A DNA stretch of 63,226 nucleotides from an uncultured Chlorobiaceae bacterium. Its GTDB lineage: Bacteria > Bacteroidota > Chlorobiia > Chlorobiales > Chlorobiaceae. Within the stretch, counting starts at the first letter, position 1. Each line of letters begins with the position of its first letter. Of the stretch, positions 1 through 63,226 are shown in pieces. The notes below the pieces were generated by a model. That model had not been told where the DNA came from. It ran no database searches and worked only from the letters and a program-made list of their open reading frames with translations. The DNA lies in contig CAIWUU010000176.1 in NCBI GenBank assembly GCA_903915955.1, positions 1 to 63,226 of the forward strand, in the 5' to 3' direction. The translations under genes and the position numbers were made by a program.

Positions 1-162
1 ACGATAAAAGCCTCAGCAAGAGGATTTCATAAATTCGAAAGTTACCGAACAAGGATCCTATTTTACTGTGGCAAACTCGATATGGGTATAGCCTGATGGC
101 GTATTAAAAAAAGCGGTTTCACTAAAATATGCGGAGAACCATCCATTTAGAATTGAATTGGC

Positions 163-516
163 TTACAAAGCAAAAACAGTTTTCAGCGCGGCATCAATTT
201 TTCTCATCTCTTCAGTGGTCAATTCGCCACGAACATTGACCAACCTGAAGCGATGATCTATCGGGCGGGTTTGGAGACAATCAGCTATGGATTGCTTTGA
301 CAGACCATTTTTATTACTCGGAAGAATCGCCACATTCGTTTTTATACGACATTTCTTTTCACTCCATGCGGTGATGGGGACAACTTGTATCACCGGAACT
401 CGTTCATTATAAATGTTATTCGTCACAACGACACAAGGCCGAATCTTGCCTGTTTCGGAACCTTGGGTTGGGTCAAGATTGACATCAATGATGAGGCCTC
501 GCTTCAAGTCAGTCAT
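163..516 (-). CDS. MazF/PemK-family toxin (endoribonuclease)
   Basis: Predicted type II toxin of 117 residues, the usual MazF/PemK length. The N-terminal stretch RGLIIDVNLDPTQGSETGKI, followed by RPCVVVTN, matches the family pattern in which Arg and the DPTxGSE loop form part of the RNA-cleaving site. Known family members cut mRNA and are held inactive by their antitoxin. The start codon overlaps the stop of the upstream antitoxin by 4 bp (513-516), so the two are translationally coupled. Toxin activity is inferred from the family; the cleavage sequence cannot be predicted from here. Confidence 0.88.
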   Translation of the reverse strand: MTDLKRGLIIDVNLDPTQGSETGKIRPCVVVTNNIYNERVPVIQVVPITAWSEKKCRIKTNVAILPSNKNGLSKQSIADCLQTRPIDHRFRLVNVRGELTTEEMRKIDAALKTVFAL

Positions 517-746
517 TCAGGCCACCCTGTTATAGCATTTTTGGTTACTTCCTGTAATTCCGCGTCTTGTTCATAAATTTCGGCATACAAATCCGCCGAT
601 TGTTGAAGCTCTTGCAGTTCAAACTGTTCTGCCATGCGTAGCAAAGCAGCCTGAACCATTGAACTTTTGTCATTAAATCCAAAGCGTTTATAGCTGTTTA
701 AAAACTCGACAAGAGGCGGCGAGAGACTGAATTTTGCCTGCTGCAT
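513..746 (-). CDS. Antitoxin partner of the MazF/PemK toxin
   Basis: A 77-residue protein directly upstream of, and overlapping, the toxin gene. The N-terminal half (KFSLSPPLVEFLNSYKRFG, then a KSSMVQAALLRMAE helix) resembles a ribbon-helix-helix DNA-binding fold. The acidic C-terminal half (ELQELQQSADLYAEIYEQDAEL) would be the part that wraps the toxin. The order antitoxin then toxin, with a 4-bp overlap, is standard. It probably represses its own promoter through the repeats at 761-792. The family assignment within antitoxins is uncertain. Confidence 0.8.
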   Translation of the reverse strand: MQQAKFSLSPPLVEFLNSYKRFGFNDKSSMVQAALLRMAEQFELQELQQSADLYAEIYEQDAELQEVTKNAITGWPE

Positions 747-760
747 AAGAGTGGCGTTAA

Positions 761-821
761 AAGACCCTGAAATAAGACCCTGCTTCAGGGTTAATTATAA
801 GGGACTTCTTTCAAAGGTCAA
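761..821 (-). promoter_or_regulatory. Promoter and probable operator of the toxin-antitoxin pair
   Basis: On the minus strand TTGACC (821-816) is followed after 16 bp by TATAAT (799-794), a good sigma-70-type promoter. Just downstream, over the expected transcription start, the plus strand reads AAGACCCTG (761-769), AAGACCCTG (774-782) and the inverted copy CAGGGTT (786-792). Repeats at this place fit autorepression by the antitoxin. Confidence 0.65.
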
Positions 822-836
822 AATTTTACTGCCGTT

Positions 837-1002
837 TTAACAGGAATTACCCAGAGATGATGGGATGTTTGGGGAGACAAGAATTCCACCTCTCTCATAG
901 TCAAGAACAACTCCTTCTGAAATTTCAACACATTCCGAGCTCTTTTTTTTGAGCATTCGATACGTACAATGAGTCGAGATCCGGGTAATAATTAATTTTC
1001 AT
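837..1002 (-). pseudogene. DUF2283-family gene broken by a frameshift in an A8 run
   Basis: From ATG at 1002 (preceded by a GGAGAT ribosome-binding site) the reading starts MKINYYPDLDSLYVSN, which is the typical DUF2283 opening. It then runs into TGA soon after a run of eight A (minus strand, complement of 943-950). Removing one A restores a frame reading SSECVEISEGVVLDYERGG, which is the second half of the DUF2283 pattern, ending at TAA (837). A real inactivating frameshift, slippage or a homopolymer sequencing error are all possible. DUF2283 genes often sit beside toxin-like genes. The stretch between this start and 1119 stays open but has no recognisable domain. Confidence 0.7.
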
Positions 1003-1115
1003 CGTTATATCTCCGATCTGGAAATGCATTGTGTATCCGTTGTCAACAGCAGTGACAGAACCGTTTTCACCACAAGGGCAACGCAGGGAAAAAGCGGGAC
1101 GTGGCATCATCCATC

Positions 1116-1964
1116 TCACAATGCCTTCCCCTCAAACAGCTCGGGATCAACGCTGGTACCATAGAGATAGGTGCCCCAGTGAAGATGCGGGGCGGTTGAG
1201 ATACCGGTGTGACCCACGTTGCCGATAACCTCTCCGGCTTCTACCAGTTGGCCTTCATGAACAGAGATGGCCGACAGGTGCATGTAGATCGTAATGAGCG
1301 CCTGGCCGTGATCGATGATAACGGTGTTGCCGTGTACCTGAAATCCCCCGTCAACCCTTCCGGTCAGGATAACCCTGCCCTTGGCGCTGCTGTGTACCGC
1401 TGTTCCCTGCGGAGCTGCAATATCAGCCCCCTTATGATAGCTCTCTATCGGAGCTCCATTGTACGAGCGCTTCAGGCCAAAAAGGCTGCTGGTGCGTCCG
1501 GAAGCAGGGCGGATAAAACTTCCTGCAAAGAGCTTTTCCTGGCTTTCGGTATGCAGAGCAGCCTTCACCCTTGACTTCTCAATCTCCGTTGCCTTGAGCT
1601 CCGCTTTTGAGAAATCAAGGGCAATTTGCTGGACGGGACGACTGTTTGCTGCTACTGCAAGCAACATCTTCTGTTCAGATGCCCCCGATCGAAGCAGCAG
1701 CGGATAACTCCCCGGCAGGGTGAGATTTTCGACTGGCAAAAGCGATCTCCATGAACTGTCGGGCTGGCGAAACATCCTGTATGGGCGATCCATGAACCAC
1801 AACACCGGCTCTTCAGGTGGATCCGTGACCGTTACGGTAAAAAACTGCCCCTGCTCCCGTTGCTCATGGTCAAGACGCAGCCGCATCGGCTCCTTTACCG
1901 CCCCGGAGGCAACAGTCGTCAGCATCACAAGAAGAAGTGGCAAAAAGAGATGCAGAATTTTCAT
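1116..1964 (-). CDS. Secreted M23-family peptidase (LytM-like)
   Basis: Protein of 282 residues with a hydrophobic N-terminal signal (MKILHLFLPLLLVMLTTVASG). The C-terminal half is a M23 metallopeptidase domain: HKGADIAAPQGTAV supplies the first zinc His and Asp, and the later HxH is in APHLHWG. The central part has an Ig-like or linker character. Family members cut peptide cross-links in peptidoglycan or act as inactive activators; here both zinc motifs look intact. It lies 11 bp downstream of the metallophosphoesterase gene and is probably co-transcribed with it and prfB. Confidence 0.9.
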   Translation of the reverse strand: MKILHLFLPLLLVMLTTVASGAVKEPMRLRLDHEQREQGQFFTVTVTDPPEEPVLWFMDRPYRMFRQPDSSWRSLLPVENLTLPGSYPLLLRSGASEQKMLLAVAANSRPVQQIALDFSKAELKATEIEKSRVKAALHTESQEKLFAGSFIRPASGRTSSLFGLKRSYNGAPIESYHKGADIAAPQGTAVHSSAKGRVILTGRVDGGFQVHGNTVIIDHGQALITIYMHLSAISVHEGQLVEAGEVIGNVGHTGISTAPHLHWGTYLYGTSVDPELFEGKAL

Positions 1965-1975
1965 GAGAAGTAGAT

Positions 1976-2818
1976 TCAGTGAAAAGGAAGATCGTAGAGT
2001 ATCTCATGTCGCTGATTTCTTATCACCATCCTCCTCTGCAGCAACTCTACCATGCCGCACGTGAAATTCGGGTGTTCCTCTCGGTTCACAAAGGCTGGCA
2101 ATACAACAAAGTGTATCCCGCGATACCGTGCATAGCTCCCATAATGGTAATGACCACTCAGACAGACCTCGACATTGGAAAACGAGGCGATCAGTGCTGC
2201 AATCTCGGCATGGTTCCAGAGCAGACCATGTTTCTGGTCAGTGGTCTCGGGAAGCAAAGGGAAGTGGCAGACAACAATAACGCTCTCCCCGGCCAACTGT
2301 GCCTCCTCAAGCTCCCGCTGAAGCCACAACTGCTGCTGAACTCCAACAGCGCCACAATAGTCATGCAGCTCTGGATGCGCATGAAAAACAGCAAGAGTCC
2401 GGCAATCTTCAGCCGTTTCAGGTTGGCGAAGCACCGAAACATCCATGCCGTCAAGCACAATAAACCGAAACCCTTTCATGGTAAAGGCATAAAAAGGTGA
2501 TTGCAGACCAAATACCGTCATAAGCTCCTGCCGGGGCAGGGCAAGGCAGTGGTTGCCGAGAACGTGACGGATAGTACCGGGAAATGAGTTAAAAAGAGAG
2601 CTGACTTGCCGGAACTCCTCCTCTTTGCACTTGTCGTTCCCTTTGATCAGGTCGCCAAGCTGCAATAAAAAATCCACACTGTTACGCTTCCAGCCGTCCA
2701 GGGCGGTGCGAAGGTCTGCGGCAGTTTGTGCTGCTGCCGCAGGTTCATCCTCCGTTGAAAAGTGGATGTCGGTGATGATGCCGAACCGGAGGAGCGTATG
2801 GTTTTCGGGGCTCACCAT
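1976..2818 (-). CDS. Calcineurin-type metallophosphoesterase
   Basis: Protein of 280 residues with the ordered metal-binding motifs of the family: DIHF near residue 17, LQLGDLIKG, VLGNHC (GNH), VVCHFPLL and SGHYHYG (GHxH). No signal peptide is seen, so it is probably cytoplasmic. The substrate cannot be told from sequence. Its ATG shares one base with the prfB stop codon (TGATG at 2820-2816), so translation is likely coupled to that of release factor 2. Confidence 0.85.
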   Translation of the reverse strand: MVSPENHTLLRFGIITDIHFSTEDEPAAAAQTAADLRTALDGWKRNSVDFLLQLGDLIKGNDKCKEEEFRQVSSLFNSFPGTIRHVLGNHCLALPRQELMTVFGLQSPFYAFTMKGFRFIVLDGMDVSVLRQPETAEDCRTLAVFHAHPELHDYCGAVGVQQQLWLQRELEEAQLAGESVIVVCHFPLLPETTDQKHGLLWNHAEIAALIASFSNVEVCLSGHYHYGSYARYRGIHFVVLPAFVNREEHPNFTCGMVELLQRRMVIRNQRHEILYDLPFH

Positions 2819-3913
2819 CAGTCGCCAAATTCAGAGAGATATTTTTCCATGAACTCGTCAAGATCTCCATCAAGCACCGTCTCGACATCGAACCGCTCAT
2901 AGTTGGTACGATGATCCTTGATTCGCCGGTCGTCGAGCACATAGCTTCGGATCTGGCTTCCCCACTCAATTTTTTTCTTTTTGCCCTCGATCTCCCGCTT
3001 TTTTGCATCCTCTTCATCTCGCTGCCGCTGGTAGAGCTGGGCCATCAGCATTTTCATGGCACGCTCCCTGTTCTGAAACTGCGACCGCTCCTCCTGGCAA
3101 CCAACCACAATACCCGTCGGGAGATGCTTGATACGCACAGCCGTCTCAACCTTATTGACATTCTGGCCACCCTTGCCACCACTACGAAAAGTCGAAAGCT
3201 CCAAATCCTCCTTGCGGACATCAATTTCAACGTCGGGCGGAGCCTCCGGATAGGTAAAAACACTGGCAAAGGAGGTGTGGCGCCTCGCATTCGAGTCGAA
3301 AGGAGAGACGCGCACCAGCCGGTGAACACCATTTTCAGCTTTCAGGTAACCATAAGCATAAGGCCCCTCAATTTCAAGCGTTGCTGTTTTGATTCCAGCC
3401 CCGTCGCCCTCCTGATAATCATCTGTATATATCTTGAAGCCCTTACGCTCAGCCCAGCGCATGTACATCCGATAGAGCATCTCGGCCCAATCCTGAGCTT
3501 CCGTGCCGCCTGCTCCAGCATGAATGGTAATCATGGCATTGCCCGCATCATCTTTACCCGAAAGCATGTTCTTGAACTCCATGGCTGCGATATCAGCCTC
3601 AATTAAGGCTATTGAGGCAAGAAGCTCATCACCAAAAGATTCATCCTCAAGCTCTATGGCAATGTCGAACTCATCCTGACAAAAACGCGCCTTCGCGGCT
3701 ATTTTTTCGTACCCTTCAGCCCACGATTTATGTTCGTTCAGCTCCTTCAGTACCTTGTTTGCAGCTTTCTGATCGCTCCAGAAAACCGGATCGCTGGTGA
3801 TTTTCTCAAGATCCTCAATTTTTTCCTTGCGCTGATCGACGTCAAAGATACCCCCGTAACTGTTCGAGGCGACGATGAATCTCCTGCAGTCTTTCTTTTT
3901 GTGGTTCAAACAT
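2818..3913 (-). CDS. prfB: Peptide chain release factor 2, with programmed +1 frameshift
   Basis: Release factor 2, recognising UGA and UAA. The true gene is in two frames. ATG at 3913 opens 23 codons beginning [16 protein letters not shown] and ending RGYL at 3845, followed by an in-frame TGA (3844-3842). Reading continues one base forward at GAC (3843-3841) as [14 protein letters not shown] to the stop at 2818, giving 364 residues. The site reads GGGGGTATCTTTGAC, the classic prfB signal. The tripeptide SPF (in VRVSPFDSN) and the GGQ motif ([12 protein letters not shown]) are present. A single-frame reading that starts further upstream gives a false N-terminus. Confidence 0.95.
3841..3858 (-). 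promoter_or_regulatory. prfB programmed +1 frameshift site
   Basis: Minus-strand CGGGGGTATCTTTGAC: a Shine-Dalgarno-like G-run, three bases, then the slippery CTT codon and the UGA stop with C after it. Low release factor 2 makes the ribosome pause at UGA and slip +1 from CTT to TTT, giving autoregulation. This is the established mechanism for prfB in many bacteria. Confidence 0.93.
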
Positions 3914-4003
3914 GCTTTTTTCTCTCTATGGTTAGAATATGTCTCCACGTAAAAGAACAATTTTTTTCAGGAGAAATCAAAAACACTCCTCTTGATTTAA
4001 TAA

Positions 4004-4020
4004 TTGAACGTATCGTTCAA
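4004..4020. promoter_or_regulatory. Palindromic operator candidate upstream of glgE
   Basis: TTGAACG-TAT-CGTTCAA is a perfect inverted repeat with a 3-bp centre, lying about 140 bp before the glgE ATG in the space between the divergent prfB and glgE. No T-run follows, so a repressor or activator site is more likely than a terminator. The regulator is unknown. Confidence 0.4.
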
Positions 4021-4160
4021 ATATGGAGAGTATCGACGCAAAAAAGTAAAGGAGTTTTCATATTTTGCTTTCTGTCAAAAAAAAACAGGACTGAGCTATA
4101 GATCAGGAGCACGTGATTTATGAGCAGGATCACCCCGGGCATTAACCAGAGATTTTGAAG

Positions 4161-6173
4161 ATGAATAATTCATTCCAGCACGCATACCCCCAGTTTGGCA
4201 ACTATAAGTTTGACGGACGTCAACGAGTTGTCATCGAAAATGTTTCACCCGAACTTGACGGGGGCAAGTACCCTGCAAAAGGGGTAGAAGATGGACGCGT
4301 TGCGGTTGAAGCCGATATTTATGTTGATGGTGCCGACACGATCACAGCGGAACTCTGCTGCAGGCCTGCCGGAAGTACAGAGTGGAAACGCTCCTTAATG
4401 GAATCAATGGGTAATGACCGCTGGACAGGAGCGTTCAACGTCGGCTTGCCCGGACTTTATGAATACACCATTGAGGCGCAAGTCGACCATTTTCAGACCT
4501 GGAAAAAGGGGTTGATCAAAAAAATTGATGCCGAGCAAAATGTATCGCTTGACCTTCAGACTGGCGCGCTTCTTGTCGAAAAAGGCGCTGCGCGGGCGAA
4601 CAAGGCTGATGCACAAAAACTCACGCGCTTTGTCACACAGCTCTGCGCTGATGATACGGTTAAAGCCACAACCGCCGCACTTGATGAGCAGCTCAGCATC
4701 CTCATGGATCGCAATCCTGACACCACCTGCCAAACAACCTACGATAAAGTGCTCAGCCTGACGGTTGAACAGAAAAAGGCCGGATGCAGTGCGTGGTATG
4801 AGTTATTCCCCCGCTCATGGGCCTCAGAACCAGGCAAGCACGGAACCTTCAACGATTGCCAACGCCTGCTGCCGATGGTTGCCGGAATGGGATTCGATGT
4901 CATTTATCTGCCACCAATTCATCCAATCGGCTACACCAAGCGGAAAGGCAAAAATAATGCACTTGTTGCCGCTCCCGATGAGCCCGGAAGTTGCTGGGCA
5001 ATCGGTAACCGTGATGGAGGGCACAAGGCCGTTCACCCTGAACTTGGCACCATTGAAGAGTTTGCCGCATTTGTTACTGCGGCTGAAGAGACTGGTATTT
5101 CAGTGGCTCTTGATATCGCCTTTCAATGTTCACCCGATCATCCCTACGTACAAGAACACCCGCAGTGGTTTACCTGGCGTCCAGATGGTACCGTACAGTT
5201 TGCTGAAAACCCGCCCAAACGATACGAAGATATTCTTCCCATCAACTTTGAGTCTGACGATTGGCAGAATCTCTGGATTGAGCTGAAAAGTATCTTTCTT
5301 TTCTGGATCAGCAAGGGCGTTAAAATTTTTCGCGTCGATAATCCTCATACCAAGGCATTTCTTTTCTGGGAATGGGCGATTGCCTCAATCCGCGAAGAGC
5401 ATCCAGAGACCGTTTTTCTGGCCGAAGCATTTACCCGCCCGAAGCTGATGGCCCGACTTGCAAAAATTGGCTACAGCCAGTCATACAGCTACTTCACCTG
5501 GCGCAATACCAAACAGGAGCTGCAAGAGTACGTCACCGAGCTGACCTCATCGCCACTGAAACATTTCATGCGAGCAAATTTCTGGCCGAACACTCCCGAC
5601 ATTCTCCATGAAGAGCTGCAAAAGGGCGAGCGGGAAAAATTCATTATCCGCCTGGTGCTTGCATCAACACTATCAGCCAATTACGGAATGTACGGCCCGG
5701 CGTATGAGCTTTGTGAGCACCTCCCCGTCGCAGAGGGCAAAGAGGAGTACCTCAATTCCGAAAAATATGAGATCCGCAACTGGGATCTTGACCGACCGGG
5801 CAATATCCGTGCCGAGATTACCCGCATCAACCGGATCAGAAAAGAGAATCCCGCCCTGCAACAGAGCAACAATATCACTTTTGTACATATTGACGCGTCT
5901 CCAGGCAATGAGCACGATAAACTGATGGCTTATGTCAAGCAGTCGGATGATGGCCGCAATATCATTCTGACTGTGGTCAATCTTGATCAGTCACGAACAC
6001 AGAACGGATGGCTCCGGTTTCCGCTTGAACTTTTTGGCCTTTCGCACCTGCATCAGTTCACCGTTGAGGATCTGCTCACCGGGAATCACTACGACTGGAA
6101 TGGCGAATGGAACTTTGTGCAGATAAATCCAAGAGCCATGCCAGCGCATATTTTCAGAATCACACTTGGCTAA
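4161..6173 (+). CDS. glgE: Alpha-1,4-glucan:maltose-1-phosphate maltosyltransferase
   Basis: GH13_3 enzyme that moves maltosyl units from maltose-1-phosphate onto alpha-1,4-glucan. The 670-residue length is typical. An N-terminal beta domain (residues 1-~120) precedes the TIM barrel. The barrel holds YELFPRSWASEPG, LPPIHPIGYTKRKGKNN, the nucleophile Asp393 (KIFRVDNPHTK) and acid/base Glu422 (FLAEAFTRP), numbers almost identical to those of the characterised Streptomyces GlgE. An in-frame TTG lies 6 bp earlier, but the ATG is preferred. The next gene makes its substrate, so the pair forms the GlgE pathway from trehalose to glucan. Confidence 0.93.
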   Translation: MNNSFQHAYPQFGNYKFDGRQRVVIENVSPELDGGKYPAKGVEDGRVAVEADIYVDGADTITAELCCRPAGSTEWKRSLMESMGNDRWTGAFNVGLPGLYEYTIEAQVDHFQTWKKGLIKKIDAEQNVSLDLQTGALLVEKGAARANKADAQKLTRFVTQLCADDTVKATTAALDEQLSILMDRNPDTTCQTTYDKVLSLTVEQKKAGCSAWYELFPRSWASEPGKHGTFNDCQRLLPMVAGMGFDVIYLPPIHPIGYTKRKGKNNALVAAPDEPGSCWAIGNRDGGHKAVHPELGTIEEFAAFVTAAEETGISVALDIAFQCSPDHPYVQEHPQWFTWRPDGTVQFAENPPKRYEDILPINFESDDWQNLWIELKSIFLFWISKGVKIFRVDNPHTKAFLFWEWAIASIREEHPETVFLAEAFTRPKLMARLAKIGYSQSYSYFTWRNTKQELQEYVTELTSSPLKHFMRANFWPNTPDILHEELQKGEREKFIIRLVLASTLSANYGMYGPAYELCEHLPVAEGKEEYLNSEKYEIRNWDLDRPGNIRAEITRINRIRKENPALQQSNNITFVHIDASPGNEHDKLMAYVKQSDDGRNIILTVVNLDQSRTQNGWLRFPLELFGLSHLHQFTVEDLLTGNHYDWNGEWNFVQINPRAMPAHIFRITLG

Positions 6174-6188
6174 TCGCCGCCGTGCGTA

Positions 6189-6210
6189 GGGGTTGTTCGC
6201 GAACAACCCC
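6189..6210. repeat. 22-bp perfect palindrome between glgE and treS-mak
   Basis: GGGGTTGTTCG followed immediately by its exact reverse complement, with no loop. It sits 16 bp after the glgE stop and 77 bp before the next start. No T-run follows it. The CG-centred, loopless form resembles an operator for a dimeric regulator (for example LacI type) more than a terminator. A cruciform or RNA-processing hairpin is the alternative. Confidence 0.6.
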
Positions 6211-6286
6211 ATTCATGCCGCCCGACAACGCACAAACAACAACAAGTAACGAGTACCTATTTTTTTAAGACCTTAACAAACTCAAC

Positions 6287-9200
6287 ATGTATCAACCTGA
6301 ACCACTCTGGTACAAAGACGCAATTATTTACGAGGCGCACGTCAAAACATTCTATGACAGCAACAATGACGGTGTCGGTGATTTTCAGGGATTGCGCCAG
6401 AAACTGGGCTATCTGCAAAGTCTGGGCATCACAGCTATATGGATTCTTCCTTTTTATCCATCACCCCTTCGTGATGACGGTTATGATATCGCTGACTACA
6501 TGAGCGTCAATCCCGATTATGGAACACTCGAAGATTTCCGGCAGTTTCTGGATGAAGCGCACGACCTTGGCCTGAAGGTGATTACCGAGCTGGTAGTCAA
6601 CCACACCTCCGATCAGCACGCCTGGTTTCAGCAGGCCAGAAAAGCCCCGGCAGGATCACCCGAACGTAACTTCTATGTCTGGAGCGATGACCCCAACAAA
6701 TACTCAGAGACACGCATTATTTTCCAGGATTTTGAAACCTCCAACTGGACTTATGACGCTGTAGCCGGGCAATACTACTGGCACCGCTTCTACCACCACC
6801 AGCCCGATCTGAACTTTGAAAACCCGGCAGTCCACGAGGCGCTTCGCAATGTGCTGGACTTCTGGCTTGGCATGGGCGTTGACGGGCTAAGGCTTGATGC
6901 CGTGCCATATCTCTACGAGGAAGAAAACTCGAACTGCGAAAACCTTCCAAAGACTTATGACTATCTGAGAGGGCTGCGCGCTTACGTCGACGAGCACTAT
7001 CCCAACCGCATGCTGCTTGCCGAAGCCAACCAATGGCCAGAAGATTCGGCCGCCTATTTCGGTACGGGCGACCTCTGCCACATGAACTTCCACTTTCCCC
7101 TGATGCCGCGCATGTATATGGCCGTGGCCACCGAAGATCGCTTCCCGATTCTTGATATTCTCGAACAGACTCCTGAAATTCCTCCGGACTGCCAGTGGGC
7201 TTCATTCCTTCGAAACCATGATGAACTGACTCTCGAGATGGTCACGGATGAGGAGCGCGACTACATGCGCCGAATTTATGCCAACGATCCCAAAGCCCGC
7301 ATCAATCTCGGTATCCGCCGCCGTCTTGCGCCACTCATGTCCAACGACCGCCGCAAGATTGAGCTGATGAACATCATGCTGCTTTCGCTGCCCGGCACAC
7401 CGGTACTTTACTATGGTGACGAGATCGGTATGGGCGATAACTTCTACCTTGGCGACCGCGACGGTGTGCGCACCCCCATGCAGTGGAACGCCGACCGCAA
7501 TGCAGGCTTTTCACGTGCCAATCCGCAGCGGCTCCAGTTACCAGTCATTATTGACCCCGAATACCACTACGAAGCGGTCAACGTCGAAGTTCAGGAGAGC
7601 AATATCAACTCTCTGCTCTGGTGGATGCGGCACGCTATCTCAACAGCCCACCGCTACAAATCGCTCAGCCGGGGCACCATTGAGTTTCTTGAGGTAAGCA
7701 ATCCAAAAGTACTGATTTTTATCCGTCAGTTTGAGGATGAAACCATACTCTCCATCATCAACCTCTCAAAAAATGCGCAGGCAGTAACGATTGACCTCTC
7801 ACGTTTTGAGGGATTTATTCCCGAAGAGGTCTTCAGCCTGAACCGCTTTCCGAAGATCAAGAACAATCCCTATATGGTTGCCCTTGGTTCTTATGGTTAT
7901 TTCTGGCTGAAACTGATCAAGGATGCTGAAGAGGTCGATAATCGCGGCTCTCTGGAAAAACCGTTTACCTCTGTCACCAGTTGGCCGGGCCTCTTTACAG
8001 GCAAAAGCAGGGAGTTGCTCGAAACCGAAGTTCTTCCACAATACTACAATACAAGCCGCTGGTTTGGAGGCAAGGCACGAACCATCATGAGCATCGCCAT
8101 CAACGACACCATTCCCGTCACCGGTATGCCAAAAGCAAAGCTGCTGGTGACAGAGGTGCGCTACTCCAGTGGAGAAAACGATCTCTACCAACTGCCAGTC
8201 TGTTTTGGCCCACTCGCCACAATCAACCAGGCCGATGACAATTTCTCCAAGAGAGTCATCGCAAGAGTCGTTATCGGGGATGAAGAGGGATATCTTTGCG
8301 ATGCAACCTTCGACAGTCAGTTCCTCACCCATCTCTATCACATCGTCACCGGAAAAAAGACGTGGCAGGGAAAAGCTGGTCTTGTATCAGGCCTCAAGTC
8401 GCTGAAGCTTAACCCTCTGAACGAACAATTTGCTGGGAGCGAGCCTGAACCCTCCTTAATGGGAGTCGAACAGTCAAACACTTCAATCAGGTTCCACAAC
8501 GATCTCTGCCTGAAACTTTACCGCCGTATTGAAACAGGTCTCTCTCCAGAGGTTGAGATGTGCAGCGCATTGAGCGACCATACCTCATTCACCAACCTGC
8601 CATCGTTTCTGGGTTCGTTGAACTATGACCAGAATCGTAAAAGCCGTTACTCTCTCGGTATTTTACAGAATTATGTGAAAAACGAAGGTGATGCATGGCA
8701 GCTTTCGCTTGATCAGGCAAAACATTATTACGATAATATCCTCGCAAACGTCCACAAAGGGCTCACCTTGCCAGCACTACCGTCGCTGAGTGGCAACCCT
8801 GTCGAGCTCCCTGTAATCATGCAAGAGCTTATTGGCGGCGTCTATCTTGGGATGATTGAAAAGCTGGCGGAGCGTACTGCGGAGATGCACCTGGCTCTGG
8901 CATCACTGAATGATGATCCTGCATTTGCGCCGGAAGCGTTTACAACGCTCTATCAGCGTTCAATCTATCAGGCAATGTGCGAACAGGTCAAACGTGCAGT
9001 TATTCTCATCCGGGAAATAATGCCAGCAATGGCTGCGGAGCAACAAAAACTCGCCACTCTTTTTGTTCAACAACAGAAACAGGTGCTGCAGCAGTTCGAT
9101 CCAATCAGGCTTGACAAAATTGACACGCTTAAAATCCGAATTCACGGCGACTATCACCTCGGCCAGGTGCTCTTTACCGGCAAGGACTTTGTGATCATTG

Positions 9201-9589
9201 ATTTTGAAGGTGAACCTGCCCGACCGATCTCCGAGCGAAAGATCAAGCGATCGGTTTTCCGTGATATTTCGGGAATGCTCCGTTCATTCGATTATGCGGC
9301 ATTCAGCGCTCTGCACCAGATAGAGGCGACACTTCGTCCTGAAGATCGGGCTGCTCTCGAACCGTGGGCCGACCGCTGGAGCTTCTATGTCGGGCAGCAT
9401 TTTATCGACAGCTACTTCGAAAAAACCAAAGGCAGCGATATTGTGCCTGCTGATGCAAAACAGCGCGAGCATCTCATGCGTGGCTATCTGATGAACAAGG
9501 CAATTTATGAGCTCAACTACGAGCTCAACAATCGCCCGGAATGGGCAGGAATCCCGCTTCGTGGTATTCTGAAAATTCTGGAGACATAA
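6287..9589 (+). CDS. treS: Trehalose synthase-maltokinase fusion
   Basis: An 1100-residue bifunctional protein. Residues 1 to about 550 are GH13 trehalose synthase (trehalose-maltose isomerisation), with nucleophile Asp204 (GLRLDAVPY), Glu246 (LLAEANQWP) and Asp312 (LRNHDELT). Residues from about 570 on are a maltokinase (Mak/Pep2), with the kinase-like catalytic motif HGDYHLGQVL (Asp955) and the metal motif IIDFEGEPARP. The product maltose-1-phosphate is the donor for GlgE, encoded just upstream on the same strand. Such fusions are known in several phyla. Branching enzyme GlgB, needed to finish glucan, is not in this window. Confidence 0.93.
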   Translation: MYQPEPLWYKDAIIYEAHVKTFYDSNNDGVGDFQGLRQKLGYLQSLGITAIWILPFYPSPLRDDGYDIADYMSVNPDYGTLEDFRQFLDEAHDLGLKVITELVVNHTSDQHAWFQQARKAPAGSPERNFYVWSDDPNKYSETRIIFQDFETSNWTYDAVAGQYYWHRFYHHQPDLNFENPAVHEALRNVLDFWLGMGVDGLRLDAVPYLYEEENSNCENLPKTYDYLRGLRAYVDEHYPNRMLLAEANQWPEDSAAYFGTGDLCHMNFHFPLMPRMYMAVATEDRFPILDILEQTPEIPPDCQWASFLRNHDELTLEMVTDEERDYMRRIYANDPKARINLGIRRRLAPLMSNDRRKIELMNIMLLSLPGTPVLYYGDEIGMGDNFYLGDRDGVRTPMQWNADRNAGFSRANPQRLQLPVIIDPEYHYEAVNVEVQESNINSLLWWMRHAISTAHRYKSLSRGTIEFLEVSNPKVLIFIRQFEDETILSIINLSKNAQAVTIDLSRFEGFIPEEVFSLNRFPKIKNNPYMVALGSYGYFWLKLIKDAEEVDNRGSLEKPFTSVTSWPGLFTGKSRELLETEVLPQYYNTSRWFGGKARTIMSIAINDTIPVTGMPKAKLLVTEVRYSSGENDLYQLPVCFGPLATINQADDNFSKRVIARVVIGDEEGYLCDATFDSQFLTHLYHIVTGKKTWQGKAGLVSGLKSLKLNPLNEQFAGSEPEPSLMGVEQSNTSIRFHNDLCLKLYRRIETGLSPEVEMCSALSDHTSFTNLPSFLGSLNYDQNRKSRYSLGILQNYVKNEGDAWQLSLDQAKHYYDNILANVHKGLTLPALPSLSGNPVELPVIMQELIGGVYLGMIEKLAERTAEMHLALASLNDDPAFAPEAFTTLYQRSIYQAMCEQVKRAVILIREIMPAMAAEQQKLATLFVQQQKQVLQQFDPIRLDKIDTLKIRIHGDYHLGQVLFTGKDFVIIDFEGEPARPISERKIKRSVFRDISGMLRSFDYAAFSALHQIEATLRPEDRAALEPWADRWSFYVGQHFIDSYFEKTKGSDIVPADAKQREHLMRGYLMNKAIYELNYELNNRPEWAGIPLRGILKILET

Positions 9590-9625
9590 CAATTCCGCCA
9601 AAGCCGAGCCCTGCCATTTTATTGC

Positions 9626-9656
9626 GGGGCCGGTTTACCGGCAATCCCCCTTTTTC
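9626..9656 (+). terminator. Candidate terminator after treS-mak
   Basis: GCCGG-TTTA-CCGGC (9629-9642) inside a wider GGGG/CCCC pairing, followed by CCCCCTTTTT. It overlaps the 3' end of the convergent mazG gene. Confidence 0.45.
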
Positions 9657-10453
9657 GCCATCCGCCACAACAGATCAAGCTCTTCGGGAGTATGTTCCTG
9701 CCACGCACGCCCTGATGCCGCGACTGAGGCTTCTATGCTGCGAAAACGTCCAATAAACTTGTTGGTTGCCTTGCGGAGAGCATCTTCGGGATTTGCACCA
9801 AGAAAACGGCTGTAGTTGACAATGGTGAAGAGCAGATCACCAAACTCATCCTCCTGCTCCTCCTTGGTTGTGGCGTTTTTCAGCTCTTTGATCTCCTCGA
9901 CAAGTTTGTCGAGCACGCCCTCATCACTCTGCCAGTCGAAGCCGACTCCGGCAACCTTTTTCTGCACCCGGTAGGCACGAAGAAGTTCCGACATCGCAGT
10001 TGGCACACCATCGAGCAGACTTTTTCGACCCTCTTTGAGCTTGAGTGCTTCCCAGTTTTTCAGCACAGCGCCTTCTGTTTCAGCAACAGTGTCGCCAAAA
10101 ACGTGCGGATGCCGATGCACAAGCTTGTGGCAAAGAGCATCAAAAACATCGATAAAGGAGAATGAGCCGCGCTCTTCACCAAGCAGTACCTGAAAACAGA
10201 GATGGAGAAAAAGATCGCCAATCTCCTTTTTCAGTTCACTTTCATCCTGCTGGTCAATGGCATGGACCAGTTCATAACTCTCCTCAAGCAACAGGTGGGC
10301 CAATGACTCTGGTGTCTGCTTCCTGTCCCAGGGGCACTCCTGCCGAAGCACCTTGACAAGCGACAGCACACGCTCGAACTGTTCCAGAAGGGTTCTCTCT
10401 TTCTCTGCGACAATCTCAGCTTTCAACTCTTCAATCGTGTTTTTTTCAAGCAT
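9635..10453 (-). CDS. mazG: Nucleoside triphosphate pyrophosphohydrolase MazG
   Basis: Hydrolyses NTPs or dNTPs to monophosphate and pyrophosphate, a house-cleaning role. Protein of 272 residues with two MazG repeats. The first has ECPWDRKQTPESLAHLLLEE, then ELVHAI and KKEIGDLFLHL, giving the ExxE and ExxD magnesium sites. The second has EDEFGDLLFTIVNYSR. It is transcribed away from mnmE. Confidence 0.93.
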   Translation of the reverse strand: MLEKNTIEELKAEIVAEKERTLLEQFERVLSLVKVLRQECPWDRKQTPESLAHLLLEESYELVHAIDQQDESELKKEIGDLFLHLCFQVLLGEERGSFSFIDVFDALCHKLVHRHPHVFGDTVAETEGAVLKNWEALKLKEGRKSLLDGVPTAMSELLRAYRVQKKVAGVGFDWQSDEGVLDKLVEEIKELKNATTKEEQEDEFGDLLFTIVNYSRFLGANPEDALRKATNKFIGRFRSIEASVAASGRAWQEHTPEELDLLWRMAKKGDCR

Positions 10454-10567
10454 CTCTCAATACTGTTTTTCGTTCCCATCGCAAATGCTGCGGAAGTTAC
10501 TCTTTCTTGGCGGTATTTCTTATACTTGCAGAGGAGAATAGCCGCGCCACACTGACATCCAGATATT

Positions 10568-11989
10568 ATGACCACACCCTTCACGCAGCAAGAACAGGGA
10601 GAGCCAATTGCCGCCATAGCCACACCAGTTGGTATCGGTGCCCTCGCCGTGGTACGTATCAGTGGCAGAGGGGTTTTCGATATTGCCCACAAGGTGTTCA
10701 AAAAAAAGGGGAGTCCCGCATTTCACTTCGCGCAATCGAAAGGCTTCAGGGCACATTTCGGCACCGTACACGACCGCGAGGGGTTAATTGACGAGGTGGT
10801 TGCGCTGGTGTTTCGCTCCCCCAACTCCTTTACGAAAGAGGATATGGTTGAATTAAGCTGCCATGGTGGGCCGGTTGTGGTGAAACATATCCTGAAAGTC
10901 TTGCTTGATGAAGGGTGCCGACTGGCTGAGCCCGGAGAGTTTACCCGACGCGCGTTTCTCAACGGTCGCATTGATCTCTTGCAGGCCGAGGCTATTGGCG
11001 AAATGATCCACGCACGATCCGAATCCGCATTCCGAACCGCAGTGACCCAGATGCAAGGCTCGCTCTCCAACCGACTGGATGCCATGAGGGAAGAGCTTCT
11101 GCGATCATGCGCCCTTCTTGAGCTTGAGCTTGACTTCAGTGAGGAGGATGTTGAATTCCAGAGCAGAACCCAGCTTAAGGAGGAGCTTCATCTCTTGCAG
11201 GAAGAGCTTTCACGCCTTATCGACTCCTACCAGCATGGCCGGCTTTTGAAGGAGGGGGTGGCAACCGTCATTGCTGGAAAGCCAAATGCTGGCAAATCGA
11301 CACTACTGAATGCGATGCTTGGCGAAGAGCGCTCTATCGTAAGCCATCAACCTGGCACAACACGTGACTACATCGAAGAGTGCTTTGTGCACAACAAAAC
11401 CATGTTCCGCCTCACCGATACCGCCGGACTTCGCGAAGGAGAAGAGGAGGTTGAACATGAAGGTATCCGGCGCAGCTACAAAAAAATCTCCGAAGCTGAC
11501 CTGATTCTTTATCTCCTCGATATTAGCCTAGACAATTATCTTGAGGAAATTTCACAGATTCAAGCATTTTTGGAGCAATACCCCATAGCTCACCTGATTG
11601 TGATCGCCAATAAAACCGACCTCACCACCAAGAGCGCTGCACGGCTGGAACAACTGCGAGCAGCAACCGGCTGCGATGTCTGCGGTGTAGCCGCCTCCAC
11701 AGGAGATGGGCTTGACCGCCTCAAACACGTGATGAGCAGCATTGCGGAAGGGCTGAACAAACAACAAGAAGCAAGTGTGCTCGTCACCAGCCTGCGCCAC
11801 TACGAAGCGCTCCGTAACGCAGCCGATACCATCAACAATGCACAAGAGCTGATCGACAGGGGGGCAGAAACAGAACTTATCGCATTTGAACTCCGATCAG
11901 CACTGGAATTTGTGGGCGAAATCACCGGAAAAGTGGTCAACGAAGAGATTCTGACGCTCATCTTTGAGCGGTTCTGCATCGGGAAATGA
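10568..11989 (+). CDS. mnmE: tRNA modification GTPase MnmE
   Basis: With MnmG it installs the carboxymethylaminomethyl group on wobble uridine-34 of tRNAs. The 473-residue protein has an N-terminal tetrahydrofolate-binding domain (FTQQEQGEPIAAIATPVG), a helical domain, and an inserted GTPase domain with P-loop GKPNAGKSTLLNAM, DTAGLRE and NKTD. The C-terminus is the diagnostic FERFCIGK, whose Cys takes part in modification. The partner mnmG is not in the window. Confidence 0.96.
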   Translation: MTTPFTQQEQGEPIAAIATPVGIGALAVVRISGRGVFDIAHKVFKKKGSPAFHFAQSKGFRAHFGTVHDREGLIDEVVALVFRSPNSFTKEDMVELSCHGGPVVVKHILKVLLDEGCRLAEPGEFTRRAFLNGRIDLLQAEAIGEMIHARSESAFRTAVTQMQGSLSNRLDAMREELLRSCALLELELDFSEEDVEFQSRTQLKEELHLLQEELSRLIDSYQHGRLLKEGVATVIAGKPNAGKSTLLNAMLGEERSIVSHQPGTTRDYIEECFVHNKTMFRLTDTAGLREGEEEVEHEGIRRSYKKISEADLILYLLDISLDNYLEEISQIQAFLEQYPIAHLIVIANKTDLTTKSAARLEQLRAATGCDVCGVAASTGDGLDRLKHVMSSIAEGLNKQQEASVLVTSLRHYEALRNAADTINNAQELIDRGAETELIAFELRSALEFVGEITGKVVNEEILTLIFERFCIGK

Positions 11990-12021
11990 CGTTTTTTTTC
12001 AAATCTGCCTCTGCAGAACAT

Positions 12022-12048
12022 TGCGGATAATCAACCGGATTACCCGCA
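12022..12048. terminator. Hairpin between convergent mnmE and the FISUMP gene
   Basis: TGCGGATAATC (12022-12032), a 5-base loop and GATTACCCGCA (12038-12048) pair with one A-C mismatch. There is no clear T-run. It probably ends transcription in one or both directions. Confidence 0.4.
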
Positions 12049-12065
12049 ACAAAAGCGAGAAAAGA

Positions 12066-12758
12066 TCAATCCTGTACACAGCGCACTGAAAGACCATCTT
12101 TTTTATCCTGAGCACTTACATTGATAAACGAGCTATCAAAATTAAACTGTGCTGCCCAAGCATGAGTTTTTGAGTCCTCAGAGGCAGACCAGAACCAGGC
12201 ATCTTCGCCAAGAGACTTGAAGAGATCATCTGCCGCTATCCTGATGCCTCCCTGCAGCGCATTAAAATCCATGACATCATCAACGGAAGTATATGGATAG
12301 CGCCAAGCGACTGTTGAATGTGCCTTTTTTGCTGCAGGAACGGGTGCACCAACCAAAACTCGGCCCAAAGCCTTCCACTCCTCATCGCTCGCTATATGCC
12401 AACCCTTTGGAGCAAGACCGCGCGGGTCACTGACGGCATACCAGTTGTACAGGCGTCCATACGTCTTGCCTTTTGCACTATCATTGTTGTAATAACACCA
12501 GACCCCCTCTCCATTGGCTGCTGCAGCAAGCCACTCCGCACTGCTTTCAACCTGGCGGATGGAATCGCCGTTACGGTATTTCGAGACATTCAGATTATCC
12601 TTCATCCACACTTTCCCTCCTTTGGTCACCGTGTTATAACCATAATGATCGATATCGAAAAACCTCTCCCCGGCTTCAGCCCGAAGATATAAAAAGGATG
12701 TGACCACGGTCATCACAAGTATAAGCAACCCGTACGTTCCACCCGGTTTCTGTTTCAT
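12066..12758 (-). CDS. Secreted FISUMP-domain protein
   Basis: Protein of 230 residues with an N-terminal hydrophobic signal ending near AEA. The body matches the Fibrobacter succinogenes major paralogous domain: WMKDNLNVSKYRNGDSI, RLYNWYAV, PKGWHIASDEEWKAL, FWSASE and SVRCVQD. The domain is common in secreted and surface proteins of Bacteroidetes, Chlorobi and Fibrobacteres, and its function is unknown. The gene has the same type of promoter (12834-12889) as the tlpA operon and the adhesin. Confidence 0.8.
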   Translation of the reverse strand: MKQKPGGTYGLLILVMTVVTSFLYLRAEAGERFFDIDHYGYNTVTKGGKVWMKDNLNVSKYRNGDSIRQVESSAEWLAAAANGEGVWCYYNNDSAKGKTYGRLYNWYAVSDPRGLAPKGWHIASDEEWKALGRVLVGAPVPAAKKAHSTVAWRYPYTSVDDVMDFNALQGGIRIAADDLFKSLGEDAWFWSASEDSKTHAWAAQFNFDSSFINVSAQDKKDGLSVRCVQD

Positions 12759-12833
12759 AGATTAGCTCCAGTTAAAAATGTTATTGTTTTTTTATAAATA
12801 AACGCCATAAACCGTCCCTCTTATTTATCCGTA

Positions 12834-12889
12834 AACATAACAGATGCACTCTTAAGAGATTATTAACAAAAACTTAAAAGATTATTAAA
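12834..12889 (-). promoter_or_regulatory. Promoter with 11-bp-periodic TTTAAG boxes (FISUMP gene)
   Basis: On the minus strand, heptamers begin at 12889 (TTTAATA), 12878 (TTTAAGT), 12867 (GTTAATA) and 12856 (CTTAAGA), with an 11-bp period. The -10 hexamer TATGTT begins at 12839, exactly 50 bp from the first box. The -35 is poor, as expected when a response regulator bound to direct repeats replaces it. Two more promoters in the window share this layout. Confidence 0.6.
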
Positions 12890-12950
12890 ATTATCACAAA
12901 TGCTTTTGCCCTGCCATCAGAGTGATAACAAGGCAAAAAGAAGAGGAGAG

Positions 12951-13748
12951 TCAGCCGTTTGTGTAGGTGTGGACGCTATTTTGAGCGGAAGGGAGGTAGT
13001 TCACCCCAAACCAGCAGACCAGAAGCACAAGGAAAGAGAGCGCCAGATACCACTGCAACTTGCCTTGGTCAATCTTGTAACGATACGCATGAAGATAGCC
13101 AAGATAGGCCAGCCAGGACAGAAACGCCCATGTCTCCTTTGGATCCCATGTCCAGTAATGCCCCCAAGCCTCTTTTGCCCACAAAGCTCCAAAGATTAAT
13201 CCGAATGAGAGCAGTACAAAGCCCAGAAGCGCCAGATAGTGAGAAACCGATTCACCGGCTACATTTTCTTTCGATCTCAGTTGAAGAAAAACATTGTGCA
13301 ATGCTGTAACAGAAGAGGCCGCAAGCATCACATAACCAATAAGATAAACAACAACATGCGGTATAAACCACGGACTTTGCAGAGCGGGCATGAGGGTTTT
13401 GTCGAACACCTCAGGATGGTTCATATTGATCACGAGAAAAAACACCGCCAAGCCCATGCAATAGTATTTGAGCCATGTGATCTTCCAGCGATACTCTACG
13501 AGAAACCCGACAAGAGGAATAAGCGCGGCATACCATAACCGTGTTTCGCCCAGTGTCCTGAGTGGCGGACGGTCAAGAAGCGACCAGTACAAGCCTATGA
13601 AGCACACCATCACCAAAGATCCTGCAAAAGAGAGAATAAGTGCAGGAAGTTTCAGCACAGGAGTGCGTCGCGCAAAGAGACCAAGGAGCGAACCCGTCGC
13701 CCAGAAGGCTATAGCCGTTATGGCTGCCGTATTAAAATCAACGATCAT
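12951..13748 (-). CDS. ccsA: Cytochrome c maturation protein, CcsA/ResC family
   Basis: Integral membrane haem-handling protein of System II cytochrome c assembly; 265 residues with about eight hydrophobic segments. The signature WGHYWTWDPKETWAFLSW is the WWD-type haem-binding motif of CcsA/CcmC/CcmF proteins. The start overlaps the end of the upstream ResB-like gene by 4 bp (13745-13748), so the two are coupled. In System II the two proteins form the haem exporter and synthase that attaches haem to CxxCH. The dihaem cytochrome and the Cyc2-like protein downstream are obvious clients. Confidence 0.9.
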   Translation of the reverse strand: MIVDFNTAAITAIAFWATGSLLGLFARRTPVLKLPALILSFAGSLVMVCFIGLYWSLLDRPPLRTLGETRLWYAALIPLVGFLVEYRWKITWLKYYCMGLAVFFLVINMNHPEVFDKTLMPALQSPWFIPHVVVYLIGYVMLAASSVTALHNVFLQLRSKENVAGESVSHYLALLGFVLLSFGLIFGALWAKEAWGHYWTWDPKETWAFLSWLAYLGYLHAYRYKIDQGKLQWYLALSFLVLLVCWFGVNYLPSAQNSVHTYTNG

Positions 13749-14986
13749 GATACCCCCCCTTTCTGCTTAATACCATTCCAGAAAAACATCAAGTTTCCTG
13801 CCATAATCATAAAAAAGCCAAGATAGACTGCCGGAAGCCAAGGGTCACGAATAACTTCTATAAGACTATACTTCGACCATCTCCCAACTTCGTTATCGTA
13901 TCCCATCTGATAGAGCTTCCATCCCATAACGTTTATCGGATGGTTAACCTCAAGAGTCGCTGATGTCTGTTGGCCGCTTTCACCATGTACCGTTACGTCC
14001 GAACGAAATGCTTTCGGTGCACCTGGCATCATAACAAAATAAAGTTCTCTAAACTGTGCCGCATAGGGCTTCATCATGGGGCTGCCGGTGCTGATCCATG
14101 CATCAATCGGTGCAGCGTCAGCACTGGCAATCCTCAATTTTGCAAAGGGAACTCCTGCTTTACTCTCTGCCGGTTCGGGATCTCCGTTTTTTCCCGGGAG
14201 AGCTGAGGGCAAAAAGTCAACCACTTCAACATCGACACCTTTCCACGATGCCTTCGCGCCCTTATGAACAAGGGTAGTCCTCTTTGTTCGTTCTTGAAGA
14301 GGCTGCTCTTTATGTGGATCATACAAAAACAGTTGGGGGGGATACTCCTCCAGAGAAAAGTCATGAAGAACAACAGAAAAAGGCAGCCGTTGCTCGGTAT
14401 CGTTCTCCATTGACCAGGCAAGATTACTCGACTCTCCCTCATCAACCTTCACCACAAGGCGCTGAAGATCAGGAGCGCCAAAAACGCCGCAGGAGAGCGC
14501 TATCCAGAATCCTGCGTGAAACAGGATAAATTGGAGATTCTTCATGTTGAATGGAACAAGCCGCCATGACAGCGAGAGGCCCAGGTTGGCAAGAAAGAGC
14601 ACAACGGTCAGCGCAAACGGCCAGCTCGAAAAAATCTGGTTCACACCAAGCAGGGCAAAGAGAGAACCCGCCATCAGCCCTCCCTGTGGCACAACTCCCC
14701 CGATCAATGAGAGAACTGAAATCGCCACAATAAGGCAAAGACCAAGAGGAATCCCGCCAAACCACTTCACCATCTCATTTTCCCTGAAACCAAGGCCAGT
14801 ACCAAGGATAAGGGCAGCAAAAACAGCAAGAACAACTGCATTGACAGGCAAGCGGAACATCGGAATACCCTGCCCTGAAGTTGCATATTGAACGATAAAG
14901 CCCACAAGAACAGAGAGTGCTGTAAAAATTGAAGATTCCCTGAACTCCCAGGGAACCTGAAACCAGCGACGCCTGACAACCACCAT
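13745..14986 (-). CDS. resB: Cytochrome c maturation protein, ResB/Ccs1 family
   Basis: Protein of 413 residues: four hydrophobic segments in the first 180 residues, a large periplasmic domain (about 200-370), and a last membrane segment (PAVYLGFFMIMAGNLMFFW). The motif HPINVMGWKLYQMGYD near the C-terminal end is typical of ResB/Ccs1. It partners CcsA in System II. The pair is divergent from the cytochrome gene at 15368. Confidence 0.88.
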   Translation of the reverse strand: MVVVRRRWFQVPWEFRESSIFTALSVLVGFIVQYATSGQGIPMFRLPVNAVVLAVFAALILGTGLGFRENEMVKWFGGIPLGLCLIVAISVLSLIGGVVPQGGLMAGSLFALLGVNQIFSSWPFALTVVLFLANLGLSLSWRLVPFNMKNLQFILFHAGFWIALSCGVFGAPDLQRLVVKVDEGESSNLAWSMENDTEQRLPFSVVLHDFSLEEYPPQLFLYDPHKEQPLQERTKRTTLVHKGAKASWKGVDVEVVDFLPSALPGKNGDPEPAESKAGVPFAKLRIASADAAPIDAWISTGSPMMKPYAAQFRELYFVMMPGAPKAFRSDVTVHGESGQQTSATLEVNHPINVMGWKLYQMGYDNEVGRWSKYSLIEVIRDPWLPAVYLGFFMIMAGNLMFFWNGIKQKGGVS

Positions 14987-15074
14987 AGCGATATACCTGA
15001 AATAAGCTTGATTAAGAAAAAACTAACACATCACTGAGGCGGATGTGACATCGTCTAAAATATAACACGACAGC

Positions 15075-15203
15075 GCTGTGAGACAAAGATATTGTTCGCC
15101 CTGATTTAATTTTATGGAACAGTAACCAGCAACGCACCACGATACAATGGTTACCCCGCCAGCCAATTTAACGATTGTTAAATCAATTAAAATTGAGTAT
15201 ACT
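15075..15203 (+). promoter_or_regulatory. Promoter region of the dihaem cytochrome gene
   Basis: In the 380-bp gap between divergent resB and the cytochrome gene, TTGTTA (15175-15180), 17 bp and TATACT (15198-15203) form a good promoter. The -35 is overlapped by the palindrome ATTTAAC-GATT-GTTAAAT (15166-15183), similar in form to CRP/FNR-family sites. The rest of the gap shows nothing recognisable. Confidence 0.5.
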
Positions 15204-15367
15204 GTTGCTTTATCATATCTTTAGTACTGACCAAAAATCGATTGCCGCTTATAGTACTCACAAGTCAAGCCTGAGTTGGATGGGGGCATCGCCTTTATCA
15301 CGTCAGTGAAGAAAAAAAGCTTTTACCGTCAATTGTACAATCATTTGCCAATAAAAACGAAGAAATT

Positions 15368-15955
15368 ATGAAACATTTCGCACAGCTCTGTATGTTGATT
15401 TTCGCTTTTTTTTGTACAACGCAAACACTAAAGTCCGAGAGCATTGGCAAAGCTGATCCAGCAACGGTTAGCACACCAGCCGTTCATCCCGGAAACTTTG
15501 ATAAAGCGGAACTGGCTAAAAAATATAATCTTGCTGAAGGAAAAGAGATCTATACCAACTCTTGTTCAGCATGCCATACTATTGGCTTAGTAGCGGCTCC
15601 GAAAATAAAGGTAGCTACACCAGCCGGTAAAGCTGAGCCAGCAAAGGGTAGCACACCAGCCGCTCATCCCGGCAACATTGACAAAGCGGAACTGGCAAAA
15701 AAATATAATCTTGCTGAGGGAAAAGAGATCTACACCAACTCTTGTTCTGCATGCCATGGCATTGGCTTATTAGCGGCTCCGAAATTTTGTGATATAACGG
15801 CATGGAAGCCAAGAATGGCAAACGGTATGGATACTCTGATCAAGCACACCGTTGAAGGTTTTAATGGCATGCCCTCAAAAGGTGGGATAGACACACTCAC
15901 ATTAGATCAAGCGGCCAATGCGGTTGCCTATATGGTGGACCAATGTCTCTTTTAA
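15368..15955 (+). CDS. Periplasmic dihaem c-type cytochrome with internal duplication
   Basis: Protein of 195 residues with a signal peptide and two identical CSACH haem sites (residues 66-70 and 126-130). Residues about 27-79 and 87-139 are near-identical copies with a period of 60 residues (180 bp). Only the second copy continues into a full cytochrome c domain with a distal ligand candidate Met168 (GFNGMPSKGG). The first copy lacks a following Met, so its haem may be bis-His, five-coordinate or use a residue from the other half. It probably shuttles electrons in the periplasm next to the Cyc2-like outer-membrane protein. Confidence 0.9.
   Translation: MKHFAQLCMLIFAFFCTTQTLKSESIGKADPATVSTPAVHPGNFDKAELAKKYNLAEGKEIYTNSCSACHTIGLVAAPKIKVATPAGKAEPAKGSTPAAHPGNIDKAELAKKYNLAEGKEIYTNSCSACHGIGLLAAPKFCDITAWKPRMANGMDTLIKHTVEGFNGMPSKGGIDTLTLDQAANAVAYMVDQCLF
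15446..15785 (+). repeat. 180-bp tandem duplication inside the cytochrome gene
   Basis: Two direct copies, about 15446-15605 and 15626-15785, offset by 180 bp with only scattered differences. The low divergence points to a recent duplication. Confidence 0.85.
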
Positions 15956-15989
15956 CGGCATGAATTAACAGAATCTTAGCATAATATTT

Positions 15990-16090
15990 GGAGAAATTGA
16001 ATAAAAAGGAGAAATTGTTAAAGGGTCGCTTGGCTAAAACTGAAAGTGAAGAAGCGGGGAGACCCTGTATTGAATTACTTTACTTTTTTT
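15990..16090 (+). terminator. Hairpin and T-rich tract between the cytochrome and the Cyc2-like gene
   Basis: A direct repeat GGAGAAATTG occurs at 15990-15999 and 16008-16017. Then AGGGTC plus GCTT (16022-16031) can pair with AAGC and GACCCT (16052-16066), followed by a T-rich stretch ending TTTTTTTTGTAG. It may terminate the first transcript or structure the leader of the second. Confidence 0.4.
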
Positions 16091-16156
16091 TGTAGTACGA
16101 GCGTTGTGATTTTTAGTAACCCCCATCATTTCATTTAATAACAACAGGAGCGAAGT

Positions 16157-17446
16157 ATGAAAAAAACTAAATTTGCAGCCATTCTTTCACTTGGAATGGT
16201 TCCGGCATTGTTCTGGAGTTCAGAAAGCTCAGCAATACCATCATGGGCAAGGAAATACAATGTCTCCTGTTATATGTGCCACTCAGGATTTCCACAGAGG
16301 AACGCGGTCGGTGAAGCCTTCCAGGCTAATGGTTTCCGTTTCGCTGGAGCCACTGAAGAGGCATTAACAAAACAGAAGAACATCAAAATTGGTAATGACG
16401 AATGGAAGAAATCACCAAATGCGCCTTTCACGGGATCATTCCCTCAGTTTGATCCGCTAAGTATGACACTTGGTGGTAACCTTATCAACTATACAGCCCC
16501 GCAAACCAATAGAACCACCGGTGCATCTACTGGAAAGGTATTCAATTGGACCGCCCCAAACACCGTTTCGATGTTTTACGGTGGCTCGTTGGGTGACAAT
16601 ATTACTTTCTTTGGTCAGATTGGAGGAATCGGCGCAGCGTCCACTGCTGTGTCAAGCAACGCCAAGGTTGTTTTGATGTTGTCTCCCGGTTTCAACTTTT
16701 CAATGGGCACCAACTTCAGCGCTTCTGGCTGGAATGGTTCTGGTGCGGGTGGTGTCGTAAACGTCAGCAATTTACTTCCTGCACCAAATAATTATGCTGA
16801 ACTCCAGTTCACCAGAGGAGAAACTGCTGGATACTCTATTGTTGGTGGTGCCAGTGTAGGCGCACCACCTCTTACTGCTACCGCAGCTAACGAGATTAAT
16901 GATATGGTTTATCTGCGGGCAAAAGCAAAGCTGCTTGGTGCGGGTATGCTCAGCGGAGCCAATGGGACGTTAGGCAATTCGTACAACGGCCTTGACAATC
17001 AGGTAACCGTTGGCCTGGGTCTCTCTTCTGCAAAGAAAAATATTTTCACCGGCAATTATGTGGGCGAAACATTTATCTGGGGTGGAGATGTTCAGGGCGT
17101 GTATAACAACGCTCTCGTTGGTCTTGCTGCCAGCAGAGACCAGGATTTGAATTTAACCAACGTGCGCGGTGACGCTGGCTACTTTATCTATCCTTGGCTT
17201 TTTGCGAAGATTTCTTACAACAACATAGCTGCTCATACTACGGCGAATGCTTTGTCAGGGCTTAATTTCCGCCAGCCGACGATCACCCCATCTGTTGTTG
17301 CATGGGTTGCACCGAATGTGTCAGTGACAGCGACCTACACCACGTACACAAAGGGATGGAAGGAGAGTGCTGCGGTTGGGACTACTCTTGCAAATAATCT
17401 GTCCAATCAGAATACGTTCCGCCTTGCTTTCTCAGCCGGGTTCTGA
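16157..17446 (+). CDS. Cyc2-like outer-membrane cytochrome-porin
   Basis: Protein of 429 residues: signal peptide (1-26), then a short mature N-terminus with one haem site C38-Y-M-C-H42 inside PSWARKYNVSCYMCHSGFPQ. The remaining 370 residues are rich in alternating, Gly/Asn/Thr-containing strands and end in Phe (FRLAFSAGF), the hallmark of outer-membrane beta-barrels. One haem domain fused to a porin is the architecture of Cyc2, the iron oxidase of neutrophilic and acidophilic Fe(II) oxidisers, also reported in some Chlorobi. Fe(II) oxidation is inference; other members of the fused family may use other donors. The gene has its own AGGAG-type ribosome-binding site (CAGGAGCG). Confidence 0.72.
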   Translation: MKKTKFAAILSLGMVPALFWSSESSAIPSWARKYNVSCYMCHSGFPQRNAVGEAFQANGFRFAGATEEALTKQKNIKIGNDEWKKSPNAPFTGSFPQFDPLSMTLGGNLINYTAPQTNRTTGASTGKVFNWTAPNTVSMFYGGSLGDNITFFGQIGGIGAASTAVSSNAKVVLMLSPGFNFSMGTNFSASGWNGSGAGGVVNVSNLLPAPNNYAELQFTRGETAGYSIVGGASVGAPPLTATAANEINDMVYLRAKAKLLGAGMLSGANGTLGNSYNGLDNQVTVGLGLSSAKKNIFTGNYVGETFIWGGDVQGVYNNALVGLAASRDQDLNLTNVRGDAGYFIYPWLFAKISYNNIAAHTTANALSGLNFRQPTITPSVVAWVAPNVSVTATYTTYTKGWKESAAVGTTLANNLSNQNTFRLAFSAGF

Positions 17447-17491
17447 TTATCCTGTAAAAGAACTCTCCTGAAAAGAAGAGTCGTTGAGTCA

Positions 17492-17530
17492 CAGAAAGGC
17501 ATGTTCATCACCAGTGAACATGCCTTTCTG
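17492..17530 (+). terminator. Strong hairpin after the Cyc2-like gene
   Basis: Perfect 16-bp arms at 17492-17507 (CAGAAAGGCATGTTCA) and 17515-17530 with a 7-base loop, 45 bp past the stop codon. The T-tract is weak. Between this hairpin and 17646 nothing is recognised. Confidence 0.65.
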
Positions 17531-17646
17531 TATTCTGGGAGATGCCGTTTGTATTTCTCCCCATATCGACAGTGTTTTACCGCTTGAATCGATTCTCTCA
17601 TTTTTTCCCGGTATTATTCGTTCTGAAACAGGAAACTTCCCTGCAT

Positions 17647-17702
17647 TTTAAGCAAAATTTAAGCATTGATTAATTGTCATTTAAGGTCGAATATGCTATC
17701 AT
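17647..17702 (+). promoter_or_regulatory. Promoter with 11-bp-periodic TTTAAG boxes (tlpA operon)
   Basis: Heptamers at 17647 (TTTAAGC), 17658 (TTTAAGC), 17669 (ATTAATT) and 17680 (TTTAAGG) repeat every 11 bp. The -10 TATCAT begins at 17697, 50 bp from the first box, with TTGTCA at 17674 as a possible -35. The 5' leader to the tlpA start would be about 150 nt. Confidence 0.65.
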
Positions 17703-17856
17703 TAAGAATGAAATAGATCTTGATTCACAGAGCACTCTTCATTTATTCTTATTTTTGCAGCGCAATCACTCGTTGATGGTATAAGTGCTTGATACCTGAA
17801 GAGTTATCATCATATTTTTATTCACGTCTATCTTTTCAACCAAAATCGATACAATA

Positions 17857-18372
17857 ATGGCGCGCTTACAGTGTAAAAAGTTCAGGACGCTGCTTCTTGC
17901 GTCGCTTTTCTGCATCGGCTTCAGTGGTACATCGTACGCCCTTGAGACCGGAGCTAAGGCCCCCGATTTTGAATTGCCCGGGGCACAGGGTACCGTAACG
18001 CTTTCGAAGACATCCGGTTCGTTGCTCTATGTTGATTTCTGGGCATCATGGTGCGGACCATGCAAGCAGTCGTTTCCATGGATGAACGCCATGCAGGAGA
18101 AATACAAAGCTCAGGGGCTGAAGATTATCGGGGTTAATCTCGATGGCAAAACTGAGGATGCCAAACAATTTTTAGCGCAAAATCCAGCCCGATTCACCGT
18201 GGCGTTTGATCCCAAGGGTGTTACACCAAAAAGCTACGGGGTCAAGGGTATGCCTACCAGTTTTCTCATTGGCAAAGATGGTACAATTATTTCTCAGCAT
18301 TTAGGGTTTAACGCTGCTGAGAGCGAAAAACTTGAAAAAGAGATCAAAGCTGCACTGGAGGCAAACAAATGA
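17857..18372 (+). CDS. tlpA: TlpA-type periplasmic thioredoxin
   Basis: Protein of 171 residues with an N-terminal signal (to about SYA, residue 28) and a thioredoxin fold of the TlpA/ResA type. The active site is C66-G-P-C69 in FWASWCGPCKQSFPW, with the cis-Pro loop GVKGMPTSFLIG. Family members reduce disulfides in apocytochrome c or other periplasmic proteins, taking electrons from DsbD/CcdA. A DsbD is encoded 7 kb downstream on the same strand. The gene overlaps the DUF4266 gene by 4 bp. Confidence 0.92.
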   Translation: MARLQCKKFRTLLLASLFCIGFSGTSYALETGAKAPDFELPGAQGTVTLSKTSGSLLYVDFWASWCGPCKQSFPWMNAMQEKYKAQGLKIIGVNLDGKTEDAKQFLAQNPARFTVAFDPKGVTPKSYGVKGMPTSFLIGKDGTIISQHLGFNAAESEKLEKEIKAALEANK

Positions 18373-18608
18373 AAATGAATGTGATTCAGAAACTGCTTCA
18401 TGCCCTGCTCTTAATCATCACACTCGGCTTGTCAGGCTGCTCAATTGGTGAAACGGTTCAACCGTGGGATAAAGCTGTCCTTGCCAGACCGGAAATGACC
18501 TTTGAGGGTGATCCTCTCGACACCAAGTATGTTGAGCACATTTACAGCAGCAAAGAGGCTGCGTCCGGTGGCGCCGGGGTAGGTGGTGGTGGTTGCGGGT
18601 GTAATTAA
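18369..18608 (+). CDS. DUF4266 lipoprotein with Gly/Cys-rich tail
   Basis: A 79-residue protein with a lipobox (LSGC, lipidated Cys24). The conserved middle is QPWDKAVLARPEMTFEGDPLDTKYVEHIYSSKEAASGG in two halves, and the tail is GGGGCGCN. This matches the DUF4266 pattern. Function is unknown. The two tail cysteines in a flexible Gly context could bind a metal or be the substrate of the adjacent TlpA thioredoxin (inference). Its ATG overlaps the tlpA stop, and the DUF3570 gene follows after 27 bp. Confidence 0.82.
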   Translation: MKMNVIQKLLHALLLIITLGLSGCSIGETVQPWDKAVLARPEMTFEGDPLDTKYVEHIYSSKEAASGGAGVGGGGCGCN

Positions 18609-18635
18609 CTGTAATTATAATTTCAGGATACTCTT

Positions 18636-19781
18636 ATGAAATCGGTCCCGACAAAAAAAACATATCTTGTAGGCGCTACCCTTTTTGCCGCAGCTTTAGC
18701 TCTGCCATCATATCAACCTGCCTTTGCAGAAGCCGCACCAGAAAAAGGTATTGTAGCCTTTAAATACCTCAATTATGAGGATAAAGACACCAACCCTGCC
18801 CAGGAGCGGATGGAAATTAGCGCCGCAACAATATCAGTCATGGCACCGATAGCCGGTAAATGGTCTATCAGCACAACCTATACCAACGACTCCGTCTCCG
18901 GTGCATCGCCAAGCCACTACAATGAATATAAGCCAGAATTTGTCTCCGGTGCATCCAAGATAGAAGAAAAGCGGCATGCAGTTGATTTTAGTCTTACCCG
19001 TTATTTCCAGAGAGGAACAATAACTCTTGGGAGTAGCTATTCCAGCGAAAACGACTACATCTCCCGAAGCTACTCTGCCCAGGGGAGCCTTTCCAGCGAG
19101 GACAAGAATACCACCTTCACCCTTGGTGGCAGCTATACCACAGATACCATCAATCCTTCCGATGATGAACCCGGCTTTTTTGAAAAGCGGACTGTTGCCG
19201 GGCTGGTTGGTATTACGAAGGTTTTGACAAAAGTGGATATTTTGCAACTGAACCTCGGCTACTCAAGGGGAAGGGGTTATTTTAATGACCCCTACAAGAT
19301 GTTGGATGCACGGCCTGACAGGCGTGAGAGCGAAACAGTCATGACGCGATGGAACCACCACTTTGATGGAACCGATGGTACAAGCCGGCTCTCCTATCGC
19401 TATTACACCGACACTTTTGGCGTCAATGCCCATACCTTTGGGCTGGAGTATGTTCAGCCAGTTGCCGGTGACTGGACGATAACTCCGTCAGCAAGGTTCT
19501 CCTCCCAGACTGCAGCGGACTTTTACTACCCTATGCCTCCTGAGGGCGAAGGTATAGATCCTACCGGGACATATTCTTCTCTCGATCAGCGCCTTTCCTC
19601 CTTTGGAGCCCTCACGCTTGGGATCAAAGTTGAGAAAAGGATTGCCAAGGATTGGCTGATTGATGCCAAATATGAAAACTATGAGCAGCGTGCCGCCTGG
19701 AGCATGACAGGAGGTGGAGATAAAGGGCTTTCCCCATTCAGCGCCACTTTTGTTCAGTTTGGCATTTCCCGCCAGTTTTAA
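18636..19781 (+). CDS. DUF3570 outer-membrane beta-barrel-like protein
   Basis: Protein of 381 residues with a signal peptide (cut near AFAEA, residue 31), beta-rich throughout, and ending in Phe (VQFGISRQF), which suggests an outer-membrane barrel. Family DUF3570 is regularly seen with DUF4266, TlpA and ApbE genes, and has no assigned function. Near the N-terminus it carries D85-S-V-S-G-A-S-P-S, and again VSGAS at 103-107. The first matches the Asp-x-x-Ser/Thr-Gly-Ala-Ser/Thr acceptor pattern of ApbE flavin transferases, so covalent FMN is a testable idea. Third gene of the tlpA operon. Confidence 0.8.
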   Translation: MKSVPTKKTYLVGATLFAAALALPSYQPAFAEAAPEKGIVAFKYLNYEDKDTNPAQERMEISAATISVMAPIAGKWSISTTYTNDSVSGASPSHYNEYKPEFVSGASKIEEKRHAVDFSLTRYFQRGTITLGSSYSSENDYISRSYSAQGSLSSEDKNTTFTLGGSYTTDTINPSDDEPGFFEKRTVAGLVGITKVLTKVDILQLNLGYSRGRGYFNDPYKMLDARPDRRESETVMTRWNHHFDGTDGTSRLSYRYYTDTFGVNAHTFGLEYVQPVAGDWTITPSARFSSQTAADFYYPMPPEGEGIDPTGTYSSLDQRLSSFGALTLGIKVEKRIAKDWLIDAKYENYEQRAAWSMTGGGDKGLSPFSATFVQFGISRQF

Positions 19782-19799
19782 CCGCATTAGTGTACAAGC

Positions 19800-19835
19800 C
19801 TTCCGATAGCTCGCACAAACACAAGCTGTCGGAAG
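19800..19835 (+). terminator. Hairpin at the end of the tlpA operon
   Basis: CTTCCGATAGCT (19800-19811) and AGCTGTCGGAAG (19824-19835) form a 12-bp stem, one pair being G-U, with a 12-base loop. It is 18 bp after the DUF3570 stop. There is no T-run. Between here and 20040 nothing else is recognised. Confidence 0.5.
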
Positions 19836-20040
19836 CGCTTCGCGTTTCCGTTGATGCGCTACCAAGCAAAGAGCATTATTTTATAGCAACTTGCGGGGAG
19901 CACAGTGTGCAAACAGGCAAGAACTCAGGCCGACTATCTTCCCCCTCATTCTTTTTCGACCCATTGACCAGAATCACTCCAACAGCAGCGAGAAGAACGT
20001 TTGATATTGTTTTGGACTGGAGGGGAAACGATACTGGATT

Positions 20041-20096
20041 TTTAAGTGAAATTTAAGCTTCCATTAATTTTGCTTAAAGAGTGAGATCAGTATCAT
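20041..20096 (+). promoter_or_regulatory. Promoter with 11-bp-periodic TTTAAG boxes (adhesin gene)
   Basis: Heptamers at 20041 (TTTAAGT), 20052 (TTTAAGC), 20063 (ATTAATT) and 20074 (TTAAAGA) repeat every 11 bp. The -10 TATCAT begins at 20091, again 50 bp from the first box. The adhesin ATG is 42 bp past the -10. Confidence 0.65.
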
Positions 20097-20137
20097 GGGT
20101 ATAAAACTTTTACTTTTCATCATTACTGGAAGAAACT

Positions 20138-23100
20138 ATGGCTACTTACAACAAGACGGGTACGGCGGGTAATGATACCATTGGGATTGGCAGCGTAACC
20201 AGTTTGAATGCCCCGCCTTCTGGTTCTGTTTTTAATATTAATGGTGCCGCCGGAAGCGACATCTTCCAATTAAATAACACTGGTAACCCAAGTTACAATT
20301 CCAGGTTTAAGTCTGCTGGATTTGTCGTTTATCCGGCTAACGCTTCTGGCATCATTGTTGTCTCTGGAGCAAGTTCACAAGGGGAAACTTATACCTTCAA
20401 TCTGACAAGCGTCGAGACTCTTGTCTTCTCTGACAAGACGGTCACACTCACATACGCCGACACAACACCGCCTGTATTTGCTTCGGCAGCAGTTAACGGC
20501 TCATCGCTTGTCATGACCTATACTGAGGCGAACACGCTGGATGCGACGAATGTCCCGGCAGCCAATGCCTTCACGGTATCGGGTGGCCACAATGTAACGG
20601 GTGTGGCGGTCAATGCAGCGGCGAAAACAGTAACACTCACGCTTGCAACAGCAGTCGCCAACGGTGAATCGGTGACGGTGGCCTATACCGATCCGACTAC
20701 AGGCAATGATGTCAACGCAATCCAGGATGCAGCAGGCAATGATGCCGTTACTTTGGCGGCGATAGCAGTTACCAACAACACTCCTGTACCCACAAACCAT
20801 GCTCCAACCGGAGCTGTTACTATAACCGGTACGGCAACTCAGGGCCAGATATTGGCCGTCAATACAAGTGCACTTGTCGATGTTGATGGTATTCCATCTT
20901 CCGGTGCCGGTGCACTAAGCTACCAGTGGTATGCCGCTGGAACAGCAATATCTGGAGCAACTGGAACGACGTATACCTTGACACAGGCCCAGGTTGGAAA
21001 CCCTATTACGGTAAAGGCAAGCTACACCGATGGCCTCGGCAAAGCTGAAAGTATGACCAGCTCAGCCACTGCGGTAGTTGCAAATGTCAATGACTTGCCA
21101 ACAGGAAGTGTGACCATAACCGGAACTGCGGCGGCTGGTCAAACACTCACCGCAAATAATTCTCTGGCTGATCTCGACGGACTTGGCACAATCACCTATC
21201 AGTGGAAGGCTGCCGGTACGCCCATCTCTGGCGCAACTGCAAACACCTGTCTCTTGACTGCCGCTGAGGCCGACAAAACCATCACCGTAACGGCAAGCTA
21301 CACCGACTTGCTTGGTACTGCCGAAAGCATGACCAGCGCCCCCACGGCAATCGTATACAGTAACCATTCCCCCACTGGCTCGGTGACAATTACCGGTACT
21401 GCTGCTCAAGGCCAGACACTCACAGAAAGCCATACGACGCTTGCGGATGCTGACGGGCTTGGAACCGTCACTATACAGTGGTATGCCGCTGGAACAGCAA
21501 TATCTGGCGCAACTGGAACGACGTATACCTTGTCACAGGCCGAGGTTGGAAAAGCTGTAACGGTAAAAGCAAGCTATACTGATCTTAAAAGTGTCGCAGA
21601 AAGTGTCTCCAGTACGGCGACCGCCTCTATTGCCAATGTCAATGATTCCCCGACAGGGAGTGTAACCATAACAGGAAATGCGGCGACAGGTCAGACGCTC
21701 ACCGCCAGCCATACACTTGCTGATCTTGACGGCCTTGGCACCATCAGCTTCCAGTGGAAGGCTGGTGGCACTGCGATAACGGGAGCAACAGGAACTACCT
21801 ATATTGTGACGCTGGCTGAGGCTGGCCAAACCATCACGGTGACGGCAAGCTACACTGACCTGCTCGGCGCTGCCGAAAGCATGACGAGCGCCGCCACCGC
21901 CGCAGTTTTCACAAACCATGCTCCAACCGGTTCGGTAACTATTACTGGTTCAGCAACGCAAGGCGGCTCCCTGAGCGCCAATACAACCACGCTTGCCGAT
22001 ACCGATGGTATCCCCTCATCCGGCACAGGTGCATTGAGTTACCAATGGTATGCAGGCACGACGGCTATCTCTGGCGCTACGGGAGTCAGCTATACGTTGA
22101 CGCAGGCGGAGGTTGGAAACGCAATAAAGGTAACAGCCAGCTATACTGACCTCATGGGCGCTGCCGAAAGTGTCACCAGTGGGGTGACAGCCGCTGTTGC
22201 CAATGTCAATGACACTCCGACAGGCAGCGTAACGATTAGCGGAGCAGCCTCACGGGGAGCAACACTGACAGCAGATATCAGCTCACTGGCCGATGCTGAT
22301 GGACTTGGCACCATCAGCTACCAATGGAAAGCTGCGAATGTCAACATTGCCAATGCAACCAGCAGTACCTATATCCTGACTGCAGACGAGGTAGGAAAAG
22401 CTGTTACTGTTGTGGCAAGTTACACCGACGGCTACGGAGCCAGCGAGAGCGTTACCAGCTCCGCAACAGGTGCTGTGGCAGACCATCAAAATAATAGTCC
22501 GACAGGCACGGTCACCATTGCTGGCTCAGCAACGCAAAATGCACTACTGACTGCATCAAATACTCTGGCAGATGCTGATGGCATTCCTTCATCCGGCGCT
22601 GGCGCAATCAGCTACCAGTGGAAAGCTGGCGGCAGCGCTATCAGCGGAGCAACCAGCAACACCTATACGTTAACAGAAGCGGAGGTTGGCAAAACGGTCA
22701 CCGTTGTGGCCAGCTATACTGACGGCTTTGGGGCCCAGGAGCAGGTTGCCAGCACTGCCACCGGCGCCGTTGCTAACGTCAACGATCCTGCGACAGGGGG
22801 TGTTACCATTACCGGCACAGCAACGCAAGGGCAGCAATTGACTGCATCACACACGCTTGCCGACCTTGACGGCCTTGGCACCATCAGCTACCAGTGGAAG
22901 GCAGGCAACAGCGTTATCAGCGGAGCAAACAGCAATACCTATACGTTGACAGAAGCTGAGGTCGGAAAAACAATCACCGTTGTGGCAAGCTATACCGACC
23001 TCCATGGTACCGCAGAGCCTCCCGTTCCCAGTGCCGCAACCAGCGCCGTTGCGAATATCAACGATGCGCCGACAGGCAGTATTACCATTACCGGCACAGC

Positions 23101-24742
23101 AACACAAGGGCAGCAATTGACTGCATCACACACGCTTGCCGACCTTGACGGCATTAAGCTTGATACCATCTACTACGATTGGGAGGCAGATGGAGTTGAT
23201 ATCAGTGGCCCTAACGGCACCAGCACCCATACGTTGACAGAAGCTGAGGTCGGCAAAAAAATGACTGTAGTGGTCAGCTATACCGACGGCCATGACACCG
23301 TAGAGGAGGTCACCAGCACTGCCACCGTCACTGTTGCGAATATCAACGATGCGCCGACAGGCAGTGTTACCATTACCGGCTCCACAATGCAGGGGAAGAC
23401 GCTTACGGCCGCCAATACTCTGGTCGATGCTGACGGCATTCCTTCAGTCGGCGCTGGTGCAATAAGTTATCAGTGGTATGCAGAAACTACTGCAATCTCT
23501 GGCGCTACAGGAGCCAACTATACCCTTACGGCAAATGAGGTGAACAAAAGCATCAAGGTTGTGGCAAGCTACACTGACGGGCATGGAACTCAAGAAAGTG
23601 TGCCGAGCGATACAGTTCTTTTTGGTGCCGAACTGGGCGGAATTACTACCGTCCAAAATGTTGCCGCACTGCATTCTCAACTTGATAATCGTGTCCCATC
23701 CACAGGTTTTGCTGATGTCAAGGCCGGAATGGATGCCTATTACGCGACTCTCCCCACAGCAACAACTGATGTGTCGGTACGCTCCGTCACTGTTACCTCG
23801 GCAGGCTCACTTGATATGTCAGCCTCTGCACACGAAGCGCTCGTCATAGATACTACAGGGTTGCCCTCTGGATCACAACTGGATCTGAACAACGTAGACT
23901 TTGCCATTATCATCGCCAGCGAAAACCATATCACTAAAATACGTGGCGGAGCAGGCAATAACATTGTTTTTGCAGGCAGTGGCCAGCAGGACATTCTCCT
24001 TGGTGCTGGTGATGATATCCTGCACGGTGGCGCTGGTGATGACACTATTGGCTCACTGGAAGGGAACGACCAGCTTTTTGGTGAGGATGGCAACGACTCT
24101 CTCAGCGGCGGAGTTGGCGATGACACGCTGACCGGCGGCAGTGGTAATGATACGCTGGATGGTGGTACTGGTAATGATACTGCTGTTTTTAGCGGAGATT
24201 TTGCCAATTACACGATCAGCTTTGATGGATTTTCCACCCACACAGTCAAAGATAACGTCGGTACCGATGGTACAGATGCCGTCACGGGTGTCGAATACTT
24301 TACGTTTGGCACTGCTCAACCCATACCAATTGACACAACCGCTCCAACCCTGAGTTCCGTCAATCCTGTTAACGCAGCCACAGGCGTTGCTGTTGGCAGC
24401 AATCTTGTTTTCACCTTCAGTGAGGATGTCAGAAAGGATGCCGCCATTGAAGTCCGTACAGGATCAGATACTGTATCACCTGTATCTGCAAGCGCGACGG
24501 TATCGGGAAAAATACTCACCATTGATCCGACGGCTAATCTGTCGAACAGCACCCATTACCACGTAACCTTTGCCAGCGGCAGTATCCACGACCTCTTTGG
24601 CAACAGTTATGCGGGAACGACATACGACTTCACAACAGCGGATCCCTATGCAGGAGACAGTAACGACAGCAGCAGTGGTGGCGTCGGAGTGGCGATAGGT
24701 GGGGTGGGTGGGCTTGGTTTGCTTGCATGGCTGCTCTTTTAA
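20138..24742 (+). CDS. Giant Ig-repeat/RTX adhesin
   Basis: A 1534-residue surface or secreted protein. There is no Sec signal at the N-terminus; NKTGTAGNDTIGIG opens a short RTX-like start. A SwmB-type domain follows (about 108-214), then ten tandem Ig-like repeats of about 90 residues, each opening with PTGSVTITG-like and holding YQWKAAG and SYTDG blocks. Next come calcium-binding RTX nonapeptides (GGAGDDTIG, GGSGNDTLDGG, about 1280-1350) and a Big_5-type Ig domain (TLSSVNPVNAATGVAVGSN). The C-terminus ends in a Gly-rich hydrophobic tail, GGVGGLGLLAWLLF. Type I secretion is likely, but no secretion genes are in the window. It separates DUF3570 from apbE. Confidence 0.88.
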   Translation: MATYNKTGTAGNDTIGIGSVTSLNAPPSGSVFNINGAAGSDIFQLNNTGNPSYNSRFKSAGFVVYPANASGIIVVSGASSQGETYTFNLTSVETLVFSDKTVTLTYADTTPPVFASAAVNGSSLVMTYTEANTLDATNVPAANAFTVSGGHNVTGVAVNAAAKTVTLTLATAVANGESVTVAYTDPTTGNDVNAIQDAAGNDAVTLAAIAVTNNTPVPTNHAPTGAVTITGTATQGQILAVNTSALVDVDGIPSSGAGALSYQWYAAGTAISGATGTTYTLTQAQVGNPITVKASYTDGLGKAESMTSSATAVVANVNDLPTGSVTITGTAAAGQTLTANNSLADLDGLGTITYQWKAAGTPISGATANTCLLTAAEADKTITVTASYTDLLGTAESMTSAPTAIVYSNHSPTGSVTITGTAAQGQTLTESHTTLADADGLGTVTIQWYAAGTAISGATGTTYTLSQAEVGKAVTVKASYTDLKSVAESVSSTATASIANVNDSPTGSVTITGNAATGQTLTASHTLADLDGLGTISFQWKAGGTAITGATGTTYIVTLAEAGQTITVTASYTDLLGAAESMTSAATAAVFTNHAPTGSVTITGSATQGGSLSANTTTLADTDGIPSSGTGALSYQWYAGTTAISGATGVSYTLTQAEVGNAIKVTASYTDLMGAAESVTSGVTAAVANVNDTPTGSVTISGAASRGATLTADISSLADADGLGTISYQWKAANVNIANATSSTYILTADEVGKAVTVVASYTDGYGASESVTSSATGAVADHQNNSPTGTVTIAGSATQNALLTASNTLADADGIPSSGAGAISYQWKAGGSAISGATSNTYTLTEAEVGKTVTVVASYTDGFGAQEQVASTATGAVANVNDPATGGVTITGTATQGQQLTASHTLADLDGLGTISYQWKAGNSVISGANSNTYTLTEAEVGKTITVVASYTDLHGTAEPPVPSAATSAVANINDAPTGSITITGTATQGQQLTASHTLADLDGIKLDTIYYDWEADGVDISGPNGTSTHTLTEAEVGKKMTVVVSYTDGHDTVEEVTSTATVTVANINDAPTGSVTITGSTMQGKTLTAANTLVDADGIPSVGAGAISYQWYAETTAISGATGANYTLTANEVNKSIKVVASYTDGHGTQESVPSDTVLFGAELGGITTVQNVAALHSQLDNRVPSTGFADVKAGMDAYYATLPTATTDVSVRSVTVTSAGSLDMSASAHEALVIDTTGLPSGSQLDLNNVDFAIIIASENHITKIRGGAGNNIVFAGSGQQDILLGAGDDILHGGAGDDTIGSLEGNDQLFGEDGNDSLSGGVGDDTLTGGSGNDTLDGGTGNDTAVFSGDFANYTISFDGFSTHTVKDNVGTDGTDAVTGVEYFTFGTAQPIPIDTTAPTLSSVNPVNAATGVAVGSNLVFTFSEDVRKDAAIEVRTGSDTVSPVSASATVSGKILTIDPTANLSNSTHYHVTFASGSIHDLFGNSYAGTTYDFTTADPYAGDSNDSSSGGVGVAIGGVGGLGLLAWLLF
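20800..23620 (+). repeat. Ten tandem ~280-bp Ig-like repeat units
   Basis: Units open at the sequences encoding NHAPTG, VNDLPTG, SNHSPTG, VNDSPTG, TNHAPTG, VNDTPTG, QNNSPTG, VNDPATG, INDAPTG and INDAPTG. Adjacent late units are most alike, which suggests recent unequal recombination. Confidence 0.8.
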
Positions 24743-24776
24743 ACAAAGACAATTTTTCTGACTGGTAAAACATAGT

Positions 24777-25667
24777 ATGGAGATTTATCGCTTCGGGTTT
24801 GATGCTATGGGGGGAAATGGTGAGGTCGTTATTGCGTTGAAGAAAAAAAAAGAGGCTCATGCCATAGCCAATCTGGTTCTTGAAGAGGTGGGGAGAATCG
24901 AGTACAAATACTCCCGTTACCGCCCGGAGAGCATTGTTTCGAGGATTAATGCCGCCGCCGGTCGTGACTTTGTTGCCTGTGATGACGAGACGGCTGCATT
25001 GATTCAGTATGCCGATACTCTTTACGAGAAAAGTGACGGCCTGTTCGATATTACGTCGGGGGTATTGCGCCATACCTGGGATTTCACCAAGGGCAACCTC
25101 CCTGATCCAGTAAAACTTTCTGAACAGCTTCCTCTTATCGGCTGGCAACGGGTGGAACGGCAAGGAAATGCCATTCGCCTGCCTGCTGCCGGAATGGAGA
25201 TTGATTTTGGCGGATTTGGAAAAGAGTATGCTGCTGACCGGTCTGAGGAAATCGTGCTCAACAGCGGGGTGAAGCATGGTTATGTGAACCTTGCGGGCGA
25301 CATCAGGGTTGTGGGCCCAAGACCTGATGGAAAGCCCTGGGTTATTGGCATTCAGGATCCCCGACACAAAGAGCGCACCATAGCCTCAATTCCTCTCTAT
25401 ACCGGAGCATTGACAACCAGTGGTGATTATGAACGGTATTTTGAAGTTAACGGAAAACGATATTGTCACATTATTCACCCGAGGAGTGGCTATCCTGTTA
25501 CCTTCTGGCGATCTGTAACGGTTGTTGCCCCCTCAGCCATTACTGCCGGAAGCTGTACGACCATAGCAATGCTTAAAGAGGCTGACGGATTAGCCTTCCT
25601 TGAAAATTCAGGGTTTGGATACTTGGCAGTTGACCAGCTCGGAATCATCTATCACAAAAACAACTAG
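24777..25667 (+). CDS. apbE: FAD:protein FMN transferase (ApbE)
   Basis: Moves FMN from FAD onto a Ser/Thr of target proteins. The 296 residues carry the family motifs DFGGFGKEYAADR, VNLAGDIRVVGPRP, TSGDYERYFEVNGKRYCH and HIIHPRSGYPV, the last two lining the flavin and magnesium site. Unlike classical ApbE, it starts directly with catalytic-domain sequence and has no signal peptide or lipobox; a TGA at 24759-24761 rules out an upstream extension. It follows the adhesin by 34 bp and precedes dsbD by 42 bp. The target is unknown; DUF3570 is the nearest protein with an acceptor-like motif. Confidence 0.92.
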   Translation: MEIYRFGFDAMGGNGEVVIALKKKKEAHAIANLVLEEVGRIEYKYSRYRPESIVSRINAAAGRDFVACDDETAALIQYADTLYEKSDGLFDITSGVLRHTWDFTKGNLPDPVKLSEQLPLIGWQRVERQGNAIRLPAAGMEIDFGGFGKEYAADRSEEIVLNSGVKHGYVNLAGDIRVVGPRPDGKPWVIGIQDPRHKERTIASIPLYTGALTTSGDYERYFEVNGKRYCHIIHPRSGYPVTFWRSVTVVAPSAITAGSCTTIAMLKEADGLAFLENSGFGYLAVDQLGIIYHKNN

Positions 25668-25709
25668 TATCTCTTAAGCTTTACAGTAATTTTTTTACCG
25701 GAACACAAC

Positions 25710-27581
25710 ATGAACCACTTCTCGCTCAAGGGAGCTACCGCTGTTGTTGCCATACTGTTGGCACTCATCCTCCGTGTGAGCACAGCCTTTTCTGCAGAAT
25801 TTCTTGATCCTGAACAGGCATTCAAAATCAAGGCTGAGCTGAACAACGCGGGAAAAGTGTCTGTACATTGGGATATTGCCAAAGGGTACAAACTGTATCG
25901 CGACAAGGTGACTGTCGGTATAGACAAGGGCAAGGCAGAGGTGAAAAGCCCGGTCATGCCGAAAGGAATCATCTTTACGGATCCCACAACGAACGAAAAG
26001 ATGGAGATCTATCACGACAAACTCGATGTGGAGGTACCTCTCGTCAAAGCTGATGGAGCTTTCACCCTCAGCGTAGGATACCAGGGTTGTGCAGAAGATG
26101 GCCTCTGTTATCCACCCATAACAAAACTCTTCAAGGTTGACCCAAGCAAACCCGGAGCACTGTCGACAGCCATTGAGCAGAGTGCCGCTGCGTCACCCGC
26201 AATAACTCCTGAAACACCTGCCACGCCACCCTCATCGCCGCAGACTCCTGCCAACTCAGCAAAAGGGGACTCGACAAAGAGTGATCTCTCTCTCATAGCA
26301 TCGACACTTTCCGGTGGAAGTCTCCTGAAAGTATCTCTGGCGTTCCTTGTATTCGGGCTGCTTTTGTCGTTTACTCCCTGCGTCTTGCCAATGTTGCCTA
26401 TTCTCTCCTCCATCATTGTGGGAGAGGGAAAAGTGACGCGCAGCCGCAGCTTTTTGATGGCTCTTGCTTATTGCCTTGGGCTGGCGCTGGTCTATACCGC
26501 TCTTGGTGTCGCCGCCGGACTTGCGGGTGAAGGCCTCTCTGGCGCTATGCAAAAGCCGTGGGTGCTTATCATGTTTGCTTTGCTGCTTGTACTGCTTTCT
26601 CTCTCCATGTTTGATGTCTATCAGTTGCAAATGCCAGCCTCGCTGCAAAGCAAGCTTGGTAAAGCATCGGGTGGATTAAAAAGAGGTCGCTTTGTCGGGG
26701 TGTTTTTCATGGGTGCATTATCGGCTCTGATTGTCGGTCCATGTGTTGCCGCACCGCTCGCAGGAACTCTTGTCTATATCAGCCAAACTCACGACGTACT
26801 ACTCGGAGGAGTCGCCCTCTTTTCCATGGCTATGGGCATGAGCGTCCCTCTGTTACTTGTTGGTTTATCCGCTGGCAGCCTGCTGCCTAAAGCTGGATTA
26901 TGGATGATCAGCGTGAAGTATGTTTTCGGTCTTCTCCTGATTGCGGTCGCAATATGGATGGTCTCTCCGGTTTTGCCTGCTCAGGTTCTCATGATCTTCT
27001 GGGGTGCGTTTGCCATCCTCTGCTCGTTCTTCCTTGGTCTTTTCGATCCTTCACCAGTGAAAGCCACTATCGCTCAGCGCTTTGGCAAAGCTACCGGTGT
27101 TGTACTCTTTGTGTTCGGCATATTGGAACTTGTCGGTGCAGCTTCAGGGAGCGCCAATGTGCTTGAACCACTTTCAAGTATTCGCGGAAACTCGGTAGCT
27201 GTTGGCGGAGAAGAGAAGAAAATAAGCTTCACCCGAATAAAAACAGTTGTAGAACTGGATCAGGCGCTGCTCTCAACATCAACACCGGTAATGCTCGATT
27301 TCTATGCGGACTGGTGTGTATCGTGCAAAGAGATGGACAAGTTCACCTTTCATGACCCCAGGGTTATGAGCAAACTCAATACCCTGACGTTGCTCCAGGT
27401 TGATGTAACAGCCAATACCCCGGATGATCTCGCCTTGATGAAGCGCTTTGGCCTCTTTGGCCCTCCAGGCATTGTCTTTTTCGACCGCACGGGAAAGGAG
27501 CTTCCTGATGGGAAAATCGTAGGCTTTCTTGAGGCTGCTCCCTTTTTAGATCATATCAACAAGTTTGTAGTTGGGAAGTGA
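25710..27581 (+). CDS. dsbD: Thiol:disulfide interchange protein DsbD
   Basis: Carries reducing power from cytoplasmic thioredoxin across the inner membrane. The 623 residues comprise a signal peptide, an N-terminal alpha domain with the Cys pair in YQGCAEDGLCYPP, a proline-rich linker (about 150-190), and eight membrane segments with the two transmembrane cysteines in TPCVLPM and GPCVAAP. A C-terminal thioredoxin domain carries FYADWCVSCKEMD. It likely feeds TlpA and so keeps apocytochrome CxxCH thiols reduced for the CcsA-ResB system. Confidence 0.95.
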   Translation: MNHFSLKGATAVVAILLALILRVSTAFSAEFLDPEQAFKIKAELNNAGKVSVHWDIAKGYKLYRDKVTVGIDKGKAEVKSPVMPKGIIFTDPTTNEKMEIYHDKLDVEVPLVKADGAFTLSVGYQGCAEDGLCYPPITKLFKVDPSKPGALSTAIEQSAAASPAITPETPATPPSSPQTPANSAKGDSTKSDLSLIASTLSGGSLLKVSLAFLVFGLLLSFTPCVLPMLPILSSIIVGEGKVTRSRSFLMALAYCLGLALVYTALGVAAGLAGEGLSGAMQKPWVLIMFALLLVLLSLSMFDVYQLQMPASLQSKLGKASGGLKRGRFVGVFFMGALSALIVGPCVAAPLAGTLVYISQTHDVLLGGVALFSMAMGMSVPLLLVGLSAGSLLPKAGLWMISVKYVFGLLLIAVAIWMVSPVLPAQVLMIFWGAFAILCSFFLGLFDPSPVKATIAQRFGKATGVVLFVFGILELVGAASGSANVLEPLSSIRGNSVAVGGEEKKISFTRIKTVVELDQALLSTSTPVMLDFYADWCVSCKEMDKFTFHDPRVMSKLNTLTLLQVDVTANTPDDLALMKRFGLFGPPGIVFFDRTGKELPDGKIVGFLEAAPFLDHINKFVVGK

Positions 27582-27600
27582 TCTGCTCTGGATTGTCGCA

Positions 27601-27640
27601 AAAAAAAAGCCTGCTTGAGAAGAGCAGGCTTTTTTTTTGG
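27601..27640. terminator. Bidirectional terminator between dsbD and rlpA
   Basis: AGCCTGCT, a short loop and AGCAGGCT, flanked by eight A on the left and nine T on the right, so it works for both convergent genes. Confidence 0.92.
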
Positions 27641-27665
27641 GCTGTTGCATCATCAGATCAACAAG

Positions 27666-28133
27666 TCAACCTGCTATGAATGACGACGGGAGCGACTTGA
27701 TTGCTTCAAGCTTTACCTGTACAACACCGAGTTGCATGATGCCAATCTTTTTTGCTGCGCTGGCAGATAAATCAATGATTCGCCCCTTGACAAACGGTCC
27801 ACGGTCATTGATACGTACAACAACATCTTTTCCGTTGCTCAGATTGGTTACTCTTACCCAGGTGCCAAAAGGAAGTGACGGATGGGCCGCAGTCAGTTGA
27901 TCCATGTTAAAGGTCTCACCGTTCGCAGTTTTGCGACCATGAAACTGACCTGCGTAAAAGGATGCGGTACCTTCGGTAGCAGCAATTTCCCTCGTTGTTG
28001 ATTGACCTCCACGGTTGGCGGCCTCTGCTGTGCTATAGAATGGATTAAATGCGCTGAACTGTAACGTTGAAAAACCAACGCTTAGCAACACCGCAAGGAT
28101 TGGTAATTTGAAAAAATATTTTTCTTGTCTCAT
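27666..28133 (-). CDS. rlpA: RlpA-like septal ring lytic transglycosylase
   Basis: Protein of 155 residues with a signal peptide and a double-psi beta-barrel domain: [40 protein letters not shown] and [14 protein letters not shown]. Family members cut glycan strands that lack stem peptides, or serve as envelope proteins. There is no SPOR domain. A second, lipobox-bearing RlpA is encoded at 43998-44507. Confidence 0.88.
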
Positions 28134-28588
28134 ACGCTCATGGTTTAAGCCGGTTACTCTTCACACTGCACTCTTTTTCAAAACAGAGAACAAAAATGAA
28201 TAAAAATTAAAATGCTATTCAATCGCGTCACGGTGCAAATATAAAGAAAATTCTTTAAAACAACCAATCATCCCAAAGCCAGACCCCTCCTCCTTTCAAA
28301 AGCCAATAAAAAGCGTAATAAATGGCTATTTAATCTTTAATGCGCAGCGTATTCGTCAATTTTTAAATTTGACCTTCCCGCTGAATAATAGTAATGGCAA
28401 TTCTTTATAATGAATATTATTCATGCTTTTCAAATAGCGGCCGCCAACCTGCTGTATTTCAGCACGCAACAGCCGCGTCCCTGGCTGTTTATTTGATTTA
28501 CAACATATTGTCTATATTGATCGCTTGACCTTGAGGTTTGCCGAATGCTGCCCATGGGTAAAGGTTTTTTTCATTTTCTCGATTTATT
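28134..28588. other. AT-rich divergent intergenic region
   Basis: A 455-bp gap between divergent rlpA and kup. AACAGCC (28468-28474) and GGCTGTT (28483-28489) can form a hairpin with an 8-base loop in the kup leader. I see no c-di-AMP or other known riboswitch motif. Confidence 0.4.
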
Positions 28589-30502
28589 ATGTCAACAATA
28601 TCGGAAGAATCCGGGGCTGGTGATCATGCAGAACAATTTGGTATGAAACGGCTTGCCGGGCTCTCTCTTGCTGCTCTCGGTGTGGTATTTGGCGATATAG
28701 GCACCAGTCCTCTTTATGCCGTTCGAGAGTGTTTTCATGGGGAGTATGGCATTCCCATAACACACGACAATATCCTTGGTGTTCTCTCCCTTCTGGTATG
28801 GTCCCTTCTTTTGATTGTCAGCCTGAAATATCTGACCTTTATTATGAAAGCCGACAATGACGGCGAAGGGGGTATTCTTGCCCTCACAGCTCTTATTATC
28901 ACACAAAGCCGGAAAAATGGCTATGAACGGGGATTTCTGGTAATCATTGGCCTGTTCGGTGCCGCATTGCTTTATGGTGACGGCATGATAACTCCCGCCA
29001 TATCGGTGCTCAGCGCCGTTGAGGGAGTGCAGATTATTGCTCCGGCATTCAAGGATCTTGTTATACCTGTTACTATAGTTGTACTTGTCGCTCTTTTCTT
29101 TTTCCAGCATAATGGAACGGCAAGAGTCGGCGCCCTCTTCGGCCCCATTATCTTTGTCTGGTTTATCGTCATCGGTTTACTCGGACTGATGGAGGTAATA
29201 AGGTTTCCTCAGATTCTGCAGGCGATATTGCCGTGGTATGGAATCTCCTTTCTTTTGAACAATCATCTCCAGGGCTTCATGGTGCTGGGGGCCGTTTTTC
29301 TCTCTGTTACCGGTGCTGAAGCACTGTATGCTGATATGGGCCATTTCGGCAGACGTCCAATCCGGCTGACCTGGGTGTTACTGGTGCTCCCTGCATTGCT
29401 CCTGAACTATTTCGGGCAAGGTGCCCTCCTGCTGGCCTTTCCCGAACAGTCACACCATCCGTTTTATGGCCTTGTGCCTCCCTGGGCAATGATTCCCATG
29501 GTTATACTGTCAACGTCAGCAACCATTATCGCCTCACAGGCACTGATAACCGGGGTATTTTCTTTGACCCAGCAGGCAATCCAGCTTGGCTATCTGCCAC
29601 GAGTGACCATAACCCATACCTCGGCAAAACATATCGGACAAATTTATGTTCCTGCAGCAAATTGGTCGTTAATGATTGCAACGATAACACTCGTTGCCGG
29701 TTTTGGCTCCTCAAGCAAGCTCGCTGCGGCTTATGGTGTTGCGGTGACGGCGACCATGCTTATCTCGACCATTCTTTTCTATTATGTCGCCCGTGATCTC
29801 TGGAAATGGAACATAATTGCTCTCAATCTTCTCATCAGCTTTTTTGTGATTATTGATATCTCCTTTTTTGGCGCAAGTGCAAGCAAACTGTTTCAGGGAG
29901 CATGGTTTCCTCTGGTCATTGGCCTGGCGATATTTACCCTCATGCTGACCTGGAAGCAGGGACGCAGCCTTCTGCTGAAACAGTTGCAGGATCGCACCCT
30001 GACAACCGATGAGTTTATCCAGAGCCTCTCATTGCAGCAACCTCACCGGGTAAATGGACAGGCAGTCTATCTGACAGCCAACCCTGATGTTGTCCCTGTT
30101 GCCATGCTCCACAACCTGCGACATAACAAGATTATGCACTCTGAAGTTGCACTGTTTCATTTCAGCACGGAAAGGGTGCCAAGGGTACCAAACAACCGCA
30201 AGGTAGAGGTTGTCAAACTTGGAGAGGGGTTTTTCAAGGTTGTTGCCCGATACGGCTTTCTTGAATATCCAAATATCCGTCAGGTCATTGCATTGGCTAA
30301 TCATCAGGGGCTGAATTTTAAACCGGAGGCTATCAGCTTTTTCCTCAGTCGGGAGAAAATAGTGACCGGACTGAAGTCCAAAATGATTTCGTGGCGCAAA
30401 AAACTTTTTGCATTGATGGCTCGCAATGCCATTAGCGCGACAACTTACTATAACCTGCCAGCTGGCCAAGTGATTGAGATCGGCGTTCTGGTACAAATTT
30501 AA
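28589..30502 (+). CDS. kup: KUP-family potassium transporter
   Basis: Low-affinity K+ uptake, proton-coupled, inner membrane. The 637 residues include about twelve membrane segments and a cytoplasmic C-terminal domain from about 470. Family signature GVVFGDIGTSPLYAVRECF is near residue 33, and DNDGEGGILALTALI near 90. The terC gene follows after 3 bp, so they form an operon. Confidence 0.94.
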   Translation: MSTISEESGAGDHAEQFGMKRLAGLSLAALGVVFGDIGTSPLYAVRECFHGEYGIPITHDNILGVLSLLVWSLLLIVSLKYLTFIMKADNDGEGGILALTALIITQSRKNGYERGFLVIIGLFGAALLYGDGMITPAISVLSAVEGVQIIAPAFKDLVIPVTIVVLVALFFFQHNGTARVGALFGPIIFVWFIVIGLLGLMEVIRFPQILQAILPWYGISFLLNNHLQGFMVLGAVFLSVTGAEALYADMGHFGRRPIRLTWVLLVLPALLLNYFGQGALLLAFPEQSHHPFYGLVPPWAMIPMVILSTSATIIASQALITGVFSLTQQAIQLGYLPRVTITHTSAKHIGQIYVPAANWSLMIATITLVAGFGSSSKLAAAYGVAVTATMLISTILFYYVARDLWKWNIIALNLLISFFVIIDISFFGASASKLFQGAWFPLVIGLAIFTLMLTWKQGRSLLLKQLQDRTLTTDEFIQSLSLQQPHRVNGQAVYLTANPDVVPVAMLHNLRHNKIMHSEVALFHFSTERVPRVPNNRKVEVVKLGEGFFKVVARYGFLEYPNIRQVIALANHQGLNFKPEAISFFLSREKIVTGLKSKMISWRKKLFALMARNAISATTYYNLPAGQVIEIGVLVQI

Positions 30503-30505
30503 ACT

Positions 30506-31273
30506 ATGGTCGAACTGGTAGAGCAAATTGTTGCCACGCCACTGGCCTCTCTGCTGGTGGTTGGCAACCTCATTATTATTGAAAGCCTGCTCTCTGTCGA
30601 TAATGCGGCAGTATTGGCCACCATGGTGATGGATCTGCCTGAGAAGCAACGATCTGCTGCTCTGAAGTATGGAATTATAGGCGCTTATGTTTTCAGGGGC
30701 CTCTGCCTCTTTTTCGCATCTTTTTTGATACAGATCTGGTGGCTGAAGCCGATTGGTGGACTTTATCTGCTTTACCTGTTTTTTTCATGGCTAAAAGGTA
30801 AAAGAACACCAGAAAAAACAGATGATTTACTGGACAAACAGAGTAACAGGTTTTATCAGATGACCTCAGGAAGACTCGGCATCTTCTGGTCTACAGTGTT
30901 GCTCATTGAAATGATGGATCTTGCTTTTTCTATAGATAATATTTTCGCCGCTGTTGCTTTTACTGATAACCTGCTGCTTATCTGCATCGGAGTCTTTATT
31001 GGTATTCTGGCTATGCGTTTTGTCGCCCAGGCATTTGTTGGACTTATGGAAAAGTATCCATTTCTTGAAAGCTGCGCATTTATTGTCATCGGATTATTGG
31101 GTCTGAAACTCTCACTTTCGGCAATAGGGAATTTTCATCCTGACTCCAGCTTTGTCAGGATTATGGAGGGGCACGAAGCTGACATTGCAACCTCTTGCGT
31201 TACGGTTGCAATCTTCTTCATTCCTGTACTCACCTGTAAATTGTTCAATATTCCATCCAAAAAGCAGGATTGA
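30506..31273 (+). CDS. TerC-family integral membrane protein
   Basis: Protein of 255 residues with seven to eight membrane segments and the conserved acidic membrane motifs ESLLSVDNAAVLATM and MMDLAFSIDNIFAAVAF. TerC proteins are linked to tellurium resistance and to metal (mostly manganese) export linked with protein secretion. Pairing with a potassium transporter suggests an ion-homeostasis operon. The transported ion is not shown by sequence. Confidence 0.88.
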   Translation: MVELVEQIVATPLASLLVVGNLIIIESLLSVDNAAVLATMVMDLPEKQRSAALKYGIIGAYVFRGLCLFFASFLIQIWWLKPIGGLYLLYLFFSWLKGKRTPEKTDDLLDKQSNRFYQMTSGRLGIFWSTVLLIEMMDLAFSIDNIFAAVAFTDNLLLICIGVFIGILAMRFVAQAFVGLMEKYPFLESCAFIVIGLLGLKLSLSAIGNFHPDSSFVRIMEGHEADIATSCVTVAIFFIPVLTCKLFNIPSKKQD

Positions 31274-31397
31274 TGCTATAAAGCGGTGTGCTTAACTTCC
31301 ACGCTCATACAAAAAAAAAGATTGTTTTTTATCGTATTTTTTCGTATAAATCCGTAAGAGGGTTCGGTGTAGTTCATATAACAGTAAAAAGGGCGCT

Positions 31398-31682
31398 ATG
31401 GGACAGTTTAAGGTTGGCGACAAGATTATCTACCATAAGCCAAAGAGCTCATTTCACCCAAGCCCAAAAGCTCGGCAGGTCTGTCCTCTCGAGCACGGTG
31501 AGGATTATCATTATATCGTAGACAAGTTCTGGGAGGTTGCACAGGTTCATGAGGATGGAACGCTTGAAGTTGTTACCCGAACAGGCAAAAAGAACAGACT
31601 GCAGGCCAATGACCCCAATATCAGCAAAATCAATCCCATTCAGCATTTGCTTTATCGCAAACGTTTTCTCCGCTTGAACTAA
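31398..31682 (+). CDS. Conserved hypothetical protein, 94 residues
   Basis: Soluble protein with an N-terminal beta-barrel-like segment FKVGDKIIYHKPKSSFHPSP and a second VDKFWEVAQVHEDGTLEVVT, followed by a basic end. It looks like a conserved small family found across several phyla, but I can give no function. AGGG stands 8 bp before the ATG. It lies 124 bp after terC on the same strand and ends convergently against the pentapeptide gene, overlapping its last bases. Confidence 0.7.
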   Translation: MGQFKVGDKIIYHKPKSSFHPSPKARQVCPLEHGEDYHYIVDKFWEVAQVHEDGTLEVVTRTGKKNRLQANDPNISKINPIQHLLYRKRFLRLN

Positions 31683-32758
31683 GGCTTTATAAAGACGGCC
31701 TGCCTCATGACCGCCCAGTTGGCTGTAGCATGTTCTCCAGAGGGTAAAATAGTGTGTGGAGAAATGGTTGCATTGTTGAAATTTGCATCCATAATGTTTG
31801 CTCCTTTCAAGTTTGTGCCAGCCAAATTTGCCCCTTCAAGATTGGCATTGAACAGTGACGCTCCCTCAAGATTTGCTCCACTCAGATTTGCGCCAGCAAG
31901 CATCGCTCCGTAAAGCACTGCTTTCGATAAATTGGCATTACTGAAATCAGCTCTTTCGAGAAATGCACGATCAAGGTTTGCGCCATGAAGGTTTGCGCCT
32001 TTCAGATTGGCTCCTTCAAGAGTGGCTTTATAAAAATTGGCATTGACAAGATTTGCGCCTTCCATGTCCGCGTTTTCGAGAGATGCCTTTTCAAAATTTC
32101 CTTCCGAAAGCGCCCTCTGTAATACTCTCTTGCCACTTTCACCTCGTTCTTCAATGGAAGAGGAAAAAGAAAAAGGCTTTGAAGACTCCTTCGAAAGTTC
32201 AGAGCACGGTGATGGCGGAGTGGTCAAAGTGTTTTCCGGCTCGCTGACAAATCGTGCATTGTGCAGTATACTCCAACGAGCGTCAGCTCTTTTGCCGGAA
32301 GAAAGTATGGTATTGTTTGACAGTGTTGCCCCTGAAAAATTTGCCTCTTCAATCAATGTCGCACCGTTCAGCGTTGCGCCTTTCAGATTTGCACCTTCAA
32401 AACTGGCTTCGAAAAGATTTGCATTCGCCATGTTTGCTCCACGCAAGTCAGCTTGTTCAAGAACACTCCACCTGAGGTTAGCCTCCTGAAGATTTGCATT
32501 GACAAGTCGAGCGCCTTTTATAAATGCCCCTTTAAGATTGGCCTTGAGAAGGCAAGCCGCAGAAAGATCGGCATTCTCAAGTTGTGCGCCTGAAAGATCA
32601 ATGGTACGTCCCTGAGTTGCAAGGCGCATGGCATTCCACTCTGCAATATTCTGTTTGAGCAAGTTCAGAGTTTTCTGATCGTACGATAATCCTGTCTGGT
32701 GCATGGCAAGCATTGCGCTAACCGTGAAAATCGTTGCCTTGTGCCATTTCTGTTTCAT
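31679..32758 (-). CDS. Exported pentapeptide-repeat protein
   Basis: Protein of 359 residues with a signal-like N-terminus (HKATIFTVSAMLAMHQTGLS). Two blocks of A(D/N)LxX pentapeptides (about 55-150 and 225-345) are separated by a Ser-rich segment (SSSIEERGESGKR). Each block ends with a matching cap (SGKRADARWSILHNARFV and SGEHATANWAVMRQAVF), so the protein is a duplication of a block plus cap. Pentapeptide repeats form a right-handed square helix; the role is unknown. Confidence 0.85.
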   Translation of the reverse strand: MKQKWHKATIFTVSAMLAMHQTGLSYDQKTLNLLKQNIAEWNAMRLATQGRTIDLSGAQLENADLSAACLLKANLKGAFIKGARLVNANLQEANLRWSVLEQADLRGANMANANLFEASFEGANLKGATLNGATLIEEANFSGATLSNNTILSSGKRADARWSILHNARFVSEPENTLTTPPSPCSELSKESSKPFSFSSSIEERGESGKRVLQRALSEGNFEKASLENADMEGANLVNANFYKATLEGANLKGANLHGANLDRAFLERADFSNANLSKAVLYGAMLAGANLSGANLEGASLFNANLEGANLAGTNLKGANIMDANFNNATISPHTILPSGEHATANWAVMRQAVFIKP

Positions 32759-32850
32759 AGGTGGATTACATGTTTTACTGGATATGTATCCCTGCTTTTA
32801 GTTGGCGCACTAGTCGTAGTTATAACCATCTTTCCGAGCAAAAGCCTTCT

Positions 32851-32915
32851 GGTACCGCCGAACTCCAGCTCGGCAAAAGGGTTTGTAAAATGCCGAGCTG
32901 GAGTTCGGCGGTACC
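32851..32915. repeat. Perfect 25-bp inverted repeat with 15-base loop
   Basis: Left arm 32851-32875 starts GGTACCGCCGAACTCC; right arm 32891-32915 is its exact reverse complement. It lies in the 400-bp gap between the pentapeptide gene and the next gene, is GC-rich in AT-rich surroundings, and has no T-run. It may be a dispersed palindromic element. The rest of the gap shows nothing clear. Confidence 0.75.
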
Positions 32916-33169
32916 GGGTATAAGCTCAAAGATTTTGATACATACTTACCGAATAACCAGAAATTCTCAGCACTGCAACTCTTGCTCCACTGTCCGACAA
33001 AGCCTCGTTATAATTTATTCGGGAAATCAGGTACCAACAAAAGTACCATAAATTACGAACGTTATTAGAAACTATATGGTACCAAGTAATGTTCTTCTGT
33101 TGGGATGTAATAAAAGATGATTGTTTTTGCTTAAAACCAGCTCAATATATTCTTATGGGTAATATAAAT

Positions 33170-33856
33170 ATGTACCAGGGTAAAGTCCTTGTGGCTGGAG
33201 CAACGGGCAAAACAGGGCAATGGGTTGTAAAACGACTCCTGCATTATGGTGTGCCGGTCAGGGTGCTTTCAAGGGATGGAGAGAAGGCTCTTGCCCTGTT
33301 TGGCAATGAGGTTGAGATTATTACAGGGAAGATTCAGAGCTCCTCTGACGTTGCTCATGCTGTTGCTGGCTGCAGTGCCGTTATCTCTACACTTGGATCC
33401 AGCTCTGTTACAGGAGAATCATCACCTGCTGAAGTAGATCGGGATGGAGTGATCAGACTTGTCGATGAGGCCGCAAAAGCCGGGGTACAACACCTTGGGC
33501 TTATCAGCTCTCTTGCCGTTACAAAATGGTACCATCCCCTCAATCTCTTTGCCGGGGTGTTGACCAAAAAATGGGCCGCCGAAGAGCATGTAAGGGCAGT
33601 GTTCGCTAAAGGGGGGCGTTCGTACACCATCGTACGGCCTGGCGGGTTGAAAGATGGTGAACCGCTCCTGCACAAGCTCCATGTTGATACTGGTGACCGG
33701 TTATGGAATGGCTCTATCAATCGTGCTGATGTGGCCGAATTGCTTGTTCTCTCGTTGTGGCTCAACAACGCCAAAAACAAGACGTTTGAAGTGGTTAATG
33801 AGAGCGAAGAGCCACAAACGGATCTCGGCAAATACTATGATGCTCTGCCCGAATAA
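33170..33856 (+). CDS. NAD(P)-binding NmrA/atypical SDR-family protein
   Basis: About 228 residues from ATG 33170 (MYQGKVLVAGATGKTGQWVV); an in-frame ATG lies at 33155, and the longer frame to 33089 is not convincing. GATGKTG is the dinucleotide-binding loop, and VISTLGSS and SSLAVTKWYHP fit the atypical SDR fold, which lacks a full Tyr-x-x-x-Lys site. The substrate is unknown. The end overlaps the convergent transporter gene by 22 bp. Confidence 0.8.
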   Translation: MYQGKVLVAGATGKTGQWVVKRLLHYGVPVRVLSRDGEKALALFGNEVEIITGKIQSSSDVAHAVAGCSAVISTLGSSSVTGESSPAEVDRDGVIRLVDEAAKAGVQHLGLISSLAVTKWYHPLNLFAGVLTKKWAAEEHVRAVFAKGGRSYTIVRPGGLKDGEPLLHKLHVDTGDRLWNGSINRADVAELLVLSLWLNNAKNKTFEVVNESEEPQTDLGKYYDALPE

Positions 33857-35253
33857 GATTGTTCTACCTTCCTGATGACCATGTCCGTCAGGTAGACAAC
33901 AACAACATTAAGGGAGACGGAGACGAGAATGAACCAGCTCCAGGCGAGTCCGAAATATTTGAGCACAAAGACGATGGCCATGCTTGCAACAAGACCTGTT
34001 GCAAGGCTTGCCGTATGAAAATTGCGTTTGCTTTTGGAGAGCAGAAAGAGCCCCAGGAGTCCCCCGTAAGTGAAGGAGGCAATTTCAAGACCGACCATAA
34101 CCATCGCCTTGCTGCCTGCATCAAACAGGAGGGCAATAATAATCAGCAGGATAGCCCAAAAAAGACTGACAAGCCTTGACATCCCGAGTGACGACTTTCC
34201 GCCAAGAATATCGTTGACCGTGGAGGATGCCAGTGAATTTATTGCCGAACTGTGGGTTGACATGGCGGCGGAGAGGACTCCGGCAATCAGCAGCCCTTTC
34301 AATCCTGCCGGAAGATGGTTGACAATAAAAAAGGCAAATTCCCTATCTTTTTCCATGGGCGCTCCGTGCAGGAAAATCGAAATCAGTGATCCTGCAAGCA
34401 GAAAGACTGAAAACTGAAAAAAGACGAAAAAGCCGCTGCCAATCATTGCTTTTCTTGCCGACCGAAGATCTTTGCAGCCAAGAACCCTCTGCACCATCAT
34501 GTGGTCAACTCCGTGGGAAGAGAGTGAAAGCAAGATGCCACCTATAAAGGCGCTGAAAAAAGTGAGCGGATTGGTTAAAAAATGGGGATCCGTATTGATA
34601 ATGTCAAGTTTGCCAGAGTTTAAGAGTGAGGTCACGATGGCAGGCACATCCTGATCAATGCTGCTCAGCAGAAAGAGGACGGAGAGCACTCCTCCAAGGA
34701 GATAGAGGCTGAACTGGAAACTTTCAAGCCAGACAACCGCTTTTATTCCCCCTGACAGGGTATAAACAAGGGTGACAGCGCCAATAATCATCACCGAGAG
34801 CGGCAGAGACCATCCGGTGACCACCTGGACCACAACCCCCGCTGCAAGAAACCTGATGGCATCACCAAGCGTTCGGGTTACAAGAAAGACCACCGCCGCC
34901 ACCTTCTGCATCCCTTGGCCAAACCGGAGACCGATGATCTCATAGATGGAGCTGACACCATGCTTGAAATACATAGGGAGCAGAATGGCGCTCACCAGAA
35001 TTCTGCCGATAATGTAACCCATGGCAAGCTGCAAAAAACTCCAGTCGCCCCTGTAGGCAAGACCGGGCACACTGACAAAGGTGAGCACTGACGTTTCAGA
35101 GGCAACAATAGAGAGCATGGATGCAATCCATGGCAGGTTTTTATTGCCGAGGAAGTAGTCGCGACTGCTTTTATTGCTCTTGCCATGCCAGAGACCAAAA
35201 AGTGTATTTCCAACCAGAAAAAGGATAATGATGGCAAGATCAATGGGCTGCAT
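33835..35253 (-). CDS. Sodium:solute symporter (SSS family)
   Basis: Protein of 472 residues with about thirteen membrane segments (SSFxGN-type start DYFLGNKNLPWIASMLSIVA, and the later GGIKAVVWLE). SSS transporters carry sugars, amino acids or anions with Na+. It is the last gene of an operon after NamZ, MurU-like and AmgK-like genes, so import of N-acetylmuramic acid or a muropeptide sugar is likely (inference). Confidence 0.88.
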   Translation of the reverse strand: MQPIDLAIIILFLVGNTLFGLWHGKSNKSSRDYFLGNKNLPWIASMLSIVASETSVLTFVSVPGLAYRGDWSFLQLAMGYIIGRILVSAILLPMYFKHGVSSIYEIIGLRFGQGMQKVAAVVFLVTRTLGDAIRFLAAGVVVQVVTGWSLPLSVMIIGAVTLVYTLSGGIKAVVWLESFQFSLYLLGGVLSVLFLLSSIDQDVPAIVTSLLNSGKLDIINTDPHFLTNPLTFFSAFIGGILLSLSSHGVDHMMVQRVLGCKDLRSARKAMIGSGFFVFFQFSVFLLAGSLISIFLHGAPMEKDREFAFFIVNHLPAGLKGLLIAGVLSAAMSTHSSAINSLASSTVNDILGGKSSLGMSRLVSLFWAILLIIIALLFDAGSKAMVMVGLEIASFTYGGLLGLFLLSKSKRNFHTASLATGLVASMAIVFVLKYFGLAWSWFILVSVSLNVVVVYLTDMVIRKVEQSYSGRAS

Positions 35254-35266
35254 GAACAGAGGTGGT

Positions 35267-36433
35267 TTATGACTTGTAAAGATGGAAATCAGGCTTTATC
35301 CCGAAAAATAGCTCTTCATCGCGCTGCCAGGAGGAGAGAATCGTCTCAACATCACTACCGTTCGACAGCGCTGTGCGTATATAACTGTTCCCGGCCAGCA
35401 GATCGAACGCCGGAAGAGTATCGTTGAATTCGTACACCCCGCGCAAAAACTGCACCTCTCCGGGATAGAGTTCATGGAGCGCCGCAGTCATGGCAACTGC
35501 GGTGGCAAATGATCGGTAGCGAGAGTGGTCAGTCACCTGCTGCCAGATACCGCCAATAACCTCGCCGCAAAACTTGTGAAAAGTCGGCTTAAACCAGACC
35601 GGACGAAACAGAACACCTTCGAGCCCATAGGATTGGCATCGTTCAGCAAGATCGAATGGATGAATAAACGGAGCACCCGAAAGCTGGAACGGGGTAGTGG
35701 TGCCTCTCCCTTCCGAGACGTTAAGTCCCTCGAAGAGACACATCCCGGGGTAAACTTCGGCTGTTGCAACCGTGGGCATGTTCGGTGAAGGGGGAAACCA
35801 GGGCAGGCCAGTTTCAGGAAACAGCATGGCGCGATGCCAACCCTCCATGGTAACGACACTGAGGTTCACGTCCAGCTTTTTGACCGCACAATAATAGAGA
35901 GCAAGCTCACCGGCAGTCATGCCATGGCGTACCGGCACCGGGAAAACACCGACAAATGAGGCGAATGCCGGATCGAGCAACGGCCCTTCAACGATGTCTC
36001 CACCGAGGGGATTCGGGCGGTCAAGCACCGTGATCTCGATATCCTTTCCGGAAACAGCCTCCATAAAAAGCGCCAGCGTATTGACATAGGTATAGTAACG
36101 AGAGCCAACATCCTGAATATCAAAGAGGATAAGGTCGAGGTTGTCGAGCAGAGCCGGATCAGGAATGAGCGTCTCGGCAGAGTCGCCATAGAGGCTGACC
36201 ACATCACAGCCGGGTGCGGGCTGGTAACTGACGGCGATCTGGTCCTGCTCTGTAGCAAAAAGGCCATGTTCAGGAGAGAAAATCCGTTTGATATGAAGGC
36301 CTCTCTCTTTCAGAATATTCCATGAGTATTTCAGATCCGGCGTCACAGAGGTTTGATTGACAATCAGCGCAATGTTTCTGTTTTTTATACGCTCAGTATT
36401 TCTGAGCAGCATCTCCAGCCCGGTTACTATCAT
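35267..36433 (-). CDS. namZ: DUF1343 protein, NamZ-like exo-N-acetylmuramidase
   Basis: Protein of 388 residues covering the whole DUF1343 fold: SPEHGLFATEQD, FDIQDVGSRYYTYVNTL, DRPNPLGGDIVEGPLL, PVRHGMTAGELALYY, and FEGLNVSEGRGTTTPF. The Bacillus NamZ founder removes MurNAc from the non-reducing end of glycan fragments. That protein is secreted; here no signal peptide is visible (MIVTGLEMLLRNTERIKNRN), so it may act in the cytoplasm on imported fragments. Its ATG overlaps the upstream stop by 4 bp. Confidence 0.85.
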   Translation of the reverse strand: MIVTGLEMLLRNTERIKNRNIALIVNQTSVTPDLKYSWNILKERGLHIKRIFSPEHGLFATEQDQIAVSYQPAPGCDVVSLYGDSAETLIPDPALLDNLDLILFDIQDVGSRYYTYVNTLALFMEAVSGKDIEITVLDRPNPLGGDIVEGPLLDPAFASFVGVFPVPVRHGMTAGELALYYCAVKKLDVNLSVVTMEGWHRAMLFPETGLPWFPPSPNMPTVATAEVYPGMCLFEGLNVSEGRGTTTPFQLSGAPFIHPFDLAERCQSYGLEGVLFRPVWFKPTFHKFCGEVIGGIWQQVTDHSRYRSFATAVAMTAALHELYPGEVQFLRGVYEFNDTLPAFDLLAGNSYIRTALSNGSDVETILSSWQRDEELFFGIKPDFHLYKS

Positions 36434-37389
36434 AACTGTTCGCTCTCCTGTTTCGGCTCTTCCATGGTGGTCACACTGTAAGGGTCAACAACCGCATTGA
36501 CAAGAACGCTGCCTGGCTTAAGCTCGACTCCGGGGAGAAGAACTGAATCCCTGATAATACTCCTTGCGCCAATACGACAACCTTTGCCAATAACAGAGCC
36601 AGATATCTCCACATCCCGACCGACAACGGCATCGGGAGATATTGTATGGGGAGAGAAACCTGTTGCCAGCTTCATGGGCTCTGCAAGATTACGGATAACT
36701 GACGCTTTATCGAGATTGGCCTGCCAATAGCTCTGCATGGTGCCTATATCCATCCACAACCCCTTGTGTTCGTAGTAGCCTAACCCTCCGTGATCAATAA
36801 GACCTGTAAATCCGGTATCGACAATGCTTGAATACTCCTCCGTCATAAAACGGAAAATGTCCTGACTGAACACCGCTGTGCCTGTATAGATAAACGAGGA
36901 GAAAAGTCCGGTATTTCGCCGGTTTCTGAAATCCTTGACCAGCCCACCCTCAACACCAACTGAACCGATGACCGGAGCATCCGGTGTTGCATAGAGGGTA
37001 AGCGTTCCTGGGCGACCTGATTGCTGATGATGCCGAACAAGCGCCCTGAAATCAATATCAGTGATGATATCGCTGTTGACCAGAACAAAATCCTCATCCC
37101 CAAGGAGTTTTTCACATTTTTTCAGACCACCTCCGGTGCCCAGAATTACTGGCTCTTCGGAGAAGGTGATATGCACTCCCGGAAGATTACTCTCCTCAAT
37201 CACGCTCCTTATCTTCTCGGCATAATGGTGGATATTACAGATAATCTCACTGATTCCAGCCTGTTTCAAGAGAGAAACTGTATAGAAAAGACTCGGGATA
37301 TTGAGCACTGGAATCAGTGGTTTCGGCATAGACGCTGTCAGAGGAAGAAGACGGGTACCAAGACCGGCTGCAAGGACAAATGCTTTCAT
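36430..37389 (-). CDS. Sugar-1-phosphate nucleotidyltransferase, MurU-like
   Basis: Protein of 319 residues with the nucleotidyltransferase signature LAAGLGTRLLPLTASMPKPL at the N-terminus and DFVLVNSDIITD as the metal Asp. A left-handed beta-helix follows near 245-305 (VGRDVEISGSVIGKGCRIG). The tail makes it longer than Pseudomonas MurU. Between an AmgK-like kinase and a NamZ-like muramidase, a MurNAc-1-phosphate uridylyltransferase role is the best guess; mannose-1-phosphate guanylyltransferase is the alternative. Confidence 0.8.
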   Translation of the reverse strand: MKAFVLAAGLGTRLLPLTASMPKPLIPVLNIPSLFYTVSLLKQAGISEIICNIHHYAEKIRSVIEESNLPGVHITFSEEPVILGTGGGLKKCEKLLGDEDFVLVNSDIITDIDFRALVRHHQQSGRPGTLTLYATPDAPVIGSVGVEGGLVKDFRNRRNTGLFSSFIYTGTAVFSQDIFRFMTEEYSSIVDTGFTGLIDHGGLGYYEHKGLWMDIGTMQSYWQANLDKASVIRNLAEPMKLATGFSPHTISPDAVVGRDVEISGSVIGKGCRIGARSIIRDSVLLPGVELKPGSVLVNAVVDPYSVTTMEEPKQESEQL

Positions 37390-37393
37390 GAAA

Positions 37394-38395
37394 TCAATAT
37401 CCGTCCAGCAGTGGTTTCAGGAGTTTGCCGGCAGCGCTCAGTTCACTCCGGGCATTAATATATTCGGAAAGATAGGCCAGTGTTGGTGCAATCGAGTGCT
37501 CAAAGGCACTGTTCTTTTTAACTCTTGTCTGGTAAGCAAAAGTGCCAATGGCCTTGATATTCCGCTGAAAAGCCATGATATCAAAATAGTAGAGGTATTC
37601 CTCGAAACTCATCGTGCACAACTTTTTACTGCACAGCGCATTATAGTGATAAGCCTTCAGCTCTTCTCCCAGCGCTGGATCAAGTTTGACATAAGAGTCC
37701 TTGATCAGGGAGACTGCATCATATTGGGGCAAACCCATACGGGCATCCTGAAAGTCAATAATCACCGGCCTGTTCTGGTGAATCAGAATATTGCGGCTAT
37801 GAAAATCGCGGTGGTTAAGCACAAAGTGTTGAGGCTTGACAAGTATCTCTGCAAGAGCTTCAAACTCATGACGCAATGCTCCAATGGAGCGTTTGTCAAA
37901 AACCGATGCAAAGTAATCACACAGGGCGTGCTCAATAAAAAAATCGAACTCGAACATGAGTTTGTCCAGGTCAAAACCAATGCTGAACGGAATCTCCGTA
38001 TCATCGCCCTGAATAGACTGTAATCGTACAAGAAGATCGATAATCTCCCGGTAGCGATCCGGCAGACTCTTTTCTTCTGGAGAAGCAAAGAAGTTTTGTA
38101 ACAGAAAATCACCGCAGTCCTCAAGAAGCAGCAGCCCTTTTCTGGCGTCAACAGTCTTGATATCTGGCACACTGATGCCATGACGCAAGAGAAGCTCGTG
38201 TATAAGCAGAAACGTGTAGCTCCCTGGCGATGATGCTTGAAAAACTGGATCGTAACAAGCAATAAACGAGCCTTGTGTACCAACAATCCTGAAATACTGA
38301 CGACTCGACGCGTCACCCTGTATTTTTACAATGGAAAGAGGAGCACTACAAAAAAAAGTAGTAAAAAAGGTGGCGATATTGTTCTGGATGGTCAT
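37394..38395 (-). CDS. Aminoglycoside-phosphotransferase-like kinase, AmgK-like
   Basis: Protein of 333 residues with the APH fold: LVLNHRDFHSRNIL is better read as NHRDFHSRN (catalytic Asp and Asn), followed by VIIDFQDARMG (metal Asp) and LLLEDCGDFLL (hinge). AmgK phosphorylates the anomeric carbon of MurNAc and GlcNAc. The gene order AmgK-MurU with 4-bp spacing is the known anabolic recycling pair of Pseudomonas. First gene of the operon ending at 33835. Confidence 0.82.
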   Translation of the reverse strand: MTIQNNIATFFTTFFCSAPLSIVKIQGDASSRQYFRIVGTQGSFIACYDPVFQASSPGSYTFLLIHELLLRHGISVPDIKTVDARKGLLLLEDCGDFLLQNFFASPEEKSLPDRYREIIDLLVRLQSIQGDDTEIPFSIGFDLDKLMFEFDFFIEHALCDYFASVFDKRSIGALRHEFEALAEILVKPQHFVLNHRDFHSRNILIHQNRPVIIDFQDARMGLPQYDAVSLIKDSYVKLDPALGEELKAYHYNALCSKKLCTMSFEEYLYYFDIMAFQRNIKAIGTFAYQTRVKKNSAFEHSIAPTLAYLSEYINARSELSAAGKLLKPLLDGY

Positions 38396-38448
38396 ACAGC
38401 AACGTTTTCAGCGGAGGGAGAACATGCTCTTAAAAAGCATACGGGAGC

Positions 38449-38495
38449 AAAAAAAAAGCACCTTGCACGATGAAACGCATAAGGTGCCTTCTTTT
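38449..38495 (-). terminator. Terminator of the chlorosome protein gene
   Basis: On the minus strand GGCACCTT and AAGGTGC pair across a 15-base loop and are followed by nine T. It begins 13 bp after the csm stop codon. Confidence 0.85.
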
Positions 38496-38507
38496 AAAAA
38501 ACAGCAC

Positions 38508-38732
38508 TTACTTCTTAGGCGCAATCGCAGAAGAGATGTTCTGCAAAACCTGATTCAGCGTGCTGAACAGATTACCGACAAGATCAGTCGCTGCTTTGCC
38601 AAGAGGCTCTACAAGCTTGGGAACCGCATTGATACCAGCGCTAACGACCTCAACCTGCTGCTGGGCAAGTTTTCCCATCGTGTCGATAAGGCCGCTTAAA
38701 GCGCCTGAAAGATCGTTTGTTCCGTTTGACAT
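38508..38732 (-). CDS. csmB: Chlorosome envelope protein, CsmB/CsmF type
   Basis: A 74-residue small hydrophobic protein starting MSNGTNDLSGAL and ending NVLQ-like VLQNISSAIAPKK. The N-terminal MSNGTN and C-terminal SAIAPKK are the hallmarks of CsmB and CsmF, proteins of the chlorosome monolayer in green sulfur bacteria. The amphipathic middle (LAQQQVEVVSAGINAVPKLVEPLGK) fits the lipid interface. I cannot decide firmly between CsmB and CsmF. It has its own terminator, so it is probably monocistronic. Confidence 0.8.
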   Translation of the reverse strand: MSNGTNDLSGALSGLIDTMGKLAQQQVEVVSAGINAVPKLVEPLGKAATDLVGNLFSTLNQVLQNISSAIAPKK

Positions 38733-38900
38733 AGAATTTATTGTTTTAAGGTTATGGAGAGAGATTGTTGTTTAAGAACTTCGCTCGGAGAATAACTCCC
38801 ACTATTAACGCTAAGTTAAAACATTTTAAACTGTAGAGCAAATAGAAAAATAAGTGTAGAGCGCTTGTAGCCAACCTGCTCTCGACAACAAATCTCTTTC

Positions 38901-39674
38901 TCAAAGAGAGACTCTGACAACTTTTTCCTTTTCTGAAAAGAGTTTTGCACCGAGAAACTCCCTGTTCATACGAGCAATATTGGAAACCGAAATACCTTTA
39001 GGACAGTCAGCTTCGCAAGCGGAAGTGTTGCTGCAGTTACCGAAACCCAGTTCATCCATACAGGCAACCATTTTTTGCACCCTTTTTGCCGCCTCGACCC
39101 TTCCTTGTGGAAGCAGGGCAAGATGAGAAACTTTTGCGCCGATGAAGAGCATTGCCGCAGCATTGGAACAGGCGGCCACGCAAGCGCCACACCCTATACA
39201 GGCCGCCGCATCCATAGCCGCTTCAGACTTCTCCTTCGGCACAGGAATAGTATTGGCATCAGGGACACCTCCCGTATTGACCGATACGTAGCCACCAGCC
39301 TGTATGATCTTGTCGAATGCACTCCTGTCAACAATAAGATCTCTGATAACAGGAAATGCCTTTGCCCTCCAGGGCTCAATGTGGATAGTCTCCCCATCAG
39401 CAAATGAGCGCATATGCAGTTGGCATGTTGTTACTCCTTTGACTGGCCCGTGCGGACGACCATTAATATAAAGACTGCATGTTCCGCAAATTCCCTCACG
39501 GCAATCATGATCAAAGGCGACTGGATCACCGCCAGTCATGATGAGCTTTTGATTAAGGGTATCGAGCATTTCGAAAAAAGAGCTGTCTGGAGAGATCCCT
39601 GAAACATCATAAGAGATCATCTCACCCTTGACTGCAACATTTTTCTGTCGCCAGATTTTCAACGTAAAGTTCAT
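38901..39674 (-). CDS. sdhB: Succinate dehydrogenase/fumarate reductase iron-sulfur subunit
   Basis: Protein of 257 residues with three clusters: [2Fe-2S] in [15 protein letters not shown], and [4Fe-4S]/[3Fe-4S] ligands in [14 protein letters not shown] and [14 protein letters not shown]. Fits B subunits of the three-subunit type that pairs with a dihaem cytochrome b. In green sulfur bacteria the complex works as fumarate reductase in the reductive TCA cycle. It is 9 bp downstream of sdhA. Confidence 0.95.
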
Positions 39675-39683
39675 AATAACCAG

Positions 39684-41624
39684 TTATTTATAGCTCCGCT
39701 GGGAGAGCTTGATCTCGTTGAATTGAAGTTCCTCACGGTGGAGGCTTGCTGCAACCTCACCTCCATTATATTCCCACGCAGCAACATAGGCAAACTTGTC
39801 GTCATTGCGCAACGCTTCCCCCTCACTGGTCTGATACTCATCCCTGAAATGTCCTCCGCACGACTCTCGCCGTTGCTGGGCATCGCGCACCATAAGTTCG
39901 CCAAGCTCAATAAAATCAGCAACCCTGCAAGCTTTTTCCAATTCTGGATTGTATTCGTCCAGTCCACCGGGAATTCTTACCCCACGCACATATTCGTGGC
40001 GTAACTCTGTAATCTGATAGAGTGCTTCGGTCAGCCCGGCATCGTTTCGAGCCATACCGCAATATTCCCACATTATTTTACCAAGACGACGATGATAATG
40101 ATCGACCGACTCTTTTCCTCCACTGTTTTTCATCTGTTTCAGACGATCGGCAACGCCTTGCGCCGCAAGGGTAAACTCTGAGGCATTTGTATCGAAGCGT
40201 GGCGTATGAATTTCGGCTGCCAGATAGTTGCCAATGGTATAAGGAAGAACGAAATATCCGTCGGCAAGCCCCTGCATAAGCGCCGAAGCACCGAGGCGGT
40301 TGGCTCCGTGGTCAGAAAAATTGCACTCACCAACAGCAAAAAGGCCAGGAATCGTGGTCATAAGTTCATAATCCACCCAGAGACCACCCATAGTATAGTG
40401 GACGGCGGGATAGATCATCATCGGCGTTTCATAAGGATTATCAGCAACAATCTGCTCGTACATCTGGAAAAGGTTGCCGTAGAGAGCATCAATAGTGTCA
40501 TGCCCTTTACGCTTGATGGCATCGGCAAAATCGAGAAAAACTGCAACTCCGGTGCTGCCAACACCAAAACCTGCATCGCAACGCTCTTTTGCGGCTCGTG
40601 ACGCCACATCTCTTGGCACAAGGTTACCAAAGGCGGGATAGCGACGTTCCAGATAGTAGTCACGATCCTCTTCTGGAATATCGGAGGGCTTGATTGATTG
40701 ATTTCTCAGCTTTTCTACATCCGACAACTTGCGCGGAACCCATATCCTGCCATCGTTGCGCAAGCTTTCACTCATCAGTGTCAGTTTTGACTGAGTATCG
40801 CCATGCACAGGAATGCAGGTAGGATGAATCTGGGTAAAACAGGGGTTCGCAAACATGGCCCCTTTTTTATAGGCGCTCCAGGCCGGGGTCACATTGGAAC
40901 CCATGGCGTTGGTCGAGAGGAAAAAAACATTGCCATAGCCTCCACTGGCAAGAACCACAGCATGAGCTGCATGACGCTCAATTTCGCCAGTAACAAGATT
41001 CCTTGTAATGATCCCGCGTGCCTTGCCATCAACAAGCACCGTATCAAGAACATCACGACGATTGAAAAGCGTTACATTTCCCAACGCAATCTGGCGGCTT
41101 AAGGCACTGTATGCGCCAAGAAGTAATTGCTGCCCGGTTTGACCTCTGGCATAAAATGTTCTTGATACCTGCGCCCCCCCGAATGAACGGTTGGCAAGAA
41201 GTCCACCATATTCACGAGCAAACGGTACACCTTGAGCAACGCAAAGGTCAATAATCTGATTGCTGACTTGGGCGAGCCGATAAACATTGGCTTCGCGCGC
41301 CCGGTAATCACCACCCTTGATCGTATCATAAAAAAGCCGAAACGCGCTATCACCGTCGTTTGGATAATTTTTAGCTGCGTTTATTCCGCCTTGTGCGGCA
41401 ATACTGTGGGCACGACGAGGGCTATCCTGGTAGCAGAAGACCTTGACCTTGTAACCAAGCTCTCCGAGCGATGCTGCGGCAGAGGCTCCGGCAAGTCCGG
41501 TACCTACTACAATAATGTCAAGTTTCCGTTTGTTGTTGGGATTTACCAGCTTGCAGGACGATTTATAGTCGGTCCACTTGCTTGCCACCGGCCCTTCAGG
41601 GATTCTGGCGTTGAGGCGTGTCAT
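39684..41624 (-). CDS. sdhA: Succinate dehydrogenase/fumarate reductase flavoprotein
   Basis: Protein of 646 residues with the FAD Rossmann loop [16 protein letters not shown] and the covalent FAD His motif [16 protein letters not shown]. Substrate-site residues are in HPTCIPVHG, and [10 protein letters not shown] and [13 protein letters not shown] are present. Forms the soluble part of the complex with SdhB. Runs in the order C-A-B. Confidence 0.96.
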
Positions 41625-41663
41625 TGAAGAGTATTGAGAGTGTTTCTTTCGTCTAACAGTAAC

Positions 41664-42329
41664 TTAATTCCTGAAAAAAAGAATAAATATCGGAACAAGG
41701 CTGAACCCGGCCGCAATAAAGAAAGAGTATGCTGAACCCAGAAGCTTCACTGCATCCATATACTTGCCATGGTTCCAGCCAAGTGTTTGAAATGCTGACT
41801 GGATGGCATGGTTAAGGTGAATACCCAGCGCTATAAAGCAAAAAATGTAAAGCATGGAATACCAGGGAGTTGAAAAGAGCAGCAGGGTTCGATTGTAGAA
41901 ATCGTGGGCAGCAATACCGGGAGGCGGAGCCACCAGACCTATTTTGATAAAGTAAAAATCAAGAAAATGGAGAGCAAGGAAGATGAAGACAATAATACCG
42001 GTATGAAACATGTACTTGGAAAAAGGCGAGGTATCGGAACTGTTATTGACCGCATAGGAGGTTGGCCGCGCTCCCTTGTTCTGGCCGGAAACCAGCAACC
42101 CAAAAATTATATGGAGCGAAAAACCTGCAAAAAGCACAATCTCAAAAACCTTGATGAGAGCATTGGTGCCCATAAATGTGGCTGCCTCGGTAAACGCACG
42201 CCCTCCATCATTTTTCAGCAACATCAGGTTAATGCCAAGATGTACACATAAAAAGGTAACCAGAAAAAGTCCGGCAAGCGCCATAAGAACCTTCCTGGTA
42301 ATGGATGAATACAAAAACATGGTGTTCAT
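41664..42329 (-). CDS. sdhC: Succinate dehydrogenase/fumarate reductase cytochrome b subunit
   Basis: Protein of 221 residues with five membrane segments. His residues in HLGINLML, SLHIIFG, HTGIIVFIFLALHFLDF and ALGIHLNHAIQSAFQTLGWNH are placed to bind two b haems, as in the Bacillus/Wolinella-type single anchor. First gene of the operon, 39 bp before sdhA. Confidence 0.93.
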   Translation of the reverse strand: MNTMFLYSSITRKVLMALAGLFLVTFLCVHLGINLMLLKNDGGRAFTEAATFMGTNALIKVFEIVLFAGFSLHIIFGLLVSGQNKGARPTSYAVNNSSDTSPFSKYMFHTGIIVFIFLALHFLDFYFIKIGLVAPPPGIAAHDFYNRTLLLFSTPWYSMLYIFCFIALGIHLNHAIQSAFQTLGWNHGKYMDAVKLLGSAYSFFIAAGFSLVPIFILFFRN

Positions 42330-42419
42330 TCAATGGTTATTTCAATGGGAAAGAACTGAGGATTTTCATCCATCAAGCGTTAATGTAAAGGTTTATTTTT
42401 ATTATTCCAATAGTATAAG

Positions 42420-43073
42420 TTACGCCAGATCCATTTCGTTAACCATTGCTACTGCTCTGACGGGAGAAGCTTCTCCTCGAAAAATTTTCAGAGGAAAACA
42501 GCAAAACAGAAAGGGGTTGTGTAAAAGATTGAGAAGTCCTGTAAGGTTCTCAATAATGAGCAAGCCATTCTGAAGCAGACTTTTGTGGACTGGAAAATCA
42601 GCCTGATCGGGCGCATCAACCGAAATCATATCCACACCGATGCCTTGAAGATTGAAGCCCGAAAGCCACTGGGCTGCATCAGTAGAAAGCACAGGATAGC
42701 TCTCGAAATATAAAGGAGTGCCCCAGTATCGGCTCATCCCCGTGCAGAGAAGCAAAAACTCACACGTCGTTATCTCAGAAAAAAAAGGCTTGAGCATCTC
42801 GATGGTGATAACATTGCCGGGTGCGTCACGAACATCAAGCACGACACCTTTCCCGGCAAACCGGTTAATGTCGAACGTCTCAAGCGATGGGGCACCCTCA
42901 ATAATATGTGAAGGAAGGTCGATATGTGTCCCGGTGTGCGAAGAGATGGTGAGAAGCTGCTCCGCAAAACCATCTTTTTCAATGGAAGATATCGGCTGGA
43001 AAAGAGCTCCGGAAGCGCCGGGATAACAAGGCATTCCGGGCTCAATACTCTGACTCAGATCAATAACCTGCAT
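42420..43073 (-). CDS. Cyclase family protein (kynurenine formamidase-like)
   Basis: About 217 residues from ATG 43073 (MQVIDLSQSIEPGMPCYPG); a longer frame from 43112 overlaps the upstream hydrolase gene by 53 bp, while this start cuts the overlap to 14 bp. The metal motif SSHTGTHIDLPSHI is the family signature (HxGTHxDxPxH). Members hydrolyse amide bonds such as N-formylkynurenine; the substrate here is not known. Confidence 0.8.
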   Translation of the reverse strand: MQVIDLSQSIEPGMPCYPGASGALFQPISSIEKDGFAEQLLTISSHTGTHIDLPSHIIEGAPSLETFDINRFAGKGVVLDVRDAPGNVITIEMLKPFFSEITTCEFLLLCTGMSRYWGTPLYFESYPVLSTDAAQWLSGFNLQGIGVDMISVDAPDQADFPVHKSLLQNGLLIIENLTGLLNLLHNPFLFCCFPLKIFRGEASPVRAVAMVNEMDLA

Positions 43074-43848
43074 CTGCGTATACCCTGCTTCTGTACATTC
43101 TGGTGGAAACATAGTCGATAATAACCTGGACCGCTTTTACCCGCTCTCCATCACAAAAAAGCTGGTGATCGGAATGCTCCAGCCAAAGGAGGGATTTCTC
43201 GGATGGCTCTGTCGCAATATTGTTGAAGAGTATAGTGGCGCTTTCAGGGAGCACCGTACTATCCCTTCGACATTGCAATACCAGCACAGGCACCTTGACA
43301 CGACAAAGCTGTGGCAGTGTCAGCTTGATCAAATCAAAAAAAGAGATAATCGCATTAGTCGGTACCCAGGGGTAGTGCGAAATAACACTGGCACATTGTG
43401 GGTCAGAAAAAAGCGGTTTTAACGCCCAGTTTTTGAAAATTTTACTGACCAGCAGTGCAAAAAATTGCAGAGGACGCCCCGGAGCAAGCATGGATACAAG
43501 CTTTATTGCCGGTGTTGCAAGCACCAGAGAGTCAACGTTGTTCGGATACTTGACAGCAAGATGAAGCGCAAGAAGTGAACCCATACTATGGCCTATCACA
43601 ATAATCCGATCAGTATCATGGATAAGCTTTTGCAGCGCACAATCGGCATCAGAGAGCCATTCATTCCGTCTGACTCCCCGAAGCGCCTCTGGCGAATCTT
43701 CTCCATGACCCATAAGCAGGGGCATGCTGACTGTAATACCCAGCTCTTGAAGAGGTAAGTACAACGCCTTGACACTCTCAAGTGTTCCCCCGAACCCATG
43801 AAGAATGAGCACACCAAAAGAGCTTGCCTCGTCTTTTTTTTCCACCAT
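43060..43848 (-). CDS. Alpha/beta hydrolase (carboxylesterase-like)
   Basis: Protein of 262 residues with oxyanion-side HGFGGT near residue 15, nucleophile motif GHSMGS, and the late His in LEHSDHQLF. This resembles thermophilic carboxylesterase Est30 and monoacylglycerol lipases. No signal peptide. Probably co-transcribed with the cyclase gene, which overlaps its end. Confidence 0.85.
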   Translation of the reverse strand: MVEKKDEASSFGVLILHGFGGTLESVKALYLPLQELGITVSMPLLMGHGEDSPEALRGVRRNEWLSDADCALQKLIHDTDRIIVIGHSMGSLLALHLAVKYPNNVDSLVLATPAIKLVSMLAPGRPLQFFALLVSKIFKNWALKPLFSDPQCASVISHYPWVPTNAIISFFDLIKLTLPQLCRVKVPVLVLQCRRDSTVLPESATILFNNIATEPSEKSLLWLEHSDHQLFCDGERVKAVQVIIDYVSTRMYRSRVYADAGY

Positions 43849-43997
43849 GATCGCAAATTATATGATACCCTGCTCTCTGCATCAACAAGATAGCAGATAA
43901 CACTCCCCAAGGAAAATACAAGTTATAGGGAAAATTCCTGTGAATTGGCTATTTTTCCGTCCAAGCTTGCTGAAAAGATGAACGAAAAAAAAGAGAG

Positions 43998-44507
43998 ATG
44001 CGTAAGATTGTACTGGCTGTTTGGCTGATTTTGCCCCTGGCGCTCAGTGCCTGCTCCTCCTCAAGACCAAGCCTGAGTGGAAAAAGCGATTTCAATGCCA
44101 TATCACCCGACGAGGCATACCGGCTGGGGAAGATAAAGAACACGCCCTATATTATTGATGGCAGGGTCTATGTTCCCATGGACTATGAAGAGGCTGTTGC
44201 TTATGAGGAGACCGGAACGGCCTCCTGGTACGGTCAGGAGACGCTCGACCAGCATAGTGGGCAGTTGACCGCTTACGGCGAAGTATTCGATCCAGCTCAA
44301 CCCAGCGCCGCACACAAATACCTCCCCCTGCCCTCGCTTGTGAAGGTAACAAATCTTGATACCAAATCGTCGATTGTTGTCCGGGTCAATGACCGGGGGC
44401 CATTCATTGGTGACCGCGTTATTGACCTCAGCGCAGAGGCAGCAAAAAGACTGGGTTTCTTTGAGAAAGGGACTGCAACAGTGAAGATTGAGGTGCTTTC
44501 AAAATAG
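43998..44507 (+). CDS. rlpA: RlpA-like lipoprotein
   Basis: Protein of 169 residues with signal and lipobox LSAC (lipidated Cys near residue 19). The double-psi barrel shows TASWYGQETLDQHSGQLTAYG, LPSLVKVTNL, VVRVNDRGPF and DRVIDLSAEAAKRLG. The QETLDQHSG insertion differs from the RlpA at 27666. Likely outer-membrane anchored. Confidence 0.88.
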   Translation: MRKIVLAVWLILPLALSACSSSRPSLSGKSDFNAISPDEAYRLGKIKNTPYIIDGRVYVPMDYEEAVAYEETGTASWYGQETLDQHSGQLTAYGEVFDPAQPSAAHKYLPLPSLVKVTNLDTKSSIVVRVNDRGPFIGDRVIDLSAEAAKRLGFFEKGTATVKIEVLSK

Positions 44508-44595
44508 AAAAAAGGTTCCCGCATCAAGCACAACCACTGATACCAGATACGGGAATGCGCACTATTTGTTCATGATGGCAGCCACTTGAGTAAAG

Positions 44596-45627
44596 TTAAT
44601 CAAGCAGTGCATTGAAGTTTCTGGCCTGACGACCTTCCCAGTTTCGCTTATGGTAGGCATAACCGACAATGAGAGGGAGTGCTATCGTAGCCTCGGCAAA
44701 AACCATCTGCTCATGAACGGTATCAACCTTGCCCCATGAACTGGCCTCCTTCAGGGTAGAACCTGAAAGCGCACCATCGCGCTCGTCGGCGACGGTGATC
44801 TGTACCGCGTAAGTGTGCATGGAGACATCCTCGTGACCAAGCACCTCTGCAGCAACCACAATGTCCTGAGTAAAGTTTTTGGGAACACCACCACCGATCA
44901 TGAAAATACCGGTCTTGTCGTTCTCAATCTTTATTTTAGTCAGTTCACGAAAATCCTTGACAGAATCGATTGAAACATGTTTTTCAGGGTTGTTCCACTG
45001 GTGATGCACCAGACCAAATCCGGCAGAGCAGTCTGAAAAGGCCGGACAAAATATCGGTACGCCCTTTTCATAAGCCTTATAGACAATGGAGTTCTTGTCG
45101 AGGTTATTTGCCTCAATGTATTTGCCCATCTCCACAATAAATTCGCGTGAAGAGTAGGCCCCGGGCATCATGGAGTTGGCAATAATGGCAGTGGTATCAT
45201 CACAAACCCGAAGATCATCCTCATCAATATAGGTGTCGTAAATGCGGTCAATATGCAACTCCCTGAGAATGGCATCATCCATAAACTGACTTCCCTTGTA
45301 GTGACGAAATCCAAGGGCTTCAAAAAAGTCCTGATCAACAATGTTTGCTCCGGTGGAAACAATGGCGTCAACCATATTGTTGTCAATCATATCAATAATA
45401 ATCTGCTTCAACCCGGCGCTGATCAGCGAACCGGCAAGGGTGAGAATGACTGCGCACTCCTTATCCCGCTGCATGAGATCAAGAATGGAGGCTGCTCTTG
45501 CAAGATTCCTTGCCTGAAAAGCGGTGTCGCTCATCTGGTCGACAAGTGGGACAATATTCAGTTGCTTTATGTCAATATGGCGAACCGGCGCGCTCAGTAA
45601 CTCCTCTTTTATGAATCCTGGCTGCAT
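44596..45627 (-). CDS. Deoxyhypusine synthase-like protein
   Basis: Protein of 343 residues homologous to deoxyhypusine synthase over its length, with NAD-site segments VSTGANIVDQD and FMIGGGVPKNF. The catalytic Lys region SSWGKVDTVHEQ (Lys300) is kept. Bacteria have no eIF5A, so this homologue may act in polyamine chemistry such as homospermidine formation, or on another substrate; the activity is not established here. Confidence 0.85.
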   Translation of the reverse strand: MQPGFIKEELLSAPVRHIDIKQLNIVPLVDQMSDTAFQARNLARAASILDLMQRDKECAVILTLAGSLISAGLKQIIIDMIDNNMVDAIVSTGANIVDQDFFEALGFRHYKGSQFMDDAILRELHIDRIYDTYIDEDDLRVCDDTTAIIANSMMPGAYSSREFIVEMGKYIEANNLDKNSIVYKAYEKGVPIFCPAFSDCSAGFGLVHHQWNNPEKHVSIDSVKDFRELTKIKIENDKTGIFMIGGGVPKNFTQDIVVAAEVLGHEDVSMHTYAVQITVADERDGALSGSTLKEASSWGKVDTVHEQMVFAEATIALPLIVGYAYHKRNWEGRQARNFNALLD

Positions 45628-45668
45628 AACTGCTCCCGATGCGATTACTATAGTGACGAAATAAAAAA

Positions 45669-45770
45669 AGAGAGTAAGCTGACTATATCACACACTCAAA
45701 TCACCGGATGCTGCTTCCTTCCGGATCTGACATGGTTGGGCAACTGAGCGTTGTATAGGACTTACTCTCT
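45669..45770 (-). ncRNA. ffs: Signal recognition particle RNA (4.5S, bacterial small type)
   Basis: About 102 nt. The minus strand has the invariant apical domain with CAGATCCGGAAGGAAGCAGC, which binds Ffh. The ends AGAGAGTAAG and CTTACTCTCT pair perfectly, and a T-run at 45668-45662 follows as terminator. Confidence 0.95.
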
Positions 45771-45982
45771 ATAATATTGGGCTTTCGAACTTCTCCCTGT
45801 TAAGAGATCGAAAACATGTTGTCCAATATAGTGCTTACAGGAGTGAAAACAAAAAACAAACAAAGGCCTTTTATCTTTCTCTCAACTGTGATAACTTGGG
45901 GTTCATTGATCTTTACACAGAAACACGACAAGGCTATGACAAAGCCGCATTGCTGTCACTGGAAGCGGCAACTATCACTCCT

Positions 45983-47035
45983 ATGGGAACTCATCGAATT
46001 TTAAGCGGGATGCGCCCGACAGGTAAACTCCACCTCGGACATTATACCGGTGCCCTTGAAAACTGGGTTGAACAGCAGAATCTGCTCGACGAAAAGGGTG
46101 CAAGGGCCTATGAAACCTGCTTTCTTATTGCCGACTATCATAACTTGACCACCTCGCTTGAAACAGGGGAGATCTATACTCATTCGCTCGATATGCTGGT
46201 TGACTGGCTGGCTGCGGGAATTGATCCTGAAAAAAGCCCGGTTTTCCGCCAGTCACAGGTTAAGGAGCACGCGGAACTGTTTCTGATTTTTGCCATGCTG
46301 ATCACCTCTTCTCGCCTGGAAAGAAATCCTACGCTGAAAGAGCAGGTGCGCGACCTGAATATGGATTCACTGACGTACGGGCATCTTGGCTATCCTGTAT
46401 TGCAGTCGGCTGATATTCTCCTCTACAAGGCAAATGTTGTTCCTGTTGGTGACGACCAGATTCCCCATGTCGAAATTACCCGGGAGATCGCCCGTAAATT
46501 CAACAATCAATACCCGCACCCTCTCCTCGGTGAAGTCTTTGCGGAACCATCGCCAAAAATCACAAAATTCTCACGTCTTGTCGGGCTTGACGGGAAGGCA
46601 AAGATGTCAAAATCTCTCGGCAATACCATTTTGCTCTCGGACAATCCGGATGAGGTGATGAAAAAGATGCGCATGGCGGTAACAGATACCCTGAAGATTC
46701 GCAAAAACGACCCGGGACATCCTGAGGTCTGCGCCGTCTACAGTTACCACTCCAAATTTACGCCATCGGCACAACTGGAAAATATAGCTGCTGATTGCCG
46801 TGCTGGCACACTTGGCTGTGTGGACTGCAAGAAGCTGTGCGCAACAAATATTTCTCAGGAGCTGGCTCCGCTGCTTGAGAAACGGCGTTACTATGAGGAG
46901 CGTATGGATATGGTTACCGATATTCTTCTTGATGGAGAGAAAAAAGCAAAACGCCTTGCCCACGCAACCATGCAGGAGGTGAGAGCTGCCATGAGGCTTG
47001 GCGAAACAACCTCCAGCAACCATCACTCCAACTAA
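45983..47035 (+). CDS. trpS: Tryptophanyl-tRNA synthetase
   Basis: Class I synthetase of 350 residues from ATG 45983 (MGTHRILSGMRPTGKLHLGH), which is the family's usual N-terminus; a TTG-started extension to 45896 is not supported. HIGH motif as HLGH, KMSKS motif as KMSKSLGN. The next gene starts right after its stop codon. Confidence 0.95.
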   Translation: MGTHRILSGMRPTGKLHLGHYTGALENWVEQQNLLDEKGARAYETCFLIADYHNLTTSLETGEIYTHSLDMLVDWLAAGIDPEKSPVFRQSQVKEHAELFLIFAMLITSSRLERNPTLKEQVRDLNMDSLTYGHLGYPVLQSADILLYKANVVPVGDDQIPHVEITREIARKFNNQYPHPLLGEVFAEPSPKITKFSRLVGLDGKAKMSKSLGNTILLSDNPDEVMKKMRMAVTDTLKIRKNDPGHPEVCAVYSYHSKFTPSAQLENIAADCRAGTLGCVDCKKLCATNISQELAPLLEKRRYYEERMDMVTDILLDGEKKAKRLAHATMQEVRAAMRLGETTSSNHHSN

Positions 47036-47737
47036 ATGCTGAACAAGAGAAAATCGGCCTTTATCTTTGACATGGATGGAGTGCTCACCGATAACATGCG
47101 CTTTCATGCTGACTCGTGGGTTGAACTCTTCAAAGACTTTGGCCTTGAGGGGCTGGATGCCGAACGCTACCTGGTTGAGACGGCAGGCATGAAAGGCCTC
47201 GATGTGCTGCGCTACTTTCTCGACCCGGAGATCACCGAAGCTGAAGCAGGACGTTTGACAGAGTTCAAAGACTTTCTGTATCGTGTCATGTCGCGCAACC
47301 GTATCACCCCCATGCCTGGCCTCAAGGCGTTTCTTGATCTGGCTGACAAGCAGGGAATACAACTCGGTATCGGTACTGGCGCTGGAGCGAAAAACATAGA
47401 ATATGTACTTGACCTCCTGAATCTTACAGGAAGATTTCAGGCCATTGTTGACCCATCTCAAGTGAGCCAGGGGAAACCCCATCCCGATATTTTTTTGCGT
47501 GTCGCCGAACTTCTGGAGGTAGCGCCCTCTGACTGTATCGTTTTTGAGGATGCCCTGCCAGGTGTGGAGGCGGCACGCCGGGCAACGATGAAATGCGTTG
47601 CTGTTACCACCACAAACCGTGCCGATGCCTTCAGCAGTTTCGACAATGTCGTAGCGGTTATCGACGATTTTACGAAGCTTTCTCCGAAGGATCTCCTGAA
47701 TACAATCTCCACAAAAGCTCTTTCGACTCTTGTATAA
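47036..47737 (+). CDS. HAD-superfamily phosphatase/phosphomutase-like
   Basis: Protein of 233 residues with motif [15 protein letters not shown], motif II GIGTGA, motif III Lys in QGKPHPD and motif [13 protein letters not shown]. The cap and motif I resemble beta-phosphoglucomutase and related sugar-phosphate phosphatases. It begins immediately after trpS and ends 11 bp before argS, so all three are probably one operon. Confidence 0.87.
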
Positions 47738-47748
47738 CAAAAAGTCTT

Positions 47749-49407
47749 ATGCACTCATTTTTTTTCCCTGTCATACAGAAAGCACTCCTGGCGGCTGGTG
47801 TTACCACCGATAAACCAATCCAGATTGAACAGCCTTCGGACAAAAAGTTTGGAGACTTTTCAACCAACATCGCCTTGCTTGCCGCAAAAGAGTGCAGAAG
47901 AAACCCGCGTGAGCTGGCGCAGGATATTATCAAACACTTGCAATTTCAACCGGATACCGTCGCAAAAATTGAGGTGGCAGGAGCTGGATTCATCAATTTT
48001 TACCTCGCTCCAGTTTTTATCATGCGCTCGGTCGAAAAGGTGCTGGATGATGGTGATGAGTATGGAAAGAGCAACATAGGCGACGGGCAAACAGCCATTG
48101 TGGAATATGTCAGCGCCAATCCAACCGGACCGTTGACCATAGGGCGTGGCAGGGGTGGGGTACTGGGAGACTGCATTGCCAATCTCCTTGAAACCCAAGG
48201 GTACAACGTCACCAGGGAGTACTACTTTAATGATGCTGGCCGACAGATGCAGATTCTTGGCGAGTCGGTGCAACTCCGTTATATGGAGTGCTGTGGAGTC
48301 GATAGTGAGTTTCCCGCAACCCATTACCAGGGCGATTATATCCGGGAGATTGCAGAAACGATCTTCGCTGAACATAACGCAACCCTGCAAGAGGGTAGTG
48401 ATCTCTCTTTTTTCAAGAAAAGTGCTGAAACAATTATTTTCGCCTCTATACGAAAAACTCTTGAAAGAGTTGGAATACGGCATGACTCGTTTTTCAACGA
48501 ACATACTCTCTACAGTGCGGATGAACGTGGCATTGCTGCAAACCAGAGGGTAATTGACGCGCTGAAAGAGATGAACTTCATCGCCGAATACGATGGAGCA
48601 ACCTGGTTTCTGACAACAAAGCTCGGACAGGAAAAGGATAAAGTTCTCATCAAATCTTCTGGAGAACCGAGCTATCGCTTGCCCGATATCGCCTACCATA
48701 TCACGAAGTTCGAAAGAGGCTTTGAGATGATCGTTAATGTTTTTGGCGCGGATCATATTGATGAATATCCTGATGTCCTTGAAGCTTTGGACATTCTCGG
48801 TTACGATATCGGACGAATCAAAATCGCCATCAACCAGTTTGTCACCACAACGATTGATGGGCAGACGCTCAAAATGTCCACGAGAAAGGGCAATGCCGAT
48901 CTGCTCGACGATTTGATTGACGATGTTGGCGCAGACGCTACACGGCTCTTTTTCATCATGCGCGGCAAGGATTCGCACCTGAACTTCGATGTCGAACTGG
49001 CAAAAAAGCAGTCCAAAGAGAATCCTGTCTTCTATCTGCAATACGCCCATGCAAGAATATGCAGCCTCTTGCGTATGGCGATGGAGGAAACAGGGTTCGA
49101 TCCCGCATCCTGTAAAGAGCATCACCTGCTCCGGCTGCTAAGCTCTCCAGCAGAACTTCAGCTTGGCTTTGCACTGCTGAACTATCCCGATATGGTAAAA
49201 GCCAGCCTGCGACTGCTTGAACCGCAAAAAATGGTTGAATACCTGCACTCCCTGGCCGAACTGTTTCACCGCTTCTACCAAGAGTGCCCCATCCTTAAAG
49301 CGGAATCTGATATCTGCAAGGCTCGGCTGTTTCTCTCGGTAGCGACACGCCAGGTGCTTCAGAACGGCTTCAGGATTCTTGGAGTCTCGGCACCTCAATC
49401 GATGTAA
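47749..49407 (+). CDS. argS: Arginyl-tRNA synthetase
   Basis: 552 residues from ATG 47749 ([17 protein letters not shown]); a longer frame to 47593 would run inside the HAD gene and is rejected. N-terminal Add-1 domain, then [17 protein letters not shown], which holds the HIGH site as T-I-G-R instead of the usual H-x-G-H. Next is [11 protein letters not shown], then MSTRKGN in the KMSKS position, and the C-terminal anticodon-binding helices. Otherwise complete, so probably functional. Confidence 0.94.
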
Positions 49408-49419
49408 AAGAGAGTCGCG

Positions 49420-50001
49420 TTATTGGTAGAGCGCCTGCTCCTCTATGTAATAATGGATGGAAGGTGGAACAAGTCTCGAAAGTGACTTTCCAGAGGAAGC
49501 AAGTACCCTGACATCAGTTGATGAGACCGGATAGTGATAATTGATGAAGCGTGCAGCAGCGTTCTCGTCCGAACGTCGGGGTATCCCGTCAATCAAGGCC
49601 CTTCTGAACACGACAATATCGCATAGAGCAACAAGAGTCTCTGGCTCTTTCCATAAGGGGAACTCTGTAAAATTATCTTCGCCAATGAGCAAGGTTAGCT
49701 TGTCAAAGGGGTAAGAGGCATTGATATGGCGCAGGAGATCGACTGTATACGATGGCTGCTGTTGTTGCAACTCCCATAGACTCGCCTCGCAGCAAACTCC
49801 CGTCTCGTTTATTTCCTGGGCGAGGAGTTCACTCATTCGAGCTCTGTGAAGATCAGCGACAGAATGGTTTAGCTTGAACGGATTATTGGAAACCGAAATA
49901 ATTATCCGGTCGATATCAAGAAGCTCTCTCGCAAAAAGAGAGAGAGCAAGATGACCATTGTGTGGCGGATCAAAGCTGCCGCCGAAAACCCCAATGTGCA
50001 A
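49420..50001 (-). CDS. nadD: Nicotinate-nucleotide adenylyltransferase
   Basis: Protein of 193 residues. It makes deamido-NAD from nicotinate mononucleotide and ATP. Signature GVFGGSFDPPHNGHLAL at residue 4 includes the HxGH site, and the C-terminal SSTDVR motif is present. It lies 12 bp after the BamD-like gene on the same strand. Confidence 0.93.
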   Translation of the reverse strand: MHIGVFGGSFDPPHNGHLALSLFARELLDIDRIIISVSNNPFKLNHSVADLHRARMSELLAQEINETGVCCEASLWELQQQQPSYTVDLLRHINASYPFDKLTLLIGEDNFTEFPLWKEPETLVALCDIVVFRRALIDGIPRRSDENAAARFINYHYPVSSTDVRVLASSGKSLSRLVPPSIHYYIEEQALYQ

Positions 50002-50013
50002 GAGTGTAATGGA

Positions 50014-50913
50014 TCAGATTTTTGAATTCGGCGATATTTTATTCCTTATCCCCTGCATCTCTCTCTTTTTATCTGGAAACCGCTTCAGGTACTGGTCAAG
50101 TGTCAGACCTGCATCAAACCATTTATTTCGGGTAATCAGTACATCTATCTTTCCTTCAATCGCCTGTTGAAAGTAGCTCGTGTCACTATAGCGCTCTATC
50201 AGTTCATCATAAAAAATACCAGCCGCCTTGAACTTCCCTAACTGTACATACTCGCGAGCCACCACAATGATGTTTTTTGCTAATTTCTCTCGCATCTTGG
50301 TAATAGCCTTCTCGGAATACCTCAGACTGTCAATCCTGGCAAACTGAGAAGATGCTGTTGCATAGCGCCGCTTGTAAGCATCATTATCAGGATTGATTTT
50401 CAGTAACTCACGGTAGGTCTCGACATCACTCGCAATCTTTGACGAATCTTTCATCGGATACTGATCCATATAGAGCGCAAAATTCTCGATGGCTTTGCGG
50501 GTAGGCTGTTGATCAAGTCCTGCTGGAGGGGAAAGTTTTTCATAAGATTTAGCCAGCATAAACTGGGATGCGCGGGCATACGATGAAGAGGGCATCTGTT
50601 GCTGTACACGCAAAAACATGTCAGCGGCAAGCAGATACTGGTCAGATTGGTAATAAGACAGGCCCAGAAGATAAACTATATCATCTTCAAGTGCGGTTGC
50701 CGGAGATGTGAAAAGCAGTACTTCCAGCGCTACGGACGCAGACTGATACTCCTTTTTTTCATAGAGTTGAACCGCCCTGGCATAACTTTCATTAAGAGCT
50801 GTATTCACTGTCACGGCAGGCTTTGTGGAGGAACAACCTGAACTCATCAACACTCCGGTCGCCAATAGCATTATTACAGAATGAGAAAGAAAACCGGTGA
50901 CCGACTTATACAT
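50014..50913 (-). CDS. bamD: BamD-like outer-membrane assembly lipoprotein
   Basis: Protein of 299 residues with a lipobox (MSSGC, lipidated Cys27) and about five TPR units. The pattern QLYEKKEYQSASVALEVLL, YARASQFMLAKSYEKL and DQQPTRKAIENFALYMDQYP is typical of BamD (YfiO). BamD works with BamA to insert beta-barrels, such as the Cyc2-like protein encoded here. bamA is not in the window. Confidence 0.82.
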   Translation of the reverse strand: MYKSVTGFLSHSVIMLLATGVLMSSGCSSTKPAVTVNTALNESYARAVQLYEKKEYQSASVALEVLLFTSPATALEDDIVYLLGLSYYQSDQYLLAADMFLRVQQQMPSSSYARASQFMLAKSYEKLSPPAGLDQQPTRKAIENFALYMDQYPMKDSSKIASDVETYRELLKINPDNDAYKRRYATASSQFARIDSLRYSEKAITKMREKLAKNIIVVAREYVQLGKFKAAGIFYDELIERYSDTSYFQQAIEGKIDVLITRNKWFDAGLTLDQYLKRFPDKKREMQGIRNKISPNSKI

Positions 50914-51256
50914 GTATTAGCTCCATTATCTCTTTAGAAATAAACAATAACTTTATCTGAAAAAAATCAAAACCCGATTCCCATCACCCTTGGTTCCATG
51001 ACAGAAGAGGCCTAACTGCTTTTACCCCACTTCTCACCAACTCCCGCAAGACGACTTATCCTTTCCGTTTTCCCAATATTCTGAGTCATCTCTTTTTTCT
51101 GAATGTTGAGTGAATTCATGACTCAACAACCTTAACAATTTGCAAAATTCCAATCTCTTTGCCTTATAACCGACCAGTCATCAAATTTTTAATGCGGCAA
51201 TTGAAAAAGCTGTATATGCGAAGCAATCAGCATGAAGTGGAATGGGAATACGCTTG
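50914..51256. other. Intergenic region between bamD and tRNA-Ala
   Basis: A 343-bp gap without an ORF of note. TGTTGAGT (51104-51111) and ACTCAACA (51121-51128) form an inverted repeat with a 9-base centre. Nothing else is recognised. Confidence 0.4.
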
Positions 51257-51329
51257 TGGAGCTTAGGGGAGTCGAACCCCTGACCTTCTCATTGCGAACG
51301 AGACGCTCTACCAACTGAGCTAAAGCCCC
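51257..51329 (-). tRNA. tRNA-Ala (anticodon CGC)
   Basis: A 73-nt cloverleaf on the minus strand: acceptor GGGGCTT pairs with AAGCTCC, including the G3-U70 pair that marks alanine tRNAs. The anticodon loop TTCGCAA gives CGC, and the T arm reads AGGGGTTCGACTCCCCT. CCA is not encoded. Confidence 0.95.
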
Positions 51330-51377
51330 TTCCCTGCGACATCTTCGTTAATCCTGAGGCACACATCACAGAGCATC

Positions 51378-51406
51378 AAAAAAATAGCCTGCATGGGCAG
51401 GCTATT
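51378..51406 (-). terminator. Terminator of the atp operon
   Basis: Minus-strand AATAGCCTGC and GCAGGCTATT with a 4-base loop, followed by a T-run. It starts 32 bp after the atpH stop. Confidence 0.92.
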
Positions 51407-51437
51407 GACTGTTAAGCCATCAGGGGAAAATCTCCTC

Positions 51438-51983
51438 TCATGCTGTTTCAGAAACAAGAGTCTCCCTGAGTTTACTGAGCTGGTGACTAATGGTACCGTC
51501 AAAGATAGTATCACCAATTTTAACCGAAACACCTCCAATAAAGGCTGCGTTGGTAGACATCTTCGTGCGTACACGCTTGCCTGTATAGGATTCAAGGCCC
51601 GCAATCAATTCTGCAGACTGCTCATCAGAAAGCGTAACCGCGCTGATAATATCGGCATTGACGACTCCCATTCTTTCATCAAGCAGTATTTGAAACTCGT
51701 CAATAATTTCAGGAAGCTGCCCGGCTCTTTTTTTTCTCGTGACAAGTCTTAAAAAGACAAACATTTGCTCTCCAACAGAACCCTTGAAAACCTCTTCAAG
51801 GATCTTGATTTTCTTGTCTCCGTTGACAACCGGACTCCGCAATGTATGGGTAAGATCGCGAGAATTATGAAGTACCTCCTTGATCACGCCAAACTCTCCG
51901 ACGATCTGATCAAGAAAATTCCCCTCCACTGCCGCAGTCAAAACAGCTGATGCATATCGACGGCTTGCAATTAAACTTGACAT
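51438..51983 (-). CDS. atpH: ATP synthase delta subunit
   Basis: Protein of 181 residues joining F1 to the peripheral stalk. ASRRYASAVLTAAVE at the N-terminus, and VKIGDTIFDGTISHQLSKLRE at the C-terminus, are the family signatures. Last gene of the operon. The alpha and gamma genes that often follow are absent; a terminator and a tRNA come next. Confidence 0.94.
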   Translation of the reverse strand: MSSLIASRRYASAVLTAAVEGNFLDQIVGEFGVIKEVLHNSRDLTHTLRSPVVNGDKKIKILEEVFKGSVGEQMFVFLRLVTRKKRAGQLPEIIDEFQILLDERMGVVNADIISAVTLSDEQSAELIAGLESYTGKRVRTKMSTNAAFIGGVSVKIGDTIFDGTISHQLSKLRETLVSETA

Positions 51984-51996
51984 GTCGTGAGCGTTT

Positions 51997-52530
51997 TCAG
52001 TTACGTTTTGTTGAAAGATCCTGAATCATGCTGTTCACTATTTTTTTCTGCATATCAGCATCAAGTACTGTCTTGATAATCTTTTCGGCGCCCATGACCG
52101 CAAGATCGGCAACCTCATTCCTCAAGACATCAAGCGCACGATGTTTCTCCTGCTCAATCGAACTCAATGCCGCAGCGATCATTTTTTTGGACTCTTCTTG
52201 TGCTTTACCTGTTATATCAGCGCGAAGTTTTTCGGCATACTCTTTTCCTTCACGGATGATTTTGTCAGCTTCAGCATCAGCTTTTGAAAGCAGCTCATTG
52301 TTCTTGCGCAAAATAGCCTCAGATTCATCCTTGGCCTGATGCGCACGGTCGATAGATGACTGAATCCCTTTCTCTCTCTCTTCCAGAGCAGTAATAATAG
52401 GACCCCAAGCAATCTTCTTCAGAATAAGGAGCACAATCACAAATGTTACCGCAGTCCAAAAAATAAGGCCGGGATTCGGGCTCAAAAGATTAGCCTGAAG
52501 AAGTATAACTCCTGACGTAAGCATGAACAA
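51997..52530 (-). CDS. atpF: ATP synthase b subunit
   Basis: Protein of 177 residues with one N-terminal membrane segment ([23 protein letters not shown]) and a long charged helix that dimerises as the peripheral stalk. It precedes atpH by 13 bp. Confidence 0.94.
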
Positions 52531-52554
52531 TGTTTCAGTTAACGATTAATAAAG

Positions 52555-52590
52555 CCCGATTGCAGCTTGATAAGAGCAGCCACAATCGGG
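52555..52590 (-). other. Hairpin between atpE and atpF
   Basis: CCCGATTG (52555-52562) and CAATCGGG (52583-52590) pair, with weaker inner pairing, in the 97-bp spacer. It may stabilise or process the mRNA so that the c subunit is made in excess. The function is inferred. Confidence 0.5.
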
Positions 52591-52627
52591 ATATCTTCTG
52601 TATCGAATCTGCAGACCGCTCAGAATC

Positions 52628-52855
52628 TTACTTAAGAGCAAGAAGCACACAGATAACTTCACCGAAAAGAGCAACACCCTCAATAAGAGCTGCGGCAATA
52701 ATCATGGTGGTACGAATGTCTGACGTAGCCTCTGGCTGACGAGCCGTACCTTCAGCAGCAGAAGCTGCAATGTTACCAATACCAAGACCGGCGCCAATAA
52801 CTGCCAAACCGGCACCAAGGCCCGCACCTAAATAAGCTAAACCTAAACCTTCCAT
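52628..52855 (-). CDS. atpE: ATP synthase c subunit
   Basis: A 75-residue two-helix hairpin; Gly-rich first helix (GAGLGAGLAVIGAGLGIG), polar loop ARQPEA, and ion-binding Glu59 in AAALIEGVALFG. No sodium-type Gln/Ser ligand set is evident, so it is probably proton-driven. Confidence 0.95.
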   Translation of the reverse strand: MEGLGLAYLGAGLGAGLAVIGAGLGIGNIAASAAEGTARQPEATSDIRTTMIIAAALIEGVALFGEVICVLLALK

Positions 52856-52940
52856 CTTGTCATTACCTCCGTTTATTTGTTGTAAGTTTTTTTGCTAAAA
52901 AAGAATTAGCAGTTTTGAAAACCGATCAATAAAAAGCATC

Positions 52941-53957
52941 TCAATGATGAGCAACTTCTGCTGCATGCTCGTCATGCCCGTCATGAGCTGTAGCAAGGCC
53001 TATAAAAAGAGCTGAAAGCATTGTAAAAATAAATGCCTGAAGAAACGCTACAAAAAGCTCAAGCAAATAGATGAAAATAGAAAAAGGAACAGAAACTGCT
53101 ACCGCTACGATATAACTTTTGAGAATAAAGCTGATAAAGATAAGGCTCAGTATCACAATATGACCAGCAGTCATATTAGCGAAAAGTCGTATGGCAAGAG
53201 CAAACGGCTTGGTGAAAAGACCTATAACCTCAATAGGAATCATGATAATCCACAACGACCAATGAGTGCCAGCCGTCAGATGGGCAAGAAAACCCTTGAG
53301 GCCATGAGCCTTTAACGCCGCAATCTGAGTGATAAAAAAAGTAAAGATTGCTAAAGCAAGAGTAACGTTAATATTACCCGTCGCTGTTGCACCATAAGGC
53401 ACCAGCCCAAGAAGGTTGCAGAGTAAAATAAAGAAGAATACTGTCAGCAGATAGGGAAGATGTTTTTCATAACCATGCCCTATGTTGGACTTCGCCACAT
53501 CGAGCCTGATAAACTCGACCAGCGCCTCCACAGCATTAGTCAATCCTTTTGGCGCCTGACGGTTGGTCATCTTTTTGTATTTTCCGCCAACTACGGAGAA
53601 GATAATCAGAAGAATTGCCGATACCAGCCACATCATAACGACATGCTTGGTAATAGAAATATCAATGCCCGCAACAGGAGCTATTTTGGGAAGCTCTATC
53701 TCACCAAATGGGTGAAAAGCAAAAATATTACTGTCAAAAATATGATGCATGATCACATCGCCAGCTTTTTCCTCTTCATGAGCTGCGGGAACTGCATGTC
53801 CAGACTCAGCAGCAGTAGCGGAAACAACCTCTGCAGAGACGCTGGGCGACTGCGCATACGACAGACCGGAAACACCACCAACACTGACAAGAAGAGGAAC
53901 AAGGATCGCCATCACCTTGAGAAGAGCCTTAGGATGTAAGACGTTTAACCGTTTCAT
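52941..53957 (-). CDS. atpB: ATP synthase a subunit
   Basis: Protein of 338 residues. A signal-like N-terminus and a periplasmic stretch with a Glu/His-rich segment ([13 protein letters not shown]) precede the usual membrane segments. The essential Arg is in [15 protein letters not shown]. The long N-terminal region exceeds the E. coli protein. The C-terminus is His-rich ([14 protein letters not shown]). The start overlaps the preceding gene by 4 bp. Confidence 0.94.
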
Positions 53958-54340
53958 GCACTATTCTTTTTCTGTTTGTTTTTCTTTTGATAACCGAGGA
54001 TTTCAACAATCACATAGATACAGTAAAAAGCAAAAAATGAAAAGACGAAATCATTGACAACGACAAGATTCCTGATAAGAACCAAAGCAATGAGCCCCAT
54101 CATAAGAAGTAACCGAACCGTAAGTCCGCCAAAAACAAACTTGGTGAACTCTGATGGGCTTTTATCAATTGCATACTCAAAGAGCAGATAACCGACAACG
54201 GTATTACAGACTACCATCACCCAAGCAAGGAAAACCGAATAATAATCAGTACTGGCTGATTCAAACCCGAAATAAACGGCCCCCCCTAAAATGACGGATA
54301 AGATAAACAACTTAATAAAAAATTCAAACAATGGCTTCAT
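53954..54340 (-). CDS. Small membrane protein of the atp operon (AtpI/subunit I-like)
   Basis: About 128 residues from ATG 54340 ([16 protein letters not shown]); a longer frame begins at 54376. Four membrane segments and a Lys-rich end. The position between the AtpZ-like gene and atpB fits the AtpI/subunit I group, which helps c-ring assembly, but similarity is too weak to be sure. Confidence 0.7.
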
Positions 54341-54388
54341 AACAACCGTCTCTTTCTTGATAAACAAGTCCAACAACCACGAAAATCA

Positions 54389-54640
54389 CTATTTTTTTGC
54401 GTTAGCTGTTCGAACAACCTTCATGAGCACAAGCGCCATTCCAACCATGCCAACCACGACTCCCGCCAAAAGCAGTAATGGCGACGTACCAAGCTGAGTA
54501 TCTGCCCAATATCCCAGAAAGACAAAAAAAGCAAAGCTCGCTGCTATCTGTAAACCAATTCCCATATAATCAGAGACCGCACGAACTGAACGCCCAAATT
54601 TTTCAGGGAACCTCTCCTCATCAGGCATTGCCATCGTCAA
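54389..54640 (-). CDS. AtpZ/AtpI-family protein
   Basis: An 83-residue protein with two membrane segments: GIGLQIAASFAFFVFLGYWAD and LLLLAGVVVGMVGMALVLMK, joined by the polar loop TQLGTSP typical of the AtpZ/AtpI family. First gene of the atp operon. These proteins support Fo assembly or Mg2+/Ca2+ transport in other bacteria. Confidence 0.82.
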   Translation of the reverse strand: MTMAMPDEERFPEKFGRSVRAVSDYMGIGLQIAASFAFFVFLGYWADTQLGTSPLLLLAGVVVGMVGMALVLMKVVRTANAKK

Positions 54641-54873
54641 GCTCCTTAATCATGTTCATTCAGACAAGCAACACCGTACAGCAAAAAACAAAACCGGCTA
54701 TAAGCATGAAAAGCCAAGTTCTGGGTGAAGATACGACTACTTCCTTAAATAATGAATGCTTTACCGCAAATTCTCTCTCCATTAAAAAAGAGATTGATAA
54801 AAATCATATTTTTCCCGGAAGTACCAATCACAGGAATGAAAAACTTTTTCCATGCAAGTGCCAATAATAAAGA

Positions 54874-55689
54874 ATGATGACTGATTTAGCAGCAAAACAG
54901 GAGGCTAACAACGTAAATCCTTGCGGTTATCTCATACCGGCCATATTCAGTAAATACACGGGACTTGTCGCACTGCAAAGCACGAGAGCCGGGGGAGTGA
55001 GCGAGGGAGTGTACGCATCATTGAACCTCGGAAGCAATACCGGAGATAGAGAAGAAAGAGTTTATGAAAACACGCAGCGCCTGTGCGCAGCAGTCAGTAT
55101 TGATCGGAAAAAAATGGTGCGTTCGGAACAGGTCCACGGCACAGAGGTGCTTGTTGCCGAAAAACCAGGACAATACTGCGGCTACGACGCATTCATTACG
55201 AACAAAGAGAATCTCTTCCTCTCTATCTTTACCGCAGACTGCTACCCCATACTTCTTTTTGACCCCCGACACAACGCATCAGGAGCAGTTCATGCTGGCT
55301 GGAAAGGGGCCGCAGGTGAGATCGTGATCAAAACCATTGACGCGATGAAAAAAAACTTTGCCTCTATACCGGCAGAATTAATTGCCTGCATAGGGACAGG
55401 TATTTCAGCCGAAGCCTATGAAGTTAATCAAGAGGTAGCAAACGTATTTCGGACGGATGAAAGCAGGCCTTCAACCTTCTCGATGAAAAAGGATAAATAC
55501 CTGCTCGACCTTCGGCAGGTAAACTTCCGGCAACTGCTTGACGCAGGAATTCAGATATCGAATATTGAGCGCTCTTCCTTTTGCTCATATCGCGACAGCA
55601 ACCTTTTCTTCTCATACCGCCGCGATAAAGGAACAACCGGCCGAATGGTGAGCCTTATCGGTGTCAGCTCCAAAACGACAGTTACATAA
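54874..55689 (+). CDS. pgeF: Laccase-domain purine nucleosidase/peptidoglycan editing factor (YfiH/PgeF)
   Basis: Protein of 271 residues. Motifs TRAGGVSEGVYASLNLG, SEQVHGTEV, FTADCYPILLFD and AVHAGWKGA supply the zinc Cys and His residues of the family. Homologues act on adenosine, and E. coli PgeF stops wrong amino acids entering the peptidoglycan stem. It converges on, and overlaps by 8 bp, the CoA-transferase gene. Confidence 0.9.
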   Translation: MMTDLAAKQEANNVNPCGYLIPAIFSKYTGLVALQSTRAGGVSEGVYASLNLGSNTGDREERVYENTQRLCAAVSIDRKKMVRSEQVHGTEVLVAEKPGQYCGYDAFITNKENLFLSIFTADCYPILLFDPRHNASGAVHAGWKGAAGEIVIKTIDAMKKNFASIPAELIACIGTGISAEAYEVNQEVANVFRTDESRPSTFSMKKDKYLLDLRQVNFRQLLDAGIQISNIERSSFCSYRDSNLFFSYRRDKGTTGRMVSLIGVSSKTTVT

Positions 55690-56974
55690 AACGCCTGCCG
55701 TAAGAGCCATAAAGTTCATGGGCCTGACGAGATATCTCCTCCCTGAAATCGGGATGAGCTATACTTGCAAGCGCCTCGGCTCTCTGACGGAGATTTTTGC
55801 CATGGAGATTAACAATACCAAACTCTGTAACAACATACCGCACATGCGCTCTTGTAGTAACCACCCCTGCCCCTGGCTTGAGCATCGGAACAATTCTGGA
55901 GAGTCCATGTTTTGTGGTGGATGGTAAAGCAATAATCGGCTTGCCTCCCCTGGACAGGGCGGCCCCGCGAATAAAGTCCATCTGGCCACCGACACCGGAA
56001 TAGTATTTCTGCCCGATTGAATCGGCACATACCTGGCCGGACATATCAATTTCAAGAGCGCTGTTAATGGCTGTCACGCGAGGATTTCTTCTTATCTCCC
56101 TGGTATCGTTGACAAAATCGGAAGGAAGCATTTCAACGAGCGGATTATCGTCAACAAAGTCGTAGAGCCGCCGCGTGCCCACGAGAAAACTGGCGACAAT
56201 TATCTCCCGATGACTCCGCTTCTGACTGCCATTTATCACGCCTTTTTCAACAAGATCAATCACTCCATCCGAGAACATTTCAGAATGAATACCCAGATCC
56301 CTGTGTCCGGAAAGCGCTGCAAGGGTGGCATCTGGAATTGCACCGATACCCATCTGCAAGGTAGCGCCATCCTCAACAATGGAGGCTATATGACGGCCGA
56401 TACGAATCTCAACATCTTCGAGAACATGACGAGGAGTCTCTGGAAGAGGATCATCCACCTCTACCATCGCATGAATTTTACTGGCATGCAGCAAACCCTC
56501 ACCGTGCGTACGAGGCATTTGGGGGTTCACCTGTGCAATGACGAGTCTGGCAGACTGCACTGCCGCCAAAGTGGCATCAACCGAAACCCCAAGCGAACAG
56601 TAACCATGTCGATCAGGTGGAGAGACATGAACAAGAGCTACATCAAGCGGAAGAACTCTGTCGTAAAAAAGGGAAGGAACATCGCTCAAAAACACAGGAA
56701 TGGAATCACCGTCCCCTTGCTGAACAGATTGTCTTACATTTTTTCCAACAAACAACGCGTTGAGCCTGAAGCTTTCCCGGTACTCCGGCCTTGCGTATGC
56801 AGCCTCGCCCTCAGTATGAAGACTGACAATTTCAACATTTTTTAACTCGGAGGCTCTCCGAACCATCGCGTCAATCAAACGTTGCGGCGTTGCTGCCGCA
56901 GTATGCAAGAATACCCTGTCCCCTGACTTGATTTTTGCTACCGCATCTTCTGCGGAAAGCGTACAATAGCGCAT
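55682..56974 (-). CDS. Acetyl-CoA hydrolase/CoA-transferase family protein
   Basis: Protein of 430 residues of the 4-hydroxybutyrate CoA-transferase/acetyl-CoA hydrolase type: VHVSPPDRHGYCSLGVSVD, MGIGAIPDATLAALSGH, GLHTEMF-like GIHSEMFSDG (active Glu), YYSGVGGQMDFIRGA, and FGIVNLHGKNLRQRAEAL near the end. It likely moves CoA between short acyl groups; the substrates are unknown. It lies 9 bp after ftsZ. Confidence 0.88.
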   Translation of the reverse strand: MRYCTLSAEDAVAKIKSGDRVFLHTAAATPQRLIDAMVRRASELKNVEIVSLHTEGEAAYARPEYRESFRLNALFVGKNVRQSVQQGDGDSIPVFLSDVPSLFYDRVLPLDVALVHVSPPDRHGYCSLGVSVDATLAAVQSARLVIAQVNPQMPRTHGEGLLHASKIHAMVEVDDPLPETPRHVLEDVEIRIGRHIASIVEDGATLQMGIGAIPDATLAALSGHRDLGIHSEMFSDGVIDLVEKGVINGSQKRSHREIIVASFLVGTRRLYDFVDDNPLVEMLPSDFVNDTREIRRNPRVTAINSALEIDMSGQVCADSIGQKYYSGVGGQMDFIRGAALSRGGKPIIALPSTTKHGLSRIVPMLKPGAGVVTTRAHVRYVVTEFGIVNLHGKNLRQRAEALASIAHPDFREEISRQAHELYGSYGRRFM

Positions 56975-56983
56975 AAACCCTTT

Positions 56984-58276
56984 TTAATTTCCGTTATTTT
57001 TCCGACGAAGATATGCAGGAGTGTCGGATAAACCTTTCTGAATTATATTTTCGCGCTCTCCTCTTTCCCCTGCAAGCAACGAACTTTGATCTGTCTCCTG
57101 AACATGATTGCTCCTCAGACCCACATCGTGCGGGTCACTGATCGACAACTGCCTGCGAATATAGGCTGGAATCCGCAAATCCTCTTCCTGCCGTTCAGCA
57201 TAGTGAGAAACTGGCTTTCGCCCTGCGGCTGAAACCTGCCCGGATCTCATTCCAGGCACTGCGGCAACAGGACGTCGAGCCGTTGGTACCTTCCCGTCGT
57301 CCTGATCTTTTCGCTTGAAACCCGTAACGATAACGGTAACCCTGATCTCACCCGATACCTGCGGCTCATCAACATATCCGTTAATAATCTTTGCTTCACT
57401 GCCAACCTGCTCTTCAATATAGTTCATGGCATCCGACATGTCACGCATGGTGACCTGTCCAGTAATGTTGACCAGAACCCCTTTCGCGCCTTTTATTGAC
57501 ACTCCTTCAAGAAGAGGGCTGTTGATCGCGTCGGATGATGCCTTCAGCGCGCGGCGTTCACCTGCGGCAGCCGCAGAGCCCATAACGGCATCACCTGCTC
57601 CGGACATAATGCTCCGGACATCAGCAAAGTCAACATTGACATGCCCGTGCCGGGTAATAATGTCTGCAATCCCCTTGGCGGCCCGGTAAAGAACGTCGTT
57701 GGCCATATTGAATGCCTCAGTGGCGCTTACTCCCTCTTCGGCAATACTGAGAATTTTCTCATTTTCGACAAGAATAAGTGTATCAATATATTTGCGAAGT
57801 TCGGCTATTCCTCCATCTGCAATTTTCGACTTGACCTGCCCCTCAAAGTTAAACGGCCGCGTAACAACGCCAATGGTAAGTATCCCCATATTCCTTGCAA
57901 TAGAGGCAATCACCGGCGCTGCGCCCGTCCCCGTCCCCTTGCCCATGCCTGCCGCAATAAAAACCAGGTCAGCTCCACGGAGCTGAGCCGCAATAATCTC
58001 TCTGTCGTCTTCGGCTGCCTGACGACCTTTGGCAGGATCTGCTCCAGCTCCAAGTCCACTTGTCGCCTTTTTTCCTATCTGCACCCTGAGAGGAGCTTTA
58101 GAATTCAGAAGCGCCTGACGGTCCGTATTAAAGACTATATATTCAACACCACTTATTTTCCGGTCGATCATATTGTTTACCGCATTACCGCCACAACCGC
58201 CGACCCCGACAATCCTTATCGTCACACCTTTGCCTTGATCATTGTCAAACAGACCAGGATCCAGTTCAAATGCCAT
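56984..58276 (-). CDS. ftsZ: Cell-division tubulin homologue FtsZ
   Basis: Forms the cytokinetic ring. The 430 residues comprise GTP-site [15 protein letters not shown], tubulin signature [15 protein letters not shown] and T7 loop [12 protein letters not shown] long linker and a C-terminal peptide ending [10 protein letters not shown] serve to bind FtsA. The order murG-murC-ftsQ-ftsA-ftsZ is the compact dcw end. Confidence 0.97.
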
Positions 58277-58318
58277 CGTTCATCTCCACGTTAAAACGCA
58301 CTTATTCTCTTTCACTCA

Positions 58319-59620
58319 TCAGAGATTATCCCAAAATTTCTTCACACGGTCTACAATCTTTTTCCCCGCAGGAGTCTGTTCATGCGCTTCTGACTGCTCC
58401 TCTGAGCCTGAGAGAACATCACTCGGAAGAACCTCAGCTGTCGCAGCAAAACTTTGATTCACCGCGAGGTTATTCTGAAAGGCATGAGCAACAAGACCCA
58501 TAACCGTTGCATACATAGGGTTATTAACCGAGCCCTTGATCCCGCCGGAAACCCCTTCCGGGTAACCTATTCGAACATCAAGGCCAAGAATATCATGAGT
58601 CAGCTCCTCTGTGCCTGGCAGAAGTGACCCACCTCCCGTTATAATAGCGCCAGCATTAAGATACTCGTAATAGCCTGAACGTTTAACAGAGTCACGGACA
58701 AGTTCCAAAATCTCCATCATCCTCGCCTCGATGATCATTGTCAACGAACTCTTTGGCACGGACTTCTGTGGACGCCCTTCTATTCCCTCAATAAGAAGCT
58801 CCTCATCCTCTCCACTCAGCTTGCTGTATGCACATCCATGCTTTATTTTGAGATCTTCTGCGACCTCGTAGAGTGCTCTGACGCCATGGGCAATATCATG
58901 AGTAACGTCATTGGCGGCCACCTTGATAACCTCCGAATAGCGAATAGCTCCATCAATATAGATCGCGACTTCTGTTGTGCCGCCACCAATATCAATGACA
59001 ACCACACCACTTTTCTTCTCACGCTCTTTCATGACCGCTATACCCGAAGCAACAGGCTCAAAGGTAATGGCGCTGATCTCCAGACCCGCCTTTTCGACAC
59101 ACTGCCTGATATTGCGAATTTTAGTTCTCAAACCCACAACAATATAGGCACTGCCTCTCATGGTCGTCCCGGCCATACCTATCGGGTCAAGAAGTCCCTC
59201 CTGGTCGTCAACAATAAATTCCTGTGGAATGACATGAATAATTTCATGATCTATATCCAGATATCGAATATTGGTCTTCGCCTTCTCCAAAAACCGCTTC
59301 ACATCCGACTCATTGACAATTCCAGTCTGGTTGATACTGATTTCCGAGTTACTGTGAATACAGTGAACATGCGCACCGGAGATCCCGACATCAACACCGT
59401 GAATACGAATAGAGGATTCTCGCTCAGCATCAGCAACTGCCGCCCTGATAGCCGCCACCGTCTTATTGATATTGACAACCGTAGCCCGTTGGAGACCATC
59501 AGAATTAGAACGACCTTTGCCAAGAACATTAAGCTTGCCGATCTCATCCTTTTCGGCCACCACAACGCACACCTTCGTCGTTCCTATATCAAGACCAACC
59601 GCAATATTGCTTTTCAGCAT
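58319..59620 (-). CDS. ftsA: Cell-division protein FtsA
   Basis: Actin-like tether of FtsZ to the membrane. The 433 residues carry VGLDIGTTKVCVVVAE (phosphate 1), VVVIDIGGGTTEVAIY (phosphate 2), ITGGGSLLPG (adenosine) and a C-terminal amphipathic end RVKKFWDNL for membrane binding. Confidence 0.96.
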   Translation of the reverse strand: MLKSNIAVGLDIGTTKVCVVVAEKDEIGKLNVLGKGRSNSDGLQRATVVNINKTVAAIRAAVADAERESSIRIHGVDVGISGAHVHCIHSNSEISINQTGIVNESDVKRFLEKAKTNIRYLDIDHEIIHVIPQEFIVDDQEGLLDPIGMAGTTMRGSAYIVVGLRTKIRNIRQCVEKAGLEISAITFEPVASGIAVMKEREKKSGVVVIDIGGGTTEVAIYIDGAIRYSEVIKVAANDVTHDIAHGVRALYEVAEDLKIKHGCAYSKLSGEDEELLIEGIEGRPQKSVPKSSLTMIIEARMMEILELVRDSVKRSGYYEYLNAGAIITGGGSLLPGTEELTHDILGLDVRIGYPEGVSGGIKGSVNNPMYATVMGLVAHAFQNNLAVNQSFAATAEVLPSDVLSGSEEQSEAHEQTPAGKKIVDRVKKFWDNL

Positions 59621-59641
59621 TGTTCTACTCTTACCTTATTA

Positions 59642-60508
59642 TCACTGGGTAATACCCGGTTGGATCTCTGGAGAAGGAGGTCGCGTTGTAAAGATCCTCT
59701 CTCCGAACCGCAGATCAACCGTGTCATAAAAGCCAAACCCTTTTTTCGAAACAACCTTTTGCCAGAATATCTCAAATTTTTTCAACTTTTCCTTAAAGTT
59801 GCCATCATTACCAATAATAAACCGGGTGGGTTCCTGAACGGCAATACACCAACTCAAATTGTTCGCAGCAAGATGCAATTCCCTGATAAGCAGGCGGGCG
59901 TAATCTGTCTTTGAAAGAGCATCAAGAAATTGGAGGATCAAGACAACATCCCTCCGGTCAAGTTGCTGGAGACCATTCTCGTTCATGGTCAAACGGTTTA
60001 CTCCACCAATTAAAAACAGATCAGGGAAACGGGCGCCAACCTCTTTTCTCAAGGGAAGAAGAAATCCTTCACGATCGATAACCATGGTACTGCGCCCAAG
60101 AAGTGCCAGCGCAACAGGCTCCCGCTCTATAACCTTGACACGAACGATGCCGTTCAGCTCCTTATTAATTACCGCATCCCTGAGATAGGGAAGAACCATA
60201 ATCCGCAGCTTTATCTCATTTGTATCAAGCCCCTGAAGATTTGCCCCTTTATACTCTGCCATGCGTGACAGTAGTTCAGGTTCAGGAATAATCGACTCCC
60301 CATACACAACAAACCCACGAACTACCACCTCTTTTTTCCATCGTGACGCAGAGGTGGCCAAGGCCGCCAGAGCAACAACGACAGCGATGATAATAAATAA
60401 CAGCACAAACCTGCGGCCAGCAGGGCCAGGAACTGCATTGAGCGGTGATTCCGTGGGCGTAGGCTCCGTAAGATAATCAGGATAGTCCCTCGATTCGGAA
60501 TCAGGCAT
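59642..60508 (-). CDS. ftsQ: Cell-division protein FtsQ
   Basis: Protein of 288 residues: a Pro-rich cytoplasmic start, one membrane segment (FVLLFIIIAVVVALAALA), a POTRA domain (VVVRGFVVYGESIIPEPELL) and a beta domain (VKVIEREPVALALLG). Divisome scaffold linking FtsA/FtsZ with FtsB/FtsL. Follows murC by 51 bp. Confidence 0.92.
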   Translation of the reverse strand: MPDSESRDYPDYLTEPTPTESPLNAVPGPAGRRFVLLFIIIAVVVALAALATSASRWKKEVVVRGFVVYGESIIPEPELLSRMAEYKGANLQGLDTNEIKLRIMVLPYLRDAVINKELNGIVRVKVIEREPVALALLGRSTMVIDREGFLLPLRKEVGARFPDLFLIGGVNRLTMNENGLQQLDRRDVVLILQFLDALSKTDYARLLIRELHLAANNLSWCIAVQEPTRFIIGNDGNFKEKLKKFEIFWQKVVSKKGFGFYDTVDLRFGERIFTTRPPSPEIQPGITQ

Positions 60509-60559
60509 AACACAATCTTTTTTCTTTCATAACAAACACTGCTTGATCTGTCCAACCCA

Positions 60560-61951
60560 TCAGAGTGACTTGCAGGATTCGGCGACTCTTGATGCAAGAT
60601 GGGTAATATCTCCGGCTCCCATAAAAAGGAGCATATTTCCGTTGGCTGCCTGCTCCATGATTGCCGAAAACAGAGCCTCTTGATCAGCAATATACTCAAC
60701 ATGCTTTCCTCCTGCCTTTCGAACAGCCGCAGCAACCAGTTCAGCCCCGACACCGGGATAATCAGCCGCCTTCTCACGTGAAGGATAGATATCTGCCACA
60801 TAGACCATATCTGCCCGTGAGAGCGCCCAACCATATTCATCGGCAAACTCCCTCGTACGGGAAAAGAGGTGTGGCTGAAAAATTGCGACGACCCTGGAGT
60901 CAAGCCATCCACCTTTTGCCGCTCTGACCGTCGCCTTGACCTCTGAAGGATGATGAGCGTAATCGTCCACCACCATCAGTCCCGAATTATTACTGTATTT
61001 CACCTGGAACCTTCTTCTCATGCCGGTGTATCGACCTAATCCTGCAATAAGTTTTTCAGGCAGAATTCCCAACTCCACTCCTGCGGAAAAAGCCGCCAGG
61101 GCATTGAGCACATTGTGGCGCCCAGGAACATTGATACAGACATTGCGGTACTCATGACCGTAAGCCTTTACCGTGAAGATGGCACGCTCTTTTTCAAGAA
61201 GCAGATCAGAAGCCATAACATCCGCAGGCTCATCAATACCGAATGTCGTATAGAGGCGGTTCATCAACGGGATAATCTTTCTGATCTCCGGCCAATCAAC
61301 ACAACAGATAACCCTGCCGTAAAAAGGCACTTTATTCGCGAAGGCAATAAAGGCCTGTTTCAGCTCATCCAGCGTTCCATAGGTATCCATGTGCTCTGAT
61401 TCAAGGCTGTTGACAATGGCAATGGTCGGGGTAAGCCTCAGAAAAGCGCGATCATACTCATCAGCCTCAATAACCATATATTTACCCTCACCAACCACAG
61501 TGCTCCCTTTAAGATAGTCCGATATACCTCCAATCATGACGGTCGGCAACTCCCCTGATTCGATAAGCATGGTGGCAATCATCGCTGTCGTGGTCGTCTT
61601 GCCGTGCGTCCCGGAGATACATATTCCATATTTATAGCGCATAAGCTCGCCAAGCATCTCGTCCCGTTTGACCACCGGAATACCCGCTTTTCGGGCGGCA
61701 ATGATTTCAATATTCTCCTCCGGCCTGATCGCAGAGGAGTAGACCACCACATCACACGAGGTGACCTGCTCGGCCCGGTGACCACGATAAATTATTGCAC
61801 CATGTTCAACCAGCTTGTCGGTCACCTCCCCTGACAATAGATCAGAACCAGTTACCCCGAAACCTGACTTGAGGAGCAACTCCGCAATGGCGCTCATGCC
61901 AGCTCCGCCTATACCTACAATATGAACACTTTTTGTTCTTCCCAGTTCCAT
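60560..61951 (-). CDS. murC: UDP-N-acetylmuramate:L-alanine ligase
   Basis: Adds L-Ala to UDP-MurNAc. The 463 residues begin with the UDP-binding [19 protein letters not shown], then the ATP P-loop [15 protein letters not shown], and the Mur ligase motif in [14 protein letters not shown]. It lies 12 bp after murG. Its substrate is also the product of the proposed MurNAc salvage operon at 33.8-38.4 kb. Confidence 0.96.
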
Positions 61952-61963
61952 GAGTCCGATTCT

Positions 61964-63061
61964 TTAATGTTTTTGAGCAAGCGCAATAATCCGCACCGCA
62001 AGCTGATGAGCAGCATCAGGATAGGCCAATTTTCGGGAGGCTTCACCCATGTTCCGCAAATTTTCAGAATTATTCAATAATGCAAGAATAGTATTTACCG
62101 CACTCTCACCGGCAAGCGAGTCATCTTCAACCACAAGAGCAGCGCCTCCCGTTACCAGCGCTTTTGCATTATGACGCTGATGGTCACCCGTTGCAAACGG
62201 ATAGGGAACAAGAACCGACGGCTTGCCCAAATTGGTCAGTTCGGCAATGGATGAGGCACCGGCACGGCAGAGCACAAGATCGGCTGCGCTGTATGCTGCC
62301 CCCATCTCTTCAATGTAAGGCGCAATCCAGAGATGGGGGGAAGGCTTCGCCAACCCCTTGATGCGCTCATAATCAAGGGCTCCTGTCTGCCAGAGAAGAT
62401 TTGCTGAAGCAGTAATCTTGCCAAGGTGCTGAAGCACGGCGTTGTTGATTGCACGGGCACCTCTACTCCCTCCAAAGACCAGCAGTGTAGGGCGCTCTTC
62501 ACGCAAGCCAAAACGAGCACGCGCACGAGACCGCTCTTCGACCTCAAACGATCTCGCTGGATTACCGGTGACAAAAATCCGCCGGGTTTTTGGAAGAAAT
62601 CGGCGTGCATCCTCAAAAGAGAGATGCACCTCACTGGCAAGCGCAGCAAGCAGTTTTGTCGTCACACCCGGAAAGGCATTCTGCTCCTGGATAAGTGTTT
62701 TTTTCCGCATAAGCTGGGCAGCAAGGAGCAGTGGCGCACTCACAAATCCGCCAGTACCTACAACAACATCGGGAGCCTCGCGATGAACCAGAGCAATGGC
62801 TCGAATCAGAGCAGCGGCAAAATCAGCAAGAACGCCAAAATTAGCGGCGATGGTTGCAAGCGAGAGTCCCCGCTTCAGACCTCTGACTGGAATAAGATGA
62901 AGCTGATAACCAAGCCTGGGTACCTCAGACGCCTCAATGCCGCTGGTTGTACCAGCGAAAGAGATCTCCACATTCGGCAATAGCTTCCTGAGCTCTCCAG
63001 CCATGGCAATACCGGGATATAAATGACCGCCAGTTCCTCCGCCTGCAAAAAGAACCTTCAC
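61964..63061 (-). CDS. murG: Undecaprenyl-PP-MurNAc-pentapeptide GlcNAc transferase
   Basis: Makes lipid II from lipid I. The 365 residues have the GT28 fold: [17 protein letters not shown] (N-terminal G-loop), [29 protein letters not shown], and the donor site [17 protein letters not shown]. The start is GTG (63061-63059), preceded by a strong GGAGGAG ribosome-binding site. An IS3-type transposase ends 52 bp upstream. Confidence 0.96.
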
Positions 63062-63113
63062 GCGCTCCTCCCTTCAATGCCATCAGTGAACTTGCAACAG
63101 AAAAATGGACACA

Positions 63114-63226
63114 TTAAGAAGCCATAACTATTATTTGTTGTTTATTGCGTAAAAACTCAACAGGCGATTTATAGCCTAACGTTGAGTGTTTCCGTTTTCT
63201 GTTATAAAATACTTCAATGTATTCAA
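63114..63226 (-). mobile_element. IS3-family transposase, C-terminal end (cut by window edge)
   Basis: The minus strand reads [20 protein letters not shown] followed by [16 protein letters not shown] and stop (63116-63114), which is the conserved end of the rve integrase domain of IS3-family OrfB. The rest lies beyond the window. The IS end should fall between here and the murG ribosome-binding site (about 63068-63113), perhaps near the GGACACATT at 63107-63115. Confidence 0.88.

Follow-up and report, generated by a model that had tools for sequence, protein, structure and literature searches.

A four-box promoter module of the Chlorobiaceae and a DUF4405-linked response regulator as its likely reader

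What governs the use of a DsbD-type flavinylation cluster, and why do its genes share a promoter architecture with neighbouring genes for secreted proteins? The window considered here (the whole 63,226-nucleotide stretch analysed, from an uncultured Chlorobiaceae bacterium) contains three copies of a 56-bp module in which four hexamers recur with an 11-bp period and are followed by a TATNNT −10 element at offset 50:

17647..17702, plus strand, module A: TTTAAG-CAAAA-TTTAAG-CATTG-ATTAAT-TGTCA-TTTAAG-N11-TATCAT, −10 TATCAT at 17697-17702
20041..20096, plus strand, module B: TTTAAG-TGAAA-TTTAAG-CTTCC-ATTAAT-TTTGC-TTAAAG-N11-TATCAT, −10 TATCAT at 20091-20096
12834..12889, minus strand, module C: TTTAAT-AATCT-TTTAAG-TTTTT-GTTAAT-AATCT-CTTAAG-N11-TATGTT, −10 TATGTT at 12839-12834

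The four-box observation is real. The initial annotation had placed the boxes at offsets 0, 11, 22 and 33 and the −10 at offset 50, with a third box of the form (A/G)TTAAT(T/A), and the exact sequences agree at all three sites. With up to three mismatches allowed, the full pattern finds A, B, C and nothing else in the window, and 100 dinucleotide shuffles of the window yield 0 matches. A looser four-box score gives 24, 23 and 23 for the three sites and at most 21 for all other matches, most of which are A, B and C themselves in other registers; the maximum in eight Markov surrogates is at most 19.

The modules precede genes for secreted, redox and surface proteins, with module C lying 76 bp 5′ of the ATG of a FISUMP gene. 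The relevant genes are:

12066..12758, minus strand, secreted FISUMP (Fib_succ_major) protein of 230 aa, predicted target of module C (Pfam PF09603, E 1.6e-39)
17857..18372, plus strand, TlpA/ResA-like secreted thioredoxin, gene 1 of operon A (Pfam AhpC-TSA/Redoxin)
18369..18608, plus strand, DUF4266-like lipoprotein of 79 aa with a C-terminal CGC motif (named from its open reading frame, position and CXC motif, with no profile match behind the family name)
18636..19781, plus strand, DUF3570 protein with SGAS motifs at residues 88 and 104 (PF12094, E 2.5e-64)
20138..24742, plus strand, surface protein of 1534 aa with SWM repeats, RTX repeats and Big_5 (Pfam), predicted target of module B; ZirU family (NCBIfam NF040485, above cut-off)
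24777..25667, plus strand, ApbE flavin transferase of the flavinylation cluster (PF02424, E 8e-73)
25710..27581, plus strand, DsbD thiol:disulfide interchange protein of the flavinylation cluster (PF02683 and PF11412)

ApbE, a DUF3570 protein with [ST]GA[ST] motifs, a thioredoxin-like protein, DUF4266 (recognised solely from its position and CXC motif) and DsbD occur together, and all genes of the DsbD-type flavinylation cluster, as set out in PMC8238504, are present in the window. According to that source, an SGAS-type motif is flavinylated in a Chlorobium DUF3570 homologue, the test protein being from Chlorobium luteolum. The cluster described there differs from the present one, into which an RTX/ZirU-like surface protein gene with its own copy of the module is inserted. 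The apbE gene has no module of its own within the window. Regulation of the cluster is not mentioned in the available part of PMC8238504.

Genome-wide scans consisted of pattern searches with the reversed pattern as control. In the bacterium's own genome (2.52 Mb), we identified seven module sites and none with the control. Their placement is not random, as the initial annotation had anticipated: every one of the seven lies before either a regulator operon or a gene whose product is secreted, membrane-bound or redox-related. The module is present in 79 of 86 Chlorobiaceae genomes (2 control matches); in the rest of the phylum it is found in 4 of 308 genomes versus a control count of 1, which is background level. 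It is thus kept between species and restricted to the family. A species collection contained 29 exact four-box matches, more than half of them from Chlorobiaceae or Chlorobium records. Exact matches in Runella, Clostridium and a Coriobacteriia MAG have no TANNNT at offset 50 and one in Arcicella has TAGTTT there; these were treated as chance or unrelated occurrences.

Conservation was also assessed at loci picked by protein homology, independently of the motif. The module lies 5′ of 28 of 30 tlpA homologues and 22 of 30 FISUMP homologues (shuffles 0 for both), as well as 5′ of a regulator operon at 28 loci; it is absent from the remaining 8 FISUMP homologues and from several tlpA paralogues. 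The targets are envelope or redox genes: those for TlpA/DUF4266/DUF3570, for a cytochrome with 20 haems, for DUF4405 and FISUMP proteins and for the RTX/ZirU-like surface protein. Surface alone, as first proposed, is too narrow a description of the regulon; envelope redox plus surface fits better, and the target list suggests that envelope electron and thiol transfer is regulated together with surface proteins.

The position of the −10 is nearly invariant. Among box-defined sites in three homology-chosen locus sets, it falls at offset 50 in 28/28, 26/32 and 23/27 cases, with other offsets near background. No −35 signal rises above background across 80 homology-chosen sites, as expected for activator-dependent promoters. 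The initial description of a poor −35 at all three window sites is accurate for the set as a whole but not for module A, which has a usable, fair −35 (TTGTCA at 17674), a 17-bp spacer and an extended −10. Direct repeats of about 11 bp placed 5′ of the −10, where a −35 would otherwise stand, are the operator arrangement of the OmpR/PhoB family and are found here, in module A alongside that −35.

A regulator of this type, already invoked by the initial annotation, is the best explanation of the boxes, and a specific candidate can be named from the module 5′ of its operon and their shared absence. The candidate is a 225-aa response regulator (G000:C79:8579-9253; L036:1066-1743) with a receiver domain (PF00072, E 1.5e-27) and a winged-helix Trans_reg_C domain (PF00486, E 1.8e-26), both above cut-off. 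Its operon encodes a DUF4405 membrane protein, the response regulator and a histidine kinase, which has a periplasmic LSWC motif with a conserved cysteine. Long open frames had hinted that regulator and kinase might be fused, but these are two genes with an in-frame stop between them.

Among regulator-bearing genomes, 78 have the module and 1 does not; among regulator-less genomes, 1 has it and 6 do not (p = 1e-7), a co-occurrence that is partly circular because loss of the operon also removes the operon's own module. A stricter pattern gives 65/14 versus 1/6 (p = 5e-4). Regulator and module are jointly missing in six of seven genomes, and on a marker tree this pattern corresponds to at least two changes, four by parsimony. 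In the exception, G077 (85% complete), modules are present and the regulator was not found. The tlpA module is missing in 4 of 4 regulator-less genomes and present at 7 of 16 regulator-bearing comparison loci; this comparison escapes the circularity, but the difference is not significant by itself.

Taken with the repeat geometry, these observations make it very probable that the module is the operator-promoter of one green sulfur bacterial OmpR/PhoB-type two-component system, with the DUF4405-linked response regulator as the likely regulator. The chief alternative is a module-binding regulator encoded elsewhere, with the DUF4405 operon as just one of its targets. Autoregulatory position and co-absence fall short of proving binding, the candidate's recognition-helix contacts are unlike those of PmrA, and the co-occurrence test covered three of the genome's four OmpR-family regulators (all but C79:32575). 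This alternative is nevertheless improbable, as the genome has just four such regulators and, of those tested, only the DUF4405-linked one tracks absence of the module.

Slightly less probable still is a phosphate regulon, in which the boxes would be Pho boxes of a PhoB-like regulator (the C55 or C77 paralogue, an 82% identical pair). These paralogues belong to the same family, are 36-37% like E. coli PhoB, and PhoB sites likewise have 11-bp direct repeats replacing the −35. As a control, however, they show no link to the module: they are present in six of the seven module-less genomes and missing in nine genomes, eight of which have it. Phosphate-transport genes number zero among the targets seen, and the module precedes another regulator's operon.

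Phased AT-rich tracts, acting as an UP element or by intrinsic bending with no specific regulator, would account for AT-rich boxes with 11-bp phasing immediately 5′ of a −10, but this is hardly tenable: conservation is strong and directional and extends to a sixth-position G in boxes 1, 2 and 4 (0.89-0.94), the reversed pattern gives zero or near-zero matches, and the module occurs in one family only, together with one regulator. Recent local duplication of one promoter can be dismissed just as firmly even though A, B and C all lie inside 7.3 kb, since their between-box spacers are only 27-38% identical (29% for the A/B upstream flanks), too little for such duplication to account for the box match, and other sites lie unlinked in the same genome and at orthologous positions in two genera.

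If the DUF4405-linked system does read the module, a periplasmic or membrane signal would activate the kinase, and the phosphorylated regulator would dimerise and occupy the four TTTAAG-like boxes as two tandem dimers, head to tail on one DNA face. The proximal subunit would sit in the place of the −35, 11 bp from the −10, and recruit sigma-70 polymerase in a class II-like manner. The module 5′ of the regulator operon is a putative autoregulation site. More tentatively, one dedicated system might steer envelope electron traffic (flavinylated DUF3570, thioredoxins, DUF4405, the 20-haem cytochrome) jointly with surface adhesion through an unusually rigid promoter of four boxes, perhaps as a switch towards contact with minerals, partners or oxygen.

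The open-licence literature searched contained no described binding site or regulon of a green sulfur bacterial two-component system. The site, its candidate regulator and the target list together make it possible to ask experimentally when the DUF3570/DUF4266 redox system is used, and the rigid −10 distance makes the module a clean natural test case for tandem-dimer activation. Direct repeats are the rule in the OmpR/PhoB family, and PhoP binds more tightly to three or four motifs in tandem than to a pair (PMC4832192). The tandem-dimer sites of mycobacterial PhoP and of E. coli PhoB likewise consist of 11-bp direct repeats, with a different box sequence.

Judged by sequence, PmrA-type boxes resemble the sites most closely, though the candidate regulator is neither PmrA nor PhoB. 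The Acinetobacter PmrA motif is TTTAAG-N5-TTTAAG and the Salmonella one a YTTAAK repeat (PMC10927774); boxes 1-2 match YTTAAK-N5-YTTAAK, the PmrA (BasR) pattern, exactly in all three window modules. PmrAB thus shares with the present system an OmpR/PhoB-type regulator and an 11-bp-period direct repeat. Whereas PmrA sites have two boxes and serve lipid A modification, here there are four in fixed register with the −10, preceding redox and surface genes. The candidate scores below every equivalog cut-off examined: 154.5 bits for PmrA (cut-off 330), 144 for QseB (345) and 196.6 for PhoB (296.2). The nearest named family is TIGR01387 (heavy-metal CusR/CopR/SilR), also below cut-off at 224.9 bits (279.2), and the candidate is 44% identical to E. 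coli CusR and 34% to BasR. PmrA base-contact residues T187, N188, V192, H195, N196 and R210 correspond to T, S, V, T, F and R, and with S/T/F in place of N188/H195/N196, the likeness of the boxes to those of PmrA does not follow from the recognition helix. Identification of the candidate as PmrA or QseB from box likeness was rejected on these profiles and contact residues.

QseB sites are CTTAA-type direct repeats (PMC10714720), and ygiW-qseBC resembles the present system in these repeats and in an autoregulated regulator-kinase operon (predicted here). It differs in that most candidate operons begin with DUF4405 rather than a BOF gene and have no known hormone or quorum link. In G025, G026 and G030, about 620 bp separate the site from the downstream DUF4405 gene; in G025 and G026, a BOF (YgiW-fold) gene occupies that gap.

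The three modules that the initial annotation described in the window are present at the positions and in the form it gave, and shuffled sequences reproduced none. In each, TTTAAG-like boxes start at offsets 0, 11, 22 and 33, followed by a TATNNT -10 hexamer at offset 50; the sole correction concerns the -35 element, described as poor, which is fair at the tlpA module. The genome-wide matrix scan that the annotation had proposed was run on the source genome (2.52 Mb, 97.8% complete; the window is its contig C176) with the third box relaxed, the -10 included in the pattern and at most three mismatches in total. It identified seven module sites, versus none with the reversed pattern. Taking the longest downstream ORF as each target, the sites are:

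12889, minus strand: ahead of the FISUMP gene (12758, minus strand)
17647, plus strand: ahead of tlpA-DUF4266-DUF3570 in the window
20041, plus strand: ahead of a 1534-aa RTX/ZirU-like surface protein in the window
Contig C79:7911 (locus L036): ahead of a DUF4405 membrane protein-response regulator-histidine kinase operon
Contig C145:325 (locus L004): ahead of a 64-aa membrane protein
Contig C78:2904, minus strand: ahead of a zinc-ribbon protein, then a second FISUMP protein
Contig C78:5107: ahead of a 193-aa membrane protein, then a cytochrome with 20 CXXCH motifs

On visual inspection the 64-aa protein looks like the beginning of the DUF4405 protein; a Pfam search gave it no match. The 193-aa protein has a weak ferric-reductase-like match, below cut-off. 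Directly 3' of it, the 520-aa cytochrome (L252:4282-5844) carries its 20 CXXCH motifs in near-identical repeats (CAECHRTTKWKPATFDHKNLAASDAKKCISCHKA).

The module is conserved between related species, a point that the initial annotation had proposed to check. Among 86 family genomes from two genera, a stricter pattern matched 66 (0 control matches) and a relaxed pattern, adjusted after the regulator-operon sites had been inspected, matched 79 (two control matches). Outside the family, near-perfect matches in 4 of 308 genomes of the same phylum, versus a control match in 1 of 308, are background. To keep the motif out of locus choice, we also picked loci by protein homology. Modules lie within 500 bp upstream of 28/30 tlpA and 22/30 FISUMP homologues, and shuffled upstream regions of both sets contained none. 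At 28 regulator loci the module precedes DUF4405, usually 650-690 bp ahead of the regulator gene. When homology-chosen sites were defined by boxes only, TANNNT occurred at offset 50 in 28/28, 26/32 and 23/27. Because TTGACA matches at spacers of 16-18 were no better than background across about 80 such sites, the modules present the picture of an activator that would occupy the -35 region.

One of four OmpR-family regulators in the source genome lies in a module-preceded operon, and its orthologue occurs in 79/86 family genomes. Six of the seven genomes lacking it (G003, G015, G016, G020, G029, G039 and G077) have no module at all, and 78/79 regulator-bearing genomes have one by the relaxed pattern (65/79 by the strict pattern; Fisher p = 1e-7 and 5e-4, respectively). 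This co-occurrence is partly circular, as operon loss also takes away the module in front of the operon; circularity weighs less on the strict pattern because the source genome's operon site escapes it. Mapped on a marker-gene tree, the absences take four changes, of which well-supported branches require a minimum of two. The exception, G077 (85% complete), has modules and no detected regulator. Both PhoB-like paralogues occur in 6/7 module-less genomes and show no link with the module. tlpA homologues of four regulator-less genomes lack a module, as do several tlpA paralogues in regulator-bearing genomes. Second or third regulator copies, 63-69% identical to that of the source genome, occur in G033, G034, G037, G038, G061, G063, G066, G071, G073, G075 and G080, and in G033 a homologue of the kinase gene also immediately follows a module (L213). 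Together these observations suggest expansion of the system.

Regulators of the OmpR/PhoB family occupy direct repeats as tandem dimers, and Mycobacterium tuberculosis PhoP has a higher affinity for three or four tandem motifs than for two (PMC4832192). Boxes 1-2 match the Acinetobacter PmrA motif TTTAAGNNNNNTTTAAG and the Salmonella YTTAAK repeat (PMC10927774); the QseB site has CTTAA repeats (PMC10714720). The 225-aa candidate regulator, however, differs from PmrA at 3/6 base-contacting residues. Of the named equivalog profiles shown, it reached the cut-off of none (the heavy-metal subfamily came nearest, at 225 versus 279 bits), and it is 44% identical to Escherichia coli CusR. The module thus probably works like a PmrA/PhoP-type site, but the candidate regulator cannot be placed in any of those families on this evidence. 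The regulator's recognition helix is near-identical across both genera, as would be anticipated for a conserved operator.

PMC8238504 describes a flavinylation cluster of ApbE, DUF3570, thioredoxin-like, DUF4266 and DsbD genes, and reports flavinylation of an SGAS-kind motif in Chlorobium luteolum. The window contains the entire ApbE/DUF3570/DUF4266/TlpA/DsbD cluster (17857-27581), and its DUF3570 protein has two SGAS motifs. The surface protein gene, with its own module copy, interrupts this cluster. Predicted targets in relatives, sampled from among the matches listed, include:

L211 and L246: thioredoxin
L204: thioredoxin reductase (site far upstream)
L250: secreted carboxypeptidase-regulatory-like protein
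L224: cation efflux protein
L244: P-type ATPase

Together with the flavinylation cluster, multihaem cytochrome and DUF4405 proteins, these targets point to a shared theme: extracytoplasmic handling of redox and metals, alongside surface proteins. In the histidine kinase (L036:1740-3206 and orthologues), the periplasmic part has a conserved LSWC motif, which we guess may hold a redox- or metal-sensing residue. A variable acidic/His/Lys-rich stretch in the same part likewise offers candidate sensor residues.

Similar arrays occur elsewhere. Five stretches of tandem TTTAAG/TTTAAT repeats with a period of about 11 bp are found in a Coriobacteriia MAG (WREJ01; L160, L173, L176, L183, L184), none with a -10 at offset 50. 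Runella species have in common a four-box TTTAAG array spaced like the module (L162, L171, L179, L180), which lacks TANNNT at offset 50 and may be an unrelated regulator's site. A second variant of the four-box array also occurs in some relatives: its box 2 is one base out of register, TATTAT lies near offset 49, and it stands ahead of a secreted protein of about 175 aa adjoining the regulator operon (L010:578, L012:661, L013:478).
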